Shown here: piece after piece, positions 1-49,881 of the stretch
Layout of the letters: each line of letters opens with the position of its first letter
How positions within the stretch are numbered: the stretch's first letter is position 1
Source of the DNA: Nostoc sp. MG11
GTDB lineage: Bacteria; Cyanobacteriota; Cyanobacteriia; Cyanobacteriales; Nostocaceae
Direction: 5' to 3'
DNA: 49,881 nucleotides
Assembly: GCF_014904695.1 (NCBI RefSeq)
Contig: NZ_JACXXN010000038.1
Coordinates: 1 to 49,881 of the forward strand
Translations under genes and position numbers: made by a program
The notes under the pieces: model-generated
Told to the model about the DNA's origin: nothing
The model's input: the letters and a program-made list of their open reading frames with translations, nothing else
The model's database searches: none

Positions 1-75
1 TCGTCTGTTAGGCTGCTAGAGTACTGCATGGCTGCTGGATACGGCTTTTGCGGTAACTTTACTTCAATACAGTAA
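1..75 (+). CDS. possible 3' end of a gene cut by the window edge
   Basis: The first frame is open from the window edge for 24 codons and ends in TAA at 73-75. The peptide ends GYGFCGNFTSIQ and is not recognised. Twenty-four open codons can occur by chance. The main support is a good terminator hairpin on the same strand 140 bases downstream. Confidence 0.25.
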   Translation, partial: SSVRLLEYCMAAGYGFCGNFTSIQ

Positions 76-216
76 AAGATGTCAAATGGGTTCTATAATT
101 AGCCAGCTAATTTAATAGAAAGCGGGGTTAAACCTCATCCCCTTGTAAGCGAAGAGGAAAGCCGTCCCGCCGTTTGAGATATCGGCATCTGCTTACTTTT
201 CCTGATGCTCTATTTC

Positions 217-246
217 CCATGCCTCAAGAGGTGTGGTTTTTTATTT
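217..246 (+). terminator. rho-independent-type terminator
   Basis: CCATGCCTC and GAGGTGTGG pair across a two-base AA spacer, and a run of six T follows directly. The arms include G-T wobbles. It would end a plus-strand transcript coming from the left edge, or a small RNA from about 120. The stretch 120-175 is itself partly self-complementary (GCGGG at 122 against CCCGC at 166). Confidence 0.5.
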
Positions 247-270
247 TTCGACTTTTGTAAAATATGTCTT

Positions 271-687
271 CTATTGTTTTTGATGTCGCACCTCGACAAC
301 AGTATGCACATTCCCGCGAGGCGTGAAATCTGCTTTCACAGTGACTTCTAAAGGGTCACAAGCTGCAACAAAATCATCGAGAATTTGGTTGGCAGATTCT
401 TCGTGAGAAATATAGCGATCACGGTAACTATTAATGTAAAGCTTTAGCGCCTTCAATTCCACCACCCGCTCATCAGGAATATAGGTAATGTAAATCGTGG
501 CGAAGTCAGGATAGCCAGAAAACGGACATTTACAGGTAAATTCCGGCAAAGTAATATTAATATCGTATCGTCTTCCCACTCGCGGATTAGGAAATGTAAT
601 TAGTTTTCCTTCTGCAATCTCGCGTTCGCCATACTTCATTTCTTGGCTTGGTTGGGATACAGTTTTAGGCAAATTGTCGTTAGTCAT
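271..687 (-). CDS. queF: NADPH-dependent 7-cyano-7-deazaguanine reductase (preQ0 reductase)
   Basis: QueF reduces the nitrile of preQ0 to the amine preQ1 in queuosine biosynthesis, in the cytoplasm. The 138-residue length fits the short, single-domain (B. subtilis-like) type. The active-site segment FTCKCPFSGYPDF carries the expected nucleophilic cysteine (Cys54). The QueF signature follows as ELKALKLY (about residues 78-85), and SHEES supplies the conserved substrate-binding glutamate near residue 97. The gene stands alone, with no other queuosine gene in the window. I see no preQ1 riboswitch upstream; that space holds a Nostoc-type palindromic repeat. The identification is secure. Confidence 0.95.
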   Translation of the reverse strand: MTNDNLPKTVSQPSQEMKYGEREIAEGKLITFPNPRVGRRYDINITLPEFTCKCPFSGYPDFATIYITYIPDERVVELKALKLYINSYRDRYISHEESANQILDDFVAACDPLEVTVKADFTPRGNVHTVVEVRHQKQ

Positions 688-702
688 TTGTCATTTGTAC
701 TA

Positions 703-757
703 AGCGTTTGCGTAGCGTCTCGTAGAGAAGCCGTTGGCGGAGCCTCCCGTAGAGAAG
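703..757. repeat. dispersed palindromic repeat (CTCGTAGAGAAG type)
   Basis: Contains GCGTAGCGTCTCGTAGAGAAG-like sequence followed by a partly repeated CCCGTAGAGAAG. The reverse complement of its core (CTCTACGAGACG) recurs at 20659 and at 49228, so this is one copy of an interspersed family. It lies upstream of queF. Confidence 0.6.
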
Positions 758-844
758 TATTTGTCGTTTATTATTTGTCAGTGCTTTTATCTACTCTTTT
801 CCCTTTCCCCCTTCACCTTTTCCCAGGCGAAGCCTGCTCCTCAT

Positions 845-1240
845 CTACTCCTGCTCCCAGTCTGGACAATTCTTATCATCCCATCCATGAGGATGCATGG
901 CGCAGACTAACAAGTTACCACCATACACATGACCGTGATAATTACTACAACCTATGCAGGCAGAATTTTGTTCTAATGTAGGTTCAACTGAATAAGGAAA
1001 ACCTTGGTCTGCATCTGCCATCAGGTCGCCTATTTCCCCATAAACTTCTAAAATTGGTTCAGCCAGATCTTGTAAATACTGGTCAACTTCAGTGGCAATC
1101 GTGTTATGTACTTGCTCGGTAAATTCTTCGGTTAACTCAAAAAGGGTGTCTACCATTTCACCCATTCCGAGAAAGAAGTGTTCTACTTCTTCAGCTACCG
1201 TTTCTACGATTTCCATTAAATCTTTTTGCCATTGTTCCAT
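845..1240 (-). CDS. conserved hypothetical protein with a Cys-rich C-terminus
   Basis: A 131-residue protein when started at MEQWQKDL. I prefer this start to an upstream frame extension because AAGG lies just 5' of it and the extension (MAWHHTQKL...) looks like translated intergenic DNA. The N-terminal 80 residues are acidic and helical (VETVAEEVEHFF, LFELTEEFTEQV). The C-terminal 40 residues carry ACIGCSNYHG, YGGNLLVCAMHP and a final NCPDW, giving four cysteines and three histidines that could bind a metal. I know of no function. Similar small proteins are common in cyanobacteria. Neighbours (phasin-like, YciI-like) do not suggest a pathway. Confidence 0.7.
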   Translation of the reverse strand: MEQWQKDLMEIVETVAEEVEHFFLGMGEMVDTLFELTEEFTEQVHNTIATEVDQYLQDLAEPILEVYGEIGDLMADADQGFPYSVEPTLEQNSACIGCSNYHGHVYGGNLLVCAMHPHGWDDKNCPDWEQE

Positions 1241-1397
1241 AACCTTGATGCCCTTCCTGGCTATAAATAGAATACCCAGTGCTACCTGGCTTGAAGCACT
1301 AAAGTACATTCTAGGCAATGTAAATATATCAAGTTTCTGTGTGTGATGCCATGCCAAAGTGCCGATAACTACTGACGCTCAACGTAAAAATTGCTTT

Positions 1398-1787
1398 TTA
1401 CTGATCTCTTTGTAGGCGTTTTAATTCATCTTGCATTTCTATCACTTGCCGACGCAACTCATCAACATTATCGGTATTGGTTGATGCTTCTTTAACAGTT
1501 GGTTCTTCATCTTCCTCTAAAATTTCGATGCGGCGAGGTTCCGAAGGAGCTGTTTTGTCAGGGGTTGCGCCAGATGTTGGGGCTTGTTGGGCTTGCTTCA
1601 TCATATCTTCGACGAAGCGGCGGGCTTCTTCTGTGTTCATTTCGCCCTTGGCGACCATTTCATCTGCCAGTTTTTGGACTTGCGATCGCAGTTCCGCTAG
1701 TTTTCCTCCTGCCTTCTCACCCGCATAAGAAGCCAGCCCAACACCGAGGTAAAAAGCTTTTTGAACAATATCTCCAAAACCAGGCAT
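1398..1787 (-). CDS. phasin-like small protein
   Basis: A 129-residue protein. Residues 1-65 resemble a phasin-type region: FGDIVQKAFYLGVGLASYAGEKAG followed by an amphipathic helix LAELRSQVQKLADEMVAKGEM and EEARRFVEDMMKQA. A charged, low-complexity linker (IEILEEDEEP) follows. The tail VDELRRQVIEMQDELKRLQRDQ is a short leucine-heptad coiled coil. Family members bind polyhydroxyalkanoate granules or act as coiled-coil scaffolds. No pha genes are in the window, so granule association is only a possibility. Confidence 0.6.
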   Translation of the reverse strand: MPGFGDIVQKAFYLGVGLASYAGEKAGGKLAELRSQVQKLADEMVAKGEMNTEEARRFVEDMMKQAQQAPTSGATPDKTAPSEPRRIEILEEDEEPTVKEASTNTDNVDELRRQVIEMQDELKRLQRDQ

Positions 1788-1945
1788 TGCCGCTGAACAC
1801 TCCTAAAAATAGGGCGACCCGGAGACTACGCCTACCACAAGCATCCTGTATTGCTGCTACCTTCCGGTTCTGACAAGATTTAGGCGTTGAAGTCGCATAG
1901 TTCCAGGTCTATAAACACTATAACATCAAAAATCCGTGAGGTATG

Positions 1946-2212
1946 TTATTCCAATACAATTTTCCATTCGTAAAGCTGATAGTCAACACAGCCGTTTTGC
2001 ACTAATGGATCAAGAGCTACAATTGCCTCTGCCTCATCCCTTGAGGCTGCCTCAAACAGCAACATGCCACCTCTTTGCTCTGCCCAGTAGCCCGTTCGTG
2101 CTTTGTGTCCTTTGGTAATCAAGTCCTGAACATAAGCTTTATGGGCGGGTACGTATTGGTCAAAGGTTGGTTTATCGACTTTGCCTTCTTCAATTTTCAC
2201 AAACCAAGGCAT
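1946..2212 (-). CDS. YciI-like (YCII domain) protein
   Basis: An 88-residue, single-domain protein. The YCII fold is suggested by the opening strand PWFVKIEEGKV, the DQYVPAHKAYVQDLITKGHKARTGYW segment with its conserved His, and AASRDEAEAIVALDPLVQNGCVDYQLYEW. Family members are small dimeric alpha-beta-barrel proteins, some with lyase or dehalogenase-like chemistry; the substrate here is unknown. It is probably transcribed alone. A GGGGAAT tandem repeat lies just upstream. Confidence 0.8.
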   Translation of the reverse strand: MPWFVKIEEGKVDKPTFDQYVPAHKAYVQDLITKGHKARTGYWAEQRGGMLLFEAASRDEAEAIVALDPLVQNGCVDYQLYEWKIVLE

Positions 2213-2228
2213 TTATTTTGTAACCTCA

Positions 2229-2262
2229 AATGGGGAATGGGGAATGGGAATTGGGAACTGGA
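2229..2262. repeat. short tandem repeat, GGGGAAT heptads
   Basis: The heptad GGGGAAT is repeated about twice and then decays (GGGAATT, GGGAACT). Short tandemly repeated heptanucleotides of this kind are typical of Nostoc intergenic DNA. Confidence 0.6.
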
Positions 2263-2398
2263 AAGAGCGATTTTCATGCTCTGTTGTGAACATAATTCAT
2301 AGGGAACTGTATTATAAATATAGTTGTAGTATTTTCAATCCCGTCTCCTACCTTCTGGCTTGAAAAAGTGCTGAATGAGGAGTCATTAAGGCTTCAGT

Positions 2399-2861
2399 TT
2401 AAGATGAAGCGATCTTTCTTAATAATGGTGCTACCGCTTCCATCAGCTCAACGTTTGCTCTGCTTATTGAGATTGAACGGAAGTCGAAGTGACAGATCGT
2501 CCCAAACATCTTGCCATTTTCATCTAGCAGTGGTACACCGCAGTATGATTTCACTTCTTGTCGCTTCGGATGTCCGTGAATCCGATCATCTTGAAGCGAG
2601 TCGTTTATCATAAATGTGTCGCGGTTGCTACGGACAAAAACGCAATATTGAAGACATGACTGGAATATCCTGAGTTAACTTTTGCGTCGGATTCTCCCGG
2701 TCGAAGAAGCAAATGTTATGCAGTGTTTCGTCATCGAACCGATACAACGACGTAAAGCGATGCTCGGTCAATCCGTTCAAAAATATCACCGCAGCGCGTA
2801 TATCTTTCTGAACGAGAATAATGGATCTCAGTTCGTCCAGCAAATCTGTAAAGCTAGTCAT
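2399..2861 (-). pseudogene. GAF-domain protein, frameshifted
   Basis: The N-terminal part starts at 2861 (MTSFTDLLDELRSI) and reads through EHRFTSLYRFDDETLHNICFFDRENP before a TAG. The C-terminal part resumes in another frame. Deleting one base near 2645-2651 restores a continuous reading, ...SS-YCVFVRSNRDTFMINDSLQDDR..., and then KSYCGVPLLDENGKMFGTICHFD to the stop at 2399. That gives about 153 residues, a normal length for a stand-alone cyanobacterial GAF protein. No kinase or cyclase domain is attached. A sequencing error is possible, but the next two genes are also broken, which favours real decay. Confidence 0.75.
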
Positions 2862-2905
2862 GTGCGTGATATTTAACTATTTATTTGATAAATTTCAATC
2901 CAGGT

Positions 2906-3001
2906 TTAGTTATCCCTAACTGTAAGCTTTATTAGCGCTGCAATTAACTTATCTGAATCAAGAGGTTTACGAATGAGTTCTTGAAATCCAGCGTCTAGTA
3001 T
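2906..3001 (-). pseudogene. response-regulator receiver domain, C-terminal remnant
   Basis: On the minus strand, in frame to a TAA at 2906-2908, the sequence reads LDAGFQELIRKPLDSDKLIA followed by ALIKLTVRDN. This is the end of a receiver domain, including the conserved Lys-Pro pair after strand 5. An in-frame stop lies just upstream at 3002-3004 and no phospho-acceptor region is present, so only about 31 codons remain. It sits directly upstream of the broken GAF gene and may once have belonged to the same signalling locus. Confidence 0.6.
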
Positions 3002-3029
3002 TTATTCCCCCTCTGCTCCTCTAATATAA

Positions 3030-3581
3030 ATGAGCCGTTTTTTCATCGCCCTCCTACCAACCCAGGATATTCAAGACTACGCCAACCAGATTAAGCAATA
3101 CTTTGCTGAACAGTATGCCAGTAAGGGAGCGCAAAAGTCTCCGCCTCATATTACCCTGCAACCACCTTTTGAATGGGCAGATGATAAATTGCCATTGCTA
3201 AAAGCATGTCTGAGGCAGTTTGCTAGTGGACAAAAGTCAATACCAGTTACACTTAATGGGTTTAGTGCTTTTGCGCCTCGCGTCATATACATTAATGTAG
3301 ACAGGAGTCAAGCACTTTTGACCTTGCAAGCTGATTTAATGGCTTATGCAGAAAGCAACTTAGGAATTGTTGACGAAGTTGGTAAAACCCGTCCTTTTGC
3401 GCCCCACATGACAGTTGCATTTCGAGACTTAACAAAGCAGAACTTTAAAGCTGCTTGGCCAGAGTTTGAAAATCGTCAGTTATATTTTGAGTTTACGGCT
3501 GAGAAGTTAACACTGTTAATCCACGACGGTAGGCGCTGGAATATTAAATCAGAGTTTGCATTTTTGTCTTATGGCAGTTGA
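3030..3581 (+). CDS. 2H phosphoesterase, 2'-5' RNA ligase / cyclic phosphodiesterase-like
   Basis: A 183-residue protein with both histidine motifs of the two-histidine (2H) phosphoesterase fold: PHITLQPPF near residue 40 and PHMTVAFRDL near residue 130. The opening RFFIALLPTQDI is the usual first strand. Family members act on 2'-5' or cyclic phosphodiester bonds in RNA or nucleotides; the natural substrate is unknown. The start ATG at 3030 is the first in frame. Its 3' end overlaps the frame of a truncated DUF5615 toxin on the opposite strand. Confidence 0.85.
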   Translation: MSRFFIALLPTQDIQDYANQIKQYFAEQYASKGAQKSPPHITLQPPFEWADDKLPLLKACLRQFASGQKSIPVTLNGFSAFAPRVIYINVDRSQALLTLQADLMAYAESNLGIVDEVGKTRPFAPHMTVAFRDLTKQNFKAAWPEFENRQLYFEFTAEKLTLLIHDGRRWNIKSEFAFLSYGS

Positions 3582-3689
3582 GCTATTCAAAATTAGACTT
3601 GTTATCACGTCTACACCACGATTTTGTCGAGCTAGAACTAAAGAACGTGCCGTAGAATCCTCGTCCATATACAAGCGAATTCGGCTCAT
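3549..3689 (-). pseudogene. DUF5615 PIN-like toxin, 5' fragment
   Basis: Starting at ATG 3687-3689 the minus strand reads MSRIRLYMDEDSTARSLVLA then RQNRGVDVITS. This resembles the first 30 residues of DUF5615 (PIN-like) proteins, including the acidic DED. After that the frame runs into the 3' end of the 2H gene on the other strand and stops at 3549. The family is normally about 115 residues, so three quarters is missing. Its ATG overlaps the TGA of the upstream antitoxin frame (ATGA), the usual coupling in these modules. Confidence 0.65.
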
Positions 3690-4028
3690 AAGAGCTTTTG
3701 AATTTTATGCAGTTTCTCTAATCTTTCAGCCTCATCTGCTTCTGCTGCAATGTCAGCATCAACTTTGTCGCGGTTAACATGGTAATAAGCTAGAGCTGCA
3801 TAAACTTGGGTTAAGGTTCAGATGACTAATTTGATCTGCAATTTCTTCTGCGCTGTAACCTTGTTTATACCAAATGGCTATACGCCTGACTGTCACCTCT
3901 GTACCAGAAATAATGGGACAATCACCATGTATTTCAGGATTATGGTTAATCAGTGTGCCAATATCGGTAATAGTTGTCAAAACTTGTTCTCCCAAATGTC
4001 TGACACTAAATATTATTGTATTAGTCAT
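3686..4028 (-). pseudogene. DUF433 antitoxin-like protein, frameshifted
   Basis: Residues 1-70 carry the DUF433 pattern: IGTLINHNPEIHGDCPIISGTEVTVRRIAIWYKQGYSAEEIAD. After SHLNL the frame goes wrong and ends at 3774. Removing one base near 3809-3817 restores TQVYAALAYYHVNRDKVDAD and then IAAEADEAERLEKLHKIQKLL to a TGA at 3686-3688. That gives a normal-length DUF433 protein of about 113 residues. DUF433 proteins commonly pair with DUF5615 PIN-like toxins, and such a fragment follows directly. Both members are broken, so the module is dead. Confidence 0.75.
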
Positions 4029-4152
4029 ACACTACATCTGTAGTTGAGTGCAACGGATGGACAACGCTCGTTATGTTAAGTATTCTATCAATGGAAATTA
4101 GGCATGATGGGATGAATCTACTCCATCGAGTTTCACAAAAATTCCATTCTTT

Positions 4153-6039
4153 TTATAACGCCCGTTGATGATGATTTCGCACGCGCTCGGCACTACCAGT
4201 AGGAATCGCAGCAATTAATTTTTGCGTGTATTCCTCTTTGGGTTCCAGGTAGATACTTTCGGCTGTGCCTTGTTCGACAATTTGACCGCGATTCATTACT
4301 AAAATGCGATCGCTCATAAATTTAACCACGCTAAGATCGTGAGAAATGAAGATATACGTTAGCTGAAAATCTTTCTGTAATTCTTTGAGCAAATTCAATA
4401 CTTGCGCCTGTACTGAAACATCCAATGCTGAAACTGATTCATCACAGATAATAAATTTGGGATTTAAAGCCAAGGAACGGGCAATACAAATCCGCTGGCG
4501 TTGACCACCAGAAAATTGATGAGGATAGCGCTTAATCGCATCTGCACTCAACCCCACTCGTTCTAAAAGTTCTGCCACGCGTTCTTGTCGTTGTCGCTTT
4601 GTCTTACCAACAGCATGAATTAACAACGGTTCCATTACTGCATCCCCAATCTTCATGCGTGGGTCAAGCGAACTAAAGGGATTTTGAAAAACTATTTGCA
4701 TTTCCCGCCGCAATTTCTGCAACGTTTCTCCTTTGAGGGTAGTAATATCTTGCTTCTCAAAGATAATCTGACCACTCATCGGTTCAATTAATCGCAGCAA
4801 GGTTCTGCCGAGTGTGGTTTTGCCACAACCAGATTCTCCTACCAATCCTAATGTTTCCCCTGGTTTGACATCAAAGGAAACGCCATTAACTGCCATGTTG
4901 TAGCGTTTTGTACCACCAAATACCCCGCGCACCGGGAAACCAACCTTGAGGTTGTGGATTTGCAATAGCGGTTGCTGTTCGCTGAGATTCGCCAATCTTG
5001 CAGAAATTTCTTCATTGGAAACTTCTGGAGGTTGTGGGGGTTCTTTTGCCTGAATTACTAACTGTCCCGTTGCTGTCTCCTCTGCACTCATGTAGTCAGA
5101 AACGGTGAGTAGTTTTTGGGGACGGCGGTTGAGTGTGGGACGGCAAGCTACTAAACCTTTAGTATATGGATGCTGGGGATTACTAAAAATTTGCTGTGCA
5201 GTATCGTATTCTACAACCTTACCTCTATACATCACTGCTACTTCGTCAGCGATTTCTGAAATTAGTCCCAAGTCGTGAGTGATGAAAATCATTGCCATGT
5301 CACGGCTTTGCTGCAATTCTCGCATCAATTCTAGAATTGTCGCTTGCACAGTTACATCCAAGGCTGTGGTTGGTTCATCAGCAATTAATAGTAATGGATT
5401 GCAGGAAATGGCCATTGCAATCATTACCCGTTGCAACTGTCCCCCAGAGAGTTCATGGGGGTAGCGTTTCAGCATTGCTTCTTTGTGTTCCTTCACCAAC
5501 TGGGCCAATTTTGGCGCATCTGGTTTAGATGAATTTGAGTTGGTTTGATTCCAGGTTTCGATATACTGCAGCTGGATCTGTTCATCGCTAGGCAGTAATT
5601 TTACTTCTTGCAGACCCGCGATCGCAATTTGTCTGGCTTGGGCGGCTGATACATTCTGATGCCGCATAATCGCTTCTGTTAGCTGAAACCCGATATCATA
5701 AACTGGATTGAGCGAACTCATCGGTTCTTGAAAAATCATGGCGATGTCGCCACCCCGGTGTAACTGCATTTGTTCAGGAGGCAATTTCACCAAATCTATG
5801 GGATTGGCATTCTCCTGAGTACGAAACCAGATTTCACCGCCAGTAATTCTACCAGGACTCTGCAACAAACCCATTACAGCTAGAGCTGTCACTGATTTAC
5901 CGCTTCCCGATTCTCCTACTATTCCTAGAGTTTCACCTCGATGTAGCTGAAATGAAATACCATCTACGGCTTTGGCGATGTTGCCATCACTGGAAAAGTC
6001 AACTTGTAGATTGCGAACCTCTAGGACAGTTTCTCTCAT
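4153..6039 (-). CDS. peptide/nickel-type ABC transporter, fused double ATPase
   Basis: A 628-residue protein with two complete ABC ATPase domains, corresponding to DppD plus DppF (or YejF/GsiA) in one chain. Domain 1 (about 1-320) has Walker A GESGSGKS at 42-49, the signature LSGGQLQRV and Walker B LLIADEP. Domain 2 (about 345-628) has Walker [18 protein letters not shown] and Walker B FIICDES. Each domain ends with the family-specific C-terminal region. It would drive import of oligopeptides or a similar solute at the inner membrane. No permease or binding-protein gene is adjacent, so its partners must lie elsewhere. It starts at ATG 6037-6039. Confidence 0.92.
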
Positions 6040-6169
6040 AGGAGTTGGGTATGAATTTTGTCTGAAAATTATTAGGATTTTAACAGTACTTTTAATGCTA
6101 CATGGATAAATTTGGCTTTTGTACTCCTTGGCAGTTTTTTCGCTGCTTACACCTTAACCACAATCATAA

Positions 6170-6460
6170 TCATGTCGTGTCAAATCCCACAGCGGTACTA
6201 AAGTTTATGAAAATGGTCGTCTGCGTAAACGCTATGGCAGAAATACCTTTGATTTTAAGGAAAGCGATTTGATCGGCAAAGTCAAAGGTCAAGCAACAGA
6301 AGTAAAACACTTAAAAAGTGCGCGATGGGTGACTGCACTACTTTGTTTTACAAAGGGTAATGTCGATATTCCTAGCAATGAGTCAGTATATTCATTTAAC
6401 ATGAAGTGTTACAAAAGCTTATCAAAAAAAGTATACCTTCCTCTATTCTTAATTTCTTGA
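6170..6460 (+). pseudogene. probable remnant of a NERD-type nuclease-related protein
   Basis: After a stop at 6167-6169 the plus strand reads VKSHSGTKVYENGRLRKRYG, then RNTFDFKESDLIGKVKGQA, and later ALLCFTKGNVDIPSNESVYS. The K-x-HSGTKVY and LCFTKGNVDIPS pieces resemble the NERD (nuclease-related) domain. There is no proper start, the upstream half is absent and the last 16 residues look random. The rest of 6040-6590 holds no gene. Confidence 0.4.
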
Positions 6461-6591
6461 ATAGTTAAGTAACCGATCGCGAACAAAAAAAATAGCACAT
6501 CCTTAAGGATGGCTACTTGTGGAAATTGTCTAATTGTAATGCTTTCAGCTAAGTATGGTTAACAAATTGAATACATGCTAAACTACAAACT

Positions 6592-7161
6592 TTAAAACGG
6601 AATATCGTCCTGATTAGGGTCTTCCTCCTTCTCTGGTTGATAGGTGGTTCGCTCGTAATTTGTGGGCTGGAATATGGGTTCTGACTTTGTTACTTGGGCG
6701 ACGCCAACATTACTTGTAGCTGGAGTAGTGACAGGACGTGGTGACTCATAGCTGGGAACTGCGGCTGGAGAAGACACCTCTGAGGACGGTTGCCGCAAGG
6801 AAGTTTCTGTAAATGATGGAGTTATGCTTGCTGAGGACGATGGATCAGTACTGAAACTACCACCTACAGATTGAATTTGTTGTACTGTCAATTCAGCGCG
6901 TTTTTCTTTAAACCCTTCTGGACGATCAATAGTATTCATACTCAAACGTCCTACCAGGATAACGCGATCGCCTTGATGGTAATTTTGCTGTATTTCTATT
7001 GCTAAATTTCCCCAGCCGACAACTTTCAGAGTGGCTAGTTGGTCTTCTGTGCGCTGGGAATTCGGAAACTGCACCAGCATCTCCGTGACTCCCAAGTTAT
7101 CCGCTGTATAGCGAAGTTGCGGTTCTTGAATAATTTCCGCCATCAAAACGCAGCTGTTCAT
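6592..7161 (-). CDS. ssb: single-stranded DNA-binding protein
   Basis: A 189-residue SSB. An OB-fold occupies about residues 1-110 (MLVQFPNSQRTEDQLATLKVVGWGNLA, GDRVILVGRLSMNTI). A Ser/Thr/Pro-rich disordered linker follows. The acidic tail ends in DDIPF, the usual docking tip for replication and repair partners. The opening MNSCVLMAEIIQEPQLRYTADN is the usual cyanobacterial start. Length and tail match a full-length SSB rather than the truncated paralogues that lack the tail. Upstream is AT-rich with no obvious operator. Confidence 0.9.
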   Translation of the reverse strand: MNSCVLMAEIIQEPQLRYTADNLGVTEMLVQFPNSQRTEDQLATLKVVGWGNLAIEIQQNYHQGDRVILVGRLSMNTIDRPEGFKEKRAELTVQQIQSVGGSFSTDPSSSASITPSFTETSLRQPSSEVSSPAAVPSYESPRPVTTPATSNVGVAQVTKSEPIFQPTNYERTTYQPEKEEDPNQDDIPF

Positions 7162-7410
7162 TAAAATTTCTCCTGACTGTCAAAAGTGCTGAGTAAAAAA
7201 GTGTGAGAAAGAGGGGATTTTAATATTTTCGCAATCAATTTTCTATATGAGCTCTTTATTAGAGTTAGTTCTAGCATAAAAGCCAAGCGATCGCTTTGAA
7301 CAGCATTTAAGATGCTGCTCTCTACTTTCGCTTGACTAAGATGAGCATTGAATTCTGCACGAACTAGTATAATTGTACCACTATTAGACAGAAAAAATAC
7401 TCGACATCAG

Positions 7411-8664
7411 TTAAGTTTGGACATGAACTGGAAAAACACCCAAAGCAATCAACCGTGCGGGTAGGTCGCGCAAGATGGGCAAGCGCAACAAAATAGATGG
7501 CTGAAAGTTGCGATTTGAGGTGAGAATCGGGGCGAATATTTGCTTCTGGACAAAGGTCTGAAATGCCTGAATGATGCGTGTGGGCAACTCGCGTTGACGC
7601 TGCACTTTTGCTAAATCACTGAGTTTTACTTGTCGGTTCTTGAGTGGTTTGCTGAGTACATTTGCTGCGACAACAGCGTCTTGAATCGCATAGTTAATGC
7701 CAACTCCACCCACAGGAGACATGACATGAGCAGCGTCACCGATGAGTAGCAGCCCTGGAAGATACCAACGCTTAACGCGACTGGATTCCACAGAAAGAAA
7801 GGCTACCTGTGACCAATCTTGTAAATTTTGGATGCGCTCATTGAATTCTGGTATAACTTCGACAACAGATTTTTTTAATTCCTCTAAACCAGCAGAGCGC
7901 AGCTGTTGATAACCACCTTTGGGGATAACATAGGCAAGTTGCCACTCGTCGCCACGATTAAGCATTGCTACGATGTGTCCTTGAGCAAAACGCCCTACTC
8001 CCCCCTCTGGGTCTTCTGATTTTCGGGGTAGACGGAACCACAGAACATCCATCGACGGTGAAGTTTCAATTGACTCAAAACCACCCAGTTGCCTTAAACG
8101 TGAGTGGCGTCCATCTGCACCAACTGTAAGTAGCGCACGTACTTCGTGCCAACCTCCTCCTCGATAGCGAACACCTTGAACCACACCATTTTCTGTAACT
8201 AGTTCCTGTACATTCGCACCCATCACTAACCGAAAATTTGGATATTTCTGGGCTTCTTGGGTGATAAACTCCAAGAATTTTACTTGAGGAAGCATTGTAA
8301 TGTAGGGGTAGTGAGTTTTCAGGTGACTAAAATCTGCTAATGTAACAGTATCTTGAGGAGTCTGAACCCTAATGCGGTGCATCTTGGCATGGGGTAGTTG
8401 TAGCAAGCGATCGCTCAAGCCCATTTCCTCCATAATTTCCATCACCGATGGGTGAATTGTGTCACCCCGAAAGTCACGATCAAAGTCTTTGTGAGTTTCT
8501 AGCAACATTACCGAAATACCTTGACGCGCTAATAGCAAGGATAAAACTGCTCCTGCTGGCCCCCCACCAACGACGCAACAATCTGTAGTTTCTACGTCTA
8601 CAATGTCATGGGCAGGGTTAATGCTTGATTTTTGAGAAGGATTTGCGGGTACATGGGTAGTCAT
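7411..8664 (-). CDS. FAD-dependent monooxygenase / oxidoreductase
   Basis: A 417-residue aromatic-hydroxylase-type flavoprotein. The N-terminal Rossmann motif is CCVVGGGPAGAVLSLLLARQ (about 29-48), ending in an acidic residue at LLET. The middle motif GADGRHSRLRQL (DG motif) and the C-terminal GDAAHVMSPVGGVGINYAIQ (GD motif) contact FAD. Such enzymes hydroxylate aromatic or polycyclic substrates with NAD(P)H and oxygen; the substrate here is unknown. The gene is monocistronic. The start is the first ATG; upstream DNA is free of genes for 600 bases. Confidence 0.88.
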   Translation of the reverse strand: MTTHVPANPSQKSSINPAHDIVDVETTDCCVVGGGPAGAVLSLLLARQGISVMLLETHKDFDRDFRGDTIHPSVMEIMEEMGLSDRLLQLPHAKMHRIRVQTPQDTVTLADFSHLKTHYPYITMLPQVKFLEFITQEAQKYPNFRLVMGANVQELVTENGVVQGVRYRGGGWHEVRALLTVGADGRHSRLRQLGGFESIETSPSMDVLWFRLPRKSEDPEGGVGRFAQGHIVAMLNRGDEWQLAYVIPKGGYQQLRSAGLEELKKSVVEVIPEFNERIQNLQDWSQVAFLSVESSRVKRWYLPGLLLIGDAAHVMSPVGGVGINYAIQDAVVAANVLSKPLKNRQVKLSDLAKVQRQRELPTRIIQAFQTFVQKQIFAPILTSNRNFQPSILLRLPILRDLPARLIALGVFPVHVQT

Positions 8665-8905
8665 AACAACACCTCTTGACAGCCCTAAAATCCAGGGTAA
8701 TTTGCTTTTGATAGTGAAAGCTGTTTTTTTAACTTTTCGTATTTACATGGAATTTCTAGTGAGGTGTTGGCGGCGCTCAATATCTGTACCACGGAGCAAA
8801 TAAGCTTTAATTTTGTGTCAGCGATCACTATTAATAATCAGAACTTACGCACTCAGATCCCCCAACCCCCTTAGAAGGGGGCTTTAGACGTTCCCCCCTT
8901 TTTTA

Positions 8906-9074
8906 GGCTACGGTGTACACACAAGTCTTTTAGAATTGCCCCACAGGCTTTTGATCCCCCCAACCCCCCTTCAAAAGGGGGGCAAAAACCTCTCAAAGTC
9001 CCCCTTTTTAAGGGGGATTTAGGAGGATCTACAACGATTTTGGTTTTGTACAGAGATGTGTGTACACCGTAGCC
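8906..9074. mobile_element. MITE-like element with 18-bp perfect terminal inverted repeats
   Basis: GGCTACGGTGTACACACA at 8906-8923 is matched exactly in reverse complement at 9057-9074. The six bases TTTTTA flank both sides (8900-8905 and 9075-9080), as expected of a target-site duplication. The 133-base interior has no reading frame and contains two C/G-block hairpins. The element splits what looks like one CCCCTTTTTAAGGGG repeat. No transposase that could mobilise it is in the window. Confidence 0.7.
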
Positions 9075-9081
9075 TTTTTAA

Positions 9082-9130
9082 GGGGAGCCAGCGCGGTCTT
9101 GGGGTCTCCCCAAGTGGAGCGACTGGCGTG
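9082..9130. repeat. GGAGCCAG...CTGGCG dispersed palindrome, copy 1
   Basis: Begins AGGGGAGCCAGCGCGG and ends GCGACTGGCG, with the inner pair GGGGTCTCCCC. Related copies lie at 20451, 31222 and 39841. The outer arms pair with each other, so each copy can form a long imperfect stem. Confidence 0.55.
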
Positions 9131-9299
9131 GGTTAGGGGGGATCGGGGTTTCAGGCTTCAGTGCGTAAGTCCTAATAATAATCCCCCTTGCCAAGGGGGT
9201 TGTTAAAATCCCTTGATACTTTAGAGTGAAATAATCAAGCTTTTCAGAATACCCAACCATCAGGAACTACATTATCCCTCTGGCAAATAAAATTTATAC

Positions 9300-11066
9300 A
9301 TGAACGCTACACAAGAACAACTAAAACTTAAATTTGAACAGGCTTTGGTGGCTGCTTTTGGCGCTGACTTCGCTGGAGTAGACCCAATTTTGGTTCCTGC
9401 TAGTAATCCTCAATTTGGTGATTATCAAGCGAATGTGGCTTTATCCCTAAGTAAAAAGTTAGGAAAGCAACCAAGGGCGATCGCAGGGGCGATCGTTGAG
9501 AAACTAAATGTATCAGAAGTCTGCGAACCACCAGAAATCGCTGGGCCAGGATTTATCAATCTGAAACTGAAAACAACATACCTAGAAGCACAACTGAAAA
9601 GTATTCAAGCAGACTCTAGGCTAGGAGTTCCGGCGGCGAAAATGCCAAAGCGGGAAATTGTAGATTTTTCTAGTCCGAATATTGCTAAAGAAATGCACGT
9701 CGGACACTTGCGTTCCACGATTATTGGTGATTCCATAGCCCGCATTCTAGAATTTCAGGGACACGATGTTTTACGATTAAATCATGTGGGTGATTGGGGC
9801 ACTCAATTCGGGATGTTAATCGCCTACCTGCGGGAAGTTTACCCAGAAGCTCTTACCACCGCTGACGCTTTAGATATCGGAGATTTAGTCAGCTTTTATC
9901 GCCAAGCCAAACAGCGATTTGATACAGACCCAGCTTTCCAAGATACAGCACGGCAAGAGGTCGTAAGATTACAAGCAGGTGCAGAAGACACACTTCATGC
10001 TTGGAAATTACTGTGCGAACAGTCGCGGCGGGAGTTTCAAGTAATTTATGACTTGCTTAATATCCAAGTAATTGAACGTGGAGAATCTTTCTATAATCCC
10101 TTATTACCAGGGATTGTAGAAGATTTAGAAAAATCCGGGTTATTAGTAGAAAACCAAGGGGCAAAGTGTGTCTTTTTGGAAGGATTTACCAATAGAGAAG
10201 GTGAACCTTTGCCTTTAATTGTGCAAAAATCTGATGGTGGCTACAACTACGCTACAACTGATTTAGCATCTTTACGATACCGAATTCAACAAGATGAAGC
10301 AAAGCGCATAATTTATGTAACTGATGCAGGACAAGCTAATCACTTTACCCAATTTATCCAAGTAGCACGCAAAGCAGGATGGATTCCTGATGATGTGGAA
10401 CTAGTTCATGTTGCCTTTGGTTTAGTATTAGGGGAAGATGGTAAGAAATTCAAGACTCGTTCCGGGGATACGGTGCGGTTACGGGATTTGTTAGATGAAG
10501 CGATCGCTCGTGCTCATGCAGACTTAGAAATCAGATTAAAACAAGAAGAACGCGAAGAAACTGAAGAATTTATTAATAAAGTTGCTGAGGTAGTTGGGAT
10601 CAGTGCGGTTAAATATGCAGACTTAAGCCAAAATCGCACCAGCAACTACATTTTCAGCTACGACAAAATGTTAGATCTTAAAGGCAATACTGCACCTTAT
10701 ATGCTGTATGCTTACGCGCGGATTCAGGGTATTAGCCGCAAAGGTGGTATCAACTTTGAAGAGTTGCAAGAAAACGCCAAAGTCATATTGCAGCATGAAA
10801 CAGAATTAGCCTTAGCAAAATACTTACTTCAGCTAGGTGAAGTTATTAGTATCGTAGAGCAAGATTTGCTGCCGAATCGGTTATGTGAGTATTTGTACGA
10901 ACTGAGTAAAAAGTTTAATCAGTTTTATGACCGCAATCAGGGGGTTCGCGTGCTAGAGGCGGAAGAACCACTGCGGACATCCCGCTTAGTTTTGTGTGAT
11001 TTGACAGCTAGAACCTTAAAGCTAGGACTATCTTTGCTAGGAATTCAAGTACTGGAGAGGATGTAA
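9300..11066 (+). CDS. argS: arginyl-tRNA synthetase
   Basis: A 588-residue class I aminoacyl-tRNA synthetase that charges tRNA-Arg. The N-terminal additional domain spans about 1-110 ([18 protein letters not shown]). The HIGH motif appears as [14 protein letters not shown] near residue 131. ArgRS-specific signatures follow: [10 protein letters not shown] and [17 protein letters not shown]. The KMSKS loop is replaced by [14 protein letters not shown], as in most ArgRS. The C-terminal anticodon-binding DALR domain ends [12 protein letters not shown]. Length is normal. The ATG at 9300 has no strong Shine-Dalgarno sequence. Confidence 0.97.
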
Positions 11067-11287
11067 TCAGAAGTTTTTCATTGGAGTATTGCAGGCGATC
11101 GCCAATGTTACAGACACTATCAAAAAGTATATTGAGCGTTGCTATTAATCCTGTAGTTAATCATCAGAAAGTTAGCTAAGTATTTTCAGCGCTGAAATGT
11201 AATTTTGATGAAAGATAAAAATAATGCTCATACTCACAGGGCACTCAAGGGAAATTTAATGCGTCACTATTAGTCATTATGGGAAAA

Positions 11288-11318
11288 CCCTAGTTAACAG
11301 CCCTTCTGTTAACTAGGG
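11288..11318. promoter_or_regulatory. perfect 13-bp hairpin between argS and a secreted-protein gene
   Basis: CCCTAGTTAACAG and CTGTTAACTAGGG are exact complements around a five-base CCCTT loop. No T-run follows, so a classical terminator is not clear. It sits 51 bases upstream of the next ATG and could be an operator or leader stem. The rest of 11067-11368 holds nothing I can recognise. Confidence 0.5.
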
Positions 11319-11368
11319 ATAATTCTGATAAAACGATTAAAATGTGACAATTAATGTAGGAAAAAACT

Positions 11369-11758
11369 ATGAAGCGAGCAGTTATTACCAAAACACTTAT
11401 TACATCACTAGGCTTTTTAACTTTATTTGCCCCAAGTCAAGCATCTGCTCAACTCATACCACAGCCTTGGGTTTCAATTGGTGGAAAAGATGGTGATACA
11501 ACCTTTGCTGTGGGAGCTAGAGCATTAAATTTGGGAGTTGAGTTAGGAAGTGGGCCTGATGGCGCTACTGGCGTAGATGTTCTGAAATTTCTGAGTTTAC
11601 CAGTGATTTCACCTTATATAGGAGTTGGATATTATTCAGAAGATAAAGGTGTTGCGGTTTCCGGCGGGGTTCAAGTAGGCGCTACTGATCGCTTTTTTGT
11701 AGGTGCTGGTTACAATTCTGTGCGAGGACTCAACGGACAACTAGGAATAAGATTCTAA
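11369..11758 (+). CDS. small secreted protein, possibly outer-membrane beta-barrel-like
   Basis: A 129-residue protein. Residues 1-27 are a signal peptide (KR, hydrophobic core TLITSLGFLTLFA, cleavage after ASA). The mature part alternates polar and aromatic residues with many glycines: WVSIGGKDGDTTFAVGARAL, YIGVGYYSEDKGVAVSGGVQ, FFVGAGYNSVRGLNGQLGIRF. The C-terminal aromatic after a beta-strand resembles outer-membrane proteins, but at about 100 residues it could form only a very small or partial barrel. No family is assigned. AAAAAACT lies upstream of the ATG without a strong Shine-Dalgarno. Confidence 0.7.
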   Translation: MKRAVITKTLITSLGFLTLFAPSQASAQLIPQPWVSIGGKDGDTTFAVGARALNLGVELGSGPDGATGVDVLKFLSLPVISPYIGVGYYSEDKGVAVSGGVQVGATDRFFVGAGYNSVRGLNGQLGIRF

Positions 11759-11877
11759 TTGCTCTGCTAATCTTTTAATAGGAGCATAGCAAGAGTGATC
11801 AAAGCGCAAATTTCTCATGACGTAATGCATACTTTTGCCGACTCTATTAATTTTATTTGTTTAACAGGCATCTCCTT

Positions 11878-14214
11878 ATGGAGCAAGGATTAAAATTACT
11901 CATTCAACTAGTGCTAGAGTTTGCACCTGTAATTGTAACTCTAATACAAAAGCGAACGGAAGAAATAGCTATAACTAATTACCCACTTCCAAAAAAAACT
12001 CAAGAATTCCTCGAATTCGGAAATATTTCAAATCAGCTAAATAGTTCTGTGGCCAGATTTGAACAACAAAAACTCTTGCAACAGCAATTAGCCATTTACC
12101 AACGTGAGACACAAATACAAATAGCCGAACAAGAGAAAAATACAACTCTAAAGCTACCAGAAGTTAATAAAATTCTTGATAGCTGGCCCTTGAGATTATA
12201 TCCTTCACAAATTCTAGATCACACGAGCAATGAACGTAAACCACTCAAAATTTTTCTTGCTCCTCCGCAAGTTAAGTTTGACCAATTTGATCATAGGAAT
12301 GATGGAATACCAGAAATCGAGCTAATGTTAGCTGAAGGTTTACGAAAATTTATCAACAAGCATTACTCTCTCCATAGTCCAATTAGACCGACAGAATTTT
12401 TAGCAGGAGCCTGGGATAGCAAACGTTTTCATAGTGAATCTAGCATTAAGGCTCTGTTTGGCATCTTAAAAACAGAGCCAATTTTAATTTTGGAGTCGGA
12501 AAATGATGGAGATTATCTAAATTTCCGTATTGCTTATTGGGGATTGGGACAAGAAAACTATTACTACAAAACAATTGCTCGATTATCTCATAGAGAAATT
12601 GTTCAGGAGTCTGCAAAAAATCGCGCTTTAGAGTGGAAAAAAATTAGAGATGAACTGCTAACACAAGGAGCAAATTTAGAAGAAATTAACCAATTGGGTA
12701 GAGATAATGTATTTAATTTGGCACTTTTGGAAAAGGCAGAAAAATGGAAGGCTCAGGGGATTGATATTAGTAAGTTATCTTTGCAATACCAAATTAATCA
12801 TCAAGATTTTGAAAAACTTTGTCATGTGTTAACTACCTGTCACTTTCTGGTTGCTGCTTGGGTAGCAGATGTTTATCACTTAGTTCATTATGATGTACCT
12901 CCCTTACTACCAGAATTGCTGCCGAGTTTGCTTCAAAATGCTCTTGATTTACAATCAGTGCAAGCAATTATTATCGGTTATAAGCAAGTCTACCAAGCTT
13001 TAGAAAAAGAACGACGTTACTGGGTTCCAGAGTTGGCTTTGCAATTAGCTCAAAGTTTATCTCATTTACCCGATCGCTCTTGGGCGCAGGAACAGGTTGA
13101 TTACTCTATAAGCACATGGTTGGAACTACGTCAATCACCACAAGAATTTAGTAACCTCTTAGAGGCAATGCACTCACTCATCAGGATAGAAGATGAGGAA
13201 TATGTGCAAAAGCTAAGAGAATACTTTATGACAGTGGGCGATCGCCAAAGTATTCTTGATGCTGAAAAACTTTTGGATGCGATCGCCAATCTCAAACACA
13301 AACACCCTCTGGAATCTACTGATCCTAGCTACACCCTGCTCAAACATTCAAGCAAAGTTACATCTGTTGCCATTAGTCCTGATGGCGAGATTTTAGTGAG
13401 TGGGTGTGTAGATAAAATCATCAATGTATGCAATCTGAAAACTGGCAAATTACTCCGCACCATCACAGAGAATTTAGGAGAAGTTTCATCCGTAGCAATT
13501 AGTCCCGATGGAAATTTTCTCGCTGTTGGCAGTTGCGAACATCCTAAAAGTAATGTGAAAGTGTGGCATCTGAAAACTGGCAAACTCCTCCACACACTTT
13601 TGGGACATCAAAAGCCAGTAAACATTGTAGTAATCAGCCCAGATGGGCAGATTCTCGCCAGTGGCAGTAATAAAATTAAGATTTGGAATCTGCACAAAGG
13701 CGATCGCATTTGTACCCTTTGGCATTCATCCGCCGTTCAGGCGATCGCTATTAGCCCTGATGGTACAATCCTTGCCAGTGGTAGTTCTGACAATAAAATT
13801 AGGTTGTGGAATCCAAGTACAGGCGATCCCCTACGCACGCTCAATAGTCACGACGGTGAAGTAAAATCTTTAGTTATGAGTCCCGATGGACAACTACTTT
13901 TAAGCGGTAGTGCTGACAAAACCATCAAAATTTGGCATTTAATTACAGGTAAAGTCCTGCATACACTAACTGGACACTCAGATGAAGTGAAATCCCTGGT
14001 TATGAGTCCTGATGGACAAATCCTGTTGAGTGGTAGTGCTGATAAAACCATCAAAATTTGGCGTCTTTCCACAGGTGAACTACTGCAAACCCTGACTGGA
14101 CATTCCGGGACAGTAAATTCTGTTGCATTGAGTCCAGATGGTAAGTTCTTTGCTAGTGGGAGTGCTGATAAAACCATCAAAATTTGGCAGATAGTGCCAA
14201 GATTATCTCTCTGA
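11878..14214 (+). CDS. WD40 beta-propeller protein with an uncharacterised N-terminal region
   Basis: I start at ATG 11878 (778 residues); the frame extends upstream only to a TTG at 11857. Residues about 486-778 form seven WD40 blades, enough for one closed propeller, with repeated VxSVAISPDG and SGSADKTIKIW motifs. Blades 5-7 are nearly identical at DNA level, a sign of recent duplication. The first 480 residues match no domain I can name. They comprise a hydrophobic helix at 3-25, a region FLAPPQVKFDQFDH...PEIELMLAEGLRKFI...FLAGAWDSKRFH...ILILESENDGDYLNFRIAYWGLG, and an all-helical stretch. No ATPase, kinase or protease motif is visible. The 3' end overlaps the convergent gene by 38 bases. 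Confidence 0.85.
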   Translation: MEQGLKLLIQLVLEFAPVIVTLIQKRTEEIAITNYPLPKKTQEFLEFGNISNQLNSSVARFEQQKLLQQQLAIYQRETQIQIAEQEKNTTLKLPEVNKILDSWPLRLYPSQILDHTSNERKPLKIFLAPPQVKFDQFDHRNDGIPEIELMLAEGLRKFINKHYSLHSPIRPTEFLAGAWDSKRFHSESSIKALFGILKTEPILILESENDGDYLNFRIAYWGLGQENYYYKTIARLSHREIVQESAKNRALEWKKIRDELLTQGANLEEINQLGRDNVFNLALLEKAEKWKAQGIDISKLSLQYQINHQDFEKLCHVLTTCHFLVAAWVADVYHLVHYDVPPLLPELLPSLLQNALDLQSVQAIIIGYKQVYQALEKERRYWVPELALQLAQSLSHLPDRSWAQEQVDYSISTWLELRQSPQEFSNLLEAMHSLIRIEDEEYVQKLREYFMTVGDRQSILDAEKLLDAIANLKHKHPLESTDPSYTLLKHSSKVTSVAISPDGEILVSGCVDKIINVCNLKTGKLLRTITENLGEVSSVAISPDGNFLAVGSCEHPKSNVKVWHLKTGKLLHTLLGHQKPVNIVVISPDGQILASGSNKIKIWNLHKGDRICTLWHSSAVQAIAISPDGTILASGSSDNKIRLWNPSTGDPLRTLNSHDGEVKSLVMSPDGQLLLSGSADKTIKIWHLITGKVLHTLTGHSDEVKSLVMSPDGQILLSGSADKTIKIWRLSTGELLQTLTGHSGTVNSVALSPDGKFFASGSADKTIKIWQIVPRLSL

Positions 14215-16690
14215 CACTGGTTGCAGAATCTTGTTGCAATGCTGATGCTGCGATCGCCTGAGCTTCAACTACAGTTAACTGAGCGATCGCCTGCTTAATT
14301 ATAGGTATAGCTTGGGGATTTACACTCAACTCATCTAGCCCTAACCCTAATAAAATCGGTGCTGCTAAAGGATCTGCGGCCAACTCGCCACATAACCCCA
14401 CCCAAATCCCAGCTGCATGGGCCGCTTGGACAGTTTGTTGCACCATCCGCAACACAGCCGGATGTAATGGATCAACCAAATTTGCCACTCGTGGGTTAGT
14501 GCGATCGCCAGCCATAATATACTGGCTGAGGTCATTAGTACCAATACTAAAAAAGTCCACTTCTGTTGCCAATTGATCAGCGAGTACTACTGCTGACGGA
14601 ACCTCTACCATAATACCGACTTCCATCGCTTCATCGAAGGGGATACCAACTTGGTAAAGTTCAGCTTTTACTTCACGCAGAATTGCCTTAGCTGCATATA
14701 CTTCTGCCAAAGTCGCAATCATCGGCAACATGATCTTAATTTGGTGTCCAAAGCTGGCTCGCAAAATTGCCCGTAACTGAGTTTTGAACAAATCTGGATG
14801 ATCTAGACAATAGCGAATTCCGCGCCAGCCTAAGAAAGGATTGGCTTCCGGTGCTACGTTGAGGTAAGAAAGTGGCTTGTCACCACCTACATCTAAGGTA
14901 CGAATAATCAACGGACGGGTATCTAAAGTTTGAGCGATCACCTGATAAACTGCAAGTTGCTCAGCTTCGGTGGGAGCGCTTGGCCTATCAAAATATAGAA
15001 ATTCGGTGCGAAGCAGCCCCACACCCTCTGCCCCCCCAGCTAAAGCCACCTGAGCATCAGCTACGCTACCAATATTGGCGAAAATACGAACTTGCTGCCC
15101 ATCACGGGTAATTGCTGGTTGATGCGCTGTGGCTAATGCTTGCTGTTGGGAAGTTTGCCACGCTTCTCGCTTTGCCTCCAGCACACCTAAAGTATCTGGT
15201 TCTGGCTCTACCCATGCTTTGCCACTCTCACCATCGAGCGCCATGAGTGTACCATCTTCCAGGTGCAACACCTCCGCATCTATCCCCAAAACTGCGGGAA
15301 TACCTAACGTCCGGGCGATGATTGCACTGTGGGAAGTGGCACTTCCAGAAGTAGTACAAATGCCCAGCACTTTTGTTGGATCTAGCCCAGCGGTGTCCGA
15401 AGGAGTCAAATCAGTTGCCACCAAAATCGCTGGTTCGGAGAGATTCAGTCCTGTAGGGGCATTCCCAACTAATAATCGCAGCACCCTTTGCCCGACATCT
15501 ACAACATCGTCAACTCGCTCTTGGAGGTAAGAATCTTCAAGTGTGTGATAGGAAGTTGCCACCTCATCGACTACGGCTTGCCAAGCCGCTTCAGCATTTA
15601 GATGGTGTTCTAAGATGTGTTGATGAGCCGCTTCTAACAATACTGGATCTTCTAAAAACAAGAGATGGGCATCAAAGATAGCCGCTTCAGTGTCACCAAT
15701 TTGAATAGATGCTTGTGAGAACACTGCTTGAATTTCATGTTGGGCAGTGTGAATTGCTGTTTGTAACCGTTGCCACTCCGCCTCAGCATCTTCTACGTGG
15801 TATTGCGTAATGGTAATCGGAGTGGGTTGATAATGAACAACGGGAGCGATCGCCACTCCTGGAGAAGCTGCGATCCCCAAAAGTTCGCCGGGAGTTGGTG
15901 GGGTAATTTCGTGCTGAAATACTGGTGGAGAATTCAGAGTAGTATTATCTTCACCAAAGTTGGTGGCAAATAATGCTTGCAATGCCGCCAACGCCTTATC
16001 TGCATCAGGGCCAGTAGCGGTAATCAACAACTCGTGTCCTTGACGCACACCTAAAGTTGTGACTTGATTAATACTGTCGCCTCGAATTAGCTCAGTATTT
16101 CTAGTTAAGTTTTGTACTCGAATTTGGGATTCAAACCGGGCTGCGGTTGCCACAAACTGAGATGCGGGACGGGCGTGTAATCCTAATATATTGCTAACAA
16201 TCAGCTGGATTTCTTTTGTTGGGAACTCTGCATTCGTTGTTGCTTGGTTATCACTACTAACAACTGATGGCGGGATAATGGTTACACCCAATTGAGTCGC
16301 TTTTGCTACTAGTGCGCCTCGTGCTTCGGCAATAACTTGCTGAATGTCTCTACCAGCAGCAGCCGCAACGACAGCAGCGATCGCGCCTTCTACCAAGGGT
16401 GCTTCACACAGATACACTTTCTGCCGCTGTGCTTCTGGCAAAAACTCCAACGCCATTTCTGCACTCATCAAAGCACTGCCCAAATCCATTAAAACCAGGA
16501 CACCATCATCACTGAAAACAGAGGCGATCGCTTCATAAACCTGGATAGGATCTGTACCCAGTGGATTTTCGGGATCTTCAATACCTGCTGCAACCGCAAG
16601 AGGAATTCTGCCTTGAACCATTTGCGCGGCGAGTTCCCGCACTCCCAAAGCTAGTTGTTTACTGTGAGAAACGATAACAATTGCAACCAC
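14177..16690 (-). CDS. DhaM-HPr-Enzyme I fusion phosphotransferase
   Basis: An 837-residue chain with three phosphotransfer modules in order. DhaM (EIIA-mannose fold, about 1-130) has active His9 in VSHSKQLA. HPr (about 158-246) has His172 in GLHARPAS. Enzyme I (about 268-837) has His454 in SGSATSHSAIIAR and a PEP-binding barrel with LRTEFLYFDR and a Cys near the end (GLCGELAADP). Phosphate should pass from PEP through EI and HPr to DhaM, and on to a DhaK-DhaL dihydroxyacetone kinase. No dhaK, dhaL or sugar EII gene is in view. All three histidines are intact. It starts at ATG 16688-16690 and is likely monocistronic. Confidence 0.92.
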   Translation of the reverse strand: MVAIVIVSHSKQLALGVRELAAQMVQGRIPLAVAAGIEDPENPLGTDPIQVYEAIASVFSDDGVLVLMDLGSALMSAEMALEFLPEAQRQKVYLCEAPLVEGAIAAVVAAAAGRDIQQVIAEARGALVAKATQLGVTIIPPSVVSSDNQATTNAEFPTKEIQLIVSNILGLHARPASQFVATAARFESQIRVQNLTRNTELIRGDSINQVTTLGVRQGHELLITATGPDADKALAALQALFATNFGEDNTTLNSPPVFQHEITPPTPGELLGIAASPGVAIAPVVHYQPTPITITQYHVEDAEAEWQRLQTAIHTAQHEIQAVFSQASIQIGDTEAAIFDAHLLFLEDPVLLEAAHQHILEHHLNAEAAWQAVVDEVATSYHTLEDSYLQERVDDVVDVGQRVLRLLVGNAPTGLNLSEPAILVATDLTPSDTAGLDPTKVLGICTTSGSATSHSAIIARTLGIPAVLGIDAEVLHLEDGTLMALDGESGKAWVEPEPDTLGVLEAKREAWQTSQQQALATAHQPAITRDGQQVRIFANIGSVADAQVALAGGAEGVGLLRTEFLYFDRPSAPTEAEQLAVYQVIAQTLDTRPLIIRTLDVGGDKPLSYLNVAPEANPFLGWRGIRYCLDHPDLFKTQLRAILRASFGHQIKIMLPMIATLAEVYAAKAILREVKAELYQVGIPFDEAMEVGIMVEVPSAVVLADQLATEVDFFSIGTNDLSQYIMAGDRTNPRVANLVDPLHPAVLRMVQQTVQAAHAAGIWVGLCGELAADPLAAPILLGLGLDELSVNPQAIPIIKQAIAQLTVVEAQAIAASALQQDSATSVREIILALSAKF

Positions 16691-16867
16691 TGCAACACCA
16701 TCAACCTTGTTGAGAGGTTTGTGCTTAGCCAGTTATCCATTTCATTTTTCATTCTGTACCACTAACAACACCTATCTCTATTACAATTGCAACTACCCAA
16801 AAATATTTGAGTTTCTCCAGCTATAAATGCGAACAAAATAACCTTTTTTTAAGAGAATAGGTGGTGT

Positions 16868-17053
16868 TCACTCATAAGCCTCATGGCTAGCGGTACGGGA
16901 AGAAATGTTTTGGATAAGTTTGTTCCCATCGTACAACTTAATTGAGGCATCGCCGTCAAGATTATTTCGCCACAATATTAAATAAGGCTGATCCTTTTCC
17001 AAAAGGACTTTAGCAACAGGCTGATTAATAAAGATATGTGAGACAACCTGCTT
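16868..17053 (-). other. open fragment without a start, possible gene remnant
   Basis: The minus strand is open for 61 codons between stops at 17054-17056 and 16868-16870. It includes SHIFINQPVAKVLLEKDQPY then LILWRNNLDGDASIKLYDGN, which has protein-like composition. No start codon with a ribosome site is present and I do not recognise the sequence. The rest of 16691-17448 holds an imperfect inverted repeat near 17145-17225 and the hairpin at 17297. Confidence 0.3.
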
Positions 17054-17296
17054 TTACCTTACTGCTACGGAATCATAGATAATGAGGCAAGTGTCGAAAG
17101 GCGGAATTTTCTTGCAGATTCAGACGCAGAGCCGGAAGCGCTGTTTGTGGGAGTACAGCGTTAGCAAAGAATATTTACTGCTGGTTTGCGATCGCTTTGC
17201 TTTGCCGCTAACTCCCACACTTTCACACTTTCGTTGTGTCAAGCATTTGCTCAACTATACAACTTTTGAGAAGCGATCGCGCTACAAAATCAGAAA

Positions 17297-17325
17297 GTTA
17301 GTGTCTCTCCAAGAGAAACACTAAC
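17297..17325. terminator. terminator-like hairpin
   Basis: GTTAGTGTCTCT pairs with AGAGAAACACTAAC with one bulge, across a two-base spacer. An A/T-rich stretch but no clear T-run follows on either strand. It lies 120 bases beyond the 3' end of the minus-strand gene at 17449-18198. Confidence 0.35.
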
Positions 17326-17448
17326 TATTTATAATTAAGCTACAGTCATCACCACCTATTTTTCAAAGTGTCTAATCTCAAAGGAGAGATGAACTGTATT
17401 GTTTGGATGAACATAAAAGGTATGTAGACTTAAAGCTAACATTCTCAT

Positions 17449-18198
17449 TTATACAGAGACTTTGATTTTCCTCATATCATACATTGCTGTAAATGGTTTA
17501 TCATAGGGATGATTATTAGCAAACTCTAACATTTCATTCAGTGCATCTGTAAAATCTGTAAACACTTTCTCTACAAAAGCAAAGGCTTTTTCTCTCTGTG
17601 CTTCTGTCAATTTTATGCTTTTAACAAAATCTTCTACATCATCCATTTCTGCCTGGATATGACCTGTCTCCTTAGCATAATGAGACTCACCAAAATACGG
17701 ATGATGCTGCTCAGTAATTTGTTGAAGTTCCTTTCCTACTTGTGCAATCTCAAATAAAGCTACAGTTCCCGTTGCTTCTATCGCCTCAATGATAGCCAAC
17801 TTTATCAGAATATCCTCTTCAAAAGTACACATAGCAAATAAGTTATTAATTAAAGAGCGTACTTTCTGTGTTTCTTCACCCCAGAGGAATTTCAACGTAT
17901 CGGTATAGTTTATGGAGTAATCATATCCCATCAACTTTAGGTCTTGTATAAACCATATCCAGTGGCGACCATCTTCATAAGTGTGTTGGTTAATCATTTC
18001 TTGGAGCCTGCTAGTTGCTGGCTCTTTGCGGAGTATAATTCTATTGAAATCTTTAAAACTCATGGCAAAAGGAGCAAAGGCAGGAGCCCAAGCTAACCTT
18101 TGTCTTGGGTCTATACTTTTGTCCTGAAGAAATTTCATAAATGGCGTTTGGGCAAATTCTTGCTTCTTTTTTTCAAGCAATGCAAGGACTTCTTCCAT
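17449..18198 (-). CDS. haem-oxygenase-like diiron (iron-containing redox) protein
   Basis: A 249-residue all-helical protein resembling the haem-oxygenase-like iron-containing redox enzymes. Candidate metal ligands lie in HTYEDGRHWIWFIQD (near residue 72), in FEEDILIKLAIIEAIEATG (near 125-145) and in HPYFGESHYAKETGHIQAEMDD (near 165-185). That is, alternating Glu/His/Asp on separate helices as in this fold. Characterised relatives oxidise or cleave small molecules in natural-product pathways; others are TenA-like. No biosynthetic neighbours are present, so the substrate is unknown. It starts at ATG 18196-18198. Confidence 0.75.
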   Translation of the reverse strand: MEEVLALLEKKKQEFAQTPFMKFLQDKSIDPRQRLAWAPAFAPFAMSFKDFNRIILRKEPATSRLQEMINQHTYEDGRHWIWFIQDLKLMGYDYSINYTDTLKFLWGEETQKVRSLINNLFAMCTFEEDILIKLAIIEAIEATGTVALFEIAQVGKELQQITEQHHPYFGESHYAKETGHIQAEMDDVEDFVKSIKLTEAQREKAFAFVEKVFTDFTDALNEMLEFANNHPYDKPFTAMYDMRKIKVSV

Positions 18199-18561
18199 TT
18201 TCAGATCCCCATATAGTTGTATAGTAAAAACTTGTTAAGTACAAAATATCTACTTGTGTGAGATTTTAGTTTATGCAGCCACACTGCAAATTCGAGCAAC
18301 AAATTTAACAGTAGCTTAAGTGTTTCCTTATTTCATTACCTTCAACTTGTCGCTTGCGAATCATGTTCACGGCTTCATACCCTCTCAATGTTCGCCTCGC
18401 GGTGTTGAAGGAGCAAAATCTTATCGCCAGATTAATCAATTTTCTAATCTTGATGATGAATTTTAATAGTCTTGTTCTAAATCGCACATTACGTTATATT
18501 CTTTATATCATATATACTATAGTCTAAAAACAAATTAACAACCAAATCAAGGACAAAATGC

Positions 18562-19002
18562 ATGATACGCCTCTTGAGTCAGGGTAAGATTCAAGCTAAC
18601 GCTGGCATAGTTGTTGTCGATAGTAGCAGAAGGATGGTGAGTCTGAATCGGAGGTTTATAGAAATGTGGAGTTTTCCTCAACACATTATAGTTTCACAAA
18701 ATGAGGGTCAAGCACTAGAATTGGCTTCTAGTCTAGTTGAGAACTCTGATTTGTTTCTTCATCGAATTCAAGAGATTTACACGCATACAGACTTAGAAGC
18801 TTATGATACTTTTAAATTAAAGGATGGCCGAATGTTTGAGCGTTCTTCACTGCCTCAATACTTAGAAGATGAATGTGTAGGAAGAATTTGGAAATTTCGT
18901 GAAATAACAGAGCGCCACCAATCGAAAACATTGATAGACATTGGAAATAAAATTTTGCTTTTTCCTGCTAATCATAATAATATATCGCATACTAAGTTGT
19001 AG
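18562..19002 (+). CDS. PAS-domain protein, probably a truncated sensor
   Basis: A 146-residue product. Residues 14-120 form one PAS/PAC unit: AGIVVVDSSRRMVSLNRRFIEMW near the start and DGRMFERSSLPQYLEDECVGRIWKFREITER at the end. In cyanobacteria this type normally sits in a hybrid histidine kinase, but no histidine-kinase or cyclase domain follows and the tail after ITER looks random. Another ATG at 18558, with AAGGA upstream, gives only nine codons before a stop. The better ribosome site therefore serves the wrong frame, which supports a degraded gene. It may still be expressed as a single-domain protein. Confidence 0.6.
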   Translation: MIRLLSQGKIQANAGIVVVDSSRRMVSLNRRFIEMWSFPQHIIVSQNEGQALELASSLVENSDLFLHRIQEIYTHTDLEAYDTFKLKDGRMFERSSLPQYLEDECVGRIWKFREITERHQSKTLIDIGNKILLFPANHNNISHTKL

Positions 19003-19142
19003 AGAGATTCTTATTTTTTTCATTATTTATTCTCTTTACTTGTATACCACCAAGTTTTATTATAGATTACATCTAAGTAATGATTGAGGAGTAAGTAATG
19101 CGATTTTAGGGAAATCTTCGTAGTTACTGTTGCCAATCCGTT

Positions 19143-20153
19143 ATGGTAATGTCTAATACAATTTTGTTTCCTCTTTTTGTTGATACCCAAGCGCCAATAA
19201 CAATTAACGCTCAAATTGCTGAACAAATTAAGCTATTAATTGCTATAGGGGATTTGCAACCAGGTGATACTTTGCCTACTGTTACTCAATTAGCCAAACA
19301 TTTAAAAGTAAATCATAACACTATTGCAGCAGTTTATAACTATTTAATTGAATCAGGCTATTTGGTAGCCCAAAGAGGTAAAGGGACGTTTGTTGCTCAC
19401 ACTCAAGTTGTACAAAATATTATTATCCATAAAGAATTTTATAATCTGCTAGGGCAAGCTTTCAATGCTGCTGTAATGACTGGGTTATCTCCATCTGAAT
19501 TTGGTGCAGCAGCCTACGCGCAAGCCGCAATATTGAATAGACACGCTGTTGCTCCTTTAAAATTAGTATTTATAGAATACTTGCAACACAGTACAGGTGT
19601 ATACGAAACTATTCAATCAGAAATAAAACTTCCTTTATTGTTTCTCTGTTTGGAAGATTTCAAGATTAACAAATCAAAAGTATTAAAAGAACTGTTAACT
19701 GCTGACCTTGTAATTACAACTGCACAACATCAGTGGGAAGTAATTAGATTAACTGCTCCAGAGCAAGAAGTTATTACTGTTAACCTCAAGCCTGACTTGC
19801 AACTATTGGCACAAATTTCATCTTTACCTCGTAATGCTTTAATGCTGCTTATTTGTCAAGAAGAAGTTACCTGTAAAGTGATGAAACAGATGCTACAACA
19901 AGCTGGAATTTCCCATATAAACTTTCAAACTCTAGATTTAGAGTACCTTCAAAAAAATCATCAAATTTTAGAGCAGGCTGATGCAGTTTGTGCTTCAAGA
20001 CTTGTTGAGAACTATGTACGACAGTATAGTTTTGAACCTTCTGAAGTTATGGTTTTTAATTTCAGTGTTGATGAAACTAATATGTCAGTATTGAAGGCTC
20101 GCTTGGCTGCAATTCAGTTAACTAAATCAACTATCTCTCATACCAATCAGTGA
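19143..20153 (+). CDS. GntR-family transcriptional regulator
   Basis: A 336-residue protein with a winged helix-turn-helix at about residues 20-90: AQIAEQIKLLIAIGDLQPGD, then LPTVTQLAKHLKVNHNTIAAVY, then GYLVAQRGKGTFVA. This is the GntR DNA-binding pattern, closest to the YtrA-like group. The C-terminal 240 residues do not show FadR, UTRA or aminotransferase features and could form a periplasmic-binding-like sensor. A second ATG two codons in (19149) is an equally plausible start. The target is unknown; long gene-free DNA lies on its 3' side. Confidence 0.85.
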   Translation: MVMSNTILFPLFVDTQAPITINAQIAEQIKLLIAIGDLQPGDTLPTVTQLAKHLKVNHNTIAAVYNYLIESGYLVAQRGKGTFVAHTQVVQNIIIHKEFYNLLGQAFNAAVMTGLSPSEFGAAAYAQAAILNRHAVAPLKLVFIEYLQHSTGVYETIQSEIKLPLLFLCLEDFKINKSKVLKELLTADLVITTAQHQWEVIRLTAPEQEVITVNLKPDLQLLAQISSLPRNALMLLICQEEVTCKVMKQMLQQAGISHINFQTLDLEYLQKNHQILEQADAVCASRLVENYVRQYSFEPSEVMVFNFSVDETNMSVLKARLAAIQLTKSTISHTNQ

Positions 20154-20334
20154 CAGGATGAGGTGCTAGATAAATAGTCAAAATGTAGCTAATAGCTTTT
20201 ACTTGTGTTGCAAAAGCTTGTTGAGGGTAAAATATCCACAGCTTTAGAATAATCTGTATTTTTAAATCTACTAAGTTTCTACATCTGGTTCTTAACCCAG
20301 ACTTATACAGCAGTTGGCATTTTCATAAATCACA

Positions 20335-20364
20335 TATAGAGACCGTGGATGTAACGTCTCTATA
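20335..20364. repeat. palindromic repeat with 9-bp perfect arms
   Basis: TATAGAGAC and GTCTCTATA are exact complements around a 12-base loop. It lies in the 20154-21001 gap, which holds no gene but four repeat elements. Confidence 0.55.
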
Positions 20365-20450
20365 GGGTTTCGCGTTTTATTTATGTACTTGATATACCTG
20401 AAATCTGCTGTAAATCAATACAGTTCAGTTAACTAAGAATACTAGTTTAG

Positions 20451-20490
20451 GGAGCCACTTGTATGGGTGGGTTTCTTGGCTTGAATACAA
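20451..20490. repeat. GGAGCCAG-type dispersed repeat, decayed copy
   Basis: GGAGCCACTTG, then GGGTGGGTTTC, then TTGGCTTGAA match the order of motifs in the copies at 31222 and 39841, but the closing arm is lost. Confidence 0.4.
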
Positions 20491-20508
20491 TAGCGTTTAA
20501 GCGGATGC

Positions 20509-20545
20509 AACCCAACAAACACTTTAGTAGGTGTTGGGTTTTGTT
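20509..20545 (+). terminator. hairpin followed by a T-rich tract
   Basis: AACCCAACA and TGTTGGGTT are perfect complements across a 14-base loop, followed by TTGTT. The arms match widespread Nostoc repeat sequence, so this may be a repeat more than a functional terminator. The nearest plus-strand gene ends 355 bases upstream. Confidence 0.4.
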
Positions 20546-20658
20546 CCTTAGAGAATGTTTTAAAAGGGCCTTTGTCTATCATGTTGTAGCAAGATCCCGC
20601 AGGGTATGCAGTGTAGCGGAATAAAACATCTCAATATGTAGTCAAAAACTTAGCTGTT

Positions 20659-20697
20659 TCTCTACGAGACGCTGCGCGTAGCTTGCTTCGCCGTAGG
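20659..20697. repeat. CTCTACGAGACG dispersed palindrome, copy 2
   Basis: TCTCTACGAGACGCTGCGCG, then TAGCTTGCTTCGCCGTAGG. The first part is the reverse complement of the core at 703-757, and the same core recurs at 49228. Confidence 0.6.
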
Positions 20698-21001
20698 AAT
20701 ACCTTACGCTTTGCTCCACTCAGAATGACATTTTTATACTATCTTGGACTTTACAAACATCCTCTTAACCCAACCTACGTAATTTGGTGTTTTTCACGCT
20801 AACTAAACTATATTAAGTTATAAACAACATAATACTATAGATATGGGTTTAATAATACCACTATAGCGGTATGCTGATAAAAGACTAGTTAAGGTAAGCA
20901 AGCACTATGTTTGAAAACTTGATACGTAGGTAAAGCAAGATAGCAAACTGTTGAAGGTTTCTAAAGTACAAGGGCAAATATTACACTTAGTGGGTGAGAT
21001 T

Positions 21002-21142
21002 ATGAGTAAAAAATTGACCGTCAAGCAAATTAGCCTCAACCTGGCATTAGATGAAGTCAAAAGACTTGAAACATACTGTAATCAGACAGGGAGAGCAAAA
21101 ACAGATGTAATTAGAGAGCTTATTCGCAAGTTGCCTGATTAG
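21002..21142 (+). CDS. small ribbon-helix-helix (CopG-like) protein
   Basis: A 46-residue protein, MSKKLTVKQISLNLALDEVK followed by RLETYCNQTGRAKTDVIREL and IRKLPD. A basic beta-strand followed by two helices is the ribbon-helix-helix DNA-binding fold, which dimerises. I chose ATG 21002 because GGGTGAG lies seven to eight bases upstream. A longer frame from a TTG at 20951 reads through sequence that looks non-coding. No toxin gene follows, so it is either an orphan antitoxin-like regulator or a stand-alone regulator. Confidence 0.65.
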   Translation: MSKKLTVKQISLNLALDEVKRLETYCNQTGRAKTDVIRELIRKLPD

Positions 21143-21417
21143 GGTGGTAACTAGCAGAGAATTCCCGGTTGTTTTGCAAAAACAGACGTTAGTCTGGTAA
21201 AAAAGCTGAAGGCATATCAGTAGCATGAAAACCACAGTTTATGAACCCTATCTGTGTGGTTGCATAAACTGAATCTAACTCAAGCGGATCTTTTATCCTC
21301 AATAGGCTCTTGCAACACAACCGGTTCGTGAAGGCGATCGCTCTTGATCTTCACTTCAAAACTAGATTGGGATCAAGTATACCGAATCTGTAATGAAGGT
21401 TACTTCAGTCTTAACAC

Positions 21418-21600
21418 TTAATCTATATATAATTTTGGTGTATTAAAATCCGCGAGACTAACATCTGCTAACGGACTTTCGTTGTCAACTTTGCCTAAAA
21501 CGATGTGATTAGTAATTTGGCAAAGGTTAAAAATGAGTTCGTAGTATTTGAGTTTCTGACAAAATTTAGAACTTTTAGAGTACGTTTTTTGAGATTTTAT
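21418..21600 (-). other. open fragment without a start, possible gene remnant
   Basis: The minus strand is open for 60 codons from just after a TAA to a TAA at 21418-21420. It reads in part KSSKFCQKLKYYELIFNLCQ and ITNHIVLGKVDNESPLADVS. It has normal amino acid composition but no start codon and no family I recognise. It lies in the 980-base gap 21143-22124, which otherwise holds A/T-rich DNA, a 28-codon minus-strand open end near 21280 and HIP1 sites. Confidence 0.3.
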
Positions 21601-22124
21601 TTAACTTTAACCACCCAGAAGGTGCTTATTACAGAAATCGCCATAAAATTATAAGTATTAATACGAAGTTTTAATTCTTAATTGTTAGATATAGAGTTTT
21701 GCTCAATTGTCAAGCGATCGCTCCAGGCATCACTAACTAACATTCAACAGACTAAAATAGCATTTGCTCACAAGGGGTAAACAAAAAAAATTTGTCAGTG
21801 AAGTCAACTTAAATACTCGCCAATTAATTTGGCACCTTTTTACTAGGCGTCCAGTAGAGTGTTCTATATCTCTAGAAATTTGTTATATATAGAACTGAAT
21901 TGGCGAGAAATCGCTGATAATTACCCGATATAATTCCTGAAACCCGGATAACTTTACCTAGGTTTTTACTAGATATTGATGGCTAGGTGTAACATGTGCG
22001 ATGGGCTACGCCCCGCCGTAGGCGATCGCAACGCCAACACAAATTCAATACAAGTGTGTCATCTTACAGTGATTAGACATAAATAGTATTTGCTAGCCCT
22101 AATAACAAATATTTCACTTCACTC

Positions 22125-22769
22125 TCAATGCATTTCGTCGTATTCTGGGGCTTCAACTCGTCTTGCTTCTAGTCGAGAAGGTGGGAGAAATTCAGCGCGA
22201 CGCACAGGAACCAAAGGCGGTGTAGTTCCTTGATAGGGATGAATAACTTGTACAGTACGGGCTGGACGTTGCCGAGGTGAGAACAAAGCTAATACCCCAG
22301 CGACTACAACACCACCGCCAATAGTCAGACTCATGCCTCCTACTGCCCACACTATGGGTGAAGACCACCAAGGATTTTCTGGTTGGGATGGTGCTAATGC
22401 TGCTTTTGGTTGATTGTTCTGGGCTAATTGTAGCTGCTGGGTGTTGTAATTATCGAGAAGTCGTTGGTTTTGAGTTTTTAGCTGTTCGTTGTCGCTTTTT
22501 AAACGATCAAATTCTACTTTCAGCTTTTCCCATTCGACGCGCTGTTCAGAATTGGGAGCTACAGGTGGTTGATTGGGATAGATTGGTTGCCCATAAGGCC
22601 CATAAGGATACTGCGCTTGTGGCTGCATAACCTGGGGTGGCATTACAGTGGCGGGCATTTGTGGGGCAACAAAGTTAGATTGTAGAGGAGTATTTGTTCC
22701 TTTGAGTAATACAAGAGCCGCCAGTCCAGCTACGGCGACCCCGCCGATAAATGCCATACTCTCACTCAT
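22125..22769 (-). CDS. membrane-anchored coiled-coil protein of unknown function
   Basis: A 214-residue protein. A hydrophobic segment at 6-22 (AFIGGVAVAGLAALVLL) is followed by a Pro/Gln/Tyr-rich stretch with YPYGPYGQPIYPNQPP. A coiled coil comes next at about 78-118 (VEWEKLKVEFDRLKSDNEQLKTQNQRL). A second membrane segment follows at about 140-168 (WAVGGMSLTIGGGVVVAGVLALF), then a basic, proline-rich tail. It could span the membrane twice with the coiled coil on one side. No family is recognised and no operon partner is apparent. It starts at the first ATG (22767-22769). Confidence 0.65.
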   Translation of the reverse strand: MSESMAFIGGVAVAGLAALVLLKGTNTPLQSNFVAPQMPATVMPPQVMQPQAQYPYGPYGQPIYPNQPPVAPNSEQRVEWEKLKVEFDRLKSDNEQLKTQNQRLLDNYNTQQLQLAQNNQPKAALAPSQPENPWWSSPIVWAVGGMSLTIGGGVVVAGVLALFSPRQRPARTVQVIHPYQGTTPPLVPVRRAEFLPPSRLEARRVEAPEYDEMH

Positions 22770-22987
22770 CGCCTTTGCCCCTCAATTGCGACGTAATTAT
22801 AACCATTTGTGACTGACTCACTCTCACACTCATAATTTTTTACCTACTTAACTTCAGATAATACTCAAAATATAAGCAACTGTATCAGCTAGTTTTTTTA
22901 CATCCTGATATCTGATGTTAATATTCAAGACCATAACCGTCAAATTGTCCACCAACTAAGGACAAAAAAACTACGCTGTTATACTTT

Positions 22988-23833
22988 TTAATCTACTTTC
23001 TCAGTCTGAGCAAGATGAGTATTTGTGCCGTTGTTGTCGGTCTTGATGGCTGACTTGAGACTTTGACAAAAATCAGCGATCGCCCTCAGTCCTTGCTCTG
23101 GTGTGCCTTCTGCCAGCCTTTTCACAAAAGCACTGCCCACAATCGCTGCATCAGCGCCCCATTCCCTGACTTGACGAGCTTGCGCTACTTGAGAAATGCC
23201 AAAGCCTACACCGATGGGTTTATCAGTAACACCACGAATTTGTTTAAGTAAATCTGACACTCGCGTTTCCATCTGGGAGCGTATGCCTGTAACTCCAGTG
23301 ACACTAACTAAATAGATAAATCCTTGGGAGGAGCGAGCGATCGCTTCTATTCGTTCGGCTGAGCTGGTGGGAGCCACCAACAAAGTTACATCAATTCCCA
23401 TTTCACCAGCTGGTTGAAGCAAGCCTGCGGCTTCTTCTAAAGGTAAGTCTGGTACTACCAATCCTGCCACCCCCGCAGCAGCAATTGAAGAGAGAAATTT
23501 GTCAATTCCCCGGTGCAAAATTGGATTGTAGTAGGTAAACAGGCTAATAGGCGATCGCAATTTAGGACTAGTTGTTTGCAACATTTCCAGCACATGCTCC
23601 AACTTAGTTCCCTTTTGCAGAGCACGGGTAGCAGCCGCTTGAATCACTGGCCCATCCGCTAGAGGATCGGAGTAGGGTACACCTAGTTCAATAATATCTG
23701 CCCCACTACGATCCAGAATTTGCAACGCTGCTGCTGTTGTTTCTAAATCTGGATCGCCAGCGGTGATAAATGGAATCAGAGCACACTCCCGATTCCGTAC
23801 AAGAGTTTCAAAGCAATCAGAAATCGCAGTCAT
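22988..23833 (-). CDS. trpA: tryptophan synthase alpha subunit
   Basis: A 281-residue TIM-barrel enzyme that cleaves indole-3-glycerol phosphate to indole and glyceraldehyde 3-phosphate and passes indole to TrpB. Hallmarks are [16 protein letters not shown] with the catalytic Glu in [17 protein letters not shown], the catalytic Asp in VPDLPLEEA, and the phosphate loop GFGISQVAQ and [12 protein letters not shown]. The C-terminal 20 residues are variable. Other trp genes are absent here, as is usual for dispersed cyanobacterial trp genes. It follows ndhL and the DUF3007 gene on the same strand. Confidence 0.97.
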
Positions 23834-23843
23834 TAATTTTAAG

Positions 23844-23894
23844 AGTCAAGAGTCCAAAGTCAAGAGTTAAAATCTAGACTTTGGACTCTTGACT
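23844..23894. repeat. 18-bp perfect inverted repeat between trpA and the DUF3007 gene
   Basis: AGTCAAGAGTCCAAAGTC at 23844-23861 is exactly complementary to 23877-23894, with a 15-base loop. It fills almost all of the 72-base gap and could fold in the mRNA, separating expression of DUF3007 from trpA. The AAGAGTC heptad style is typical of Nostoc intergenic repeats. Confidence 0.7.
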
Positions 23895-23905
23895 AATAGA
23901 TAACT

Positions 23906-24217
23906 TTACACCTGAGTTTGTTCTTCTTGTTCTATTTCAGCTTGAATTCGTGCTAGTTCTTCGGGAGTAAGTTCTTCCAGCCGCTTTTGGAGAAAGTCCT
24001 GTTCATACTTTTCCCGCTGTTGGTGGTAGGTCATTTTTTGTCCCACTGCGCGGAAAAAATAGGTGACTAACCAGCCAACCAATCCACTGACTAATAAAAC
24101 TTGGCTCCAGATGCCAGCTTCTTGATTATCTAACCCGACTAGCTGCAATAGTATGTATGCCAAGCCACCAGCCAGGAAAACGCCCAAGCCAATACTAATA
24201 GCGTCAACGCGTCGCAT
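23906..24217 (-). CDS. DUF3007 membrane protein
   Basis: A 103-residue protein with two transmembrane helices (about 6-28, ISIGLGVFLAGGLAYILLQLVG, and about 36-56, WSQVLLVSGLVGWLVTYFF), then a charged helical tail rich in Glu and Gln (EELTPEELARIQAEIEQEEQ). This is the pattern of the DUF3007 family of cyanobacteria and plastids. It lies 24 bases downstream of ndhL, and that adjacency is widely conserved, suggesting a thylakoid role linked to NDH-1. That role is inferred from position only. Confidence 0.85.
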   Translation of the reverse strand: MRRVDAISIGLGVFLAGGLAYILLQLVGLDNQEAGIWSQVLLVSGLVGWLVTYFFRAVGQKMTYHQQREKYEQDFLQKRLEELTPEELARIQAEIEQEEQTQV

Positions 24218-24241
24218 GAGATTTATGACCTACCAATCTTG

Positions 24242-24454
24242 TTAAACTTCAATTTGTCGCCGCTGGGGTCGAAAATTCACAAACGGCGATAGAACCAACA
24301 GACCTGGAAAGAAGAAAAACACCAAAAAGTACATAAAGGTACGCTCGATGGCGGTAGCCACATACCAACGCTGTTTCAGGTACAGCAAGATAGCAATTGG
24401 CATTACTAAAAGATAAGCTCCAGCCAAAGTCAGATAAAGCAGGGCGACAATCAT
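24242..24454 (-). CDS. ndhL: NAD(P)H-quinone oxidoreductase subunit L
   Basis: A 70-residue membrane subunit of the cyanobacterial NDH-1 complex, used in cyclic electron flow, respiration and CO2 uptake. Two transmembrane helices ([23 protein letters not shown] and [20 protein letters not shown]) surround the family hallmark [17 protein letters not shown]. The basic tail [11 protein letters not shown] is usual. It is first in the ndhL-DUF3007-trpA group. Confidence 0.95.
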
Positions 24455-24519
24455 ACTTTTTTGTCTAAGCGTCTATTTTCCTATCATAGGCTGAATGCCT
24501 GATCTGAGGGAAGTATTGC

Positions 24520-25818
24520 CTATTGCAAAATAGGTTGATTTCGCAGGTCATCCCACATCCAGACGGGCTGACTGCTGGTTAGACGAATACCAACCGACGC
24601 GATCTCGCTAATACTAATCTCCAACCAATTCACCTCTCCCTGCACCAAAGCATGTCCCGCTTTAGTTAACTGGAGTACTCGCTTATACCAAGGTTCCTCT
24701 AGAGATGCAGTTGTAATCTCCAATGGTGGACAGTTACTTTGCAGCATTTGAGTCAGCACATACCAATACATGGTGTCTCCTAGATAGGGAAGCGGTTCTT
24801 TTTCCGCAACCAGAGTTCCAAAAAGTTTATCGACTCTCATAGTTTCCTTGTCTGCCAGAATTGAGAGCGTTAGCTGCTGTGTCAAACTGAGTCCATTTTT
24901 AACCCAAGGAAGTTCTTGGAGATGTCGCCGTAGCGCCTTCGACATTGGAGGAATTTCAGGAGTTCCGGTATTCACAATCTCGATCAGCGCTTGGGGTGAT
25001 TCAGCGCTCAAAGCTTTCCAGACTCGATTTCCTAATTGAAGTTGTTGACGAGTAATGGGATGTCGCCGCTCCCAAAGAGTACAAAGTGCCTCCGATGAAA
25101 GTTGTCCCAACCCTACAAAGCGCTCAACACCTGGAAAAGAATCGATACAAATTAACTCTAAATGTTTGGGAAATGATTGGATCTTCCAAAAGTGGTGAAG
25201 CAGATGAGCTAAAACTAGCTGATCGTAAGAATCATGTTCAAACCACAGCACTACCCGCTCATATTGGTGGCTGATACATAATTGACTATATTCCCGTTCA
25301 AGGCAGTTTTGAGCATCCTTTAAAGTAACGCTGTATGCTTCTGAAATGAAGGCTGCTCGTATGTTCAAAAATCGGGACAGGTTAGAGTCTGAAGGAATAG
25401 GCCCCTGGCAATAAGGATCGGAAAATTCCAAGAAATCGCCACAAAAGCCTGCGAGCGCCAACTTATTCGCAATATCTGATCCACACCGTAGATGCAGGGT
25501 TTTTAAATCGGCATCGAAAGCTGTCATAATACCACGGGATATATCGTCACTGGCTTGATCAATGCGTTGGATATGCTCCTTGAGCTTCACCCAACTTGGT
25601 AATCCATTTTCCCTGGCTATAACCAGTTGAGCATCACTAAGCTGAGGTTGAAATGCCGCAAAATCTCTAATTTGAAAAGCCTTGGGATGATATTGCTGAA
25701 AACGTTTAAGCGCTAACTCCTGATAAGCTCTGTACTCAAAAAGCAAATCTTTTGCACGTTTCTTCTGTTGTTCAAGATTTAAGCGCTCCTCTTTAAGTGG
25801 CTGGCGCGGATTAGACAT
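24520..25818 (-). CDS. DUF1835-domain protein
   Basis: A 432-residue protein. Residues 1-90 resemble the N-terminal extension often found with ankyrin-like or DUF1835 proteins (AAFQPQLSDAQLVIARENGLPSWVKLKEHI). The DUF1835 region starts near residue 105: TLHLRCGSDIANKLALAGFCGDFLEFSDPYCQGPIP. It continues through VLWFEHDSYDQLVLAHLLHHF, with Asp/Glu/His residues that could form an active site. A C-terminal region of about 130 residues resembles a winged-helix-containing tail. Function is unknown. It starts at ATG 25816-25818; upstream DNA to 26165 holds no gene. Confidence 0.8.
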   Translation of the reverse strand: MSNPRQPLKEERLNLEQQKKRAKDLLFEYRAYQELALKRFQQYHPKAFQIRDFAAFQPQLSDAQLVIARENGLPSWVKLKEHIQRIDQASDDISRGIMTAFDADLKTLHLRCGSDIANKLALAGFCGDFLEFSDPYCQGPIPSDSNLSRFLNIRAAFISEAYSVTLKDAQNCLEREYSQLCISHQYERVVLWFEHDSYDQLVLAHLLHHFWKIQSFPKHLELICIDSFPGVERFVGLGQLSSEALCTLWERRHPITRQQLQLGNRVWKALSAESPQALIEIVNTGTPEIPPMSKALRRHLQELPWVKNGLSLTQQLTLSILADKETMRVDKLFGTLVAEKEPLPYLGDTMYWYVLTQMLQSNCPPLEITTASLEEPWYKRVLQLTKAGHALVQGEVNWLEISISEIASVGIRLTSSQPVWMWDDLRNQPILQ

Positions 25819-26165
25819 ACGACCTCCTCTATTACCGCCTGTGTCCGCCAGTCAGGCAAAGGAAACCGTATTATATAAAGCTGTGATGATGGGCGCAGCC
25901 CTTTCCGCGGACGTGGTAGCGTATTCACGCATATAATTATTCTAACACAATTACGTTGTGCCCACACTCCGTATTGCATTAAAACCAGAACTGCTGTAGA
26001 TTTATGACTGTGGAATTCGTCAACAAAGTCAAGTAAAAAGAGAGACAAAATACTGATTCACGACAAAATTTTTGAAATCTAGTTGCACAAAAGACACAAT
26101 TGATGGTGGAATAGATAGGGAAGTATTTGCTGCCTTAGAATAGTAAGTATTTACCAAACACCTAA

Positions 26166-26534
26166 GGGGGTGTGGCGGAATGGTAGACGCTACGGACTTA
26201 GTAAACTGAGCCTTGAAGGAGAAATCCCTCAAGTGGATGCTCTCAAACTCAGGGAAACCTAAATCTGTTAACAGACACGGCAATCCTGAGCCAAGCCCAT
26301 CAATTTGAAGTTTTAAATTTGTGATTGTTCTGCAATCCCAAAGTCGAAATCCAAAATTGAGGGAAGGTGCAGAGACCCGACGGGAGCTACCCTAACGTTA
26401 AGTCGAGGGTAAAGGGAGAGTCCAATTCTCAAAGCCTGTGATTGCTAAAGCTATCAGGCAGTAGTGAAAGCTACGAGAGAATGAAAATCCGTTGACCGTA
26501 AAAGGTCGTGAGGGTTCAAGTCCCTCCACCCCCA
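26166..26534 (+). tRNA. trnL-UAA: tRNA-Leu(UAA), interrupted by a group I intron
   Basis: The 5' exon is 26166-26199 and the 3' exon 26484-26534. Spliced, the acceptor arms GGGGGTG and CACCCCC pair, with A as discriminator. The anticodon arm becomes ACGGA-CTTAAAA-TCCGT with anticodon TAA, and the T arm is GAGGGTTCAAGTCCCTC. The long variable arm of a type II tRNA is present. CCA is not encoded beyond the first bases. A weak hairpin (AACCCA/TGGGTT, 26562-26584) follows. Confidence 0.95.
26200..26483 (+). other. group I intron in tRNA-Leu(UAA)
   Basis: A 284-base intron inserted after the first anticodon base (U34), the site conserved in cyanobacteria and plastids. It is preceded by T and ends in G, as group I introns require. 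Conserved core pieces are visible: AGACCCGACGGGAGCTACCC-type P/Q/R/S sequence near 26370-26395 and a closing AGCTACGAGAGAATG-like segment. The variable P6b loop (about 26299-26362) is A/T-rich with degenerate heptanucleotide units. No endonuclease is encoded. Confidence 0.93.
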
Positions 26535-26809
26535 CTAAAAAATTCAAAAATCAAAAAAACTAACCCATCAAGTACAGGTGGGTTTCATAGTATTTTAGAT
26601 AAACAGATCTGTAAAAAATGTGTTATTATTGTTACTTTGAATCTTAAGTAATTTTTCTTAATTATGGAATACTTTAAATTTAAAATTTTATTTATCCAAC
26701 TTTATGTAAAAAAAATGCTGAATCTTTGAAGAATAGATTGATACTACTGTTCGGCAAGGTTAAGCTGATAACAATATAAACAGAAAGCTCTTTTGTCTTG
26801 AGAACTGGA

Positions 26810-28129
26810 ATGACCGCTAATAGTTTACCAAGTAGCCAGGGATATCAGCATTTTGTTACGTCCAACTCTAGACAGCTTAATGTGGAAATTGCACAAGAGA
26901 GGGTTTACAGTTTCTTGGCGGATATTGTCAAACAATCTCCACCAGAGGATGTTTTGCGAGAATTTAAAGGTTTATTTATAGATGGTTTGGATTCACTAAG
27001 TTCGGATTATGTTCCAGGAATATACGGAATCTTCTTTGACGATAAAGAACAAGAGTTTCGTAACACACTTAAACGATGTTGTTACATAATAATTAATAAC
27101 TGGGAAACTAATAGAAAATACAAATATATTCAAGAATTAGTTAACTTATTTACTACTAGTAATCTGATAACTGAAACAATAAATTCTTCAATAATTAATA
27201 TCTGTAAAAGCTGGCTAGACAGTTTTATCAAAAGTAATGATTATCAAGAACTTAAATTATTTGCTGCTAGATATAATGAACCAGACAAAAACTGTTGGAC
27301 TCATCGCTATACTTCTTATTTATTAGTTGCTCAATCTTTGAATGAAACTAATTCTAAAGAGCAACAAGAGGCTGCCAAGAAGCTGTCTAAACAGATAAAA
27401 GACAAATTTAAGTTTGAACTAGCAATGTATATTGCTCGTTGTCAATCTGCTGCTTCAAGTACAACACGTTACAAAAATCCTAGTATTTTAGGAGATAATG
27501 TTTTACATTTGATCAAGGTAATTGTCTTAAGAAAAGGTGTATTTAGCCATAATAATATTGCTAATATATTTGTCCAACAAACTAAAAACCAAAGTCTTGA
27601 AGAATTCAAAGAAAGTATTATAAAATATTTATTTTTTTCAGTAGAGGATCAAGAATTAGCAAAAAGTTTAAAGCAGCAGTTTGTAGAGAAGTTATCGTCA
27701 TGGAAGACAGAACATAATGAAGAAGTTATCACGAAAGAGTTTTTTCTAAGAACCTGTAACCGTGTGATCGATTTTCTGACTACAGAACATGGAAAAGAAC
27801 CTTCATCATTGTTCCTTTTATTGCTTTCACAAGGAAATCCCCTCACATTAGTGATTATACTGCTGAAGATTATTTTGATTTGTAGAAACTCTCGTATACA
27901 TTTAGAAGCTCGTATTGCTCATCTGATTTATTACTACGAGAAGTATTCCGCAGATGAATGTAAGTGGGTAATTAATTTTATTGAAATTTTTAATATCACG
28001 TTTGCAATCTACGCAGACAATGTAGAATACAACTTAATTAAGATGAAAGAAGATCAAAATTGTAATCCGCAGTTGAATCTAGATAGTTATCGTGTGTTTT
28101 CGCAGTTGAAGACAAATTCACAAAAATGA
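26810..28129 (+). CDS. conserved hypothetical protein, all-helical
   Basis: A 439-residue protein started at ATG 26810 (the frame opens at a TTG four codons earlier). It is almost wholly alpha-helical and Lys/Asn/Ile-rich, with paired helices such as TSNLITETINSSIINICKSWLDSFIKS and KKLSKQIKDKFKFELAMYIARC. There is one hydrophobic segment near residues 345-365 (PSSLFLLLLSQGNPLTLVIILLKIILICR). No catalytic motif is visible. The pattern suggests a helical-repeat scaffold, possibly membrane-associated. Neighbouring genes are unrelated. Codon use is A/T-rich relative to the flanking genes. Confidence 0.7.
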   Translation: MTANSLPSSQGYQHFVTSNSRQLNVEIAQERVYSFLADIVKQSPPEDVLREFKGLFIDGLDSLSSDYVPGIYGIFFDDKEQEFRNTLKRCCYIIINNWETNRKYKYIQELVNLFTTSNLITETINSSIINICKSWLDSFIKSNDYQELKLFAARYNEPDKNCWTHRYTSYLLVAQSLNETNSKEQQEAAKKLSKQIKDKFKFELAMYIARCQSAASSTTRYKNPSILGDNVLHLIKVIVLRKGVFSHNNIANIFVQQTKNQSLEEFKESIIKYLFFSVEDQELAKSLKQQFVEKLSSWKTEHNEEVITKEFFLRTCNRVIDFLTTEHGKEPSSLFLLLLSQGNPLTLVIILLKIILICRNSRIHLEARIAHLIYYYEKYSADECKWVINFIEIFNITFAIYADNVEYNLIKMKEDQNCNPQLNLDSYRVFSQLKTNSQK

Positions 28130-28183
28130 ATGCAGTCTTAAATTTATTTGTTTGGGGAAATAATCGAAATTATAAATCAAAAC

Positions 28184-29104
28184 TTAGTACTGAGCAAGAC
28201 GTTCATCGAACCAAGCTAAAGCAGCACCAATAGTTTCAGCTAGAATACTAATTAGGCGGTATAGAGCGATCGCACCAAATACTAGGGCCCCTGGAAAGTG
28301 GTACTGTAACAGTTCATAAGCAGTTGCTTCAAACACGCCCAATCCACCAGGCGCACCTGGAATAACTAACCCTAGCAACCAAGCGAAACTAAAAGCCCCC
28401 AGTAACAAAGGAATTTGACTCCAATTTAAAGAACTCAGCGCAGCAATAGTTAATATAAAGCCAGTACCACGCAATCCTAAAAAGCCTAATTCTCCTAACA
28501 AAGGTCGTAAAGGATAGCGTTCAATATTAAAGGGAACAGTAGGCTGAGTCGTATCAGCAGATTTTTTTGCTTTCAGTCTGTACAAAAAGCGAATGGCTAG
28601 GTTCAAAAACCGGGGATGAACTGCACAAAGCACCACAGCTAAACTCAGCAATTGCAATATTTGCACAACCGGAGTGGTATTTGCTGCTGCAAATTGACTA
28701 CCAAATAGAACAATGATGATTAAAGCAGCCGCTACCATGAGTAGCGGTTCTAGCAAAACGCTTAAGGTGGCTGCACCACTGGGTATATTAGCATTCTTCG
28801 TTGCTACAATTCGCCCATAGTAATGCCAGACGTTACCTGGTAAATACTTGGCAATGTTTGTTTTTAGATAAACTTGAATAAACTGGGAAGATGATACAGG
28901 TTGATTTAAATCTTGCAGAACCCAAGTCCAAATCCAGCCTGCCAAAATATGTGCTAGTAAAGTTACGCCTGTAGCGATCGCGAGAATTGCCCATCCTATA
29001 CTATCAATGCGGATAGCAGTCACCTCAAGCCAATTATCTTTCAAAGCTTTCGCTAAAAAAAACAGCGTCCCACCCAAAATTATCCAGCGTAAAATTTGCT
29101 TCAT
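28184..29104 (-). CDS. lysylphosphatidylglycerol synthase TM-region-like membrane protein (UPF0104)
   Basis: A 306-residue integral membrane protein with seven or eight predicted helices. Typical family segments are KYLPGNVWHYYGRIV near residue 95, LGVFEATAYELL near 265 and the motif PGAPGGLGVFEA with its conserved Glu. The family includes the flippase/synthase part of MprF and many stand-alone proteins of unknown substrate. The soluble lysyl-transferase domain is absent. A role in lipid or glycan transport is possible. It starts at ATG 29102-29104. Confidence 0.85.
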   Translation of the reverse strand: MKQILRWIILGGTLFFLAKALKDNWLEVTAIRIDSIGWAILAIATGVTLLAHILAGWIWTWVLQDLNQPVSSSQFIQVYLKTNIAKYLPGNVWHYYGRIVATKNANIPSGAATLSVLLEPLLMVAAALIIIVLFGSQFAAANTTPVVQILQLLSLAVVLCAVHPRFLNLAIRFLYRLKAKKSADTTQPTVPFNIERYPLRPLLGELGFLGLRGTGFILTIAALSSLNWSQIPLLLGAFSFAWLLGLVIPGAPGGLGVFEATAYELLQYHFPGALVFGAIALYRLISILAETIGAALAWFDERLAQY

Positions 29105-29742
29105 GATTTTGGTAATTTAACGGTTAGAGCAACTAAGACTGAATACCTCAAATATTATGATGTATCAGCTACATCTGCAAAGATTTGGAGAAAAGATTCT
29201 TGACTTGTGAAAAAACCTAATGTAACTTTATTTACAAACTTTGTATTAAATTAATATAATTTACTGTCACACAAAAATTATATTGATATTGGAGTTTTTT
29301 AGATACTCTACACTCTAGAGTGTGTTGTCCAAGACAGATATTACATTGGTTCTTAACTGTTGACTATTGACGTTTATTTGTACTAAGATATTCATCATCT
29401 ACATACATATTTAATATCTTTCTTAAGGCTGATATCACTTAACATAAATTGAACCCTAACTTATATATTGAATTTATACATTCACTCAAAATATCCTTAA
29501 TTTTCTTACACAGAATCAACAGATTATTACATTAAATTATATCTCTCTATAGTTAGATAAAAATAGAGGTTTAGTACTAAGGAGAATGTTACCTACGCTA
29601 GATGTAAAGGTCGTTTTAGTCCTCTTATCCTTAACTAGGGTTATTCAAAGATTCGCTAACTAAGAAAAGCATAATAATTTGCCGATAAACCCGATTATTC
29701 AGCAAAAGTAATAGCTCATTTTTAGTTGAAAGGAGGACTAAC
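29105..29742 (+). promoter_or_regulatory. long A/T-rich leader region with a strong ribosome site
   Basis: No gene is seen in these 640 bases. At the 3' end AAAGGAGGA stands five to eight bases before a GTG start at 29743, one of the best Shine-Dalgarno sequences in the window, and it decides that start. Two divergent genes share the region, so both promoters should lie in it. I could not identify a specific operator. Confidence 0.5.
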
Positions 29743-30309
29743 GTGAACGTTTTGATAGGTTTCTTGAAAAAACTACGACTACGCCAGATGCTAACTATCT
29801 TTTTAGCTGGACTATTGTTGATAGTTAGTACTGCTTGTAGTGGAGTAAATGCTCAAGGTGCAAATCCACAAAATCCTGCTGTGCAAGCTGGCGGCGCAAA
29901 CAATCCTTACAAGGGTGGTGGAGACAAATATACCAAATATAGGATGTCCACAGATCCGAAAGTAACGAATACAAAAGCCAATAAAGGGCAAGACCATGCT
30001 AGCTTACAACTAAACTCACAATTGCTCATTGCTACAAACAGAGAATCCGAGCTACTTTATCCTGGTGCTGAGACACCAGCAGGTAGACTAAACAAAGAAG
30101 CTGAACTGCCAATCATCACGGATAAAGACTTTCGCCAGTCTGAACCAGGTGGTTTAATTCAACGTGAACCAGATTTAGGCACTCGAGTTCAAGAGCGACT
30201 TGAGACTGTGAAAGAAGAATTTGAAGAAGCTTCCGGTTTTTTGAAAGAAAAAGCAGATGAGGCAAATGCCAGACCTGAAGTACAAAAAAATCCAGCGGTA
30301 GGCAGATAG
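29743..30309 (+). CDS. lipoprotein of unknown function, member 1 of a tandem pair
   Basis: A 188-residue protein with GTG start fixed by AAAGGAGGA. Residues 10-31 form a signal (LRLRQMLTIFLAGLLLIVST) with lipobox STAC and lipid-attachment Cys32. The mature part is hydrophilic and mostly disordered (NAQGANPQNPAVQAGGANNPYKGGGDKY), ending in a helical, Glu/Lys-rich segment (RVQERLETVKEEFEEASGFLKEKADEANA). The next gene shares the signal layout LTxFLAG and Cys at residue 32, so the two are tandem relatives. No enzyme motif is seen. It is probably anchored in the envelope and stress-related, by analogy with LEA-like tails. Confidence 0.7.
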   Translation: MNVLIGFLKKLRLRQMLTIFLAGLLLIVSTACSGVNAQGANPQNPAVQAGGANNPYKGGGDKYTKYRMSTDPKVTNTKANKGQDHASLQLNSQLLIATNRESELLYPGAETPAGRLNKEAELPIITDKDFRQSEPGGLIQREPDLGTRVQERLETVKEEFEEASGFLKEKADEANARPEVQKNPAVGR

Positions 30310-30406
30310 AACTTTTATTTCGTCTCAATACATGAGATGGAAAATTAACTCTAAATGCTCCTCGACTAACGTTTAACTTAGACACAAAAATGCAAGGACT
30401 AGGACT

Positions 30407-31000
30407 ATGAAAAAAATAAGCGCTTGGCTAAATAACATTCGTCCCGTAAAGATTTTAACTGTCTTTCTAGCAGGAATCTTCATCTTTTTGACCCAAGCTT
30501 GTGGTGATCCAGGAATAGCAAAACAACCACCACAGCCTGATGCTCAATCACCTTATACCAAACGATACGATCCCACAAAAGATTATCCTCTCTCTGCTCC
30601 TGCTGGCGGGATGAATAACTTTAGTGATGTAGACCCCAGAGCGAGAGGAACTGAAAAGGCAGCAAACGATAGATCTGAAGCGCTATCGAAAAATGCTCAA
30701 AGGAACGTTGAGGAGAAAGGGAGTGACAGTCGCGAGCAATACGGACGAAATTTTAAAGAGGGTACACCCTTGGGTGAAAGAGTGAAAAACCTAGGTGAAG
30801 ATGTTGGTAGTTCTGCTGGAGAAGTCGGAGAAGGAGTCGCTAAGGGAACTAAGCGCGGAATTGAAAATATTAAGCAAAACACTCAAAACGCTGCCCAAGA
30901 CCTGACTAGAAATGCTCAACGTGCAGGTGACAATGCCAGTAAAAATATTCAGCGAGGAGCTGAAGATGCAGCCGACGCAGTGAAAAACACAGTCAGATAG
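30407..31000 (+). CDS. lipoprotein with LEA-like tail, member 2 of a tandem pair
   Basis: A 197-residue protein. The signal IRPVKILTVFLAGIFIFLTQ is followed by the lipobox TQAC with Cys32. After a disordered Pro/Tyr-rich stretch (SPYTKRYDPTKDYPLSAPAGG) the last 90 residues are an amphipathic repeat region: AGEVGEGVAKGTKRGIENIK, then QNTQNAAQDLTRNAQRAGDN, then ASKNIQRGAEDAADAVKNTV. The Ala/Lys/Asn 11-residue-like periodicity resembles late-embryogenesis-abundant proteins. It lies 97 bases after member 1 and a terminator follows, so the two are likely co-transcribed. Confidence 0.72.
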   Translation: MKKISAWLNNIRPVKILTVFLAGIFIFLTQACGDPGIAKQPPQPDAQSPYTKRYDPTKDYPLSAPAGGMNNFSDVDPRARGTEKAANDRSEALSKNAQRNVEEKGSDSREQYGRNFKEGTPLGERVKNLGEDVGSSAGEVGEGVAKGTKRGIENIKQNTQNAAQDLTRNAQRAGDNASKNIQRGAEDAADAVKNTVR

Positions 31001-31024
31001 GCTAATTAAAATTAGTCATTGATT

Positions 31025-31058
31025 GTAGAACAGGCTTCTCGCCTGTTCTACTTTTGTA
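31025..31058 (+). terminator. rho-independent terminator of the lipoprotein pair
   Basis: GTAGAACAGGC and GCCTGTTCTAC form a perfect 11-bp stem with loop TTCTC, followed by TTTTGTATTT. It lies 24 bases after the stop of the second lipoprotein gene. Confidence 0.85.
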
Positions 31059-31221
31059 TTTAATATGGATAATTATTATTAGTCTTTATTTTATTTTCAA
31101 ATTCAAAAAATAGTATAAATATTTACTTATTTAAAGTAGTTAACTGCTATGTATAGATTTCTAGCAAACCTAGTTAGTCACTAACTATAGGAATCCGGTT
31201 TGATTTCTAAAAAGATACGTA

Positions 31222-31343
31222 GGGGAGCCAGTTGCGTGGGCGGGTCTCCCGACTTGAGCAAACTGGCGGTGTGTTAGCGACAGCGTAACGCACCAAAACC
31301 TCGATAATGGTGCGTTACGAACTCCGTTCTAACACACCCTACA
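31222..31343. repeat. composite dispersed repeat (GGAGCCAG unit plus GTGTGTTAG palindrome)
   Basis: A GGAGCCAG...AAACTGGCGG unit (31222-31268) runs straight into a nested palindrome. There GGTGTGTTAG at 31268 pairs with CTAACACACC at 31329, and GTAACGCACC at 31285 pairs with GGTGCGTTAC at 31309. The whole can fold as one long structure. Rest of 31059-31456: A/T-rich, nothing recognised. Confidence 0.65.
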
Positions 31344-31456
31344 ATACCTAATTTCGTTCAAAAATCAAATAGTAATCCTATATAATCTAAATCCGGTAAG
31401 CTAAAGTAAGCTATTGCGATACCATCCTTATAATGTAAATCAAATCACATAAGCTT

Positions 31457-31822
31457 ATGGAGCCAGACTCTTTACAAACCGAGGTGATTCTGACGTATCC
31501 GCGTGAGTCCCTCGGCAGAGTGCAACTTGATTGGACACCTCAACCCGGAAACTATCTCGATTTTCAAGGTAAGACCTACGCGGTTTTAGAGCGCCGCCAC
31601 AGATATCAATTTAAGGCGGGGCGATATCGTTTGCATAATATTGCCATTTACGTGCAATCTGCTAAACGACCATCTGAAAAAAGTTTAGTACAGGGACGTT
31701 GGGTAATTGGTGATGCCACTTGCAGGTATAATGCTCGCTCAGAAATTATTCGCTGTGCTGTCAACCCAGATGGGCCTTGCAAGTCTTGTCGTTTCTATGA
31801 AAACTTAGAAGTTACGAGTTAG
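31457..31822 (+). CDS. DUF6464-like conserved cyanobacterial protein
   Basis: A 121-residue protein. The N-terminal half is beta-rich (EVILTYPRESLGRVQLDWTP, YLDFQGKTYAVLERRHRYQF). The C-terminal 35 residues carry GDATCRYNARSEIIRCAVNP followed by DGPCKSCRFYE, four cysteines spaced like a zinc ribbon. I recall this pattern from the cyanobacterial DUF6464 family, whose function is unknown. It is convergent with fmt, and 43 bases separate the two stop codons. Confidence 0.75.
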   Translation: MEPDSLQTEVILTYPRESLGRVQLDWTPQPGNYLDFQGKTYAVLERRHRYQFKAGRYRLHNIAIYVQSAKRPSEKSLVQGRWVIGDATCRYNARSEIIRCAVNPDGPCKSCRFYENLEVTS

Positions 31823-31865
31823 GAGTAATTAATCATCATCTCTCCATTTCTCCGTCTCCCACTCT

Positions 31866-32870
31866 CTAACTACCAGAGCCAAATACTTCTCCTACAGTTA
31901 AGCGAGTACCATTCACAAAATCCCATCCCGACTGGGGACGTTTACCAGCTAGCTGAACCTCTCGTAACAGCAGAAAACCTTCTCCAGTTTGGGCGATCGC
32001 TCCCAGTCCCTTAGTAATACTTACTACTTCTCCAGGGTTGTCTGATACAGTTGACAGATGAGATAATTTAGGTATTATTTCTTGTAATTCTGGTGGTAAT
32101 TCGCGATCGCAAGCAGAGCCAAAGGGAGCAGAAGCACTGATTTTTAACGGTTTGTTGCGAAAGGTAGCAGTGCAATTAGGATAAAAGCCCCTAATTTGAT
32201 TGTGTAATTGGATAGCGCTCTTTGACCAATCCAACACATAATCCTGTTTTTGAATTAAAGGTGCATAAGTCGCTTCTGAATTATCTTGGGGAATTGGTTC
32301 AATTTCCTTGGATTCTAGCTTCAATAAAGTTTCCACTAACAAATCTGCACCGATTACCGCTAGTCTATCGGCTAGATCTTGGGCATTCTCCAGTAATCCA
32401 ACAGGCGTAGTCGCTTTTAGGAGCATTGCCCCAGTATCCATCCCCGCATCCATTAACATGGTAGTGATCCCCGCTTCCTTCTCGCCGTTATGCAGACACC
32501 ACTGAATCGGAGCTGCACCCCGATATTTTGGTAAAATTGAGCCATGCAGATTAATGCAACCCAACTTTGGTATATCCAAAATTTTTTGCGACAATATTTG
32601 TCCATATGCGACAACGACAAATACATCTGCGTCTAATTGTCTAAGTTGGGTTAATGTTTCAGTGTTTTTTTTCACCGATTGGGGCTGACATACTGGTAAG
32701 GCGTGAGTGGTAGCGATGGTTTTTACTGGTGAAGGGATAAGTTTATTTCCGCGTTCCCGGCGTTTATCTGGTTGGGTTACAACTGCCAACACTTCAAATT
32801 CTGAGTGATTTAGTAATTTTTCTAAGGTGGGAACAGCAAACTGGGGAGTACCAAAAAATACGATTTTCAT
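31866..32870 (-). CDS. fmt: methionyl-tRNA formyltransferase
   Basis: A 334-residue enzyme that formylates initiator Met-tRNA using 10-formyl-tetrahydrofolate. The N-terminal Rossmann domain opens [19 protein letters not shown]. The catalytic Asn-His-Asp set lies in [19 protein letters not shown] and [15 protein letters not shown]. The SLLP-type folate loop reads SILPKYRGA. The C-terminal OB-like tRNA-binding domain runs from about 210 to 334. Length is normal for the family. It is monocistronic, with no def gene next to it. Confidence 0.96.
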
Positions 32871-33776
32871 TAGTCATCAATCATTATTCATTAGTTAATA
32901 GTAAGTGCGACCCTAATAACTGACAACCGATTCAATTACAACTTTAATGCCGTAGTGCAAAGTACCGTTGACTTTTGTAAAGAGTATTAGTTGTTTGGTG
33001 ATCAGATATTCTGTGATTGGTGAAACCAAAAGTTGCTTGATATACTTGTAACTAAGCTGGCAGCTAGATCAGCAAATACCAACTGTATCTTGCTTCTGGT
33101 GAACTGAATATTTTGACGATATCTGATGACAAATTGCCAGAGCATCTACCTGCTAAATTTAGTTCATAATTTTGTCTCGAATTAGCGTTGAGTGCGGTTT
33201 TGCTTGTAAAACGGGATGCTTTCCTGTTAGTTGCGGAGCTAATATTGCAATTTCTGTCTTTTAGTGGATGACACTAATAGTTTTTGAGTAATATGTATTG
33301 TGTGTCTAGTTCCCAAGTTTTTCAAGTAACGCCTCATACACATTTAACGTTATCGGAGTTTGTGTTGTTGTAGCAGGTATAAATCAACTTGCTAACTGCG
33401 GCTTAGTTACTATAGTCCAATTTTTGACAGCCTCCTATCTGATTTTGGGCTGCCAGTATAAATTCCCTTAACTTTCCCCAGTAACACTTAATTCTGGCGG
33501 GGTTGAGTATAGGAATGGAAATGGTGTATTTCATGCAGTAATTACTGAGTTATCTGCACGATTACTATACTGGCGTATTTTCGTAAAAAAATATTCTGTA
33601 CCTACATCCATAAAACAAGTAACTAATAACACTTTAGTTTCGTAAAAATATGCGAAATTTGAAGCTAAGATCTCGTAAAAGGCTTTAGTTTCTTGTTATA
33701 CATATAATCAGACCTTGCTCATTGCCGTATAGGCATTGCTCCTCACACAGCAACCACCCTTCTAAAGAGTCTACAC
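32871..33776. other. long intergenic region without a recognised gene
   Basis: About 900 bases separate divergent fmt and the next gene. I see no frame with coding character. Near the right end TCGTAAAA occurs three times (33581, 33640, 33673) and CTTTAGTTT twice, possible protein-binding repeats for the gene at 33777. A CAGCC/GGCTG stem lies near 33429-33456. Confidence 0.4.
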
Positions 33777-35072
33777 ATGCTTAAACCCCTTTTGCTGTCA
33801 GGATGGTTCCGCACGCACCCATTTCTTAATTACGTGGTCGTTGTGATACTGCTCGCACCTTTACTTGCGGCATCGGGTCACTCTACCGCAGCCAAATCGA
33901 GAGTAGCAAAGGTAACTTCAATGACTGGAGAATCTGACTCTGTGTCAAATGAAGTGGCTGCTATTAAAGAACCTGATATAGCTGAAATTATCAAAGCAGA
34001 TCAAACAAACTCGCTGAGAGAAGAATTTGATGTGCCAATTAAAGAGGCTGCTGTTGAGACGCAAGTATTAGCAACAGATAAAATTGAGTCTTTACTAGAG
34101 AAAGATAATTCTCTGTCAAACCGTGATGTGCCAACTGCTAATCCATTATCAGCAGTTGAACTTGCACCATTACCAGAGGTGTCTGTTAGTAAACTTAATT
34201 TAGTGCAAAAATTAAAAGCTGCTAAGGTTAAGTCTTTGATAACAGAAAATTCTCAAATAAGACAAAAGCCTATTTCTCAATCATTAGCAGCAGTTGAACT
34301 TGCTCCAATTGCAGGAGAATCACAACCAGCTACAACAACGGAAATACCTACTGAAGAAGCCCAAGCAGAACAGACAGATCCAATAGGAAGTCCTCATCCC
34401 ATTCCTTGGAAATGGATCACAGCTACTCAAGAGACTATTGGTTCTAAGGGTGGTTCTGGAGTGCGCTACTACCGCAGTGTGCCTGTAATTTCTCCAGATG
34501 GTAAATATGCTGTTTATAGTCGGGTGCAACTAGAAGTAAAACCGGAAATGTATAACAGTCGCGTCACCAGCGTTCTGTTTGTACAAGATATGCAAACTAA
34601 GAAGTTGTGGGTGATGGCTTCAACTGCTCCTGTTAGTGATCCCTTGTTAGCTGTAAAAACGGTGTCATCAGAACAGAGTGATACTGATGGGTCAATTGGG
34701 GTGTTAGTTCCCGTTAGCTGGTCGGAAAAAGGCGATCGCTTTTTAGCACGTAAGTTTAAAGGGGTGTTTAATACAGGCGATGCTACAGATCATGCAGTGA
34801 TTTGGGATCGGCAAAAAAATCACGCCAACACTATTGCTCCTGCTCAAGAAGAAAATGAGCATGAGAAGATTGCCATATTGTTAGGTTGGAGTAAAAGCCA
34901 ACCCGATCATGTGCTGTTCCGTGCTGGTGAAATGGGCGAGGAAAACTGGCCCTTGGTAAAAGTAGCTAATGATGGCAAGACTGTACCGACAACAACAGAT
35001 GCAGATCAGCCTATTACTTTTGGTAAAAAAGTTACAGAAGTTTGGGCAGGGCCACAAGTTGCTTATCGATAG
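33777..35072 (+). CDS. exported protein with a disordered linker and a WD40/TolB-like C-terminal domain
   Basis: A 431-residue protein. Residues 10-40 form a signal or anchor (FLNYVVVVILLAPLLAASG). Residues 40-200 are low-complexity and acidic, with an internal duplication: AVELAPLPE near 124 and AVELAPIAGE near 172, with related LKAAKVKSLI and SQIRQKPISQSL around them. Residues 210-431 are compact: RYYRSVPVISPDGKYAVYSR, LFVQDMQTKKLWVMAST and WSEKGDRFLARKFKGVFNT, like blades of a TolB- or WD40-type propeller. Function is unknown; periplasmic or membrane-anchored location is inferred. The start is the first ATG. Confidence 0.7.
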   Translation: MLKPLLLSGWFRTHPFLNYVVVVILLAPLLAASGHSTAAKSRVAKVTSMTGESDSVSNEVAAIKEPDIAEIIKADQTNSLREEFDVPIKEAAVETQVLATDKIESLLEKDNSLSNRDVPTANPLSAVELAPLPEVSVSKLNLVQKLKAAKVKSLITENSQIRQKPISQSLAAVELAPIAGESQPATTTEIPTEEAQAEQTDPIGSPHPIPWKWITATQETIGSKGGSGVRYYRSVPVISPDGKYAVYSRVQLEVKPEMYNSRVTSVLFVQDMQTKKLWVMASTAPVSDPLLAVKTVSSEQSDTDGSIGVLVPVSWSEKGDRFLARKFKGVFNTGDATDHAVIWDRQKNHANTIAPAQEENEHEKIAILLGWSKSQPDHVLFRAGEMGEENWPLVKVANDGKTVPTTTDADQPITFGKKVTEVWAGPQVAYR

Positions 35073-35203
35073 TTATAAAAAATCTTATATACTGCTCTCG
35101 TTGTTGCTAGTTGTAACAACGGGAAATTTTTTTTTAAGGAGATAGCTAACAGCCGTATGATCCAATAGAGGTTCTGAGTTATGAGATAACGTGAGGAATC
35201 AAT

Positions 35204-35713
35204 ATGATTGAAAATATCATTCCCATCTCAACTCTCTTTATTGGGCTTAACGGTATCACAGCATTTTTTCTTTCGTATATTGCGGCATCTGAGCGGGTAA
35301 ATACCAGGGTTTGGCATGGTGAGTCTAAGGAAGATGTCGCAAAACAACCCGATCCACTAGCAAACCCTAGTGCTTGGGCAGCTATGGTGGAAAATATGAC
35401 TCAAAAGCTATTTCCTGATCAAAGAAATAATGATGGTTTGCTACAACGCAAGGTTCGCGCTCACGGGAATTTTGCTGAGTATGTGCCTCATGGATTGTTC
35501 TTTGTGTTAGGGCTGGAGCTAATGCAAGCACAAGCATGGTTATTGTGGCTACTTGGAAGTATTCTCACTGTGGCGAGAATTGCCCATGCATGGGGTCTGA
35601 TCAAAATATATGGCCCCTCTCCAGCAAGAGCGATCGGCTTTTTTTTGACCTGGTTTGTTTATTTAGTCGGCAGTTTGGCGTGTATTTATTACGGTGTTAA
35701 GGGTGTAATCTAA
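35204..35713 (+). CDS. MAPEG-family membrane protein
   Basis: A 169-residue four-helix membrane protein. The MAPEG hallmark RKVRAHGNFAEYVPHGLFFVLGLEL lies near 85-110, and RIAHAWGLI near 133. Helices are at about 5-25, 95-112, 115-135 and 145-168. MAPEG proteins include glutathione S-transferases and leukotriene-type synthases; bacterial members are mostly uncharacterised. The insert HGESKEDVAKQPDPLANPSA after helix 1 is longer than in short relatives. It lies 130 bases after the previous gene with a run of T between, so probably has its own promoter. Confidence 0.88.
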   Translation: MIENIIPISTLFIGLNGITAFFLSYIAASERVNTRVWHGESKEDVAKQPDPLANPSAWAAMVENMTQKLFPDQRNNDGLLQRKVRAHGNFAEYVPHGLFFVLGLELMQAQAWLLWLLGSILTVARIAHAWGLIKIYGPSPARAIGFFLTWFVYLVGSLACIYYGVKGVI

Positions 35714-35880
35714 CGATATTTACTTCAACTGATTTTATTTTTTTCAGCAATAAAACGGCGTTACATTGAATGATGAACTGTTGAAAAACTGTTCATTAAT
35801 AAATGCTTCACCTGAGTGAATTACTGTTTATAAAAAATACTAATTTCTCAACAAAGCTACTGTTATTTATCGTTACTTTC

Positions 35881-36153
35881 TTATTCAGGTATAACTCCTT
35901 TTATGCGACGGATGGGCAAATTAGCAATTAAAGCTGTCGTTCGTTGGTTGCTTTCTAGGGAGAACTCTAAGCCTTCGGTGTCAATTTCTACATAGCGACA
36001 GACTACATCTAGGATTTCTTGCCGCATTTTTTCCAACGTTTGAGGGTCTAAGTCAGCGCGATCATGGGCAATCACTAATTGCAGGCGACGTTTAACTTGA
36101 GTGCGACTGCTGTCAGGACCGCGAGAAAAAAGTCGTTCTAGAAGTTCAATCAT
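35881..36153 (-). CDS. minE: cell division topological specificity factor MinE
   Basis: A 90-residue protein that stimulates MinD ATPase and drives Min oscillation. The N-terminal membrane and MinD-binding region [20 protein letters not shown] precedes [20 protein letters not shown]-like sequence (here [16 protein letters not shown]). The dimer domain continues [20 protein letters not shown]. Length and motifs are normal. It lies 36 bases after minD. Confidence 0.96.
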
Positions 36154-36189
36154 TGCAAATAGGTCTGGGGCAAGAGACTGGAAAGTGAG

Positions 36190-36996
36190 TTAAACAATCT
36201 TTGTCCACAACAACCTTCGCAGACGGGCGAAGATGTTGTCCTGGGACGAGTCGATCTCAAGAAATTGGATCGATTCCCCTTCCAATCTACGAGCAATGTT
36301 TTCAAAGGCTGTGGCAGCTAAAGAGGGAGTATCCGCTAATACTAAAGGTTCGCCGCGATTGGTAGAGACAATAACGCGCTCATCGTCAGGGATCACCCCA
36401 ATTAGGGGTATTGCAAGAAGTTCCTGAACATCTTGTACTGACATCATATCATTCGCCTGCACCATTGAGGGTCTGATACGGTTAATTATTAAATGAACAC
36501 GCTTGATGCCTTGTGCTTCTAGTAACCCGACTACTCGGTCAGCATCACGAACTGCGGAAATTTCTGGCGTGGTTATAACTAGGGCTTCTTTAGCTGGGGC
36601 GATCGCATTTTTAAACCCATTTTCAATCCCAGCAGGGCTATCAATGATTACGTACTGATACTTTTGTGCCAGTGCATTCACTAATAACTTCATCTGTTCG
36701 GGAGTGACTGCATCTTTAGAGCGGTTTTGTGCTGCTGGTAAAAGTACAAGGTTAGGTTGTCGTTTATCTTTCACCAAAGCTTGTTCTAAGCGGCACTCTC
36801 TGGCTAGAACTTCCACCGCAGTATAGACGATGCGGTTTTCCAGCCCTAGCAGCAAATCCAAATTTCTCAGACCAAAATCCGCATCAACTAAGGCAACTTG
36901 ACGCCCTATTTTGGCTAAAGCCATGCCTAGATTTGCCGAAACTGTGGTTTTACCCACGCCTCCTTTGCCGGAGGTAATTACAATAATGCGAGTCAT
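36190..36996 (-). CDS. minD: septum-site determining ATPase MinD
   Basis: A 268-residue member of the ParA/MinD ATPase group. Deviant Walker A SGKGGVGKTT lies at residues 9-18; switch I includes DADFGLRNLDLLLGLE and Walker B YVIIDSPAG. The C-terminal amphipathic membrane helix is NIFARLRRLLWTKIV. MinD recruits MinC to the membrane and recycles through MinE. It sits between minC and minE on the same strand. Confidence 0.97.
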   Translation of the reverse strand: MTRIIVITSGKGGVGKTTVSANLGMALAKIGRQVALVDADFGLRNLDLLLGLENRIVYTAVEVLARECRLEQALVKDKRQPNLVLLPAAQNRSKDAVTPEQMKLLVNALAQKYQYVIIDSPAGIENGFKNAIAPAKEALVITTPEISAVRDADRVVGLLEAQGIKRVHLIINRIRPSMVQANDMMSVQDVQELLAIPLIGVIPDDERVIVSTNRGEPLVLADTPSLAATAFENIARRLEGESIQFLEIDSSQDNIFARLRRLLWTKIV

Positions 36997-37163
36997 GATA
37001 GAAATGCGCTCGATTAGGATTCAGGAAATATAAAACAGTAAATGAAGTATAAAGTATGAAGTATCGTATCAAGTATGAAGAAATATCTGAACTCCCTGAT
37101 GAGGGTGAGGCATGAATATTTTCTTTACTTCATCCTTTATCCTGACATCTTTTAAGTAAATAC

Positions 37164-38234
37164 TTATGGCTCTTGATTAATCCTAGTTAATTGGTTTCTA
37201 GAAAAATCAGTAGCTCTAGCGATGCGAATTCCTTGGGGCGTAATATGTGCCACTTCTGGAGAAAACTGCATCGGTAATTTCTCTGGTGCTCTAGCTACGG
37301 CATCTGCGATCCGCAATTGGGTTGGTTCCATTTGCAGGGCCATAATCAGACACTCGCGATTGCCTGCGGCACCAGCGTGAGCAATGCCACGTAAGCGACC
37401 CCAGACTAAAATATCTCCATCTGCAACTACAATACCACCTGGGTTTAAATCTCCTAAGAGAATTATTGTACCAGGATGACGAATTTCTACTCCAGAACGC
37501 ACCGTCATTTCGAGGTAGAGAGCATCTGTTAGGGGTATAGCAGCAGCTTGGGATTCGGATCTCAGGGAAGTTCCTGGCTGTAGTTGTTCTACAGAATAGC
37601 CAGATGTGACGGCTGCGATCGCAGTTTGACGACGACTAGTCGAAACAGATGTTAGCTGAAGTTGGACTTCGCTTAAGGTTTCGGCGAGTTCTTGTAGTTG
37701 TCTAGCATCCACCAAGCGATCATATGCCATCAGATGCACTATGGTGTTAGGCGATCGCAAGCGATCCCCAGCATTCAAACGGTGCTTCATCTGTTGCCAA
37801 ATATTAGACCAAGTAAGTTCTGAGGCAGGTACTTGAGATTCTGTTGGCAAAATTAATAATAGTCGTCCCTCCTCACTTTTTAACTGGACTTGAAGATTGT
37901 GTACCTGATGCTTGAGTAATGGTGACTCCGTAGGATTTGAATCAGTCAGGATAAAGTTTGATGCTGCATCAGAAAAGGCGGGATTTGAATCTAAATCCGG
38001 GTTAGTAGGATTTGATTCTACATCGGGAGGTGCAGCGTTTGATTTTAAATAGAGGAGAACAGATTTTAGCTCTGCATCTGGAAGAATAGAATCTGATTCT
38101 GCATCAGTAACGCCAGAATCAGAATCTACATCAGAAGTAGAATTTAACTCTATATCAGAAAGGGTAGAGATTGATTCTGCATTAGGATGTGCAGAATTTG
38201 ACTCTAAATTGGGTATAGCAGAATCAGAAGTCAT
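37164..38234 (-). CDS. minC: septum-site determining protein MinC with an N-terminal tandem-repeat extension
   Basis: A 356-residue MinC, an FtsZ-ring inhibitor recruited by MinD. I start at ATG 38232-38234; the frame continues to a TTG 12 codons upstream. Residues 3-100 are an unusual acidic repeat (see next entry). The MinC N-terminal domain follows from about 110 (VQLKSEEGRLLLILPTES). The C-terminal beta-helix that binds MinD spans about 235-345, with TVRSGVEIRHPGTIILLGDL, NPGGIVVADGDILVWGRLRG and AHAGAAGNRECLIMALQ. Core length is normal; only the extension is odd. The gap to minD is 167 bases with short GAAGTAT repeats. Confidence 0.93.
   Translation of the reverse strand: MTSDSAIPNLESNSAHPNAESISTLSDIELNSTSDVDSDSGVTDAESDSILPDAELKSVLLYLKSNAAPPDVESNPTNPDLDSNPAFSDAASNFILTDSNPTESPLLKHQVHNLQVQLKSEEGRLLLILPTESQVPASELTWSNIWQQMKHRLNAGDRLRSPNTIVHLMAYDRLVDARQLQELAETLSEVQLQLTSVSTSRRQTAIAAVTSGYSVEQLQPGTSLRSESQAAAIPLTDALYLEMTVRSGVEIRHPGTIILLGDLNPGGIVVADGDILVWGRLRGIAHAGAAGNRECLIMALQMEPTQLRIADAVARAPEKLPMQFSPEVAHITPQGIRIARATDFSRNQLTRINQEP
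37935..38228 (-). repeat. 27-base tandem repeat array inside minC (11 units of 9 residues)
   Basis: Eleven consecutive units follow the pattern S-x-S-x-x-x-D/N-x-E, for example SDSAIPNLE, SNSAHPNAE, SDSGVTDAE, SDSILPDAE and SNPTNPDLD. Ten are 27 bases and one (LNSTSDVD) is 24, all in frame. The encoded stretch is acidic, Ser/Asn/Pro-rich and likely disordered. The units are diverged, not a fresh expansion. Confidence 0.85.
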
Positions 38235-38393
38235 GCAGCACCAGCCAAAAGACGCAAATACACCGAGCAATTACCAATATTTAGATTAGTTGCATTCTGC
38301 AACCACATCCTCACCCTAGGAAGTGATAAGTAGTAGTTCAGAATGATCATCTTCACTTTTAACTCAGCGAGAAGTTGGATCGGAGCGCGAAGT

Positions 38394-38418
38394 CTGAGCG
38401 GAGGAAACCTCCGCTCAG
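38394..38418. repeat. 11-bp perfect hairpin at the 3' end of the DUF1537 gene
   Basis: CTGAGCGGAGG and CCTCCGCTCAG pair around AAA. It overlaps the last bases of the minus-strand gene ending at 38415. A larger outer pair, TTGGATCGGA at 38375 and TCCGATCCAA near 38440, encloses it. It may serve as terminator; similar GGAGAAACCTCCGC sequence appears near 39940. Confidence 0.6.
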
Positions 38419-39794
38419 AACTTTGTAAGAGAGGCTTCCTCCGATCCAAACTTCGGTGACTCGTGACTCAGGACTGTTTTAGTTAACCTTTGATAAATTG
38501 TGCCCAAAGCATCAGCATCACCGACATTACCAGGAAACAGCACCACGGGCAAATTAGGAAACTGGGAATGATCAGATGGCGTTAGCACCATCGAACAACC
38601 AGCTAATATTTGACCGAGTAAGCGTGCTGAAGTTAAGGCAAGACCAGTACTTAAGACATCATTTGAAGTAATGCCACCTTTGCTGATTAAGAACCCTATA
38701 TCAGATGGTAAGCCGCGCACAATATCCATCAATAAACCTGAAACCTTTGCCCCAAAATCCAACCGTGTCTTGACATCCTTGAAAGATAGTTCTTGGCGGC
38801 TAGTATAAACTACTGGTGTTTTGCCAGCATCGTGTACCGCCTTTGTACTTTCCAGGATCTCGGTTAGCAGTGTAGCAGATTGATTTGCCCCATCATCAAG
38901 TAATCGCGCTACATTGACTTCAATTCCCACGGTTCCTTCAACTCGCAATAGTGCCTCTAACTGCTGAGTCGTCTTTTTCACGTGGGAACCAACTATAATC
39001 GCACCTGGTTTACCTTGTCGTACATACTGCACCATGTTTTCGGCGGCAATAGGTTGAGGAGGTAACGCCGCTAAAGCCGTTAAAATACTGGCAGCACTGC
39101 GAAACAAAAAGCGTTTCCCTTGAGTCGCCGCAGCTAGCACGTCCACTGCAAAGCGATTGAGATCGGTTTGAGTTTCACCATCTACAACAGCGCACTGATT
39201 TTTAGTGAGTTTCAGCAGACGTTCCAGGCTACCAGCGCGAATGTCAGCTAGTAAAAATCTTTCTACAGCCTCCGCACTAATTCGCCCTTGAGTCTTTTCT
39301 TCTACATACTTTGGCAAATAACTGTGATGGTAGCCGAAGACAGAATCACGGGCAAACTCAGTTTCATGCACTGGTTTTGGCACACCATCGATAATCAAAT
39401 AATGTATGCTGTCGCGGGTGATACGCCCACCCTCAAAAAATGCTGGGACGAGAAAATGAGCGTCAAATAGCCCGAGTTCTTGGGCGATCGCATCTGTTTC
39501 AATCGGGTAATGTCCCCGCAAAGTAGAATCAGAACGGCTGACAATCAAAAAATCGTCGATTCCTTCGGCATTTAAGGCGATTTTTAGGTTCTGGCAAACT
39601 TCTTTGGTAACAGACGCGGCTGACTCTGGAGGTAAGGATCTGGTATTGGTCAGCACAAAGAAAATTGGCGAATCATCTCGTAACCCAGTACGTAAAGTAT
39701 CTACATCCCAGTGCATCAGCAGCAAGCAGCTGTGGACTGTTTGAGAACCTGTAGGGTCATCATCCAGAACAATGATTTTTGGTTTGTTGGTCAT
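38415..39794 (-). CDS. four-carbon acid sugar kinase family protein (DUF1537)
   Basis: A 459-residue protein. The N-terminal domain opens KIIVLDDDPTGSQTVHSC, the acidic substrate-binding loop of the family, followed by FVLTNTRSLP and SRSDSTLRGHYP, which contact the acid sugar. The C-terminal nucleotide-binding domain has GAIIVGSHVKKTTQQLEALL near 265 and GGITSNDVLSTGL near 375. Known members phosphorylate four-carbon acids such as threonate, erythronate or denatured relatives. No aldolase or PdxA2-like partner is adjacent, so the substrate is open. It starts at ATG 39792-39794. Confidence 0.88.
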   Translation of the reverse strand: MTNKPKIIVLDDDPTGSQTVHSCLLLMHWDVDTLRTGLRDDSPIFFVLTNTRSLPPESAASVTKEVCQNLKIALNAEGIDDFLIVSRSDSTLRGHYPIETDAIAQELGLFDAHFLVPAFFEGGRITRDSIHYLIIDGVPKPVHETEFARDSVFGYHHSYLPKYVEEKTQGRISAEAVERFLLADIRAGSLERLLKLTKNQCAVVDGETQTDLNRFAVDVLAAATQGKRFLFRSAASILTALAALPPQPIAAENMVQYVRQGKPGAIIVGSHVKKTTQQLEALLRVEGTVGIEVNVARLLDDGANQSATLLTEILESTKAVHDAGKTPVVYTSRQELSFKDVKTRLDFGAKVSGLLMDIVRGLPSDIGFLISKGGITSNDVLSTGLALTSARLLGQILAGCSMVLTPSDHSQFPNLPVVLFPGNVGDADALGTIYQRLTKTVLSHESPKFGSEEASLTKF

Positions 39795-39840
39795 TCTTGC
39801 TCATTTTAAGTCAATGGGGCGATTGTTTTTCAAGAAAGTT

Positions 39841-39930
39841 GAGCCACTGCGTTGGACGGAGAGACGCGAAGGGCGATCGGGGTTTCCCGGCTTGTTCGCT
39901 CTTAGCATTCCGCTTTCTTAGCAAGTGGCA
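39841..39930. repeat. GGAGCCAG-type dispersed palindrome, interrupted copy
   Basis: GAGCCACTGCGTTGGACGG opens and CAAGTGGC closes. Between them lie TTTCCCGGCTTG and an extra GAGACGCGAAGGGCGATCG. The order matches copies at 9082 and 31222 with an insertion. Confidence 0.5.
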
Positions 39931-39951
39931 TCTAATTGGAGAAACCTCCGC

Positions 39952-40614
39952 TTAGACTTTTTGCAATTTTCTAATCTCTGCTTGCACATCGAGAGCAATC
40001 TGCAACGATTGATTTAGCAGTTGAGCGTATTCGCCTGCCTGACTACTAACTTGTAAGGCTTGTAAACTAGCTAAATTATTGACAAATAACTCTTGGTTAT
40101 TAGCAAGCAATTTTTTATTATCTCGCAAAATTCGTTCTGTTTTCAGCGCTCTTACTAAATCTTCTCTAATAAGTTGCAAGGCGGCGGTTACTTTAGTTCG
40201 GTCATTTATGCTGCTTTGAGAGTTCCCTGACGCTGCCAATTGGTCATTAATATCTATGGCTTCAATCAGAGTATGATATTTATCGACTTCATCTAAAAGT
40301 ATTGTTAATCCTTCAGGACAGGTCAACTGTCGCCAAAGCGATCGCCCAACTAATATCGGGATTGGTACTAAAATTAGCAAGAGGATTCCTAATCGAATTG
40401 AAGAACCAATAGTTGGCAAAATAATAAACGCATAAATAAAGCCAACAATTATTGGGGTTAGCGCCAGCGTCACCAGCGCTTCACTGAGCAAAAACCCTAA
40501 TCGCTTCTTACTATCTCGCAGAACAGAAGGTCGAAAAACGTCTTCTGGATCGAATCCAGTCAAGCGTCTCAGTTCCCCCTTGCTAATTTCCAAGCTTATT
40601 AAGTCCGGCTGCAC
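39952..40614 (-). CDS. membrane coiled-coil protein of an unrecognised family, paralogue A
   Basis: A 220-residue protein. After a polar N-terminus (MQPDLISLEISKGEL) two hydrophobic helices follow at about 45-67 (ALVTLALTPIIVGFIYAFIIL) and 72-90 (LGILLLILVPIPILVG). The C-terminal 115 residues are helical, with DEVDKYHTLIEAIDINDQLA, then ALKTERILRDNKKLLANNQE, then LQALQVSSQAGEYAQLLNQS. The same motifs occur in order in the gene at 40909-41481, so the two are tandem paralogues. No catalytic or known interaction motif is visible. The C-terminal part probably forms a cytoplasmic coiled coil. Confidence 0.7.
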   Translation of the reverse strand: MQPDLISLEISKGELRRLTGFDPEDVFRPSVLRDSKKRLGFLLSEALVTLALTPIIVGFIYAFIILPTIGSSIRLGILLLILVPIPILVGRSLWRQLTCPEGLTILLDEVDKYHTLIEAIDINDQLAASGNSQSSINDRTKVTAALQLIREDLVRALKTERILRDNKKLLANNQELFVNNLASLQALQVSSQAGEYAQLLNQSLQIALDVQAEIRKLQKV

Positions 40615-40908
40615 GGCTGGATACTCCTAATAGAAGCGCGAGTTGCGTATTTATTTTAATCGGGTTTGGTAGAGACGCAATGTGTAGTTACGTATAGCTT
40701 TCCAACAATGAATATATTGATACATATATAAGTGCAGGGTACGGTAGAAATCCTCGTCTCCACACCAACATAAACTTATTGCCATCAAATTTCAGATGCA
40801 CCCTTTGGTATTTACAAAGACTAGACAAGTACAGAGATGAGTTCCAGATACGAGTAATTTTTATTAAACGTCACTTGGGAGTGAGTTCTATTCCTTGCCT
40901 TACCGCTT

Positions 40909-41481
40909 TTAATCTCCTTCTAAGTTGGTCATTTCCTTTTGCACTTCTTGTGCAATTTGTAAAGCTTCAATGAGTAATTGGGAATATTCATGCGCCTCAT
41001 GGTTGACTTGCAAGGCTTGTACATCAAACAAATCACTTGCCAAAAGTTCGGTGTTACGAGTTATGAATGCCCGATTTTTACTGAAAATACGCTCTGTTTT
41101 TAAGGCACAAATTAAATTCGCTCTTGTAGTGGCAAGTGCTGCAATTACTTTTTCTCGTTCTTGCAAACTTACTTCTTTGTTTCCAGCTTCCACTAGCTGG
41201 TCGTTAATATCTATTGCTTTTAAAATCACATTGTACTTATCCACTTTTTCAAAAAGATTTTTTTGAAATTTCCTTAACCATTTCCATTTAATTAAATATG
41301 CTATGGAAATGAATCCCCACCCTAAAATTAATATTTGCTGGAGATAATCGCCTATTAGCAATAAAAGTGCTAGACGAGGATATTTCAATTTAGCATAGGC
41401 TTTCAAGTCCCAATTATTTACACCAGCTATGTTTTTCAAGTCTTCTTGAGTAAGATACAATTCTTCTAAATCAGGTTGCAT
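40909..41481 (-). CDS. membrane coiled-coil protein of an unrecognised family, paralogue B
   Basis: A 190-residue relative of paralogue A. Shared landmarks are the opening MQPDLEEL, the block FEKVDKYNVILKAIDINDQL, the block ICALKTERIFSKNRAFITRN, and DVQALQVNHEAHEYSQLLIE to the end. The hydrophobic region (about 50-85, LALLLLIGDYLQQILILGWGFISIAYLI) is shorter than in A. The two genes are 294 bases apart on the same strand; that gap holds no gene. Function unknown. Confidence 0.7.
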   Translation of the reverse strand: MQPDLEELYLTQEDLKNIAGVNNWDLKAYAKLKYPRLALLLLIGDYLQQILILGWGFISIAYLIKWKWLRKFQKNLFEKVDKYNVILKAIDINDQLVEAGNKEVSLQEREKVIAALATTRANLICALKTERIFSKNRAFITRNTELLASDLFDVQALQVNHEAHEYSQLLIEALQIAQEVQKEMTNLEGD

Positions 41482-41620
41482 AGCCGTGCATATTTTCGAG
41501 AATAAGTGGAGCTAGTGGTTATATAAACCAGTTTTATTTCCAAGGTGAGGCAAACTTTGAAAGTTTAACTACAGTTTACAATCAAACAATTCCAGAAGGA
41601 GCACACAGCGATCGCCAAAC

Positions 41621-41650
41621 AAAAAGAGGCAGATAATTTATCTGCCTCGT
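41621..41650 (-). terminator. rho-independent terminator of gdhA
   Basis: On the minus strand GAGGCAGATAA and TTATCTGCCTC pair almost perfectly and are followed by TTTTTGTTT. It lies 25 bases after the stop of the glutamate dehydrogenase gene. Confidence 0.8.
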
Positions 41651-41672
41651 AAATTAAGGAGTATACAAATAA

Positions 41673-42962
41673 TCAAGGATAAAGCCCTCTATCAGTAAGC
41701 GCCTGAGCAACTCTACCCACACCCAAGGTGTAAGCTGCCAATCGTAGAGGAACTTGCCGCAGCTTCGATTGTTGAACTACTTGGTGGTAAGCTCTTACCA
41801 TTAAATTTTCCATTTCGCGGTTAACGCGTTCTTCATCCCAAAATAGGTAAGAAAGACCCTGCACCCACTCTAGGTAACTCACCACTACACCACCAGCATT
41901 AGCCAAGATATCAGGTAGCACAGTCACACCCCGCGCCTCAAGCAACTCGTTGGCTTCCAGAGTAACTGGCCCATTTGCTGCTTCGGCGATCATCTGCGCT
42001 TGTACCTCATTAATATTTTCCCCTGTAATCTGGTTCTCCAAGGCTGCTGGTATCAAGACATCGCAAGGTAAAGTTAGCAAATCTGCATTACTAATTGATA
42101 CTGCTTGGGGAAAGCCTACAACACTTTTGCGGTTTTCAGCAGCGTAAACTTTCAATGCTGGAATATCAAGACCGTCTTGAGAAAAAACACCACCTGCACC
42201 CGTCGAGACGGCGATAATTTTTGCTCCTGCTTGGTATAGTAGTTCTGCTGCGGCACTACCAACATTACCAAAACCCTGAATAACAACTCGTGCTCCTACG
42301 AAAGATTTACCTTGATCTGCCAATGCCTCACGTATAATAATCATCACACCGCGTCCGGTTGCCATTTCCCGTCCCCGCGAACCACCGATAGAAAGTGGCT
42401 TACCAGTCACAATCCCCGGCACGGCATGACCAACATTTACAGAGTAAGTATCCATCATCCAAGCCATTTCACGAGCAGAAGTACCCATGTCTGGTGCTGG
42501 GATGTCTACTGAAGGGCCAATATCTTTAATTAATTCACTGATATAACGACGGCTGATCCGCTCTAATTCGCCAACGCTGTAGCATTTTGGATCTATGGCA
42601 ATGCCTCCCTTCGCACCACCATAAGGAATACCTAACAGCGCACACTTCCAAGTCATCAGCATTGCTAAAGCTGACACTTCCCGCAGAGTTACAGCAGGGT
42701 GATAGCGAATCCCTCCTTTATAGGGGCCTAAAACATCGGCGTGTTGCACTCGATGCCCAGCAAAAATCCGCACTTCACCGTTATCTAATTTTACGGGAAC
42801 GGAAACTGTCACGACTTTACGCGGGTGGCTGAGGATTTCCACCAACCCCTGATCTAACCTTAATTCTTTAGCCGCGGCCTCTAAATAGCTACAGGCTTGA
42901 TCAAATGGACAAATGTATGCTGGCGAAGCAGCTTCCAGCGGTAACAAAGACTTTAAACTCAT
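41673..42962 (-). CDS. gdhA: glutamate dehydrogenase (Glu/Leu/Phe/Val family)
   Basis: A 429-residue enzyme that interconverts 2-oxoglutarate plus ammonia and glutamate. The catalytic-lysine motif is GIPYGGAKGGIAIDPK near residue 108. Substrate-binding GPYKGGIRYHP and the Asp in DIPAPDMGT are intact. The dinucleotide fold carries VVIQGFGNVGSAAAELLYQAGAKII. The C-terminus includes NAGGVVVSYLEWVQ. Length fits the 420-residue hexameric class. In cyanobacteria the GS-GOGAT route dominates, so this enzyme is probably auxiliary. Related amino-acid dehydrogenases share the fold, but context offers no reason to prefer them. Confidence 0.9.
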   Translation of the reverse strand: MSLKSLLPLEAASPAYICPFDQACSYLEAAAKELRLDQGLVEILSHPRKVVTVSVPVKLDNGEVRIFAGHRVQHADVLGPYKGGIRYHPAVTLREVSALAMLMTWKCALLGIPYGGAKGGIAIDPKCYSVGELERISRRYISELIKDIGPSVDIPAPDMGTSAREMAWMMDTYSVNVGHAVPGIVTGKPLSIGGSRGREMATGRGVMIIIREALADQGKSFVGARVVIQGFGNVGSAAAELLYQAGAKIIAVSTGAGGVFSQDGLDIPALKVYAAENRKSVVGFPQAVSISNADLLTLPCDVLIPAALENQITGENINEVQAQMIAEAANGPVTLEANELLEARGVTVLPDILANAGGVVVSYLEWVQGLSYLFWDEERVNREMENLMVRAYHQVVQQSKLRQVPLRLAAYTLGVGRVAQALTDRGLYP

Positions 42963-43094
42963 AAAATTTTCTTCTAAATCGCGGTTTTTTCACGAACCGG
43001 ATATATATGCTTATATACCTAGCTTATCCTTTTTTTTTAATAAATAGGATTTCTGTAGTTTTTGTTACAATTTAATTTTTATTTTATGATATGT

Positions 43095-43129
43095 CAATGA
43101 ACACAGATAATTCTTTTCTGTGTTCATTG
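43095..43129. terminator. 13-bp perfect hairpin beyond the carotenoid oxygenase gene
   Basis: CAATGAACACAGA and TCTGTGTTCATTG pair exactly around a nine-base loop. It starts eight bases beyond the stop at 43137. No strong T-run follows in the minus direction, so termination is probable but not certain. Confidence 0.55.
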
Positions 43130-43136
43130 GCGATCG

Positions 43137-44648
43137 CTAAGCAGGAGATTTAGTTGGTGCAAATACCTTAGAAGTAAAGTTTCCATGCAGACCATAAGGA
43201 ATATGATGTTTCAGATGCAGCCGTGCGATCGGGCTTTTGTGGAAATCACTAGCATCCAAGATGACCACATCTGAACGGTGATGAGCAGCATCATAAACCA
43301 AAGCTAGCACCCAACCATCATCTTCTTTGTCGGAACCTGGGCGTGGGACAAAAATTGGCTCACCCATGAAACCAGATGGTGCAGCACTCCAAAGTTGTCT
43401 TTCTCCAGACTCTAAATCAATTTTCAGCAATGCTTGCAACGGAGCGTTACCGGTATCTGCATGAGTCGCGCCTATGTATAAATAACGATAAGGACGCCCC
43501 ACATTAGCCGGATTGATACTAGGAAACTCACAACAGCGGCTTTCAATCAACTTCTGTTGTACCGTCGCATCTTTGAGGTTCAGACAAAACCGCCAAAGTG
43601 TTCCAGGCGACTGAGCCTCAAAATTGACTTGGCGAAAATCACTTTCTGGCTCGACTTCTGGTAATGATTGGTAGCAAATAGAGTCAATTAAAACTTCATT
43701 TCCCATCTCAAAAGCATTGATGTGATGGAAGACGAAACCAGACTGAGTTTCTAGAATTTTTACCTCACTTTGCTCTTTTTTGGAGGTGCGAGGAATAACT
43801 ATAATACGAGTTGGTTGATTCGGCTGGAACTTGATACATTCCCCTGCTGCACGTATTCCCAAAGCTAGAGGTATAGGGTTAAAGGTGACGGGATTTTGAA
43901 AGAAAATGCAGTAATTGGGAGTAATGACAAAATCGTGGATAAAACAAAAGCCCGGAACACTATGAGCGTGCTTCCTAACAATTTCACCCGCTAGGTTTAG
44001 CTCGAAAATAGTAATTGTTGTGGATAGTCCCGGCTTAATAGAAAAATTTACCAGGCAAGGTGCGCCTCCATCTTGATTGCAACTAGAGTCTAAGCGGGGA
44101 TGTGCGCTAAAAGCTTCACCTGGTGACAAAACACCGTTGAAATATTCTCTTCCCAAAGTTTCTAAGGTGTAGGGGTTGAGACGATGTGGTTCAGCAGCTT
44201 CCCAGAGTGCCAAAAGTTTCTCACCCCAGTAAATTACGTTGGTGTTAGCAATATTTTTGATTTTGAAGTCGAAGATATTAGCTAGCCAACCACCAGGTTT
44301 TTGAGTACCAAAGACACCGCGATAAAGAATTTTTCCGGCTTCTTTTTCTGCTAAATAGCCCTCAGTATGGACAAAACGGTTGCGGAAATGAGCACGACCA
44401 TTGACAAAGGTAATTCGGCTAATCATGCCATCGCCATCAAAAGGATGATGAATCCGTTGTCCGTTTATATCCAGCAGACCAGGGCCATTTCTAAACAACG
44501 TACCTTGCAATTCTGGGGGAATTTGTCCTTCTACATCATCAATCCAATAATCAAACTCTTGATTTAGAGATTGATATCCTCCCTGCCAGTCGTTACGAGT
44601 GTAAGATTTTTCTGTATTTGAGTTTTCTTGAGTTTTTAAATCCTGCAT
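43137..44648 (-). CDS. carotenoid cleavage dioxygenase (RPE65/CCO family)
   Basis: A 503-residue non-haem iron dioxygenase, a seven-bladed propeller. All four iron-ligand histidines are visible: His183 (AFSAHPRLD), His238 (FIHDFV), His308 (FVFHHINAF) and His488 (YGLHGNF). The N-terminal family motif is LQGTLFRNGPGLLDING, with HPFDGDGMIS after it. It would cleave carotenoids or apocarotenals to smaller aldehydes or ketones; which bond is cut cannot be told. Length is typical. The BT1-type transporter gene lies upstream on the same strand, 150 bases away. Confidence 0.93.
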   Translation of the reverse strand: MQDLKTQENSNTEKSYTRNDWQGGYQSLNQEFDYWIDDVEGQIPPELQGTLFRNGPGLLDINGQRIHHPFDGDGMISRITFVNGRAHFRNRFVHTEGYLAEKEAGKILYRGVFGTQKPGGWLANIFDFKIKNIANTNVIYWGEKLLALWEAAEPHRLNPYTLETLGREYFNGVLSPGEAFSAHPRLDSSCNQDGGAPCLVNFSIKPGLSTTITIFELNLAGEIVRKHAHSVPGFCFIHDFVITPNYCIFFQNPVTFNPIPLALGIRAAGECIKFQPNQPTRIIVIPRTSKKEQSEVKILETQSGFVFHHINAFEMGNEVLIDSICYQSLPEVEPESDFRQVNFEAQSPGTLWRFCLNLKDATVQQKLIESRCCEFPSINPANVGRPYRYLYIGATHADTGNAPLQALLKIDLESGERQLWSAAPSGFMGEPIFVPRPGSDKEDDGWVLALVYDAAHHRSDVVILDASDFHKSPIARLHLKHHIPYGLHGNFTSKVFAPTKSPA

Positions 44649-44799
44649 ATACTTTGTTTTTTCTTGTTATTTTGCGCCAAAGTGTTAGGGCAACTCAGAA
44701 GAATCTGTTTGCCGCTTTTGGTGAGATTATTTTTTAAAGTACTCAACTGCTTATCAATCTGGTTTTTGCAGACAGCATCAACTTAGAAAAAAACGGTTG

Positions 44800-46167
44800 T
44801 TACCTATTCTCAACCGAGGCAGGTTGCAAAGTCAGTGGCTCAGTTTGCTCCTCAGCAGCGGGTAGCCAGTTGAGGAATGGTAGGGGTAACAGCGTACTGA
44901 AGTTAGTAATTACTACCAATAGCCAAAGTGACTCAAAGTTAGTAGAAGTTATCCCTAACCAATTCATGATTAATGCCCCAGATGCGTGGGAAACCATTCC
45001 TGCTGAATTAAATATCGACATTAACAAGGCAAATAATGTCGCTTCTACGCCAAGGGGACAAAGCCTCGCGGCTAGTACCATCACTGGCATAAAGGCAATT
45101 TTGCCCATCACTGAGAGAATAAGACTATCACCCAAACTAAACCAGTGATCATCTATACCCACAAGCCGATTTGTGTGAGTTACTAATATCAGCGTCGTCA
45201 TCCCCAAAGTGGCAGAAAGAAAGGTACTCCAACCAAAAATCACGCGAAATGGGATGCTTTTGAGGAAACGTTGAAAAATCCAAACTCCAACTAAAGAAGC
45301 AAGACTTGTCAATAAATACACTCGTCCCAAGAATTCTGGTTCAAAGTGTAGTTCGTTAGTAGAAAAGAAGAAAAAGGCTGAGTCAGCACTCGGCGTGGCT
45401 TGCCAGATGAAGATGAACGCTGTTGGCAGCCAAATTGCTTTTTGAGTAAAGGCCTCGCGTAGTTGCCTTACTTGATGCTTTACTGCTAAGAAATTGGTGT
45501 GATTACTCTCTTGAGCGTCTTTGCTGACGGGAGTCTCGGCAATCAACCAAGCTACAACTGAGAGCAGAAGCGGAAATAAAGCGGTAACCCAAAAGACAGT
45601 TTGGGTAGTGAAATGCTCTAGGAGCATACCGCTAAAATAAGCTGTGATCAAACCTCCAACTGCGGAAGCACCCCAGCACAGGGATTGTAGAGAACCTGCA
45701 TCCGCTTGAGATTCAGCTCTCGCTCGTTCGACAACCAGTGAGTCAACTATCACGTCGCTGGCGGCAACAGAGAGAGAACCTAGAAGAATCGCCACCGTAG
45801 CCGCCCAGCTAGTATGAACTATTGTCGCCAGACTCACCCAAGCAGCAGCTCCGAGTATCCCGGATAGAACCAAGTAAGGACGCCTGCGATAGCCAAATAT
45901 GGGAAAGCCATCGGAGACAAAACCAAACACAGGCTTGATCATCCAAGGTAGGGCAACAATTCCCAATAGTACTGACATCTGAGCCGGACTTAGCAGCAGT
46001 TCATCTTTGAGGAAAAAGCTTACGGCTAGACGCGCTAGTCCTAAAATTCCTTGGACAAAGTAGACAGTAAGAATTGCAATTAATTCAGCATTGGGTTCAT
46101 GACCCAAGAAAATTTTTTCTGTTACTGAGTCTTTGACCTTGGACAAGCCAGAGGAGTGAATCAGCAT
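44800..46167 (-). CDS. folate/biopterin transporter (BT1) family protein
   Basis: A 455-residue, 12-helix transporter of the BT1 branch of the major facilitator superfamily. Key family segments are YFVQGILGLARLAVSFFLKDELLLSPAQ near residue 35 and PWMIKPVFGFVSDGFPIFGYRRRPYL near 75, with the cytoplasmic RRRPYL loop. FFFFSTNELHFEPEFLGRVY lies near 270. The family carries folates or pterins in plants, protists and cyanobacteria; the direction and substrate here are inferred. It starts at ATG 46165-46167. Confidence 0.9.
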   Translation of the reverse strand: MLIHSSGLSKVKDSVTEKIFLGHEPNAELIAILTVYFVQGILGLARLAVSFFLKDELLLSPAQMSVLLGIVALPWMIKPVFGFVSDGFPIFGYRRRPYLVLSGILGAAAWVSLATIVHTSWAATVAILLGSLSVAASDVIVDSLVVERARAESQADAGSLQSLCWGASAVGGLITAYFSGMLLEHFTTQTVFWVTALFPLLLSVVAWLIAETPVSKDAQESNHTNFLAVKHQVRQLREAFTQKAIWLPTAFIFIWQATPSADSAFFFFSTNELHFEPEFLGRVYLLTSLASLVGVWIFQRFLKSIPFRVIFGWSTFLSATLGMTTLILVTHTNRLVGIDDHWFSLGDSLILSVMGKIAFMPVMVLAARLCPLGVEATLFALLMSIFNSAGMVSHASGALIMNWLGITSTNFESLWLLVVITNFSTLLPLPFLNWLPAAEEQTEPLTLQPASVENR

Positions 46168-46286
46168 TTGATGAATATTCTTGAAGTTTTATCCATTTTT
46201 ATATCATATCGATTTTTTAAGGCGAATATATCCCTGTGAAGATGGATAATTTCACCTAATTAAACAAAGTTTTCCCCAAAACTGGC

Positions 46287-47510
46287 TTAGATTTTGCACT
46301 CAGCAACCAAATCTGAGTTACCTAACGCTATCACTGCATTCTGTCCACCAAAACCAAAGCTGAAACATAACACGCGCTGAACTTTACTTAGACGCGCCAC
46401 TTTTACTATGTTTAAATCAAACTCTGGTTGCTGCAATCCTACACAAGGCGGTAAAATTTGATGCTTTAACGCCATCAGAGAAAAAGCTATTCCTAAAGCT
46501 CCTGATGCGCCTAGGGTATGACCTGAGCTTCCCTTTGTGGAACTAACTGCCACTCCTTGAGAAAACAAACGCTGAATCACTTTGCTCTCTATGTGATCAT
46601 TAAGCTGCGTAGCTGTACCATGAGCATGAATGTAATCAATATCGGTTGGTGTCAAGCAACTACGTTTTAGACATTGCCTGATAGCTGCGATCGCACTCTT
46701 CCCTTCTGGTTCTGGTGAATTGGGATGATATGCATCGTTTGTTAAGCCAAAACCCACAATTTCACCATATACTCTTGCCTGACGCTGTTTTGCCGACTCT
46801 GCTGATTCCACGACAAACACTGCTCCACCTTCACCTAAAACCAAACCCTCTCGGTGCAAATCAAGGGGATAGGCTCCAGTTTTCGCTAAAGCACCCATCT
46901 GCTGAAACCCTGCTAAAGATAGGGGGGTAATTGGTGCTTCCACTGCTCCAGCGATCGCCTGTTGACATTGCCCAGTTTGCACAAGTAAAGCTGCTTGAGC
47001 GATTGCCCAAATACCAGTAGCACAAGCTGCCATTGGTGCTAAAACTGTCCCAGATGCACCAATTTGTCGCGCAGCTGCGATCGCATTCATGTGAGGTAAG
47101 GTGTCTAACCAATTTTCTAAACCTACTCCCTGCTCAAAAGAAGAGGGAGAAACAAGAGGAGGGGGTTGTTTACTTACCTTCCTCATTCCTCCACTCCTTT
47201 CCTCCATATGCTGTGCCAGTAGCTCCCAAGATGCCTGATGAGAGCGACTCGATCCTATGACCACAGCACAATCAGCTAAAGGTGGAACCAACCCAGCATC
47301 TTGCAAAGCAGATGCAACAACCATCTGAGTCAAAGTTTTTAATTCAGCTGGTTGTTGACCAATCAACCCTAAAGGAAGCGGTTCCAGTTCTGGAAATGGT
47401 TGATGCAATCGAATTCCAGATTTACCAGCTAGCAATTTTTGCCAGCTATCGTTTAAGCTTCCGCCTAAAGCAGAAACTAAACCAATGCCAGTAATAACAA
47501 CTTTCACCAA
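46287..47510 (-). CDS. 3-oxoacyl-ACP synthase (FabF-like)
   Basis: A 407-residue condensing enzyme of KAS II type. The catalytic triad is intact: Cys163 in APMAACATGIWA, His296 in YIHAHGTAT and His330 in STKGSSGHTLGASGA, with Lys325 nearby. The family start VVITGIGLVSALG is present. It probably elongates acyl-ACP in fatty acid or a specialised lipid pathway; no acp or fab genes flank it. Residues 102-125 (MEERSGGMRKVSKQPPPLVS) are unusual and purine-rich at DNA level, perhaps an in-frame insertion of repeat-type DNA. Confidence 0.9.
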   Translation of the reverse strand: MVKVVITGIGLVSALGGSLNDSWQKLLAGKSGIRLHQPFPELEPLPLGLIGQQPAELKTLTQMVVASALQDAGLVPPLADCAVVIGSSRSHQASWELLAQHMEERSGGMRKVSKQPPPLVSPSSFEQGVGLENWLDTLPHMNAIAAARQIGASGTVLAPMAACATGIWAIAQAALLVQTGQCQQAIAGAVEAPITPLSLAGFQQMGALAKTGAYPLDLHREGLVLGEGGAVFVVESAESAKQRQARVYGEIVGFGLTNDAYHPNSPEPEGKSAIAAIRQCLKRSCLTPTDIDYIHAHGTATQLNDHIESKVIQRLFSQGVAVSSTKGSSGHTLGASGALGIAFSLMALKHQILPPCVGLQQPEFDLNIVKVARLSKVQRVLCFSFGFGGQNAVIALGNSDLVAECKI

Positions 47511-47540
47511 TTTTGAAAATTAGGAGACAGGAGTTAGGAG

Positions 47541-47560
47541 TCAAGGGTCAAGGGTCAAAA
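47541..47560. repeat. short tandem repeat, GGTCAAG heptads
   Basis: TCAAGGG-type heptads in the spacer between the ketoacyl synthase and cyclophilin genes, one of the Nostoc-style heptanucleotide arrays. Confidence 0.5.
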
Positions 47561-47578
47561 GTTACAAATTCTTCCCTT

Positions 47579-47614
47579 GCTCCCCCTGCTCCCCCTGCTC
47601 CCCCTGCTCCTCTT
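47579..47614. repeat. nine-base tandem repeat GCTCCCCCT
   Basis: Three perfect GCTCCCCCT units and a decayed fourth abut the 3' end of the cyclophilin gene. It is strand-asymmetric: C-rich here, G-rich on the coding strand of the neighbour. Confidence 0.75.
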
Positions 47615-47615
47615 A

Positions 47616-48407
47616 CTAACCGGGTGTTTTCAGATTTTCTACGCCTTGGGTGACTTTAGCAGAGTCAATGCGATCGCCTTGCTGAATTTTGTTAACTACA
47701 TCTTGACCTTGGGTGACATAACCAAATACGGCGTAGCTACCATCCAGAAAGGCGAGATCTGCTAGAGCAAAATAAAACTGCGCTGAAGCAGAGTCGGGTT
47801 GTTGCGATCGCGCCATCGCTACTGCACCCAGTTTATGAGGCAATAAGACAGGTTGAGCGGTGGCATCGAATGGTTTATTGTAAGTTGGTGTATTTGCACC
47901 TTTAGGCGTGATTTCTAAAGGTATGTAGCGAGCGTTTCCTGTTTTTGGGTCAATGTAACTGCCCGTTCCTAGTCTATTGGCTGGAACTTTTGGGTCTTTA
48001 CTTTGAGGATCGCCCCCTTGGACTACAAACGGTTGGGGATCGCGTACAACTCGATGGAAAGCTAAGCCATCGTATACACCTTTTTGTACTAAATCTACGA
48101 AATTGCCCGCTGTAATTGGTGCATTAGTGCCGTCTACTGCGATCGTAATTGGCGAGCCTTTAACCGTGATTACTACAGTAGCGTTGCCTTCTAGGCGTGG
48201 TAAATCTGTCATTCCTGGTACACTCTCACTAGTAGTTTCAGATACAGATGTTGCTTCAGTAGTTGTCTTGGTGGTTGCCTCGGTTGCTGGAGAGGTAGCT
48301 GCCGAAGTTGGAGAATTAGAAGCGACTTGCTGAGTTGAACATCCTCCCAATGTCAAAGCACTGATGATCAAAAAAGCAAGCAAAAATTGTGAAATTTTTA
48401 ACCGCAT
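47616..48407 (-). CDS. cyclophilin-type peptidyl-prolyl isomerase lipoprotein
   Basis: A 263-residue protein. Residues 1-23 form a lipoprotein signal with lipobox LGGC and Cys23. A Ser/Thr/Ala-rich linker rich in [14 protein letters not shown] spans about 25-65. The cyclophilin domain (about 75-260) has [20 protein letters not shown], the substrate groove around the catalytic arginine, and [21 protein letters not shown] and [14 protein letters not shown]. It would speed proline isomerisation of proteins in the periplasm or thylakoid lumen, tethered to a membrane. It is monocistronic. Confidence 0.92.
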
Positions 48408-48485
48408 TGCGAGTTACTGATTCAACCAGAGTATCTTATCGTTTCAAGCGGTTCTTGATTTTAGATTTATCCAAGAAGTGGTCAG

Positions 48486-48505
48486 AGACGCGATTAATCG
48501 CGTCT
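48486..48505. repeat. 20-base perfect palindrome
   Basis: AGACGCGATTAATCGCGTCT is its own reverse complement. It lies in the 165-base gap between the cyclophilin and ycf4 genes and is a common type of Nostoc interspersed sequence. Confidence 0.6.
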
Positions 48506-48572
48506 TTACAGGAGTTAGTTATTCTGTTTATCTCCCTGATCCCGTTGCTTCCTGCTATCTCTAATCCAAAAT

Positions 48573-49142
48573 TTAGAGTCCTTCTAAAGGTACTTCCAAA
48601 AAGCAGGCTAACTCCGCACCTTGGGTTTCTAACTCTGTTAAGGATAACGGTTGACCTACCCGTGTTAAAGGTATGTCGCGCCGACCCTTAAGGCGTAGGT
48701 AAAGTGCGCGAGTGGGATTAAGACCTTCTTTGATAGCTATTCGCACAGATTGGACATCTTTTATGCTGCTATCAATCTCAATACGGCGGTTTTTACCAGG
48801 AAATCCCCAACGGAAAATTTTGATTGTGCCAGTTTCCTGATTAAACTCATTGTAACCGCCGCCTAAGTCCCATAAAACTACTAGCCATAGGTATAAGGCT
48901 AAAGGCAAGCCAGCAGCGCCGTATAGCCCCATTACCAATCCTTGAGGCACGAATATCAGTTGTGTTGGATCGGTAACTATGAGTAAATTAACTTTTAGGT
49001 AACTGGATATCCCAGCCAGCAAAAAGCCTGTAGCTCCCAGAGTAACGATAGTTGCCCACCAGTAGTTGCTGAACCGACGAGAACCGAGAACATTTTGATG
49101 CAGGAGGCGATCGCCTTTGTTAATCGTTGTTGATGCCGTCAT
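48573..49142 (-). CDS. ycf4: photosystem I assembly protein Ycf4
   Basis: A 189-residue thylakoid protein that aids photosystem I assembly. Two transmembrane helices lie at about 28-48 (WWATIVTLGATGFLLAGISSYL) and 65-92 (GLVMGLYGAAGLPLALYLWLVVLW). Typical family segments are NVLGSRRFSNYWWATIV, FVPQGLVMGLYG and the C-terminal RRDIPLTRVGQPLSLTELE. Length is normal. It is divergent from psbD, with 629 bases between. Confidence 0.97.
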   Translation of the reverse strand: MTASTTINKGDRLLHQNVLGSRRFSNYWWATIVTLGATGFLLAGISSYLKVNLLIVTDPTQLIFVPQGLVMGLYGAAGLPLALYLWLVVLWDLGGGYNEFNQETGTIKIFRWGFPGKNRRIEIDSSIKDVQSVRIAIKEGLNPTRALYLRLKGRRDIPLTRVGQPLSLTELETQGAELACFLEVPLEGL

Positions 49143-49771
49143 TGAACTACCTTGGCCCGTGAGATACTCCCTCTAAAAGTCTGCCATTTTAACTGGATAT
49201 CTTGCAAGCTGAGGGGCTAGTACCCATTCTCTACGAGACGTTACGCGAATGTTGGATTTTAAATCCAAAATAGAATATTTAAAATTGAATAACCCTTGTG
49301 TGTTCTACCTTTTAACCTCTTGAGAATGAGTTAGCTACTTTCGTCCCTCTGCACTAAACTTTTTAGATTTCTGAGAAAACTTGTGTCAAATTGTTAAATT
49401 TCTGATATTCATATTATTTATATAGGTTCGCGTAAAATACCCGATTTGCTTCCGTGTGTTGGGCGAAAACTCGGACTAATATGATAAGTTAAGAATCATT
49501 AAGTTACCAAAAGCTAGATTACTAGCCAATGGTACGGGTAAAGGCATAACCCTGAGAAATGCTAACTTAACTAAGCGGCAACTTCTCAGAATCTCAAGTG
49601 CTTTAAGGCAGATGAGAGTGTCAAAAAAAAACGTTAGTTCCTCACGGTAGTTGCTGATAGAAGACTCACGCCACTTCCTTTAACGGGGTTTACCCCGTAA
49701 CCGGACTGGCTCCTCAAGAAAGCTCTACTTCAGAAACGTTGCAATTTTAGTAAAAAGAGGATTTTAGTTCG
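49143..49771 (+). promoter_or_regulatory. long shared upstream region of ycf4 and psbD
   Basis: No gene is seen. Contents include a CTCTACGAGACG repeat at 49228-49251 (copy 3 of the family at 703). There is also a weak promoter-like pair, TTGGGC at 49459 and TATGAT at 49480 with a short 15-base spacer, and a small ACGGGG/CCCCGT hairpin at 49683-49698. AGAGGA stands 11 to 12 bases before the psbD ATG. The psbD leader is therefore probably long. Confidence 0.4.
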
Positions 49772-49881
49772 ATGACCATCGCAGTTGGACGCGCGCCCAG
49801 TAGAGGGTGGTTTGACGTTCTAGACGACTGGTTAAAGCGCGATCGCTTCGTATTCGTAGGATGGTCAGGGATATTATTATT
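49772..49881 (+). CDS. psbD: photosystem II D2 protein, 5' end only
   Basis: The first 36 codons read [20 protein letters not shown], then [16 protein letters not shown], the N-terminus of photosystem II reaction-centre protein D2. The gene runs off the right edge before the first transmembrane helix is complete. D2 binds the primary electron donors, pheophytin and quinone QA with D1. In cyanobacteria psbD is usually followed by an overlapping psbC, which is beyond the window. Confidence 0.97.

Follow-up and report, generated by a model that had tools for sequence, protein, structure and literature searches.

Short linear motifs in disordered linkers are known from several division proteins, and the C-terminal peptide of FtsZ on its linker is one example. 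The FtsZ CCTP is named in the accessible portion of a 2020 review, which also states that Min function has been worked out only in unicellular Synechococcus, leaves the role in Anabaena open, and gives alr3455 as minC of Anabaena sp. PCC 7120 (PMC7766704). The available sections of a second study describe an N-terminal peptide of FtsZ that is conserved in heterocyst formers, and report weak two-hybrid signals between MinC and FtsZ (PMC6175996). At the level of titles and abstract openings, mostly outside the subscription literature, we found no description of the MinC tail reported here. Here, we report on minC in a window of 49,881 nucleotides, by which we mean the whole stretch of Nostoc DNA that was analysed. 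Relatives were sampled mainly from Nostocaceae, which in the taxonomy used we take to be the heterocyst formers.

The assignment of this gene as minC, first made from the sequence alone, is borne out by profile matches. The product matches the NCBIfam MinC equivalog NF001778 over residues 99–349 (E 2.3e-102, 341.9 bits against a cut-off of 315) and Pfam MinC_C (PF03775) over residues 242–335 (E 4.6e-30, 104.1 bits against 33.2). Five of the other six models score far under their cut-offs, and TIGR01222 narrowly so (91.1 versus 95.25). Pfam MinC_N gives no match in the minC product, and the AlphaFold2 model contains an alpha/beta domain at residues of about 117–217. The genes minC, minD, and minE follow each other in this order on the minus strand (Table 1). 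The upstream neighbour of minC (38415–39794, minus strand) encodes SBD_N and NBD_C domains of the four-carbon acid sugar kinase type. Elsewhere, the window holds a bacterial small SRP RNA (1813–1909, minus strand, RF00169, 56.6 bits) and, at about 26165–26533 on the plus strand, a group I intron (RF00028 at 26190–26447, 76.5 bits) that splits tRNA-like exons. By eye, we take these exons to be tRNA-Leu(UAA)-like; ARAGORN did not call a split tRNA gene at this place. A group I intron in tRNA-Leu(UAA) is a classic cyanobacterial intron.

Table 1. Features of the min locus, in coordinates of the window
Feature	Coordinates	Strand	Description
minC	37164..38234	(-)	356 codons; ATG 38234-38232; from ORF list
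N-terminal tail	37893..38234	(-)	residues 1-114; net charge -17; predicted disordered except one helix
Eleven-unit array	37935..38228	(-)	in frame at minC start; ten 9-residue units and one 8-residue unit
Candidate docking motif	38037..38099	(-)	residues 46-66, ESDSILPDAELKSVLLYLKSN; profile match E 5.7e-12
Predicted helix within motif	38037..38078	(-)	residues 53-66, AlphaFold2
MinC core	37164..37892	(-)	N-domain region and MinC_C; alpha/beta then beta-rich in model
Conserved 5' leader	38235..38250	(-)	TTTTGGCTGGTGCTGC; adjoins ATG; column conservation, 102 distinct Nostocaceae sequences
minD	36190..36996	(-)	downstream of minC, same strand; TIGR01968 E 5.2e-123
minE	35881..36153	(-)	downstream of minC, same strand; TIGR01215 E 3.1e-27

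The minC product begins with a tail that contains eleven short units: SDSAIPNLE, SNSAHPNAE, SISTLSDIE, LNSTSDVD, SDSGVTDAE, SDSILPDAE, LKSVLLYLK, SNAAPPDVE, SNPTNPDLD, SNPAFSDAA, and SNFILTDSN. The sequence-only reading had described eleven in-frame units with a period of 27 bases, one of them 24 bases long (LNSTSDVD); its coordinates are exact, and the periodicity lies far beyond that of shuffled sequences. Over residues 1–105, lag 9 yields 31 identities and lag 18 yields 19, and the remaining lags from 1 to 29 give at most 12. The value of 31 was not reached at lag 9 in 20,000 shuffles, nor at lags 5 to 30 in 5,000 shuffles. On the DNA, lag 27 gives 154 matches as compared to 92.5 ± 7.9 in 5,000 codon shuffles, none of which was as high. 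Tandem Repeats Finder at a score of 50 did not call the array because the copies are old; identity between neighbouring copies in the window is 72% at best. The seventh unit, LKSVLLYLK, departs from the pattern S-x-S-x-x-x-D/N-x-E proposed earlier and is part of a conserved motif. The tail had also been described as acidic and disordered over about 98 residues. Its net charge of −17 and the predicted disorder agree with this description, but the low-confidence region reaches to about residue 112 in the model. As a query against the genome, the tail matches only itself, bar one antisense chance match (E 0.18), and the idea of a genome-wide element was dropped. Two other tandem repeats occur in the window: a 126-base repeat at 13856–14189 with a consensus that by eye resembles WD40-type repeats, and the nine-base repeat CCCCTGCTC at 47574–47610 with about four copies.

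A MinC match was found in 215 of 217 Nostocaceae genomes. Out of 117 distinct genomes that were fetched, 112 MinC proteins were read directly; the core pattern missed five further loci, and three second hits fall in genomes already in the count. The tails of these 112 proteins are 55 to 401 residues long (median 114) and always carry a negative net charge, from −5 to −57. A 9-residue period is clear in 74 of them (z > 4) and falls below z = 3 in 29. Among the named relatives are Komarekiella, Nostoc, Fischerella, Chlorogloeopsis, Scytonema, Tolypothrix, Calothrix, and Nodularia. Since such tails are common in Nostocaceae, the array is part of a widespread extension of MinC and not, as first supposed, a peculiarity of this protein. 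Most of 26 MinC proteins read at their starts outside the family pass from start to core within a few dozen residues. Four of the 26 have long tails of different composition that lack the motif described below, and some other MinC frames outside the family are likewise long; three of the four tails, from class-level relatives, are rich in Ala, Pro, Ser, and Thr and represent a second, unrelated kind of extension.

The preserved part of the tail is not the repeats but a motif of roughly 20 residues, made up of SDSILPDAE, LKSVLLYLK, and the following SN (residues 47–66), which the sequence-only reading had counted as two ordinary units. Its consensus is S-I-[ILP]-P-D-x-E-[LV]-N-S-V-L-x-Y-L-[KQ]-S. 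The motif occurs in 104 of the 112 Nostocaceae proteins by a looser pattern and in 100 by a strict one. By eye it is absent from seven, and one further case is doubtful. It has therefore been lost or become unrecognizable in some lineages, and is not essential everywhere. Among 61 distinct versions, P7 and E10 are each kept in 59, S13 in 58, V14 in 60, Y17 in 55 (F in five more), and L18 in 58. Because most of these columns are constrained by the search pattern, the counts exaggerate their constancy, and the limits of the motif likewise derive from sequences selected with a pattern that partly predetermines them. Among 80 named loci selected by similarity to the full protein, two of which were not read, 75 contain the motif pattern and three more differ by one altered end residue. 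The motif is also retained in 22 of the 29 tails without a clear 9-residue period (19 by the strict pattern, three by eye), and forms a conserved island within a variable, predicted-disordered tail.

A profile built from 28 hand-picked rows extends this survey to whole genomes. It matches in 190 of 217 Nostocaceae genomes and 49 of 56 genera (E ≤ 0.05), including the five genomes with loci missed by the core pattern. Two of the 27 genomes that lack a match are uninformative because they are also without a MinC match, and the MinC match of G108 is weaker (E 2.1e-72). Among 317 other Cyanobacteriales genomes, eight gave weak matches, as compared to 61 of 71 Nostocaceae in the same draw. By coordinates, three of the eight lie away from MinC, and five fall in frames of 1977, 21, 452, 23, and 31 residues. 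Given this background of eight in 317, a few of the 190 matches are expected by chance. None of the 26 non-Nostocaceae starts contains the motif. Within the present genome, the motif is unique to minC; the notion that other proteins share it was rejected, as the profile finds only chance matches elsewhere (E 3.65 to 5.74). In solved structures, the motif search hit a bacterial secretion control protein twice, over 14 residues each (E 0.024 and 0.027), which we took as chance.

Substitution rates were estimated within one genus, from 19 sequences whose tails are equally long. In this sample, dN/dS is 0.13 for the motif and 0.08 for the MinC core, 0.56 for the units before the motif, and 0.39 for the stretch behind it. 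Judged by these codon substitutions, the motif evolves almost as slowly as the core within this genus. In 36 of 38 sequences of the genus, the motif lies 41 residues from the start, and in 29 of 38 its distance to the core is 54, 63, 72, or 81 residues. Neighbouring copies with 90% identity or more are present in 14 of the 112 tails, with a period of 27 bases in nine, 54 in four, and 30 in one, and all 14 of these recent duplications lie behind the motif. Duplication behind the motif and a mostly constant distance ahead of it indicate that the repeats slip while the motif stays. Slippage had been raised from the sequence alone, and the relatives with 27- and 54-base duplications agree with it. 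The tail is a clear illustration of how a single pair of units in a repeat array can become conserved as the adjacent units go on slipping. Could the whole tail have arisen by neutral slippage, as a disordered extension that is not under selection and binds nothing? The duplication of whole units and the wide range of tail lengths, with repeats that evolve loosely, are what this explanation would predict, and for the repeats alone it may well be correct. It does not account for the low dN/dS of the motif, for the retention of the motif in tails without the 9-residue period, or for the helical spacing of its conservation, and we consider it unlikely for the tail as a whole.

These comparisons indicate that the array stretch is very probably translated. 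Relatives have this stretch as an open frame without stops, in frame ahead of the MinC core, and in 25 of 25 loci from the genus Nostoc this frame opens one or two codons ahead of the ATG, which makes an upstream in-frame start impossible there. The bases flanking the ATG are conserved in register, with T at −15 in 90, at −6 in 90, and at +6 in 101 of 102 sequences; the ATG itself, present in 102 of 102, is no evidence for the start because the alignment was anchored on it. An untranslated stretch with a MinC start near the core would be hard to reconcile with the coding constraint on the motif, with the open frames, and with the in-register conservation of the leader and the opening codons around this ATG. 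We dropped this explanation as extremely unlikely; the sequence-only reading had named, as evidence for it, a start behind the stretch in all close relatives together with the absence of any transcript or peptide covering it, and the relatives instead have in-frame tails. The leader is present as a single copy in the window. The sequence TTTTGGCTRGTRYTGC before the ATG is conserved in Nostocaceae, and the first 20–25 codons of minC are low in synonymous divergence. Within the one genus, no other of 323 windows of 20 codons has as little synonymous divergence as the minC start, and dN/dS of the first codons, 0.89, is to be read against a very low dS of 0.047 as compared to 0.293 in the core. 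The leader and first codons are under constraint at the level of nucleotides, perhaps with a role in translation initiation.

AlphaFold2 modelled the full-length monomer with a pTM of 0.35 and with pLDDT below 50 at residues 1–7, 9–48, and 69–112. The one helix predicted in the tail has a block mean pLDDT of 66–69. When the tail was modelled alone, from an alignment of 51 tail rows picked for carrying the motif, the sole helix spanned residues 53–65 with a block mean of 76–78. The tail is therefore predicted to be disordered, as the sequence-only reading had supposed, bar one helix, which falls in the motif and is modelled at moderate confidence (pLDDT 66–78) amid low-confidence sequence. A period of 95–100 degrees per residue gives the strongest conservation signal along the motif (permutation p 0.003), which fits a helix with one face left free, and the variable positions 9, 12, 16, and 19 share one face of such a helix. 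In four examples, the helix has a net charge of 0 to −3, a moment of 0.22–0.48, and a mean hydrophobicity near zero. This charge suggests a protein rather than a membrane as the partner. The conserved hydrophobic positions 11, 14, 15, and 18 would suit an amphipathic membrane-binding helix, but the charge, hydrophobicity, and moment just given, the strongly acidic tail, and the polar character of the conserved S13, E10, and Y17 would not, and this possibility appears very unlikely to us. The motif might also dock on MinC itself, either on the core or on the second subunit of a dimer, and act as an internal switch or an oligomer clamp. Tail and core always form one chain, a flexible tether is well suited to intramolecular docking, and the motif occurs nowhere else in the genome. 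However, the helix reaches only moderate confidence in the full-length monomer model, and omitting the core does not lower this confidence, although the two models derive from different alignments. We regard docking on MinC itself as quite unlikely.

What then may this motif do? We think it probable that the tail is an expandable acidic tether that presents a helical docking motif to a partner protein. The long, acidic, disordered tail would work as a flexible tether, and the motif would be loose when alone and turn helical on docking into a groove of the partner. This protein may belong to the cell-division machinery or the Min system of heterocyst-forming cyanobacteria, and binding could hold MinC near the division site or tune its activity as an inhibitor. 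The 9-residue repeats would then serve as a length-tolerant spacer, possibly grown from an ancestral first unit such as MTSDSALPEIE, as found in non-Nostocaceae MinC. More tentatively, this private docking peptide of Nostocaceae MinC could couple the Min system to the division or septal machinery of multicellular, differentiating filaments; in this proposal two array units gave rise to the peptide, which was then fixed, and the rest remained free to slip. Should the motif prove to be a docking site, its 20 residues would serve as a handle for isolating the partner of MinC from filamentous cyanobacteria and for separating recruitment of MinC from inhibition by MinC.

FtsZ is one candidate to consider, as the motif might imitate or read its C-terminal peptide or the N-terminal peptide of heterocyst formers. 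In this genome, the C-terminus of FtsZ reads GLDIPDFLRNRNKPRN, a hydrophobic-Pro-Asp element followed by a helix-like stretch that loosely resembles ILPDAEL..YLK. Joint loss of the motif and the N-terminal peptide was examined in 28 loci, 23 of which were readable by pattern; G177 has no FtsZ match. The N-terminal peptide is retained in the seven motif-less Nostocaceae genomes compared (six read, one assigned by profile and genus), which leaves this partner candidate unsupported, and a related peptide occurs in some motif-less genomes outside the family. The C-terminus of FtsZ is altered in g47 and unaltered in g20, g33, and g14. According to the available sections of the earlier study, interactions with MinC were weak and more significant with FtsZ that lacks the N-terminal peptide (PMC6175996). 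Imitation or recognition of either FtsZ peptide is thus highly improbable in our view. A presence test for the DivIVA-like Cdv3 was uninformative on the partner, as none of 23 genomes passed the Pfam DivIVA cut-off.

As compared to other cyanobacterial-type MinC proteins, the protein described here shares the core, the MinC_C domain, and the minC-minD-minE gene order, and it differs by a motif that is absent from the 26 non-Nostocaceae starts. Solved relatives match only its C-terminal half. The N-terminal peptide of FtsZ, as described in the accessible sections of the report cited above (PMC6175996), is likewise a lineage-conserved, additional N-terminal peptide on a division protein, and occurs in the same genome. 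In contrast to the MinC motif, it has an unrelated sequence and no repeats, and the two are not lost together. The FtsZ C-terminal peptide, too, is short, hydrophobic, and conserved, and lies within or at the end of a linker that is variable and disordered; unlike this peptide, the MinC motif is N-terminal, sits on the inhibitor MinC, and is embedded among 9-residue repeats.
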